Source of the DNA: a virus
Reading direction: 5' to 3' (one strand)
Virus record (IMG/VR): IMGVR_UViG_3300036669_000050
Span: 1-23,896 of that record
Length of the DNA stretch: 23,896 bases
In this document: positions 1 through 23,896 of the stretch, one piece after another
Position numbering within the stretch: the first letter of the stretch is position 1
Layout: each line of letters opens with the position of its first letter
The notes under the pieces: model-generated
The model's database searches: none
Seen by the model: only the letters and a program-made list of their open reading frames with translations
What the model was told of the DNA's origin: nothing
Program-made: the position numbers and the translations under genes

Positions 1-233
1 TCCATATAGTTGATGATGTTGCTAGACACCTGGTGCGTTACATAGCTTTCTACATTTTCCATTTTATCAAACTCTTTGCGCTCCACTTTTTGCAGTTGTA
101 TAAGAGCTGGCCTTAATGTTTCTTTAAGCTTGCTTTTGTAAAAGGCAGTATGCTTTACCTGCTCATTGTGGTACAAGGCCAAATAATTGTACACTATGCT
201 TGCTGTTATTTTTTCTAAGTCTGGATCTTGCAT
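1..233 (-). CDS. Hypothetical phage protein, C-terminus cut by window edge
   Basis: An open frame starts at ATG 233-231 and runs off the left edge without a stop (77 codons visible). The protein begins MQDPDLEKITASIV and is charged and mostly helical, with no domain I recognise. It follows the small membrane protein at 243-443 after a 9-base gap and reads in the same direction, so it belongs to the same operon downstream of the terminase genes. Portal or head genes would be expected further left, but this short N-terminal part does not look like a portal protein. Function unknown. Confidence 0.6.
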   Translation of the reverse strand, partial: MQDPDLEKITASIVYNYLALYHNEQVKHTAFYKSKLKETLRPALIQLQKVERKEFDKMENVESYVTHQVSSNIINYM

Positions 234-242
234 GGTTGTTTT

Positions 243-443
243 TTAATCTTCAATTTTATTTACATTAATTAAATTTCTTACTGCTATAAACATTCCTAAA
301 ATCAGAAATGAAATGGTAAGTGTTGCAACTAGCAACTGTCGCAGCCAGTGCGCAGCGATCCATGACCAGTCCAGTAGTAAGGTAAGGCCAGCACATATAA
401 GGATGGTGGCAACTAATACCAGCAATGCGTTTATTAAATTCAT
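243..443 (-). CDS. Small two-helix membrane protein
   Basis: A 66-residue protein with two hydrophobic segments (about residues 4-24 and 37-57) separated by a short loop rich in Trp and Arg. Both predicted helices could cross the inner membrane. Its ATG overlaps the stop of the upstream gene by 4 bases (ATGA, 440-443), the usual sign of translational coupling. Size and topology would also fit a holin, but the gene is far from the amidase and next to terminase-linked genes, so I do not assign that. A longer alternative frame on the same strand (265-477) lacks the hydrophobic pattern and the coupling and was rejected. Confidence 0.65.
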   Translation of the reverse strand: MNLINALLVLVATILICAGLTLLLDWSWIAAHWLRQLLVATLTISFLILGMFIAVRNLINVNKIED

Positions 444-868
444 AATGCATTATTTCTATTGTTGAATAGCTCTTCAAATCCTTTCTCTTTTAATGCACGT
501 ATAGCATCCAGCCTGTCATTATATCCAATTTTTACCGCAAAATTGTCCATCTCAATCAGGATTTCTCTAGGTGTTTTTTTTATGGATACTGACTTTGATT
601 CTTGAAGCTTTGCAGTATTAGAACTTATGGAAATAGCATTTACCGCTTTGTTAATAGGGTTGGTTTTTTCTATAGCTGGTAAAATATCTGATGGTACCAT
701 TCCTATTTTTTCAGATAGTTTTAAGGCATCCAGCTGCGTTTTTGCATTATTTATGATTGTGGATGCAGTTGCATTCAGCACTCGTGCTCTATCGAGATCC
801 ATTGATTTGTCTTTTACTTTATTAAAGACTTCAAAAAGGCTTTCATTTAATTGGGTGAGGTTGCTCAT
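440..868 (-). CDS. Hypothetical helical phage protein
   Basis: A 142-residue protein. The first 50 residues (MSNLTQLNESLFEVFNKV, then a segment with DRARVLNATASTIINNAKTQ) are strongly helical and could form a coiled coil. The middle is a low-complexity Ser/Lys linker (about 80-100) and the C-terminal part looks like a small helical module ending in a basic/acidic helix. No enzyme motif is visible. It starts 3 bases after the stop of the HNH-like gene and overlaps the following membrane gene by 4 bases, so all are co-translated. The helical N-terminus followed by a linker and a small C-terminal module is a common layout for DNA-associated phage proteins, but function is unknown. Confidence 0.7.
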   Translation of the reverse strand: MSNLTQLNESLFEVFNKVKDKSMDLDRARVLNATASTIINNAKTQLDALKLSEKIGMVPSDILPAIEKTNPINKAVNAISISSNTAKLQESKSVSIKKTPREILIEMDNFAVKIGYNDRLDAIRALKEKGFEELFNNRNNAL

Positions 869-871
869 GAT

Positions 872-1654
872 TTATAGTTTTGACTGTGAATTTATTTTGC
901 GTTCTAATTTTTTAATTAGGAATTGTGATTTTGCTATCTCTGGTCCATGTCGGTGAATTGTATTGCGCAGCATATTTTCAGATTTGGTTATTTTTTCTAA
1001 ATTACCTGGTGAGCAATCTAGTGTGTTGCCATTTTTAAAAGTTACTATCTCATTATCTTCTACCGGTCCTATTTCTTTTCGGTACACATAGCGCTGGAGC
1101 AGGTCCCAATTTCCTTTTGATATTCTTATATAGGTGTATACCGCACCGCTTTTATCTGATCTTTGCCTGGTCACTCCATCGGTTAATGTGTTGTAAGGCT
1201 GGTTGCCTTTTTTGAATTGGTTGTTTTTAAAGTTTTTTAATTGATCTGTTGACATCCATTCTGCAGCAGGAATTCCTTTATTTTTTGGAATATGTCCTTT
1301 TTTAAAATGGTTGTTTCGCTTTCGCGAAAGCGCAATTTCTTTAGGCACTTCTAGACCTAATCTTTTAAGTCTATTAAACGTTCCATATCCGCTGCGATTT
1401 AATTGCATCGCCATTCTTTTTATAGGAATTTTAAGGTAATTATCTATCAGATATTGGTCATCTTTTTTTGTGAATTTAGTTCTGAGACAAGCCTTGCGAG
1501 ATTTAAAATCTTTAGTAAGTTCTGCAGGAATAACAATGCCTAGAACTTTATACCTAGCACGCACATAGGTAGGTGACTTTTTGATCACCTTTGCAATATC
1601 ATTTGCAGATATTTTTAGGTAATTATCTTTTATGTAGGTGTCGTATGAGTGCAT
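872..1654 (-). CDS. HNH-type protein with two tandem N-terminal HTH repeats, catalytic His apparently lost
   Basis: A 260-residue protein. Residues about 5-45 and 65-105 are two related helix-turn-helix units, both opening with a D-x-Y-x-x-x-N-Y-L-K-I pattern and ending in a positively charged recognition helix followed by LG. Residues about 115-155 hold two FKKG-H/N-x-P loops typical of phage HNH homing-type nucleases, and residues about 165-235 match the HNH core layout (R-Y-V-Y-R ... GP ... NGNTLDCSPGNLEKIT ... EN). The positions where the family normally has histidines (LHR, and H before the (K/D)GN loop) read LQR and VTFKNGN, so catalysis is doubtful. It may act as a DNA-binding protein or a decayed homing nuclease. 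A perfect copy of the 16-bp palindrome lies inside the gene (1317-1332), read as ALSRKR. Confidence 0.75.
   Translation of the reverse strand: MHSYDTYIKDNYLKISANDIAKVIKKSPTYVRARYKVLGIVIPAELTKDFKSRKACLRTKFTKKDDQYLIDNYLKIPIKRMAMQLNRSGYGTFNRLKRLGLEVPKEIALSRKRNNHFKKGHIPKNKGIPAAEWMSTDQLKNFKNNQFKKGNQPYNTLTDGVTRQRSDKSGAVYTYIRISKGNWDLLQRYVYRKEIGPVEDNEIVTFKNGNTLDCSPGNLEKITKSENMLRNTIHRHGPEIAKSQFLIKKLERKINSQSKL
1317..1332. repeat. 16-bp palindrome CGCTTTCGCGAAAGCG, copy 1 (inside a CDS)
   Basis: Perfect palindrome, identical to copies at 9647, 13754 and 21765. It sits inside the HNH-like gene and is read in frame as part of ALSRKR, between the second HTH unit and the FKKG loops, i.e. in a linker. It contains no stop codon in any frame, so it can be tolerated in coding DNA. 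Confidence 0.9.
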
Positions 1655-1658
1655 TTAT

Positions 1659-1898
1659 TTATTTATTTGACTGTTTTCTTTTTAAATACCTGCTTAAATG
1701 TGATCTAAAAGCATCGTAAGAAATATATTTTTCTTCTCCAAAATGCTCCAGCGATTCTTCATTTACAGAAAGGAATGCCTCTTCATTAGTTCTACTGCTA
1801 GGCAATGATTCAAAGTAGGCTTGAAAGAATCCTGTATCTGTTCCTAACTGGCAGGCACGTTTATAATCTTGATAGGTGTGGTGGTTTAAATCGCTCAT
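1659..1898 (-). CDS. Hypothetical small acidic/basic protein
   Basis: A 79-residue protein starting MSDLNHHTYQDYKRACQLG, with a mixed-charge helical body and a basic C-terminus (SRYLKRKQSNK). No family recognised. It starts 1 base after the stop of the large terminase and ends 4 bases before the HNH-like gene, so it is clearly part of the packaging operon. The position between terminase and portal is commonly occupied by small accessory genes in phages of this type. Function unknown. Confidence 0.65.
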   Translation of the reverse strand: MSDLNHHTYQDYKRACQLGTDTGFFQAYFESLPSSRTNEEAFLSVNEESLEHFGEEKYISYDAFRSHLSRYLKRKQSNK

Positions 1899-1899
1899 T

Positions 1900-3606
1900 T
1901 TAAAATACTATATTTTCAACGTTATTATAAGTAGAATAATTATCTTCTAGCGGTGTCATGGTGCCGCCTATGCCCATTACTATGGTTATCAGTCCATCAA
2001 TACGCCTTGTGGATCTAGACTTATCAAGCCTTAAATTTTCATTAGGATCCTTTATCGCAACCAGACCACCTACTTGCCATCGTAGTAATGGATTGCCACC
2101 ATGACGTAATTTGCCATTAACAACCAGTATTTCAAATTGTTTTGTTGGAACTGTATAGTTGGTAAAATTTTGAGTAAACTCTCTTACGTTTAAGCCAGCA
2201 TTAATCATGTTATGCTTTATGGAATTTGCATTCCACCGGTCTAATTCGATTGCTTCTGCATTAAAATATGCATACCATTCACGTGCGTATTTTTCGACTA
2301 TTGCATAATCTACAGATGCTCCTGGTGTTGCAATTAAAAGACCTTGCTCAACAAATGATTGATATGGCACAGCATCTTCTTTTGATCTAGCAGCAACGGT
2401 TGCTTGTGGACAAAAATGTATGGTTTTTGTGTGAACCACTCCGTTACTATCTGGATGAGAAACTGCACTAAGCGATGTTAAATCTTTTACAGATGATAAA
2501 TCTAGAGCCAGCACGCAACCGTTATCTATAATGTCCTGATCATTTACTTTTTCCTTATTACTATCATGCATCCAGATGGCATCTTCTATGTAAGTTTCTA
2601 AAGAATTTACCCACATGTTAAGATGCTTTGTTTTAAAATTTTTAACTTTGCTAGGCTGGTTTTTTGCTTTTACAAATTCAGCTCTTATGTTTTTTATGGC
2701 TAAACCTTGCCCTAGTAATGGATTTGCCTTGTACCAGTTTTTTTCATCTTCCCAATCATCATCTGGATCCAAATCATGTATCATTATAAAAGTGTTATTG
2801 TCTTTTTTTATACCTCTTAAAATATCTTTGCAAACTGTTTCATACTCAAAACATACAGAACCTATTGCAGCTCCTGCAGTTGTGATGTGGTAAGTAACAG
2901 GCTGCGCACGCATGACACTAGATGATTCTAAGTTTTCCTTTACAGTATCATCTTTGTGGGCGTGATATTCATCAATTATAGAAAGGTGTGCTGATATTCC
3001 ATCTTGGGTTTTGGAGTCTTTAGAAAGGGCCATCATTATAGATCCCAATTTTGGAAACTCTATTTCGGTCTGCTTACACAAAAAACCTAGCTTTTTTAAG
3101 ATTGGATTTGCTCTATTATGCATCACAAAATCACGAGCTTGCTTCCAGCATATCTTTGCTTGCTCCTGCCTAGTTGCACCTACGTAAACCTGACTAGAAG
3201 ATTCATTTTCAAAACTCATCATAAAAAGTGCTAGGCCAGCCATTTCTGCAGTCTTGCCATTTTTCTTTGCGCGCTTATCATAGATTGTTGAAATGCGCCT
3301 TAAATGTGTTTTTTTATTTTTCCATGCAAAGACATTGTACAAGCAAAACTGTTGGAATGGCGCCAAAATAAAAGGCTGGCCTGCTAGTTTTCCCTGTGTG
3401 TGATTTATGCATTCTTCAAAAAAGTTTATAATCATCATGCCTGCTTGATGATCTAAGTAATAGCCATCTTTATCTGCATCTTTTATCCATTGAAAAAAGC
3501 GAGCAGCTGTAAGCTTCATCATTTCTCCAGTAGGTAATTTACCTGACTGAATAGATAAGGCATACTGATATGGTGTGCTGTTTTTTATAATGGACTTTAT
3601 TCTCAT
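1900..3606 (-). CDS. terL: Terminase large subunit (packaging ATPase/nuclease)
   Basis: A 568-residue DNA-packaging motor, the usual length for the Terminase_1-type large subunit. The ATPase half has a Walker A loop RAKKNGKTAE (about 112-121), a Walker B strand with acidic pair SIIDEYH (about 209-215, D212/E213) and a coupling motif TTAG (about 242-245). The C-terminal half carries the RNase H-like nuclease, with a first catalytic Asp in LALDLSS (about D369). It pumps DNA into the prohead and cuts it into genome lengths together with the small subunit. Its ATG overlaps the small-subunit stop by 4 bases (3603-3606), the typical coupling of the two subunits. Confidence 0.95.
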   Translation of the reverse strand: MRIKSIIKNSTPYQYALSIQSGKLPTGEMMKLTAARFFQWIKDADKDGYYLDHQAGMMIINFFEECINHTQGKLAGQPFILAPFQQFCLYNVFAWKNKKTHLRRISTIYDKRAKKNGKTAEMAGLALFMMSFENESSSQVYVGATRQEQAKICWKQARDFVMHNRANPILKKLGFLCKQTEIEFPKLGSIMMALSKDSKTQDGISAHLSIIDEYHAHKDDTVKENLESSSVMRAQPVTYHITTAGAAIGSVCFEYETVCKDILRGIKKDNNTFIMIHDLDPDDDWEDEKNWYKANPLLGQGLAIKNIRAEFVKAKNQPSKVKNFKTKHLNMWVNSLETYIEDAIWMHDSNKEKVNDQDIIDNGCVLALDLSSVKDLTSLSAVSHPDSNGVVHTKTIHFCPQATVAARSKEDAVPYQSFVEQGLLIATPGASVDYAIVEKYAREWYAYFNAEAIELDRWNANSIKHNMINAGLNVREFTQNFTNYTVPTKQFEILVVNGKLRHGGNPLLRWQVGGLVAIKDPNENLRLDKSRSTRRIDGLITIVMGIGGTMTPLEDNYSTYNNVENIVF

Positions 3607-4052
3607 GAAGTTTTTGTAAGCTTTTTAAATACCTGGTCGAACATGTCAAGTTGTGTTGATGGTTCTAGGTTTAATTCTTTTTCAGATTTAGGATCTAAAC
3701 CAAATTGCTTTAAGCATTGCATGATGTTTTTAATTGCTGCATTTTTTAAGGTAACTTCTACACTAATATTTTTTGCTCCAGTGCCAAACATTTGTATATA
3801 TCCGGAGCCAGCTTTTTTACGATTTGCAGCAGCTATTGCCTTATTTGCAAATTGAAATTGTGCCAATTCCGTGCATAATACGCCTAATCCCACAAGATGA
3901 ATTGCTTTTAAAACCTCTGCATCAATCAATGCTTGTGCAGATTTTTTCCAATGCACTTTTGCATCTGTTGCCAAGTAAACTGGGCATGCCGGTACTTTTT
4001 TAATTAGCTGATTTTTAGGCAGCGCCTTGACATTGTTTTTTATTGCTTTCAT
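3603..4052 (-). CDS. terS: Terminase small subunit, P27-like
   Basis: A 149-residue protein immediately before terL and translationally coupled to it. The pattern fits the P27 family of small terminase subunits: a Pro-rich N-terminus with CPVYL, a helical segment A-x-x-H-W-K-K (about 32-37), a central helix with LGVLCTELAQF (about 56-66), a KAGSGYIQM-type loop (about 80-88) and a C-terminal helix with FGLDPKSEKEL (about 117-127). Small subunits form a ring that recognises the phage DNA start site and loads the large subunit. The assignment rests on this pattern plus position between an HNH nuclease and terL. Confidence 0.85.
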   Translation of the reverse strand: MKAIKNNVKALPKNQLIKKVPACPVYLATDAKVHWKKSAQALIDAEVLKAIHLVGLGVLCTELAQFQFANKAIAAANRKKAGSGYIQMFGTGAKNISVEVTLKNAAIKNIMQCLKQFGLDPKSEKELNLEPSTQLDMFDQVFKKLTKTS

Positions 4053-4078
4053 ATCTTATCGTTAAGGTCCCCCCTCAG

Positions 4079-4441
4079 TTATTTATTGTGTGTAAAAAGT
4101 TGACTATCATGCGATGTACAAGCTTTTACCGTAATTACTTTATTACCCATACCCCTCTGTTTACCACCTTCATAAGCACTTTTTTTATCGTGGCAAGCCT
4201 TACACATTGTTTGAAGGTTGGTTCTATCTGTCTTGTGGCCGCCCTCGGTGATAGGCTTGATGTGATCTACTACATTGCCCGGTGTTACTATATCATCCCT
4301 TTTGCACTGCACGCAGTCAGGATATTCTTGAAGGAATGCTGCACGTATCTTGCGCCATGCTCTACTGTTGTAGAACTTAGAGTTATCTTTAGTCCGCTGG
4401 TGTGCTACTCGTGGTGTTATCCAAGGTCTGTTTACTGCCAT
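4079..4441 (-). CDS. HNH endonuclease of the packaging module
   Basis: A 120-residue HNH nuclease with a zinc-binding treble-clef arrangement: C43-x2-C46, the catalytic DH in VVDHIKPITEGG (H60), N75 in TNLQTMC, then C80-x2-C83-H84. Unlike the larger HNH-like protein at 872-1654, all key residues are present. HNH proteins placed next to terS/terL are known partners of terminase in phages that make cohesive ends, where they help the large subunit cut at cos. The gene starts 2 bases after the helicase stop and is followed, after 26 bases, by terS. Confidence 0.9.
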   Translation of the reverse strand: MAVNRPWITPRVAHQRTKDNSKFYNSRAWRKIRAAFLQEYPDCVQCKRDDIVTPGNVVDHIKPITEGGHKTDRTNLQTMCKACHDKKSAYEGGKQRGMGNKVITVKACTSHDSQLFTHNK

Positions 4442-4443
4442 AA

Positions 4444-5943
4444 TTAATAAGGTAAATCATCATTATTAATTCCAAAGGCTTCATCGGTCCCCTTTGCATG
4501 TTGTGATATGTCTTGATGTGATTGCTCAATGTAGGCGTGGTTATAGAATTTAGTTTTGTCTCCTTTCCAATAAATTAATACAGTGCCTGTACCACCTGCT
4601 CTAAATTTAGAAAATATGAATTCCGTGTTGCAGTTCTCAGCGACCATGTCCTGATCATCATCTGTATCTATCCCATAGACTTCTGGTCTATAAAGGAATG
4701 CAACTATGTCACTATCCTGCTCTATTGCTCCCGACTCTCTTAGATCAGAAAGTAATGGCCTCTTTGCACCACCTCTATCCTCTACCTTACGCGATAACTG
4801 TGCAGGAACAATTACTGGTATCATTAACTCTTTTGCTAGTAATTTGATCTTACGTGTAATCCTAGACAACTCCTGCTCACGCATGGATCCTTTATAACTT
4901 CTATCACCTATGAGCTGTAGGTAATCGATAAATAATATGCCAATGTTATTATCTCTTTTCCATTTGCGAGCTGTTGCAATGATGTCTGTTATATCACTGA
5001 CTTGATCATTAAAGTGGCAATTATAAGTTTTCATTCGTTCGGTTACTTGACGAAGCTGTATGAAGTAATCTTCCTTTTCAAATCCTTTAGTAAGAAGTTG
5101 GGATAAATGAAAATGACTATCTACTGCAACTGCTCTACCTACCAGCTCCACAGTGTTCATCTCCAAAGAGATGAAACCAGTCGCAACATTTTGCTTTGAT
5201 GCGCCAACCATGTTACCAACAAGCAAGGAAGTCTTTCCCATTCCTGGTCGAGCACCTATCGTCACATAACTACCAGGCTGCCACCCAGAGGTAAACTTAT
5301 CTACTTTAGTGAGCCCGCAGGTAACACCGGTGATAGCACCCTCATCTTGTTTACTTAAGAATTCCACGCGCTGCTCCACTTTATCAAGCGCCTCACTCAT
5401 TGTCATTTGACGAACGCCACTCATCATTAAATCTTGAATAGCACTTAATTCATTAGAAGTTTCTGCAAGTAGTTCAATTACATCTGTGTCATCATCATAT
5501 GCCCTACCAATTAGATTACTGGCCATCTTAATCACTTGACGACCTATATACTTTTGCATTAGTATCCTGCTGTGAAAGTGCGTGTGTGCAGTGCTACTAA
5601 CTAATTGAGTCAACTCAACTATGTAATGCATTCCACCAGATACCTCTAGCTTACCATTAAATCTTAACTGCTCGCATACAGTAAGTAAATCAACAGGTTT
5701 CATATCTATTGCCAGCATTGTTATTGCTTCGTATATCGCCTGATGCTGCTTTGAATAAAAAACATCCTGAGTAGATAAAAGAGTTGTAATATCACTGACT
5801 ACATCTGTATCAATCATTAATGCGCCTAGAACTACCTGCTCAAGATCTAACGCTTGTGGTGGCAGCTGACCTGTTTCCAGCTTTATTAATTTTGAATTAC
5901 TATTTGCTTTATTAAAAGCTTTATTCTCTAAAGCATCCATCAT
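4444..5943 (-). CDS. dnaB: Replicative DNA helicase, DnaB family
   Basis: A 499-residue full-length DnaB-type helicase. The N-terminal domain opens with LPPQALDLEQVVLGALM (about 27-43), the standard start of the family, and runs to about 170. The RecA-like motor domain has Walker A GARPGMGKTS (about 230-239), the catalytic Glu in ISLEM (about E261), Walker B ILFIDYLQL (about 336-344) and the DNA-binding/arginine region QLSRKVEDRGG to LRESGAIEQDSDIV (about 382-413). It unwinds DNA at phage forks as a hexameric ring. Its start overlaps the initiator gene by 4 bases, so initiator/loader and helicase are made together. Confidence 0.95.
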   Translation of the reverse strand: MMDALENKAFNKANSNSKLIKLETGQLPPQALDLEQVVLGALMIDTDVVSDITTLLSTQDVFYSKQHQAIYEAITMLAIDMKPVDLLTVCEQLRFNGKLEVSGGMHYIVELTQLVSSTAHTHFHSRILMQKYIGRQVIKMASNLIGRAYDDDTDVIELLAETSNELSAIQDLMMSGVRQMTMSEALDKVEQRVEFLSKQDEGAITGVTCGLTKVDKFTSGWQPGSYVTIGARPGMGKTSLLVGNMVGASKQNVATGFISLEMNTVELVGRAVAVDSHFHLSQLLTKGFEKEDYFIQLRQVTERMKTYNCHFNDQVSDITDIIATARKWKRDNNIGILFIDYLQLIGDRSYKGSMREQELSRITRKIKLLAKELMIPVIVPAQLSRKVEDRGGAKRPLLSDLRESGAIEQDSDIVAFLYRPEVYGIDTDDDQDMVAENCNTEFIFSKFRAGGTGTVLIYWKGDKTKFYNHAYIEQSHQDISQHAKGTDEAFGINNDDLPY

Positions 5944-6686
5944 AATGTCATTAATTTTCTAGCAGTTTGCTTTTCGATAGCTGCATCATTGCTAGGTTTC
6001 CAATTATTAATTAATCCCAGTAAACGTCCATATAGCTTCTTACCATCGTAATCAATGCCTTCTTTTAACACTGCCGCATCAAAATGATCTATAACTTTCT
6101 TTTCTTGCTGCTTTACATACTTGGGAGCTTTCATCCATGCACTTTCCCACATGGATGGAAAGTTTGATTTTAAATGTTTACTTGCAAGATCTGGAACAGC
6201 AGTTTCTGTTTTTACAATTTCAGGGTTGTTTACTTCCATATTTTTTAAAGTAAAATTTTCTGTGTTTGCATATAGTTTATTATCTGTGTTTATAATATGT
6301 TCCTTATATGAGTTGCCCATATGGGCAAGTGCACTTGCCGCTTTGGGCAAATGCTGCTTACCATTTGGTAATTTGCAATATTGCGACGTTGGGGTGTACC
6401 ATTTAGTACGATCTCTATTGTCATTATTATGCTCACCCTCAAGTATATAACCACCTTGAACTAACTTATTTAAACAGGTGCGCACTTGTTTAATAGATAG
6501 CCATTCAAATATGTCTGTCCAAGCCGTAACAGAGTTATAGGTCCAGTACCTTCCATCATGTAAATTCCTATCATTTGCAGCATTCTTAAACACCCAAAAC
6601 TGTATGTTTGATAACATAATGGCAGCATCAGCACCTACCTTTTTTGCGATCTCTACATCAAAGTTCATTTTGACAACACTAGACAT
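5940..6686 (-). CDS. Phage replication initiator / helicase loader (winged-helix N-terminus)
   Basis: A 248-residue protein if started at ATG 6686 (MSSVVKMNFDVEIAK). That start is preferred over the longer one at 6749 because it overlaps the upstream stop by only 8 bases and begins at the conserved region; the longer start would prepend a hydrophobic stretch read from the neighbouring gene's frame. Residues about 8-100 match the N-terminal winged-helix of phage replication proteins (GADAAIMLSNIQFW ... WTYNSVTAW ... LSIKQVRTCLNKLVQGGY). Residues 101-165 are a variable linker whose DNA carries the palindrome cluster I propose as origin. The C-terminal part (about 170-240) is helical and followed directly by the DnaB gene, so helicase loading is its likely job. 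Confidence 0.85.
   Translation of the reverse strand: MSSVVKMNFDVEIAKKVGADAAIMLSNIQFWVFKNAANDRNLHDGRYWTYNSVTAWTDIFEWLSIKQVRTCLNKLVQGGYILEGEHNNDNRDRTKWYTPTSQYCKLPNGKQHLPKAASALAHMGNSYKEHIINTDNKLYANTENFTLKNMEVNNPEIVKTETAVPDLASKHLKSNFPSMWESAWMKAPKYVKQQEKKVIDHFDAAVLKEGIDYDGKKLYGRLLGLINNWKPSNDAAIEKQTARKLMTL
6240..6384. other. Probable replication origin inside the initiator gene
   Basis: Two overlapping perfect 16-bp palindromes, TTGCCCATATGGGCAA (6313-6328) and GGCAAGTGCACTTGCC (6324-6339), are followed by another GGGCAA (6345-6350), an inverted repeat TTACCA-TT-TGGTAA (6358-6371) and a 10-bp palindrome GCAATATTGC (6375-6384). TTGCC/GGCAA thus occurs four times in 38 bp. On one side lies a 70-bp stretch (6241-6310) with only 14 G/C, about 80 % AT, suited to strand opening. 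This is the arrangement of lambda-type origins: iterons plus AT-rich DNA in the linker-encoding middle of the initiator gene. The palindromes are seen directly; the origin role is inferred. Confidence 0.65.
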
Positions 6687-7047
6687 GATAAGATGTTTTT
6701 TTATGATTACTAACAATAACATCCAACTGACGACCAAAAGTAGTTCCATGCTGCCGCTCGATATCTAGAACAATCTTATTACGCATAAGTGGTCCATAAA
6801 TTACTCCTGCTTCATCCCCACAATCGTAGATGCTTAAATCAGTGCACGACATCAATATATAAGCATAAACATACTTAGCATCACAAACAGCCTCCACGTC
6901 TGTAAGTAAAAAAGGATCTACACCATACATCTTTGCAATACTATTTTGTGTTGCATTAGGAATTACTTTTATCTTATTAGCCTGGTGTAATGTCTCTGCA
7001 CATACATGCTCGTATTTAGGAATTTCTAAGGTATATAGATAGCTCAT
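6679..7047 (-). CDS. Putative DnaA domain IV-like DNA-binding protein
   Basis: A 122-residue protein when started at ATG 7047 (MSYLYTLEIPKYEHV), 2 bases after the stop of the zinc-ribbon gene; a longer in-frame start at 7089 would run back into that gene. Residues about 35-105 resemble the DNA-binding C-terminal domain of DnaA in spacing: IAKMYGVDPFLL, then AKYVYAYILMSCTDLS, then YGPLMRNKIVLDIERQH at the place of the DnaA signature helix. The match is by pattern only and the key DHST-type residues of real DnaA are not kept. The position directly before the initiator and DnaB suggests a role in origin recognition or control of replication. Confidence 0.6.
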   Translation of the reverse strand: MSYLYTLEIPKYEHVCAETLHQANKIKVIPNATQNSIAKMYGVDPFLLTDVEAVCDAKYVYAYILMSCTDLSIYDCGDEAGVIYGPLMRNKIVLDIERQHGTTFGRQLDVIVSNHKKTSYHV

Positions 7048-7049
7048 AT

Positions 7050-7208
7050 TTAAGATATTACTGGAGCAAGCGCCCCACATTTTACACATTCATCTACAAA
7101 TGGTCCGGCATCTAATACACAGTTACCTGGTGGGCATGTTTTACGTTCTAATTCTAATCTATTTATGACTTTCCTTACCACACGGCAATAGTGTTTACTA
7201 GCATTCAT
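7050..7208 (-). CDS. Small zinc-ribbon protein
   Basis: A 52-residue protein missed by longer length cut-offs. It starts at ATG 7208, overlapping the upstream stop (7200-7198) by 11 bases, and ends at TAA 7052-7050, 2 bases before the next gene, so it fits perfectly into the operon and fills what would otherwise be a gap. The C-terminal half carries CPPGNC (C-x4-C) and, 12 residues later, C-V-K-C-G (C-x2-C), a zinc-knuckle pair. The N-terminal half is a basic helix (HYCRVVRKVINRLELERK). Such proteins usually bind DNA, RNA or a protein partner. No specific family is recognised. Confidence 0.7.
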   Translation of the reverse strand: MNASKHYCRVVRKVINRLELERKTCPPGNCVLDAGPFVDECVKCGALAPVIS

Positions 7209-7515
7209 CTCGCATTTGTTTTACAGTGCTGGTAAGCACTTTTGTTACTTTATTAATTTCTTTAACTACCTGATCAAAGTCACCACGCTTTTTAAGCGCA
7301 GTGATAAGACCAGTCCTACTGCTGTAACCTAGTAGGTTATTATCGATGATTTCCTTGTAGGATAACCACCTTTTTTTAAGTACACGTTTCTGATCTCTCA
7401 GCAAGATTTCTTGCTCCAGTTGCTCGTCACTCATTACCAGTTCACGCCTTGTAATTACAAGGCCATGAGACTGCAAGTGCGTCATCAGATCATTTATGTG
7501 TACATAACCATCCAT
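7198..7515 (-). CDS. Hypothetical early protein
   Basis: A 105-residue, highly charged, helical protein starting MDGYVHINDLMTHL. The first 30 residues look like a small HTH-like unit (HINDLMTHLQSHGLVITRRE), followed by a long charged helix (about 33-50), a second small helical unit (WLSYKEIIDNNLLGYSSRTG) and a C-terminal helix. Two DNA-binding-like units in an early operon would fit a regulator, but no family is recognised. Its start shares one base with the stop of the upstream membrane gene, and its end overlaps the zinc-ribbon gene. Confidence 0.65.
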   Translation of the reverse strand: MDGYVHINDLMTHLQSHGLVITRRELVMSDEQLEQEILLRDQKRVLKKRWLSYKEIIDNNLLGYSSRTGLITALKKRGDFDQVVKEINKVTKVLTSTVKQMRDEC

Positions 7516-7712
7516 TAATCTAGATCGTTAATGTCATCATTAAGCCTTCTATCTTCTTGCACTACTCTACCTATAAGAATAAGAATGAACAACGCTGCAG
7601 CTCCTAATAAGCAGGCGCCTATTATCTCATGAGCTGTCTCAATTAAGTAAGCACCATATAGAATGAATGCTACTATTACGATAGTGACTAATATTTCAAT
7701 ATTTACTTTCAT
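7515..7712 (-). CDS. Small early membrane protein
   Basis: A 65-residue protein with two predicted membrane helices (about residues 7-24 and 29-49) and a strongly acidic C-terminus (EDRRLNDDINDLD). It overlaps the upstream gene by 4 bases (ATGA, 7709-7712) and shares its last base with the next gene. Small early membrane proteins of phages often alter the host envelope or block superinfection; nothing in the sequence decides this. Function unknown. Confidence 0.65.
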   Translation of the reverse strand: MKVNIEILVTIVIVAFILYGAYLIETAHEIIGACLLGAAALFILILIGRVVQEDRRLNDDINDLD

Positions 7713-7897
7713 GCAAATGGATTTAATGGTAGAGACTGTTCTATCTCCTTGAGTTTATTTTGATATATAGCCAGTAGCTTATCAGTTTCTTCATCAGTCC
7801 ACAAATTGCTATTGATCAAATGATCTATTCTAGCATTGAGCGATGTGCGCTCATTAACAAGCAGCACGACTTTCTGGATTTTATTAGTATTTTCCAT
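7709..7897 (-). CDS. Small coiled-coil early protein
   Basis: A 62-residue protein when started at ATG 7897 (MENTNKIQKVVLLV). An upstream ATG at 7927 would give a 44-base overlap with the previous gene and add a basic tail; the 7897 start gives a 14-base overlap typical of this operon and is preferred. The protein is one or two charged helices (RTSLNARIDHLI and TDKLLAIYQNKLKEIEQSL), likely a short coiled coil. Function unknown. Confidence 0.6.
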   Translation of the reverse strand: MENTNKIQKVVLLVNERTSLNARIDHLINSNLWTDEETDKLLAIYQNKLKEIEQSLPLNPFA

Positions 7898-8210
7898 CTT
7901 GCGCGAGATTTTGAGCTTTATAGTCATTGATATTTAGATCGATGTATAAATCCATTTCATTATAGATGCGATGACCAGCTGCTGCCATGTGGCTAGATTT
8001 CAATTTTGCGGCTTTAATAAGTCCTATTACTAGTTCATGGTTATTCTCAGTAACATTTCTATGGCCATTAAGAAGTGACCGGACTAAATCCATAGAAAAC
8101 TTTAATTGTAGAGCGACTTCAAGTCTTGATTTAGGATCTAAAGCCAGCTTGATATCGCTTGCCAGTTCTGGATCAAGAGCGCATCCTGTTTGTATAAATT
8201 TTGAAGCCAT
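7884..8210 (-). CDS. Cro-like early regulator (putative HTH)
   Basis: A 108-residue protein, first gene of the leftward early operon and divergent from the repressor gene, which is the position of Cro in lambda-like switches. Residues about 28-68 fit a helix-turn-helix of the XRE/lambda type: SRLEVALQLKFSMDLVRSLL, a G-H-R turn, then a helix ending IGLIKAAKL. The C-terminal 35 residues are charged. It probably binds the operator region 8287-8320 to turn down the repressor or tune early transcription. Regulator identity is inferred from the HTH pattern and position. The alternative is a CII-like activator. Confidence 0.65.
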   Translation of the reverse strand: MASKFIQTGCALDPELASDIKLALDPKSRLEVALQLKFSMDLVRSLLNGHRNVTENNHELVIGLIKAAKLKSSHMAAAGHRIYNEMDLYIDLNINDYKAQNLAQDGKY

Positions 8211-8286
8211 AGGACTGTGTTAAATATTGATTAAGATTTATGTGGCACGAAACTTGTTTTTTTACTTTTACGTACTAAACACACTA

Positions 8287-8320
8287 CAAATATATACCAA
8301 TACATACCAATTTATGCAAA
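8287..8320 (-). promoter_or_regulatory. Leftward early promoter
   Basis: On the minus strand a -7 box TATATTTG (8294-8287) matches the Bacteroidota consensus TANNTTTG perfectly, with a TTTG -33 box (8320-8317) 22 bases upstream, within the accepted spacing. Transcription would begin about 8280, giving a leader of about 70 bases before the Cro-like gene. The -33 element is itself the end of a second TATATTTG (8324-8317), so two overlapping promoters are possible. Confidence 0.6.
8294..8311. promoter_or_regulatory. Operator candidate: direct repeat ATACCAAT x2
   Basis: ATACCAAT occurs at 8294-8301 and 8304-8311, ten bases apart, about one helical turn. Both lie between the -33 and -7 boxes of the leftward early promoter, so a protein bound there would block early transcription. 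The repressor (8374-8799) and the Cro-like protein (7884-8210) are the obvious candidates. The repeat is seen; operator function is inferred. Confidence 0.5.
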
Positions 8321-8340
8321 TATATTACAATAAATTAATT

Positions 8341-8348
8341 TATATTTG
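8341..8348 (+). promoter_or_regulatory. -7 box of the rightward repressor promoter
   Basis: TATATTTG on the plus strand matches the Bacteroidota -7 consensus exactly and would place the transcript start near 8355, about 20 bases before the repressor ATG at 8374. No clear TTTG is visible at the -33 distance, so this promoter may need an activator or be weak. It drives the repressor and probably the two genes behind it. Confidence 0.45.
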
Positions 8349-8373
8349 TTAAAACACTTAATTTCAGAATGTT

Positions 8374-8799
8374 ATGGAAGAGCAAGAAATCAGAAAATGG
8401 CTAGAAGAAAAGAACTACACTGCATACGAGATTGAGAAAGAGGTCTCTTTATCACTGCAAGGAATACATAATTTTTTAAAAGGCGATAGAAAACCTCAAA
8501 GAAAAACTTTGATTAAGTTAGAAGAATTTGTAATAAAAAAGATGCAACTTTATACTAATAATGATCAAATAAATCAGCATGTATTAAATGAACCTGATCC
8601 ATTATATAAAGAGGTTTCAAATAAGGAAATCTATGATCTAATTGAAAGCTTAGGAATTTCATTAGGGAATAACGCAAAGGCCGTCTCAAGGGTTTTGAAC
8701 AGTACTTTTAAAAACACTAAAGAAATATTAAAAGTAAGTAATGAGATAAAATGGAAAATTATTGATGATGCAAGCAAAGAGCTTAGTGAGACTAATTAA
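8374..8799 (+). CDS. Phage repressor-like HTH protein
   Basis: A 141-residue protein, divergent from the early operon. The N-terminal 50 residues form a lambda/XRE-type helix-turn-helix (IRKWLEEKNYTAYEIEKEV, then SLSLQGIHNFLKGDRKPQRK, where the second helix would contact DNA). The remaining 90 residues are helical and charged with no S24 peptidase motif, so it is not a LexA-type self-cleaving repressor and induction must work differently. It likely keeps the lysogenic state by binding the repeats upstream of the leftward promoter. The functional call is inferred from HTH plus location. Confidence 0.75.
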   Translation: MEEQEIRKWLEEKNYTAYEIEKEVSLSLQGIHNFLKGDRKPQRKTLIKLEEFVIKKMQLYTNNDQINQHVLNEPDPLYKEVSNKEIYDLIESLGISLGNNAKAVSRVLNSTFKNTKEILKVSNEIKWKIIDDASKELSETN

Positions 8800-8808
8800 A
8801 AAAGATTA

Positions 8809-8827
8809 CTTTTAATGCATCAAAAAG
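8809..8827. promoter_or_regulatory. Near-palindrome in the gap after the repressor
   Basis: CTTTTAATGCATCAAAAAG is a near-perfect inverted repeat centred on ATGCAT, in the 41-base gap between the repressor and the next plus-strand gene. It could be a weak operator or a short hairpin affecting the downstream pair of genes. No T-run follows it, so it does not look like a terminator. Confidence 0.3.
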
Positions 8828-8840
8828 ATAAAATCTTTAA

Positions 8841-9161
8841 ATGGGAGTATTTTCAAAACAAAGTTTTTTAGGACAAGAAGGACCTTTTACCGAGAACTAT
8901 AAGTTTTATGTTGATTCTAAAAAAAAACTTAAAATAAAACTAGAAGATCACCCAGATTTATCACATAACGGGGCACTAATTAAAGCTTATTGCCGTAACG
9001 AAAATGGTAATTTCTACATAGGAAAACGTTCAGATTACAACTTATCCCTAATACTAGATGACAAACGGTACAAGAAAAACAGATCATTTATTAAAATAAC
9101 AGAGGATGTAGTTATAATATCTGTTACTTTTGAGATGTATAAAAAATATAAGAAAAAATGA
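8841..9161 (+). CDS. Hypothetical lysogeny-module protein
   Basis: A 106-residue basic protein starting MGVFSKQSFLGQEGPF, predicted mostly beta strand in the middle (FYVDSKKKLKIKLED, FYIGKRSDYNLSLILDD, IKITEDVVIISVTF) with a lysine-rich C-terminus. No signal peptide, no membrane segment and no family recognised. It overlaps the following secreted-protein gene by 4 bases (9158-9161), so the two are translationally coupled and probably act together. Located between repressor and integrase, it is likely expressed in the lysogen. Confidence 0.6.
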   Translation: MGVFSKQSFLGQEGPFTENYKFYVDSKKKLKIKLEDHPDLSHNGALIKAYCRNENGNFYIGKRSDYNLSLILDDKRYKKNRSFIKITEDVVIISVTFEMYKKYKKK

Positions 9162-9640
9162 AACTAATTTATCTTCTATTATTATTTCCTTTTTTAACTC
9201 AAGCACAACATACCTTTAAGTCGGAGTCAAAAGAGTTATCATGGCAACACATTTATGATTCTGATATTACAGCAGAAACCTATTATAATAACATAAAAAC
9301 TCAAAAAGAATTTGTCGATTGTAACTTTGATGGTGTTATTTTGTACGGCACTACCCCTTTTATTGATTTAATTAAAGACCATTCTGGTATGCCGATATTC
9401 GCTAGATGGGATATTCAATTAACTTATAAAATAGAATTTAAAGACAATCGTTACAGGGTTACAGTTTCAAATATGCTATGGGATTCATATAACTTTAATG
9501 ATATAACACCCTTTGAAGATTTACTATTAAAAAAAAGAGATGGAAGTATAAGAGGGGCTAATAAGTATCAAGAATATTTAAGCGTAGTAGAAATGAAATT
9601 AATTACTCTATTTGCTTATAAAGATCAAGCAGGCTGGTAA
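9158..9640 (+). CDS. Secreted/periplasmic DUF4468-like protein, lysogenic-conversion candidate
   Basis: A 160-residue protein with a clear Sec signal peptide: MK, a hydrophobic core IYLLLLFPFL, and a likely cut after TQA (residue 16). There is no lipobox. The mature part shows alternating strands and the pattern W-D-I-Q-L-T-Y-K-I-E-F-K-D-N-R-Y-R-V-T-V (about 88-107), which resembles the TBP-fold DUF4468 domain common in Bacteroidota secreted proteins; this is pattern recall, not a search. Coupled to the gene at 8841-9161 and placed in the lysogeny region, it may alter the envelope of the lysogen, for example in superinfection exclusion. Confidence 0.65.
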   Translation: MKLIYLLLLFPFLTQAQHTFKSESKELSWQHIYDSDITAETYYNNIKTQKEFVDCNFDGVILYGTTPFIDLIKDHSGMPIFARWDIQLTYKIEFKDNRYRVTVSNMLWDSYNFNDITPFEDLLLKKRDGSIRGANKYQEYLSVVEMKLITLFAYKDQAGW

Positions 9641-9646
9641 TAATTC

Positions 9647-9662
9647 CGCTTTCGCGAAAGCG
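9647..9662. repeat. 16-bp palindrome CGCTTTCGCGAAAGCG, copy 2 (between convergent genes)
   Basis: A perfect copy in the 28-base gap between the convergent ends of the secreted-protein gene (stop at 9640) and the integrase gene (stop at 9669). In this place it could fold as an 8-bp hairpin stem and help end both transcripts, although there is no long T-run on either side. Confidence 0.9.
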
Positions 9663-9668
9663 AGTACC

Positions 9669-10865
9669 TTATAATTTTATGACTTTCAATTGTGCCGCAT
9701 CGCGCACCTTCTCAGGATAGGCTTCTTTATAGTAATTGTCAACATCATTACGCCTATGCCCCATAAGCTCACGCAGTAAGTCTCCATCTACGCCTTTATC
9801 CTTTGCAGCACTTGCAAAGGTATGCCTGGCACATTTCATAGATATATCCTGACCAGTCACATCTGTAACCTTCACCATTTTTGCGGCTTTTCTCAAATCG
9901 CGCCTTGCATTATCTCTCCAAGTTCTATATCCATCCACATCTTTACGCCAGGGGAATAAGTAGGTGCCATTCTTACTGCCATACTCCTTTATAAAAGCCT
10001 TGAGCCTAGGAGTCACGAGCAAATCCATGTCACTGCCTCTTATCTTAGATCGCTCCAGATACAAGCGGCCTTTTATCACTTGCGATTTTTTAAGGAAATA
10101 AAGATCAGTGAGATCACAGCCACCTAGTTCAAACAATACCATGAAGGTATCTCTAGCACGTTTTTTAATGCCGGTAAGTTCTACCTGGTCCAGCTTTTTC
10201 ATTGCTTGTTGATCCAGTCTCTTTTTACGTGCTTCAAAGGATCGCGTGCTTACCTTATGCAATGGCTGCTTAAATGCATTAGAATCTGGAAGGTCATGGT
10301 CCATGATCATTTTAAAATAGACTGTTTTAATACGTGACATGTAACCCATCGCAGTGGCCTCTTTAAGAATTGGATCTTCCAGCAGTTTCTCTTGCAATTG
10401 TCTTACCCACCATTTTGTCACACTGCTATAATTTACTTCTTTGTAGTACTGCTTTAATTTTACCAGTACAGTATAATATCTTTTTATATGGCCAGCCACA
10501 CGATTACGTTCCATAAGATCTCCTTTGCGCTCATGGTTTTTCTGGACCAATTCCTTCTTTGAGATGTAATTCTCTAGCCATTCTATCAGTTCTGGATCTT
10601 TATCCTGTTCTTGCAATAGGAAATTGAGTACTCTATTAACATCATTTATGCGCTCCAGCTTCACTTGCCGCGCTTTAATCATGATGTCATTCATGTATGG
10701 ATATAATGTACTAAATTGCGGGTGTGAGCTGCTTATCATTTGCGCTTCTTCATTCCACTGTGCAGGAGTAGCATCACAAATTTTAGTTTGTTTTCTATCT
10801 TGCAAGTGCCCTACATGAAGGACCACTGCCTTTTTAGGCTTGATATATTTAAATCTAATCTTCAT
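9669..10865 (-). CDS. int: Tyrosine recombinase (integrase), IntDOT-like catalytic set
   Basis: A 398-residue site-specific recombinase. Residues 1-100 form the arm-type DNA-binding region, 110-205 the SAM-like core-binding domain and 220-390 the catalytic domain. Visible catalytic parts are a beta-hairpin Lys in ERSKIRG (about K274), R347 in CARHTFASA, GH at 369-370 in LMGHRRNDVDNYY and nucleophile Tyr at 378/379. At the normal Arg I site the sequence is GGCDLTDL with no arginine, and the usual His of HxxR is Lys (KCAR). IntDOT-type enzymes of Bacteroidota also lack Arg I. It recombines attP (tRNA-Arg half at 11021-11062) with the host tRNA gene; three arm-site repeats abut its start codon. 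Confidence 0.92.
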   Translation of the reverse strand: MKIRFKYIKPKKAVVLHVGHLQDRKQTKICDATPAQWNEEAQMISSSHPQFSTLYPYMNDIMIKARQVKLERINDVNRVLNFLLQEQDKDPELIEWLENYISKKELVQKNHERKGDLMERNRVAGHIKRYYTVLVKLKQYYKEVNYSSVTKWWVRQLQEKLLEDPILKEATAMGYMSRIKTVYFKMIMDHDLPDSNAFKQPLHKVSTRSFEARKKRLDQQAMKKLDQVELTGIKKRARDTFMVLFELGGCDLTDLYFLKKSQVIKGRLYLERSKIRGSDMDLLVTPRLKAFIKEYGSKNGTYLFPWRKDVDGYRTWRDNARRDLRKAAKMVKVTDVTGQDISMKCARHTFASAAKDKGVDGDLLRELMGHRRNDVDNYYKEAYPEKVRDAAQLKVIKL

Positions 10866-10867
10866 TT

Positions 10868-10900
10868 ATAGGTTGCATTAAAGTTGCACAAAGGTTGCAT
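10868..10900. repeat. Integrase arm-type sites, three 11-bp units (int side)
   Basis: Read on the minus strand, three head-to-tail 11-base units (ATGCAACCTTT, GTGCAACTTTA, ATGCAACCTAT) share the core TGCAAC. The cores are exactly 11 bases apart, about one DNA turn, and the last unit ends 2 bases before the integrase ATG. The same unit occurs twice on the other side of the tRNA half (11124-11145). This is the expected layout of integrase arm-binding sites. Occupancy would also cover the int leader, so autoregulation is likely. Confidence 0.7.
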
Positions 10901-10973
10901 TTATAGTTATATAATAGCTATATAAAGGTATAAAGATATAACTATTTACACCTAATAAAAGTAACTAAAACAA

Positions 10974-11001
10974 GAAAACCACCTACGTAAGTAAGTGGCT
11001 T
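10974..11001 (-). terminator. Terminator between attP core and int
   Basis: On the minus strand, an 11-bp stem AAGCCACTTAC / GTAGGTGGTTT (two G-T pairs) with a TTAC loop is followed by TTTTC. It would stop transcripts coming from the late side before the integrase gene. After integration it would also lie just behind the restored tRNA-Arg and end its transcript. Confidence 0.65.
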
Positions 11002-11020
11002 TATGATAATTAGATTGATG

Positions 11021-11062
11021 TGAGCCCGACAGGATTCGAACCTGTGACCGCCTCCTTAGAAG
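11021..11062 (-). other. attP core: 3' half of a tRNA-Arg(UCU) gene
   Basis: The minus strand reads as the 3' half of a tRNA: anticodon loop CTTCTAA (11062-11056, anticodon UCU), 3' anticodon stem GGAGG (11055-11051), variable loop CGGTC, a T-arm with stem ACAGG/CCTGT around TTCGAAT (11045-11029), acceptor strand CGGGCTC and discriminator A (11021). Upstream of the loop the expected 5' stem (CCTCC) is absent and no D-arm or 5' acceptor strand exists, so this is not a functional tRNA. Phages that integrate at the anticodon loop carry exactly this segment and rebuild the host tRNA on insertion. The 3' CCA is not encoded. Confidence 0.85.
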
Positions 11063-11123
11063 AAAGAAGCAAATAAATGGTGCAGCCTATGTTATTATTG
11101 AGATGGAATAAATATGCCTTAAT

Positions 11124-11145
11124 AAAAGTTGCATTTTATTTGCAT
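11124..11145. repeat. Integrase arm-type sites, two 11-bp units (far side)
   Basis: On the minus strand ATGCAAATAAA and ATGCAACTTTT follow each other with 11-base spacing and share ATGCAA with the three units beside int. They lie about 62 bases from the tRNA core, just after the stop of the small HTH gene. Together with 10868-10900 they frame a 278-bp attP. Confidence 0.6.
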
Positions 11146-11146
11146 T

Positions 11147-11422
11147 TTAATTAAAACCAACATTAGTAATATCATTATCATCCAGCTCTTTTGGTATTAA
11201 GTAAGGCCTTAATTCCAGTGCGCCACAAATGCGGTAATAGTTAATTAGTGACATGTCTACCTTACCACTCCAGTAATCAGAAAGCATCGATTGCGATACA
11301 CCAGACTTATTAGCAAGCCAGTATCTCGTGTGTCCATCTTCATCAAGACATTCTTGCCAGTAATTAATAGTTATTTTTTGCGATTCTTTTGCAGCTGCTA
11401 GATAATTTGTATTTTTACCCAT
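11147..11422 (-). CDS. Small XRE-type HTH protein next to attP
   Basis: A 91-residue protein with a clear lambda-type helix-turn-helix at about 33-70: TRYWLANKSGVSQSMLSDYW, then SGKV and SLINYYRICGALEL. The N-terminal 30 residues are charged and helical, and the C-terminus is acidic. It lies on the opposite side of attP from int, reads towards attP, and is separated from the gene upstream by a terminator (11459-11488). Candidate roles are excision factor, regulator of int, or an additional repressor. The HTH is well supported; the role is inferred from position only. Confidence 0.75.
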   Translation of the reverse strand: MGKNTNYLAAAKESQKITINYWQECLDEDGHTRYWLANKSGVSQSMLSDYWSGKVDMSLINYYRICGALELRPYLIPKELDDNDITNVGFN

Positions 11423-11458
11423 GAAATGTGATTTTAAATTGCGTTTTAATTAGATGAT

Positions 11459-11488
11459 AAAATCCCGATGCTCTAACATCGGGATTTT
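11459..11488 (-). terminator. Strong terminator, possibly bidirectional
   Basis: A perfect 11-bp stem AAATCCCGATG / CATCGGGATTT (11460-11470 with 11477-11487) with a 6-base loop, flanked by A/T runs on both sides. On the minus strand it ends the transcript of the isolated gene at 11491-11898. On the plus strand it is followed by TTTTTATT as well. Confidence 0.85.
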
Positions 11489-11490
11489 TA

Positions 11491-11898
11491 TTAAAGTATG
11501 TTTACTAATCTTTCAGCCACGTTAGTGTATCCCCTGTGTTTCCATTGGCAATTATCGTTTTTACGAGCAAATCTATCTATCTGACAAGTCATTTGATTGT
11601 TGATCGTAAATAAAAAGGAACTTTCACCAGTGATATCTGATTCAAATCCTAGGATTTGAGCAAATTGATCTTTTGTAATTTCAGACTCAAAAGTGATTGT
11701 TTTTCCAGAGACACTTTGAGTACGATTTAATTCTAACGCTACGCCATTGACACTTACTTTCATTGTGTCGCCATGTTCTGATATGACAGATATAGCAACT
11801 TCACTACGTAAATTGAAATTACTACCTCCTTTAAAGCCTTCAGTTCTTCCTATTACTAATTTTTGACCGTTTACTAGATTGTTGATTTGAGTTTTCAT
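11491..11898 (-). CDS. Isolated gene of unknown function (moron-like)
   Basis: A 135-residue protein, predicted mainly beta, starting MKTQINNLVNGQKLVIGR. Notable patterns are a Gly-rich segment TEGFKGGSNFNLRSEV (about 19-34), an alternating strand region VSVNGVALELNR, and a C-terminal part with two cysteines (C110, C121 by rough count) and basic residues (DRFARKNDNCQWKHRGY). No signal peptide, no membrane segment and no known family. It has its own promoter (11938-11967) and its own terminator (11459-11488), so unlike its operon-bound neighbours it is an independent transcription unit between lysis/tmRNA and attP. That is the usual place and design of a moron expressed in lysogeny or very early, such as an anti-defence protein, but this is inference. 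Confidence 0.65.
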   Translation of the reverse strand: MKTQINNLVNGQKLVIGRTEGFKGGSNFNLRSEVAISVISEHGDTMKVSVNGVALELNRTQSVSGKTITFESEITKDQFAQILGFESDITGESSFLFTINNQMTCQIDRFARKNDNCQWKHRGYTNVAERLVNIL

Positions 11899-11928
11899 AA
11901 TGTAAAAGTTAAATTGTTATTGTTTTAA

Positions 11929-11967
11929 TTAGATATCCAAATATACGCACTACTTAGATATCTCGAA
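11929..11967 (-). promoter_or_regulatory. Promoter of the isolated gene with flanking direct repeats
   Basis: On the minus strand, TTCG (11967-11964) is followed after 18 bases by a perfect -7 box TATATTTG (11945-11938). On the plus strand the 9-mer TTAGATATC occurs twice, at 11929-11937 and 11954-11962, 25 bases apart. One copy lies directly downstream of the -7 box and the other lies between the -33 and -7 boxes. The repeats are placed where a repressor would bind, so the gene is probably switched. Predicted transcript start near 11931. Confidence 0.55.
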
Positions 11968-12006
11968 CTATAAAAAGCAAACTTTAACACTTTTATTTTT
12001 AGGCCA

Positions 12007-12036
12007 TAAAAAAACCACCTCGTTAGAAGTGGTTTT
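12007..12036 (-). terminator. Terminator of the tmRNA-like gene
   Basis: On the minus strand AAAACCACTTC pairs with GAGGTGGTTTT (12036-12026 with 12021-12011) around a TAAC loop, followed by further T residues. It lies about 40 bases behind the tag stop codon, leaving no room for a tRNA-like 3' end downstream, which is key evidence that the tmRNA is permuted. Confidence 0.85.
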
Positions 12037-12039
12037 CAA

Positions 12040-12280
12040 AACTGTATCGTAGTTACCCGTGATTGCTTTGCGTCTTACGCTGCGGCTTTCAATTCTTGAT
12101 TCCAGTTGCCTGTTATCATCTTCTCACGCCTATATTTTGCGACTTTGCACCTGTCAATACCGTTCGACCCCATTTGCAGGTATAGTGCTGCATCACTTAA
12201 TGCACGGCGAGTGCTTGTGGAGTCGGGCGGAATCGAACCGCCGTCCAAAGTGCTGCCATCAAAAGCCTAGCAGCGTGTGA
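12040..12280 (-). ncRNA. ssrA: Circularly permuted (two-piece) tmRNA, predicted tag GNWNQELKAAA
   Basis: Minus-strand order is 3' tRNA-like part first, 5' part second. The T-arm GGCGG/CCGCC around TTCGATT (12242-12226) follows GGAC, and the acceptor strand CGACTCC ends at 12219 with discriminator A. After about 47 spacer bases comes GGGGTCG (12171-12165), which pairs fully with CGACTCC, including a G-U third pair as in tRNA-Ala and tmRNA. Then come a D-domain-like GGTATTGACAGG and CAAAGT (12147-12142), which pairs with ACTTTG (12251-12246) as helix P2. The tag frame GGC...TAA (12110-12075) encodes GNWNQELKAAA, with its stop in a hairpin GCGT-AAG-ACGC. Spacer removal would give a two-piece RNA that rescues stalled ribosomes. 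CCA is not encoded. Piece ends are approximate. Confidence 0.8.
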
Positions 12281-12284
12281 AATT

Positions 12285-12845
12285 TTAAATACGTCTCTTC
12301 CTATAATTCCAAAAATAAAATATTAGCCCACCTATGGCAACTACTGCTATGCCAATTAAGGACCATGCCAGGCTGCTCCATCCGTTAGGTTTTTCACTTT
12401 CGACTGCGAGCAGTTTTTTTTCAGCTTCAAGACGCAGCTGTTCCTGTTTCTTTTGCTTTAGGTCTATCAATGACTTGTCAATTAATGACTGTTTTTCAGA
12501 TTGTTTATTTTCAAGATCTTCTTTACTTTCTTTATTTGTTGTCTTGACTTCTTTAAAGTTGTTGAATGTCGTTGTCTTAACGCCTTCTTTAACGCTTTCT
12601 TCTATGCTTGCTGGCTTTGTAGTGTCAGATACTTTACCTTCAAACGTGGCGCTTATATCGCTTTTAATTTCAGTCGTTTCAGATTGCCGGACAGTCTCTT
12701 TCTCCATGTCTTTTTTTACGGACACTTTTACATCACTTTCCACGGACACTTCTGTTTTAACTTTTGAAACATCTAGTGCCTTTTTTCTGGTGCCACATCC
12801 TAAGATTAGGAAAACGGCAAATAATAAGATTATTTTTTTCATCAT
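12285..12845 (-). CDS. Probable unimolecular spanin (lipoprotein plus C-terminal membrane helix)
   Basis: A 186-residue protein with two membrane anchors at opposite ends. The N-terminus is a lipoprotein signal (MMKKIILLFAVF) with lipobox LILGC, so Cys17 would be lipidated and placed in the outer membrane. The C-terminus has a hydrophobic helix (about 158-179, ending in Trp/Tyr) and a basic tail YRKRRI, an inner-membrane anchor. Between them lies about 135 residues of charged, Lys/Glu/Ser-rich helical sequence. This is the design of u-spanins such as T1 gp11, which fuse inner and outer membrane in the last step of lysis. It follows the amidase gene directly (stop 12846, start 12845). No sequence homology is claimed; the call rests on topology and context. 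Confidence 0.7.
   Translation of the reverse strand: MMKKIILLFAVFLILGCGTRKKALDVSKVKTEVSVESDVKVSVKKDMEKETVRQSETTEIKSDISATFEGKVSDTTKPASIEESVKEGVKTTTFNNFKEVKTTNKESKEDLENKQSEKQSLIDKSLIDLKQKKQEQLRLEAEKKLLAVESEKPNGWSSLAWSLIGIAVVAIGGLIFYFWNYRKRRI
12310..12340 (-). promoter_or_regulatory. Promoter of the tmRNA inside the end of the spanin gene
   Basis: On the minus strand TTG (12340-12338), 20 bases, then TATTTTTG (12317-12310) match the Bacteroidota -33/-7 pattern. Transcription would start near 12303, about 25 bases before the tRNA-like part of the tmRNA. The tmRNA could therefore be made independently of the lysis transcript that also runs through it. Confidence 0.5.
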
Positions 12846-13367
12846 TTATTCTTGTATTTTTAAAAGCCATTCTTTTATAACGCACGCATATTCCTGCACA
12901 TCTTTAAAATTCAGAGACTCGCCATTATCTCCAAAAAACGGCTCCAGAATAATAGCGTCACAAGGCATTAAAGAAAGGAATACAAAACCACGACCACCTT
13001 TTGTAACTGTCTTTTCACCTCTATTTTTTACCTTATATTTTTTACTTATAATTTCATTAAATACCTTTCCATATCCTAAAGATCTGGCGTTTCCTTGATA
13101 TGTAACCGTTTCAGTTCCATTTGCAGTTCCATTAAAGAAATTAAAATGCAGCTCCACAATCAAATCATAATCACAAGGCTTTACCATTTCTTGTAAATCT
13201 TGCATCTGGGCAGTGTAACCTCTGGCGTTTGGACGCTTGTAAATATCAGCGACCATAGAAAGGCTTGCTGCAACTTCACAGTGATAAATGTATTCGCTCA
13301 TCCCTAAATATTTGGAGAAAGCGCCTGGCGACTTAAAGTCGTGTCCGATAACTATTGCTATATTCAT
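12846..13367 (-). CDS. N-acetylmuramoyl-L-alanine amidase (endolysin)
   Basis: A 173-residue Amidase_3-type enzyme that cuts the bond between muramic acid and the peptide stem of peptidoglycan. The first strand ends in the zinc ligand GHD (H9), the second ligand Glu is E25 or E31 (MSEYIYHCEVA), the third is H74 in VELHFN, and the catalytic Glu is E142 in IILEPFFGDN. There is no signal peptide, so it needs a holin to reach its substrate. It sits between the candidate holin and the spanin. The single-domain form without a cell-wall-binding domain is normal for phages of Gram-negative hosts. Confidence 0.92.
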   Translation of the reverse strand: MNIAIVIGHDFKSPGAFSKYLGMSEYIYHCEVAASLSMVADIYKRPNARGYTAQMQDLQEMVKPCDYDLIVELHFNFFNGTANGTETVTYQGNARSLGYGKVFNEIISKKYKVKNRGEKTVTKGGRGFVFLSLMPCDAIILEPFFGDNGESLNFKDVQEYACVIKEWLLKIQE

Positions 13368-13401
13368 CTGCTTTTATTTAATGATTAGTATTTTGATAGG
13401 T

Positions 13402-13740
13402 TTAAGTGTCGCTTTGTTTTCGCTCCTCTTCAAACAAGCTCAGCAAATTCAATGTCTCAATATCCCCCGCATTCATTTTTCTAAGTAGGGGCAATACCGC
13501 GCTCATCGTTATTTTAATGCGCTGCAAATCATTCTTTATCACTCGCAGCTCCATTTCATTACTCTTATTCCTTTCCTTTTCTATCTCCAGTTTCTTCATG
13601 ATTTCTTCGAGCTTAATTTCCCGACCCATGCGCCATTCCTTAAGTGAGTCAGCTATCCATTTGAAAGATGTAATGATTGCCGCCACTCCACCTAGCACTC
13701 CTATTAAAATACTGTTGTCTGAGCTTATCATTTCTTTCAT
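13402..13740 (-). CDS. Membrane-anchored coiled-coil protein, holin candidate
   Basis: A 112-residue protein when started at ATG 13740 (MKEMISSDNS). A start at 13797 would add residues that include the palindromic repeat and would overlap the upstream gene by 25 bases, so it is not preferred. Residues about 9-27 (SILIGVLGGVAAIITSFKW) form one membrane helix near the N-terminus, followed by a long charged coiled coil (about 33-80) and an acidic C-terminus. One membrane helix plus a charged cytoplasmic part, directly upstream of the amidase, fits a class III-like holin or a holin partner. This assignment is by context only. Confidence 0.6.
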   Translation of the reverse strand: MKEMISSDNSILIGVLGGVAAIITSFKWIADSLKEWRMGREIKLEEIMKKLEIEKERNKSNEMELRVIKNDLQRIKITMSAVLPLLRKMNAGDIETLNLLSLFEEERKQSDT

Positions 13741-13753
13741 TTTGTTGTAGTTA

Positions 13754-13769
13754 CGCTTTCGCGAAAGCG
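13754..13769. repeat. 16-bp palindrome CGCTTTCGCGAAAGCG, copy 3 (intergenic)
   Basis: A perfect copy in the 32-base gap between the stop of the gene at 13773-14408 and the preferred start of the holin candidate at 13740. As an 8-bp hairpin in the leader it could affect mRNA stability or translation of the lysis genes. Confidence 0.9.
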
Positions 13770-13772
13770 GAT

Positions 13773-14408
13773 TTAAAACAGTTTTATAACCATCCATAAC
13801 AGTGGATGCGATAGAATGATGGCAAGTAATACAACTGCTATTGCACCATATTTGTACAGCGGTAAATAGCTAATGACATGCCCATAGGCATAAGAGTCTA
13901 TCTGTATAATAGTAGCAAGACGCGGCCTCTCGCTTGATATTCTTCTTTCTTTGGACCATAAATATCTTAATGGCCTTACTATTCTTAATAAACTCACTCG
14001 CTTGTCATGATGCACTCTAGGATCGCCTAGTTGCATCATCACTTTAGAAAGTAATACATCAGCCAACTTTAAATTTTTCAAGGTGTAGGTGTAATTTATC
14101 GCGTCCAAATAGTCGTGCAATACACCAGAGATATCATAATAAAAATCACCTACTTTATGCAGCTCTACGTCACCGCTCGCGCCGTCATATTGCTCCGGGT
14201 GTTTACTAAAATATATAAAGGCATCATTCATTAACCTGATGATAAAGCCTTCCATTCCAGCAGTAACCATTTTATCTATAAGAAGTTTTTTATGGTTTTC
14301 AAGTGTAGCAGAATCGAGATGTGCAAACGGCTGCTTTCTCCAGGCATCTTTATTGGTAAAACCGCCTATAGAAATCTTGGACGCTATGTAATTTAAGACC
14401 GATATCAT
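13773..14408 (-). CDS. Hypothetical protein with C-terminal membrane helix
   Basis: A 211-residue protein starting MISVLNYIASKISIGGF. Most of it is soluble and helical, with clusters of charged residues (KRVSLLRIVRPLRYLWSKERR near 155). The last 25 residues (YGAIAVVLLAIILSHPLLWMVIKLF) form one strong hydrophobic helix and end the protein, so it is probably tail-anchored in the inner membrane. The start overlaps the upstream gene by 4 bases. It lies between the tail-fibre genes and the lysis cassette and could belong to either; a lysis-related role fits the anchor. No family recognised. Confidence 0.65.
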   Translation of the reverse strand: MISVLNYIASKISIGGFTNKDAWRKQPFAHLDSATLENHKKLLIDKMVTAGMEGFIIRLMNDAFIYFSKHPEQYDGASGDVELHKVGDFYYDISGVLHDYLDAINYTYTLKNLKLADVLLSKVMMQLGDPRVHHDKRVSLLRIVRPLRYLWSKERRISSERPRLATIIQIDSYAYGHVISYLPLYKYGAIAVVLLAIILSHPLLWMVIKLF

Positions 14409-14908
14409 AAGGCTATTATTAATTTTCCAGACCCTAGATTAAAAGTGTTGTGGCTTTCTGCATTTGCAATAGAAATGATTCCTATGCAATAAATAAGCCT
14501 ATCAAAAAATCCAGTAATCTCTACAGGTACACTAGGCATCGCAGCACCTATTAAAGCGTTCATTTGAGAGGCACTCATTACCATGTTATACTTTACCATT
14601 TGATGCGATTTGATTACCTCTTTTTCATAAGGCTCCCCTATAGGAGTAACCATGTCATCGTTATAGTCTTGTACGCTTTCAATGACTGCATAATGCTGGC
14701 GGTAAGTGATCACACCGCGAAAACCATCTTCTAAAGGCTTGTCCCACGCGATCTCAATAGTCGCAAAGCGGTCGTCATTTGTATCTGATACCTTTATAGG
14801 CATAGGGTTATTCACAAATCTTTCTCCGTGTTTATTAAATCGTCCAGCCTGTTCTATCCACTGGCTATAATTTATTGGTTCTGTAGTTTTTATTTTAATT
14901 TGTGCCAT
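14405..14908 (-). CDS. Hypothetical tail-associated protein
   Basis: A 167-residue protein starting MAQIKIKTTEPINYSQW. The first half is beta-rich (KVSDTNDDRFATIEIAW, GVITYRQHYAVIESV), the second half holds a short helix MSASQMNALIGAA and a C-terminal segment ending in LIIAL. No family recognised. It follows the LamG-type gene by 5 bases and overlaps the next gene by 4 bases. Because of its place behind the receptor-binding genes I read it as a baseplate or fibre accessory, without motif support. Confidence 0.6.
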   Translation of the reverse strand: MAQIKIKTTEPINYSQWIEQAGRFNKHGERFVNNPMPIKVSDTNDDRFATIEIAWDKPLEDGFRGVITYRQHYAVIESVQDYNDDMVTPIGEPYEKEVIKSHQMVKYNMVMSASQMNALIGAAMPSVPVEITGFFDRLIYCIGIISIANAESHNTFNLGSGKLIIAL

Positions 14909-14913
14909 GATTT

Positions 14914-15690
14914 TTATATTAGTTCTAAATTATTAAGTCCTTTTTGGTACATTAATCCGATTTGATCAGGTGTCAATTTTGCGTTAAAAAAACTTAAACA
15001 GTCCTTGTTTCCATTAAAAGACCTATTTGCATCATTTTTATCGGAGCCATCAACCCCGATAATCACATCGCTTTCGTATGTTTTAATTCTGCTAAACGAG
15101 TTTGAGTTTTCAGTAGATGTTGTTGGCGCCTCGTTAACATAAATATCGATATCTGAAACACCATCATAGGTAGCTGTTACCATTTGCCAAGTGTTAAGAT
15201 TATAAAAAGCACTATTTATAGCTCTTAAAAATGAAACGTTTCCACTAGCTTCTCTTTGAAATTCATCAAAAAGAATAAACTGAAAGCCAATACTTGGGTT
15301 GTAAACGACGATAAATTCAGAATTGGTAGGTAAACCTCTTTTAGTTATGAAAAAAGTTAATGTATTTTCTGCTGTTGGATAAATCCAAAAAGAAATACTA
15401 AAAGCTCTATTTGTTGTGCCATTTCCAAAATCAAAATCACTTGAATAAGGTATATTACCATAACTAGGGGTGGCTGTTGGATTTCCAGTTCCGCTATCAA
15501 ATTTTGCTGAATGTGTCCCAGCTCTTTTAGGGCTAGTTTGAAAAGCTACATTTGTACCGCTTGCATTATTTGCAGTCCTTTGATCTAAAAAACTGTTATC
15601 AAAACGATAGTAACTAAAAAGTTTATGAAAAGGAATTCCAGAGTTCGCTGCACTTGCAGGCATGCAGCTAAACATAATCGATGGCTCCAA
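14914..15690 (-). CDS. LamG/concanavalin-like tail protein, receptor-binding candidate
   Basis: A 258-residue protein. After a short N-terminal part (overlapping the previous gene in another frame by 23 bases) there is a jelly-roll lectin-like domain of the LamG type from about residue 25 to 255. Typical marks are YYRFDNSFLDQRTANNA near the start, FSISFWIYPTAENT (about 95-108), WQMVTATYDGVSDIDIYVNE (about 169-188), and the closing pattern GNKDCLSFFNAKLTPDQIGLMYQKG (split: CLSFFNAKLTPDQIGLMYQ, about 231-249). This family binds surface glycans, so the protein is the best candidate for host recognition. An alternative start is M6 or M10. Its length means it is almost all lectin domain, so it must be held to the tail by its neighbours. 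Confidence 0.8.
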   Translation of the reverse strand: MEPSIMFSCMPASAANSGIPFHKLFSYYRFDNSFLDQRTANNASGTNVAFQTSPKRAGTHSAKFDSGTGNPTATPSYGNIPYSSDFDFGNGTTNRAFSISFWIYPTAENTLTFFITKRGLPTNSEFIVVYNPSIGFQFILFDEFQREASGNVSFLRAINSAFYNLNTWQMVTATYDGVSDIDIYVNEAPTTSTENSNSFSRIKTYESDVIIGVDGSDKNDANRSFNGNKDCLSFFNAKLTPDQIGLMYQKGLNNLELI

Positions 15691-16117
15691 AAATTCTATA
15701 CACCATTCTCAATGTACCTATGTCAAAACCTATATAACGCACCACACATCCACCCTTTGATGGCTCGTCGCTTGCTTTTCTTAATGTGATGGTACCGTCT
15801 GCAGTGACGTGATTTTTAACCGTCACCTTTGTATCATCGTAAGCAAAAGTTACCGCACAAGTACCGTCAATGAAATGATCGCTGGTAAAGCCGCTTTTCA
15901 TTAAATTAGGATCATCTTGTAGCGTTACTACAATAGCGGTGCTGCCTACGTAAGAAATAGCCGCAAGGTGCAAGCTTTCTTGTAAGGTGTAAGAAGCTCC
16001 TATGGTGCTGTTTAGGATGCGGGGTTTTAAAGCCTCTAGGAATTTAAAATTGTCATCTAATTCTGCAAGTGTTAACTTACTTCCCTTTACTAGTCTAAGT
16101 GTTAATGCTAAACTCAT
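15668..16117 (-). CDS. Tail fibre / baseplate protein with phage-typical N-terminus
   Basis: A 149-residue protein starting MSLALTLRLVKGSKLTLAEL, followed by DDNFKFLEAL. The pattern L-x-x-G-S-x-L-T-x-x-E-x-D-x-N-F is widespread at the N-termini of phage fibre proteins and attaches them to the tail. The rest (about 35-149) is beta-rich, with one segment TVKNHVTADGTITLRKASDE that resembles a fibre repeat. It overlaps the LamG gene by 23 bases and is coupled to the 39-residue gene before it, so these three probably build one receptor-binding structure. Confidence 0.7.
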   Translation of the reverse strand: MSLALTLRLVKGSKLTLAELDDNFKFLEALKPRILNSTIGASYTLQESLHLAAISYVGSTAIVVTLQDDPNLMKSGFTSDHFIDGTCAVTFAYDDTKVTVKNHVTADGTITLRKASDEPSKGGCVVRYIGFDIGTLRMVYRIFGAIDYV

Positions 16118-16233
16118 TCTACGTAGTCATTTTGAACGTAGCTTGCCGCTACATAGTTGTTAAAATCATCGGTGTCCAGACCATACTGCTGCACTTTAAA
16201 TCCTATAAAATGTATGGTATTATCTATTGCCAT
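16114..16233 (-). CDS. 39-residue small tail-module protein
   Basis: A short gene in the 115-base gap between its neighbours. ATG 16233 shares one base with the upstream stop (TAATG), and its TGA (16116-16114) overlaps the downstream ATG (16117) as ATGA, so it is coupled on both sides. The product (MAIDNTIHFIGFKVQQYGL, then DTDDFNNYVAASYVQNDYVE) has no known family. Tiny proteins of about 40-50 residues next to fibre genes, such as XkdX, are common, but there is no clear sequence match to that family. Confidence 0.6.
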   Translation of the reverse strand: MAIDNTIHFIGFKVQQYGLDTDDFNNYVAASYVQNDYVE

Positions 16234-16817
16234 TAGCTTCTTATGGTGTTGATATCATAACTGTGATTTATGATATAGGTTTGTGTTTCTCCTGGTGGTC
16301 GCACACATTGCAATAAATAAGGCGTGTCGTTGCTTATGGTAAAGCTCTGTCCATTACCACTTACAGTGATGCCTTTATCTGCTAGGTCGCTTACCTCAGT
16401 GGTATCAAGTGCAACTCCTTCTTTAAGCGTGAGCGGTAATTCTAGGCGATCTGCTTTTCCATTTAGCCAGGCTATTTGAAATACTGCTATAAGGACATCA
16501 TTTTCATCTATTGCAGTACCTGTGCTAGGTATTCCTGTACGGTCATAACCGGTCATCGTGTGTGTTGTGCCATCAAATGCCACATGAAAAACCAGTGCTG
16601 GATCTTCATTAAGATAGGTGGTATAATCAATAGCTTCTTTCATCGCTGTTTTATAAGCTGTAGGAATGTCTCCATATACCGCAAGTTGTGGCGTTGCATT
16701 TATATAGGAATTAACAACCTCAATTTGCAGCACATCACCACCCGCAGCTGCAGCATCTAGATACACCTGGTCTATCCTTACATGATTTGTAATCGTTGCT
16801 ATTTTAATATTTGCCAT
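16233..16817 (-). CDS. Hypothetical tail/fibre-base protein
   Basis: A 194-residue protein starting MANIKIATITNHVRIDQVYL. It looks beta-rich with two halves: residues 1-75 (VLQIEVVNSYINATPQLAVYG) and 76-194 (LVFHVAFDGTTHTMTGYDRTG ... ITVSGNGQSFTISNDTPYLL), without membrane segments or enzyme motifs. It lies between the large tail hub gene and the fibre genes, where baseplate or adaptor proteins are coded. The 47-base gap before it holds a degenerate copy of the palindrome. No family recognised. Confidence 0.65.
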   Translation of the reverse strand: MANIKIATITNHVRIDQVYLDAAAAGGDVLQIEVVNSYINATPQLAVYGDIPTAYKTAMKEAIDYTTYLNEDPALVFHVAFDGTTHTMTGYDRTGIPSTGTAIDENDVLIAVFQIAWLNGKADRLELPLTLKEGVALDTTEVSDLADKGITVSGNGQSFTISNDTPYLLQCVRPPGETQTYIINHSYDINTIRS

Positions 16818-16832
16818 TATTGTTATTTATTT

Positions 16833-16848
16833 TGCTTTTGCGAAAGCG
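16833..16848. repeat. Degenerate copy of the 16-bp palindrome
   Basis: TGCTTTTGCGAAAGCG differs from the perfect palindrome at two positions (first and seventh base). It lies in the leader between the tail hub gene (stop 16865) and the gene starting at 16817. It may be a decaying copy. Confidence 0.6.
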
Positions 16849-16864
16849 GGATTTCTAAATAAAC

Positions 16865-19204
16865 CTATTCATTATAACTAGTCAATACCAGATCATCATG
16901 CAATGACTGCACAAGCGTTGTGGTGCTCATACCGGTATCAAGTTGCAAAGTCAAATCAGTGATTATAAAATTTTTAATTCCTTTAATATTAAATTGCTTT
17001 AAGGACCATGGATCTAGCAATCCAAAAACGCTGCTGTCTATTTTAACCAATACTGCAGGAGTAGTATCATGTACCATTTGAGCACGCACCTCTGCATATC
17101 TCGCTCCTTCATACTCCACTGGTGCATCTACCCTGCTCCACAATTCTCTGAATATTCTAGGCACTGGCACTGGTGGCACTAATGCATAAATAAAAAGTTG
17201 ATCTTTTATAAGTGTGCCGTATACTGTTAAATACTTGAACGCGGTACCATCCACAAATTCTAGATATACATAGAACTTACCTTGATCAGTTCTAAACATT
17301 TGAAAGTTAAAGGTGCCTTGATAGTTGCTAGGATATACGGTCTTTATTTCTTCATAAGTAGTGCTGCCATTTTTAATACCATAGATGGTGTCTCCATTAG
17401 TAATAGCATCCTGCAGTGCTGTATAAGTGGCACTACTTACTTCGATATAATCAATCGCATTGTAAGGTGGCACAAAGCCATCATATAATTCTGTCTTTGC
17501 AAGTGGCTGGTACTCGGTGTAGTTTTCATTGTTAGTATCTACACTATTTAAAGTAAAGTGACTATCACTCAAGTCATTTACATTATCACCATGAGTCAGA
17601 TCAATATCATATTGAGTGGTCCAGTCTATATTCCTAGTCACATCTGTAACCTGCTCCTCATCTGCAGTGTACTTGATACTCAATTGTGAGCATCCTACTG
17701 CATAGGCTTTAATATTATTTTGCGGATTCCCTAGTGCATATATGCGCACTTGTAAAAGGCCGCCTGGTGTAGGCAATTGCATTTCCTTAAGAGATAACTT
17801 GCCCACTATACGCTTAGGATCTTCTGCATCATTTACTGCAGTACCTTCATAGCTTATCTCTAATAGATATCCTTCTCTATTCACATACCCTGGTAAGTTG
17901 CTTATCATGGTCACACCATCATAAAGGATCTCATAGTTAAAATTCTGATTCCCATAGTCAGCTTCATCTAGTGCTGGAAATGGTCCTGAGTTATCTATAA
18001 AATTAAATATTCCCACCATGGTAATATCTACATCGATAAAATCAGGATCGCTTTTTAAATAAATAGGCTCTTGCAACTCCATATAATAGCCAGCGTTATT
18101 AACTGGAGTAATGGAGTAATATTCTAGTGCAACAAATTCACCGCTGCTTATAATATTAGAACGCCTATCAGCTTCTGCAACACCTATTGCTGCATTGCTC
18201 CCTACATAATTCCCATAACTTAATGGCAGTCTCCTTGTGCCTAATACTTCACGACCTACTTGCAGTCCAGCGGCACTAGTTACCCAATGCACTACAGGTG
18301 GTGGATTTTGCCACTGTGCAAGATCTTCATAAGGCTGGCTTATAATGTCCTCTGGCAATACATCTTTTCGCTCATCCACATCCCACTCAGCTGTTACTAA
18401 TTGGAATGGTGGTAATAGGCTTATTTGTGGAGTGGCCTCTAGTTGTATGGTCACAGGCTCGATAAGCATATCCACTCTACCATCTGGCTCACCAGCCGCA
18501 CTGTATTTATAATAGTTGATACTAGGTGTCACGCCATCAGGTAACCTGTAGCGGTTGTGACCTGTTATGTACCATTGATCTTGATAGACAAATAGAGAGC
18601 AGCCTAGTGTCTCCAGTAGTGCATCTATTATCTTATAACAGTCATCCAGCTTATCGCTGTTGCTCTTATAAGTAGCCATATCTATATAGATCTTATTCCA
18701 GTCATCTTCTATATCTGGACTGTCATTTTTTAAGGATGGTGCAAATAGTATAGGCAGGTTTAAATTAGTTAATGCCAGGCATCTTTGCAGCACAGTGATC
18801 ACACTATGCCTCTGGCTATAAAAGGCAGTAGGTAAGTATTTCCCCTTAAGCCTAGCAAGTCCATCTGTAGCCGTAAAATTTACATAGAGCAGCTTATGCT
18901 CATAAGGTTCTTCATATTGCTCAGGCAGTATAAAACCTCTCCAGATAACAAGGTCACTCTCATTAGTAAGAATCACCTCATAATTAGTCTCATTACCGGT
19001 AAACAAATGCTGGAATGCAAGATCACTTGCATCATTTACTTCCATAGAGAAATTCAACTCACTAGCCATCATGTACTGGCCGCGATCATCACTACCATTA
19101 TACTTTAACTGTAGCGATCCACGCTCTGCAAACTCCTCATTAATAGGCATGCTATTCTCTTGAGAGTTGACTATGGACAGTGTTAAGGATTGAGCTGGTA
19201 TCAT
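16865..19204 (-). CDS. Large tail hub / distal tail protein
   Basis: A 779-residue protein following the tape measure gene with a 4-base overlap (19201-19204), the position of the tail hub or distal tail/receptor-platform protein. The N-terminus (about 1-140: LQLKYNGSDDRGQYMMASEL, FQHLFTGNETNYEVIL, WRGFILPEQYEE) resembles the first domains of siphovirus distal tail/hub proteins found in Bacteroidota phages. Residues about 180-240 (CYKIIDALLETLGCSLFVYQ) resemble the hub ring domain. The rest is beta-rich and probably carries carbohydrate-binding or Ig-like insertions. No peptidase or lysozyme motif is visible, so it does not obviously degrade cell wall. Function by position and partial pattern. 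Confidence 0.75.
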   Translation of the reverse strand: MIPAQSLTLSIVNSQENSMPINEEFAERGSLQLKYNGSDDRGQYMMASELNFSMEVNDASDLAFQHLFTGNETNYEVILTNESDLVIWRGFILPEQYEEPYEHKLLYVNFTATDGLARLKGKYLPTAFYSQRHSVITVLQRCLALTNLNLPILFAPSLKNDSPDIEDDWNKIYIDMATYKSNSDKLDDCYKIIDALLETLGCSLFVYQDQWYITGHNRYRLPDGVTPSINYYKYSAAGEPDGRVDMLIEPVTIQLEATPQISLLPPFQLVTAEWDVDERKDVLPEDIISQPYEDLAQWQNPPPVVHWVTSAAGLQVGREVLGTRRLPLSYGNYVGSNAAIGVAEADRRSNIISSGEFVALEYYSITPVNNAGYYMELQEPIYLKSDPDFIDVDITMVGIFNFIDNSGPFPALDEADYGNQNFNYEILYDGVTMISNLPGYVNREGYLLEISYEGTAVNDAEDPKRIVGKLSLKEMQLPTPGGLLQVRIYALGNPQNNIKAYAVGCSQLSIKYTADEEQVTDVTRNIDWTTQYDIDLTHGDNVNDLSDSHFTLNSVDTNNENYTEYQPLAKTELYDGFVPPYNAIDYIEVSSATYTALQDAITNGDTIYGIKNGSTTYEEIKTVYPSNYQGTFNFQMFRTDQGKFYVYLEFVDGTAFKYLTVYGTLIKDQLFIYALVPPVPVPRIFRELWSRVDAPVEYEGARYAEVRAQMVHDTTPAVLVKIDSSVFGLLDPWSLKQFNIKGIKNFIITDLTLQLDTGMSTTTLVQSLHDDLVLTSYNE

Positions 19205-21543
19205 GTGGTCCTGGTGTCTCTTTTTTCTTGACGTCTTATCACTCTGACAAGATCATTACCACGCAATACAAATTCTCCTTCTATTACAGAAGTGCCACCA
19301 CCGGTATCATTAAGCATGGCTTTTAATTTAGAAAGCGGTGCAATAACTTCTGGATTATTTTTTGCTCCAGCATATTCTCCTACCAGTGCATTCACTGGAC
19401 CAGATACTATACCACCATTTGCAAATGGAGTGGCACCGCCACCTGCTCCAGAACCGATTCCAGCAACTACAGATTTTATAATTGTACCTAAAGCAATTAA
19501 TGCAACACCTGCAATTATACTTGGTGTTCCCACAAATGCTGCTAAAGATTTTTGCATAGCTTCTACAGTAGTACCTAATCCTATTGCAGCTTTTCCTAAT
19601 GATACCAATACGTTACCTATAACAGTACTCATTAATTGAAACAAGCCTTGTAAAAAGTTACCGCCTTGAGCAGTATTTGCTATCAACTGACCAAATCCAC
19701 TTGCGAAACTCTCAACAACATTTTCCATGATAGGGGTGATTGCTTCTTGAAATTCAAAAGCTCTCTCTTTCATTCTCAATAGATCTTCGTCAAACTGATC
19801 TACTGCCTCTGGCGGTATCAATTGAACGTCTGCACCTGGTTTAAATTCTGGAGCTTGAATCTGTATTCCAGTTACATTGAATTTTTTTGCTGTAGTTTCT
19901 AAATCCTCTACTGACTGAGTAACTTCTTCAACTTTTGGAGCTACAGGCTTAAGTGATTCTACTACACCTTGATTACTGCTTATAAACTTAAGCAATTGAT
20001 CTTGTAGCTTTTTAAGCTCACTAGTCTCTTTTGCAGCGTTGTCACTAATTACTTTTGCTCTTTTATCTAAAGAACCGGTTAAAAAATCCAGAGCTACTCC
20101 ACTAAAAAGATCTTGTCCAGATACTACCCTATCATAAGCTCCTGTAAACACTTTGGCAAGACCACTTCCGGCACTTGCATAAGTGTCTGTAAGTGTAGGC
20201 TGGATATTATCGGCTTGCTTAAGCTGTACATCTAAAAGTCTTTTTTGTACATCCACCAGCTTTTCTTCTGCAGCTTGTACTTTTGCTTTTTGAAGTAAGG
20301 CCTGTGTGAGCTTTTTTGTGGCTGTTGTTATGTCGTTAGTAGTGGATTTTTCAATACTTAAGTTCTTAAAATAAGCAGGATATTGTTCTTGTAACTTCTT
20401 TAAAGCTGTGGAGCGTTCTTCTTTACTTACTTTTTCATTGATTGCTGTTAAAACTAACTTGTCAATAGCAACTTTTTCTTTTGCAATGTTACCAGTTGCC
20501 GCTTTTGTAATATCATTGAACTCCATTGCAGCATCTGTATACTCTCTAAAAACACCACTGGCTGCAGCAATAGCCACACTTAATGCAGTAATCGCTATGA
20601 CTGCAAGTCCTATAGGATTAGAAGCAATCACTAAGGATAAGGCCTTAAAAGCCGCTATCAGTCCAGGGATTACTGTCGTAGCTAGAAGTCCTATTGCTAT
20701 TAATAAAGGACCTATAGCTGCAAGAAGTGCTGTCACAATAACAATGATTCTTTTTGTGCTATTATCCAGATCTTTAAACCTATCAACTACACCTTTGATG
20801 TAATCGATAAATGGGATTAATGCCTCAGTTATAATTTTACCAAAATCCTCAGTCAGATCTCCTATAGAATTAGACAATTGTTTGAATGGTCCTAGTCCAG
20901 CCTTTGCAGCTGCCTCTGCAGCACCACCATATTGCTTTTCTAATTCATCTAATATGATAGTCTGTGCCTCTGCAAGTCTGCCACTTTTTGTGAGTGCGCT
21001 TATTACTTTCTTTTGATCTGTACTAAACTGAATACCAGATCTAGATAATGCACTCAAGTTTGCCACAGGATCATTAAGCGCTTTACCTAATTGAATAGAA
21101 GCACTTTTTAAATCTCCATCAAGACGAGTTGCAAGATCCAGAGCAGCTAATTGCGTGCGATCAAATTGATTGCCTGCAATATTTGTGAATGTTAGTAATT
21201 GAGCAGTGACATCTTTTAGAATTTCTTCATCACCAAATAAAGAATTGCCTTGTAGTGAACTTGCTAACTTTTGAAGTTCTTCACTTGTTTTGCCAGCTGT
21301 GCCACCTGTAGATTTAAGACCAGCCTCTACTTGTGCAATGGCTTTTGCTTGCTTGTCAAATGCTATAACACTGGCTGCACCTAATGCTATGATGGGAGCT
21401 GTAAGTCCTACACTAAGATTTTTACCTACCTTAGTCATCTTTTTACCTACCTTCTCCACTTGCCTAGTGGCATTTTGCATCTGGGTAGAAAACTGCTTTA
21501 AATCAGCAGCGAATTTTACATTAATTTGTGCTAAACTGGCCAT
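19201..21543 (-). CDS. Tail tape measure protein
   Basis: A 780-residue protein, long and Ala/Lys-rich. The N-terminus is coiled-coil (FAADLKQFSTQMQNATRQVE) followed by the TP901-type core region (about 75-260: SSLQGNSLFGDEEILKDVTA ... LDLATRLDGDLKSASIQLGK ... NLSALSRSGIQFS). Hydrophobic stretches around 265-335 and 690-720 fit membrane insertion during DNA entry. It sets tail length: 780 residues at roughly 0.15 nm each suggests a tail near 115 nm. It follows the frameshifting chaperone genes and is coupled to the hub gene behind it. Confidence 0.92.
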   Translation of the reverse strand: MASLAQINVKFAADLKQFSTQMQNATRQVEKVGKKMTKVGKNLSVGLTAPIIALGAASVIAFDKQAKAIAQVEAGLKSTGGTAGKTSEELQKLASSLQGNSLFGDEEILKDVTAQLLTFTNIAGNQFDRTQLAALDLATRLDGDLKSASIQLGKALNDPVANLSALSRSGIQFSTDQKKVISALTKSGRLAEAQTIILDELEKQYGGAAEAAAKAGLGPFKQLSNSIGDLTEDFGKIITEALIPFIDYIKGVVDRFKDLDNSTKRIIVIVTALLAAIGPLLIAIGLLATTVIPGLIAAFKALSLVIASNPIGLAVIAITALSVAIAAASGVFREYTDAAMEFNDITKAATGNIAKEKVAIDKLVLTAINEKVSKEERSTALKKLQEQYPAYFKNLSIEKSTTNDITTATKKLTQALLQKAKVQAAEEKLVDVQKRLLDVQLKQADNIQPTLTDTYASAGSGLAKVFTGAYDRVVSGQDLFSGVALDFLTGSLDKRAKVISDNAAKETSELKKLQDQLLKFISSNQGVVESLKPVAPKVEEVTQSVEDLETTAKKFNVTGIQIQAPEFKPGADVQLIPPEAVDQFDEDLLRMKERAFEFQEAITPIMENVVESFASGFGQLIANTAQGGNFLQGLFQLMSTVIGNVLVSLGKAAIGLGTTVEAMQKSLAAFVGTPSIIAGVALIALGTIIKSVVAGIGSGAGGGATPFANGGIVSGPVNALVGEYAGAKNNPEVIAPLSKLKAMLNDTGGGTSVIEGEFVLRGNDLVRVIRRQEKRDTRTT

Positions 21544-21546
21544 GAC

Positions 21547-22268
21547 TTATATTGTTTTCATAGGACCTACTTTGTCCCAAAGTTTTATTGCTTCTTCATT
21601 TTGCTGCTCCAGATCTTGCTCTGGTTCCTGCTGTTTTTTTTCATCCCAAGGAAATTGGAAGATGTCGGCAAGCTTTAATTTACCGTATTTTTTTGCATCG
21701 TGGTGCGGTAAGATGCTGTACATAGCCAGCAATCTTGTTTGCTCCATTGTTGCTTTATGATTCTCGCTTTCGCGAAAGCGTACTCCTTTTAAATAGTTCA
21801 AAAACTGTCGAGGAGTGTGCTCATAAAAGAGATGCAGTGGCAAGGCTATCTCACCACATATCTCCTCTAGTTTATCCCAGGTTAGCGTTTCTTCTTTGGT
21901 GGAGCTTTCTTCACTGGAATCTTCTTTTTTTTTGCAGGCTCATTATTAGGCAGTGATGCAGCAAATTCTTGCATGATCAAAGCCATCTTATCTGGCGCGT
22001 GCATTAAGGCATTAACAACATCATCTGTTGTAAGATCCACATCACTATCTTGTGATCTGATTCCTGCAAGAGTGATCTCGCCTAGCATGTCCATCGACTC
22101 GAAGCCGAGCTTCCCATTTACGAGATCGCCCAGCTTGCCGAGACGTGAAAACACTTCTTGAAGATCATCACATTCCCAAGTCTTACCTAATATCCTTAAG
22201 GCTCCATATCCAAATGCTACTGGATAACTGCCTTCTTTAATCACTATTTTCATCGTCCCGGATTCCAT
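21547..22268 (-). CDS. Tail assembly chaperone G-T fusion made by -1 frameshift
   Basis: The downstream frame (stop 21547) has no good ATG: its first in-frame start candidate is TTG at 21843. It stays open upstream through EDSSEESSTKEETLTWDKL back to the A-run near the end of the first chaperone gene, and it is in the -1 phase relative to it. A slip on A AAA AAG (21930-21924) joins 115 residues of the first protein to 125 of the second, about 240 in all. This is the conserved G/GT arrangement before tape-measure genes in long-tailed phages; both products load onto the tape measure during tail assembly. A perfect 16-bp palindrome lies inside the second part. Coordinates span the fused product; the first frame alone ends at 21882. 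Confidence 0.85.
21765..21780. repeat. 16-bp palindrome CGCTTTCGCGAAAGCG, copy 4 (inside a CDS)
   Basis: A perfect copy inside the T part of the tail chaperone fusion, read in frame as RFRES within KGVRFRESENHK. It uses a different reading phase from copy 1. Confidence 0.9.
21882..22268 (-). CDS. Tail assembly chaperone G (unshifted product)
   Basis: A 128-residue protein if started at ATG 22268; ATG 22253 (MKIVIKEGSYPVAFGYGALR) is an equally good start and may be preferred by homology. Residues 6-105 look like the globular helical part of siphovirus tail chaperones (FGYGALRILGKTW, LTTDDVVNALMHAPDKMALI). The last 17 residues are very basic (AKKKKIPVKKAPPKKKR), while the frameshifted product replaces them with an acidic stretch, so the two forms have opposite tail charge. 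It lies between tail tube and tape measure. Confidence 0.8.
   Translation of the reverse strand: MESGTMKIVIKEGSYPVAFGYGALRILGKTWECDDLQEVFSRLGKLGDLVNGKLGFESMDMLGEITLAGIRSQDSDVDLTTDDVVNALMHAPDKMALIMQEFAASLPNNEPAKKKKIPVKKAPPKKKR
21924..21930 (-). promoter_or_regulatory. Programmed -1 frameshift site A AAA AAG
   Basis: Within a run of nine A residues the codons read GCA AAA AAA AAG AAG, so A AAA AAG lies in the correct phase (X XXY YYZ). It is the same heptamer as in E. coli dnaX. After slipping, the -1 frame is open for 125 codons and encodes the second chaperone part. Confidence 0.85.
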
Positions 22269-22273
22269 AGTGA

Positions 22274-22696
22274 TTAGGCTATTGTTGTTTTCTCAATCAC
22301 TCCACTACCAGTAACTGCATAAGTAGATGTGGCATCTTCTTCATTAGGAAGTGAGATTTCTAGAGCGGTCAAGATGCACTTACCACTATACTTGAAAAGA
22401 CCAGTAGTGTCTTTAGGAACAAATTCCCAATCAATCAAGGTGTCAGTGTCATCATTGTAGATTTCAAAAAGACCTGCAAAGGCTTCTGAATCTGTGACAC
22501 CAGGTGGTAATTCTAGAACTCCCAACTGCTCACCACTTGCGCTCCAGGACTTGATCCCTTTTGCCACCTCAGTGCCGTTAGTGTCTTTTGTTGCACGCTC
22601 CTTGAGAGCCCTTGCCAATGATAGCGAGGAACTTGTGCTGTGAAAAATTGTTTTGCCATCGAGGGTGAACCTCGCGCTTCCGGATATAACAGACAT
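22274..22696 (-). CDS. Major tail tube protein
   Basis: A 140-residue protein starting MSVISGSARFTLDGKTIFHS. Beta-rich, with the features of the TP901-1-like tail tube family: an opening strand with L-D-G-K, a central SWSASGEQLGVLELPPGV, a segment FAGLFEIYNDDTDTLIDWEF and a closing pair of strands with GKCILTALEISLPNEED and TYAVTGSGVIEKT. Its position between tail terminator and tail chaperones is the standard place. Hexameric rings of it stack to form the tail tube around the tape measure. Confidence 0.85.
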   Translation of the reverse strand: MSVISGSARFTLDGKTIFHSTSSSLSLARALKERATKDTNGTEVAKGIKSWSASGEQLGVLELPPGVTDSEAFAGLFEIYNDDTDTLIDWEFVPKDTTGLFKYSGKCILTALEISLPNEEDATSTYAVTGSGVIEKTTIA

Positions 22697-22698
22697 AA

Positions 22699-23061
22699 TT
22701 AACTTATTTTAAAATTATAATTGGTAGTCACCACGCAGCTGTCCATCTCGTTTACAAAAGAGGAATCGCTGCCAGCGAATCTAAATGTGTCTTGATTTTT
22801 TTCAAAGTACTCCTGCAGCAAATCTGCTCCTTGAGTAACTTGATCGTAATTTTTTCCAACGATATCAAAGGATATGTTATAGGCTCGCAGCCTGTCCTTT
22901 GTTGGTTTACTTAGTTGGGAAAGCGTATAATTACAAAAAGGCTGCACCGCTTTTGCATCTCCTACCAGCGGGAAAAAAGCTGTAAAGAAACCATTAACTG
23001 CTGTAGTAGCATTCATTGCTACCAGCACTCCATGTACATATTCACTATCCTGTTTAAGCAT
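22699..23061 (-). CDS. Tail terminator / head-tail completion protein (DUF3168-like)
   Basis: A 120-residue protein starting MLKQDSEYVHGVLVAM. The pattern fits the tail terminator type: an N-terminal helix, FFPLVGDAKAVQPFCNYTLS with a central strand (about 29-48), then LRAYNISFDIVGKNYDQVTQGADLLQEYF (strand plus helix, about 58-86) and a C-terminal strand pair with VVTTNYNFKIS. This protein caps the finished tail and binds it to the head. It overlaps the HK97 gp10-like gene by 8 bases. Confidence 0.75.
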   Translation of the reverse strand: MLKQDSEYVHGVLVAMNATTAVNGFFTAFFPLVGDAKAVQPFCNYTLSQLSKPTKDRLRAYNISFDIVGKNYDQVTQGADLLQEYFEKNQDTFRFAGSDSSFVNEMDSCVVTTNYNFKIS

Positions 23062-23521
23062 TGCTTAATTTATTTATTTGTTTTTGCAGGTATTTTGCGA
23101 CTCCTTTTTCTGCATCTGCAGTTACCTGACCTCTAGTTTTTGAATAAGCTCTAGTCATAAATTGATTAGGCTTGATTCCATTCTTTGTACCACCATGTAC
23201 AAATGCGGCATAAAAGCCCATATTCTTTCCCTTTACTCGAGGTCCTACATAAATGGTAGGTATGCTTTTACTTTTACCTGTTATGTTCCCTATACTTTTT
23301 CTAAGATTACCAGGATTTATAATCATTCTGGTTCTTCTACCACTTATGAGGTGCGGTTTTTTTGAAACTGGTGCCTCACTACGTGCAGCATTTACTGTGG
23401 CTTTACTTACCTGTCTTAAAACTTTAAGAATTTCATTGCGTTTTAATCGATCATTTCCCAACCTTTTTAATTGCTGGCTCAATTCTTTAAAGCCTGTTAT
23501 TTCTGTCAGATTCTTACTCAT
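23054..23521 (-). CDS. HK97 gp10-like head-tail connector protein
   Basis: A 155-residue basic protein. It begins with ITGFKELSQQLKRLG (about 8-22), continues with a helix VLRQVSKATVNAARSEAPV (about 34-52), a segment NPGNLRKSIG (about 69-78) and the diagnostic V-G-P-R ... GFYAAFVHGGTKNGIKPNQFMTRAY (about 97-125; F-HGT-P-x-P/N-F-pattern). This is the HK97 gp10 family, a neck/tail completion factor. Overlaps of 8 bases with both neighbours show tight coupling. Confidence 0.9.
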   Translation of the reverse strand: MSKNLTEITGFKELSQQLKRLGNDRLKRNEILKVLRQVSKATVNAARSEAPVSKKPHLISGRRTRMIINPGNLRKSIGNITGKSKSIPTIYVGPRVKGKNMGFYAAFVHGGTKNGIKPNQFMTRAYSKTRGQVTADAEKGVAKYLQKQINKLSNA

Positions 23522-23843
23522 AAACAGTTGCCGTTAACTTTAGAAATTTATTTCTATCCATCTCTGCCGTGTGGTACACTCTATAATTCACACCGTTATC
23601 TGTAATGGTTAACTCATTTCTTTGCGCCCATACATCTTTGCGGTATCTTATCAAGTAATCTCGAGTGTTGGTGTGCAACAGTTTTTCTTCTTGCTCCATT
23701 GTGCCACTCTTATCCATGTACTTAGCACTTACCACACCTATTTCCACCAGGACATTATTAACAGCACCGGTGCTACTAGTAGTCTCATCATTATAACTGA
23801 GTGTTATCCTGCGGTTAAATTGGCCTATAAATGTGCGTTCCAT
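23514..23843 (-). CDS. Head closure / head-tail joining protein
   Basis: A 109-residue protein with the pattern of the phage head-tail joining family (SPP1 gp16-like): FNRRITLSYNDETTSSTGAV at the start (about 8-27, first strands), V-S-A-K-Y in the middle, then TRDYLIRYRKDVWAQRNELT and the end NYRVYHTAEMDRNKFLKLTA (about 86-105). It forms a small beta-barrel ring that closes the DNA channel below the connector. It begins 2 bases after the stop of the truncated gene at the right edge. Confidence 0.85.
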   Translation of the reverse strand: MERTFIGQFNRRITLSYNDETTSSTGAVNNVLVEIGVVSAKYMDKSGTMEQEEKLLHTNTRDYLIRYRKDVWAQRNELTITDNGVNYRVYHTAEMDRNKFLKLTATVYE

Positions 23844-23845
23844 TT

Positions 23846-23896
23846 TTAATATTTATAAGGTCTTAATTTTATGTTTACAGATCTATCTGTGCCTGG
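23846..23896 (-). CDS. C-terminal end of the preceding head or connector gene (partial)
   Basis: The minus strand is open from the right edge to TAA 23848-23846 and reads PGTDRSVNIKLRPYKY before the stop, 2 bases before the next gene's ATG. Only 16 residues are visible, so the identity is unknown. By gene order it should be a head-tail connector (gp6-like) or similar head gene. Confidence 0.45.
   Translation of the reverse strand, partial: PGTDRSVNIKLRPYKY

Follow-up and report, generated by a model that had tools for sequence, protein, structure and literature searches.

A permuted tmRNA on an exchangeable cassette of a Bacteroidota-type phage, in a group probably descended from one-piece tmRNA of Bacteroidota

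The window analyzed here is a stretch of 23,896 nucleotides from a virus record, in which ARAGORN found a single RNA gene, a permuted tmRNA (tmRNA*) at 11984-12309 on the minus strand, with the tag GNWNQELKAAA. On that strand, the T-arm and the 3' strand of the acceptor stem lie upstream of the 5' strand of the acceptor stem, the D-domain and the tag. The parts of the locus and its neighbors, all on the minus strand, are as follows:

11984..12309, minus strand: permuted tmRNA gene, in the extent given by ARAGORN, enclosing the RF04321 match
12218..12251, minus strand: core of the acceptor piece, from the P2 3' strand to A73 (sequence reading; RF04321 alignment)
12251-12246, minus strand: P2 3' strand, ACTTTG (sequence reading)
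12246-12243, minus strand: GGAC (sequence reading)
12242-12226, minus strand: T-arm, GGCGG-TTCGATT-CCGCC (sequence reading)
12225-12219, minus strand: acceptor 3' strand, CGACTCC (sequence reading; RF04321 alignment)
12218, minus strand: A73, after which CCA is not encoded
12172..12217, minus strand: spacer of 46 nt, starting CAA and presumably removed
12142..12171, minus strand: 5' end of the coding piece (sequence reading; RF04321; co-fold with the acceptor piece)
12171-12165, minus strand: acceptor 5' strand, GGGGTCG (sequence reading)
GAC at 12153, minus strand: D-domain with UAUUGAC (sequence reading)
12147-12142, minus strand: P2 5' strand, CAAAGT (sequence reading)
12075..12110, minus strand: tag frame GNWNQELKAAA plus TAA, with resume codon GGC (ARAGORN; three-frame reading)
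12008..12036, minus strand: 11-bp hairpin followed by a T-run, terminator-like (predicted fold)
12310..12340, minus strand: promoter-like TTG-N20-TATTTTTG
12285..12845, minus strand: upstream gene with a lipobox start and a C-terminal transmembrane segment, spanin-like by eye
12846..13367, minus strand: endolysin, Amidase_3 (Pfam/PHROG search)

The resume codon is directly preceded by UAACA. A preliminary description of this DNA, made from the sequence alone, had proposed a two-piece tmRNA between the lysis genes and an attachment site, and the lysis side of that placement agrees with the Amidase_3 endolysin and the lipoprotein/transmembrane gene found upstream. The latter gene has features resembling those of a one-protein spanin, namely its lipobox-like start and its C-terminal transmembrane segment; it had no Pfam match, and only a weak match to a PHROG of unknown function. 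An integrase gene (9669-10865) lies about 1.1 kb from the tmRNA. The promoter-like element at 12340-12310 follows what we take to be the relevant consensus and is a weak candidate, since chance alone would give 1.7 such sites per strand over the whole window. The hairpin at 12036-12008 was absent from the list returned by a terminator scan.

We then compared the window with the tmRNA models of Rfam. The merged permuted model RF04321 (tmRNA_permuted) matched at 12075-12277 with 59.3 bits (E 2.1e-9; cut-off 47), and this was the single Rfam match over a cut-off. The one-piece model RF00023 stayed below its own (32.9 bits vs 47) and covered model positions 180-374 only, its 5' part missing. The proposal of a permuted tmRNA was thus borne out by ARAGORN, by RF04321 and by the order of the parts. 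None of the alpha, beta and cyanobacterial subtype models (RF01849-RF01851) scored over its cut-off in the window, and for an identical copy of the gene on a related contig (L005, see below) the best subtype score was a partial match to the beta model, with 39 bits against a cut-off of 84. The acceptor strands with G3-U70, helix P2, the T-arm and the tag frame all read as had been described. The site of CCA addition required correction, as it is not 12217-12219 but 12217-12215, which reads CAA. A chance match was considered and rejected, given the agreement of two independent programs and the recurrence of the permuted form in related phages. That the locus is a tmRNA is practically certain.

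The pairing of the two pieces was evaluated separately. The acceptor stem pairs at 7/7 positions including G3-U70, which is the alanine identity pair. A complement of 7/7 (G-U allowed) to the acceptor strand within 200 nt also appeared in 51/2000 dinucleotide shuffles; taken by itself, the stem is thus weak evidence, and the case for a tmRNA rests on the whole arrangement. When the acceptor piece was co-folded with the first 61 nt of the coding piece, both the 7-bp acceptor stem and P2 formed, with a binding energy of -17.3 kcal/mol vs a shuffle mean of -6.8 (2/300 shuffles as low). The T-arm hairpin was absent from the minimum-energy co-fold of the two pieces, and a longer version with the start shifted by one base was not significant (20/200 shuffles). 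Among 25 permuted rows of Bacteroidota type (described below), G3-U70 was present in all 25, and acceptor pairs 5, 6 and 7 varied on both sides, in a row parse that required at least 6/7 pairs. Compensating changes of the kind that the preliminary description had proposed to look for in relatives are thus present, within the limit set by that parse.

The carrier is a Bacteroidota-type phage, as had been supposed. Its large terminase subunit (TerL) best matches that of Cellulophaga phage phi39:1 (45.5% identity), and related TerL genes were found at 14 genome loci in Flavobacterium, Myroides, Paenimyroides, Aquimarina, Croceitalea, Pukyongia and one further member of the Flavobacteriaceae, all of which we take to belong to that family. 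Shine-Dalgarno-like motifs precede 2 of the 29 ORFs counted in the window. The statement that Bacteroidota hosts have one-piece tmRNA also held in the genomes covered (13 of the 14): RF00023 scored over cut-off in 13/13 and RF04321 in 0/13. In larger draws of genomes, RF04321 scored over cut-off in 1/395 (phylum), 1/397 (family) and 1/395 (order), every time in the same genome, G263; these counts are lower bounds, because only five candidates per genome were scored. ARAGORN read 26 of the 29 below-cut-off loci of the phylum draw as one-piece tmRNAs, found tRNAs at 2, and nothing at 1. A pattern search of host genomes (0/378 and 0/380) was uninformative, since its pattern had seven Ns where the window tmRNA has six bases, and since the spacer of the G263 gene (104 nt) also lies outside it.

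Two sister contigs show that the tmRNA gene is an accessory, exchangeable cassette. Contig L005 carries the same tmRNA. Contig L004 lacks it, having 35 bases where the window has 255, with the hairpin and its T-run kept. Outside this gap it matches the window at 97% identity along 11 kb to one side and at 89% along 7.4 kb to the other. Between the window and L005, identity reaches 99, 100, 100, 99 and 94% in successive 100-base bins from position 11500 of the reversed window, but only 56-75% in the four bins before and 30-44% in the four bins after. This presence or absence in sisters, together with a block of identity between diverged flanks, indicates that the gene behaves as an exchangeable unit. 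The near-perfect identity was also considered as a sign of selection, a reading that we rejected; the flanks match poorly, and recent exchange is therefore the better explanation. A further observation concerns the ORF at 11491-11898, whose first codons are common to the window, L004 and L005 while the remainder diverges abruptly, as if the gene body had been swapped behind a retained start. No tmRNA match was found in 11 other records with a TerL relative (L012-L022), several of which are short fragments; these belong to a total of 46 TerL loci, 34 of them outside that search, including L049, which is the L005 contig.

Permuted tmRNAs in phages are not new, and the preliminary description's view that a phage is an unusual carrier does not stand. 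A survey of 18,146 phage genomes reports tmRNA in 402, with 133 unique structures, of which ARAGORN called 53 two-piece (PMC9004378), and a 2025 database holds 79 unique phage tmRNA sequences, with permuted tmRNA known from three clades and RF04321 merging the alpha, beta and cyano models (PMC11915505). In our own scans, two degenerate permuted-tmRNA patterns hit at least 119 and at least 120 stretches of viral contigs. ARAGORN, run on 290 loci and the window, returned 224 tmRNA rows, 221 of them permuted, with copies included and most of the loci chosen by the permuted pattern itself. The window tmRNA shares with RF04321 the gene order, the tRNA-like domain, the tag frame and a score over cut-off; it differs from that consensus, which has UUCGAC and CCA, by a U before GAC, a Gly resume codon and an unencoded CCA. 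With Methylophilales phage Melnitz it shares a phage-borne permuted ssrA, but the Melnitz gene clusters with those of Alphaproteobacteria and is associated with a glutamine riboswitch (PMC9004378), whereas the window tmRNA resembles those of Flavobacteriaceae. In open-access literature, taken without supplements, we found no description of a permuted tmRNA from Bacteroidota or from phages of this phylum, which leaves its absence unproven. Tenacibaculum phage Larrie was rejected as a literature example, the relevant words occurring there in other contexts. For Cellulophaga phage Calle and Maribacter phage Panino, a tmRNA is reported and its form is not given in the passages available (PMC8776804, PMC11590407).

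Nor is the window a singular case among phages of Bacteroidota, as it had first been taken to be. ARAGORN called permuted tmRNAs with Gly-start tags in the crAss-like phages cr10_1, cr60_1, cr114_1 and cr125_1 and in Chryseobacterium phage MA9V-3, whose public records say only "tmRNA" and leave the form unstated; Crassvirales infect Bacteroidetes (PMC10136315). The four crAss-like phages have U before GAC, as in the window tmRNA, MA9V-3 has C, and all five differ from the window in their tags and phage families. The Flavobacteriaceae genome G263, which came up in the draw for the family of Flavobacterium sp. SLB02, has a permuted tmRNA with the tag GKVIQMNNAPVRLAA on a 1.6-Mb contig that carries genes of phage type for DNA polymerase, helicase, DnaB and exonuclease, in a prophage-like region with PHROG matches at 4 of 10 scanned ORFs; elsewhere it also has a one-piece tmRNA with the tag GEDNYALAA. 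At this locus (L348, 9445-10102), ARAGORN's permuted tmRNA shares bases with a predicted tRNA-Met, and a tRNA-Ile (anticodon TAT) comes after it. Beyond the window type, 11 distinct Gly-start tags of viral contigs fit the group, with hosts deduced, and that of L266 does not; the tag nearest to that of the window is GNPFLQSELKAAA of L103. The proteins of L168 point to Flavobacterium phages, and a protein of L278 best matches phage vB_RanS_PJN03, with further matches to Tenacibaculum, Flavobacterium and Cellulophaga phages. Protein-based clues to the host were none for L270 and L261, and were not telling for L103 and L229. When three of the tmRNAs were used in DNA searches of the named phages, the matches spanned no more than about 30-50 bases around the T-arm, and their sole use was to bring up the annotated tmRNAs of crAss-like and Chryseobacterium phages.

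Several traits separate this group from other permuted tmRNAs. The base before GAC is U in 20/22 Gly-tag permuted rows, 6 of the 22 being copies of the window tmRNA, and C in 184/185 Ala-tag rows. Shine-Dalgarno-like motifs occur at 20/223 ORFs on contigs with Gly-start tags (21 rows) and at 751/1775 on contigs with Ala-start tags (186 rows), copies included in both. Among the 19 distinct tags of the group, 2 of which start with Asp and were admitted by the U base, only 6 end in LAA or MAA vs 80/93 other permuted tags (Fisher p 3.7e-6, a value that is too small because related phages are not independent). In addition, K or R stands within the last five residues in 15/19 group tags vs 19/93 other permuted tags, and in 3/27 one-piece tags from Bacteroidota sources, phi38:1 included. 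Moreover, five loci (L105, L110, L123, L130 and L185) were permuted with U before GAC and had implausible ARAGORN tags. Cellulophaga phage phi38:1 (L372, 26805-27164; NC_021796) has a one-piece tmRNA by ARAGORN, absent from the annotated features shown, whose tag call ends oddly in VGV; both forms of tmRNA therefore occur in flavophages.

The one-piece tmRNAs of the 13 Flavobacteriaceae resemble the window tmRNA. They share with it the acceptor strands GGGGTCG/CGACTCC (9/13), UUGAC, that is, U before GAC (13/13), and a Gly resume codon, and differ in their one-piece order and in tags such as GENNYALAA. CCA is encoded in 3/25 Bacteroidota-type permuted rows, 147/154 other permuted rows and 2/24 one-piece rows with the U (U-type). 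In a tree of 117 rows and 77 columns, in which the group label was partly based on the U base, all 25 Bacteroidota-type permuted rows fell with 22/24 U-type one-piece rows on one side of a branch with support 99/97. The other side held phi38:1, one more U-type row and every one of the 45 other permuted rows sampled. After dropping 7 rows without a Gly tag (strict set), 18/18 permuted rows remained with 22/24 one-piece rows (99/93), and a single clade of all permuted rows was rejected (p-AU 0.0026). When the U/C column and the resume segment were left out, the clean split disappeared, and the single all-permuted clade was still rejected (p 0.00056), as it was with the acceptor strands removed too (p 0.027). 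The tree did not unite the permuted rows in one separate clade (6 changes), and such a clade was not rejected (p 0.365, a separate test from that giving p-AU 0.0026). The place of the window tmRNA itself in the tree is unsure, owing to the 77 columns, the unsettled bootstrap and the long end branch of its row.

The closer likeness of these tmRNAs to the one-piece tmRNA of their hosts than to other permuted ones suggests that the permuted form arose once more, in phages. From sequence comparison, the group is probably a fourth permutation lineage, descended from Bacteroidota one-piece tmRNA, and we lean slightly towards a separate Bacteroidota origin. The main rival explanation is that the gene was acquired from some other lineage of permuted tmRNAs (that of alpha-, beta- or cyanobacteria or of phages infecting them) and later converged on the Bacteroidota form at the D-loop, the acceptor stem and the resume codon. 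Permuted tmRNAs are numerous in other phages, and the three signature traits touch host enzymes, lying where the host synthetase, SmpB and the ribosome act. The weakening of the tree split once the diagnostic columns are removed, the lack of U before GAC in MA9V-3 and the partial beta match of the L005 copy are also in line with import. The fall of the one-piece tmRNA of phi38:1 among other permuted rows counts against the favored reading. Against import, the all-permuted clade was rejected with and without the diagnostic columns, although nesting within one other lineage lies outside that test and stays compatible with the rejection, given that three clades with permuted forms are known in any case. 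The unencoded CCA also fits Bacteroidota. Overall, we regard import with convergence as doubtful.

Regarding function, the window tmRNA likely works as a rescue RNA, as far as its sequence features allow. Following general tmRNA biology, the transcript would be cut before GGGGTCG and after A73 by tRNA-processing enzymes of the host, CCA would be added to the acceptor piece, and alanine would be charged at the G3-U70 stem. In the infected cell, host SmpB and EF-Tu would then bring the two-piece RNA to ribosomes that have stalled, where the tag GNWNQELKAAA would be added and the ribosome freed, alongside the host's own one-piece tmRNA. For the phage, the gain may be extra capacity for rescue while it infects, or a change in tagging. 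It is unlikely that the gene acts instead as a decoy or dominant-negative tmRNA, occupying SmpB or adding a tag that is not degraded: such a role has support in two published sources (PMC11915505, PMC4131195), and the usual tag end is indeed often missing in the group, but DS6A has little beyond the tRNA-like domain, while the window keeps a complete tag frame, resume codon and stop. Very improbable is a relic of an attachment site, in which a phage integrating into host ssrA, a known integration site (PMC11915505), would carry a 3' gene fragment next to an accidental coding piece, for despite the nearby integrase gene both pieces occur, pair with each other and yield a tag frame, the T-stem is unlike those of the 13 host one-piece genes, and L004 has a related integrase (83%) yet no tmRNA.

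Altogether, we favor, with a probability of about 0.6, a phage-borne permuted ssrA on an exchangeable cassette, in a group of Bacteroidota phages probably descended from Bacteroidota one-piece tmRNA. More tentatively, and at somewhat less than even odds, a Bacteroidota one-piece ssrA would have been permuted in phages and the cassette spread across Crassvirales and flavophages while hosts kept the one-piece form; the tags would have shifted away from the host-like LAA end, toward endings that are basic and often lack LAA, which would let the phage release ribosomes in its own way. Phage-borne permuted tmRNA was already known; the new point is the lineage of the group. A database label of "tmRNA" can conceal the permuted form. 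The use of the cassette can be tested in sister phages with and without it, and the unusual tag ends allow a test of whether phages release ribosomes without the usual degradation signal. If the lineage reading is true, tmRNA was permuted one more time, in phages whose host phylum keeps the one-piece form on the chromosomes sampled.
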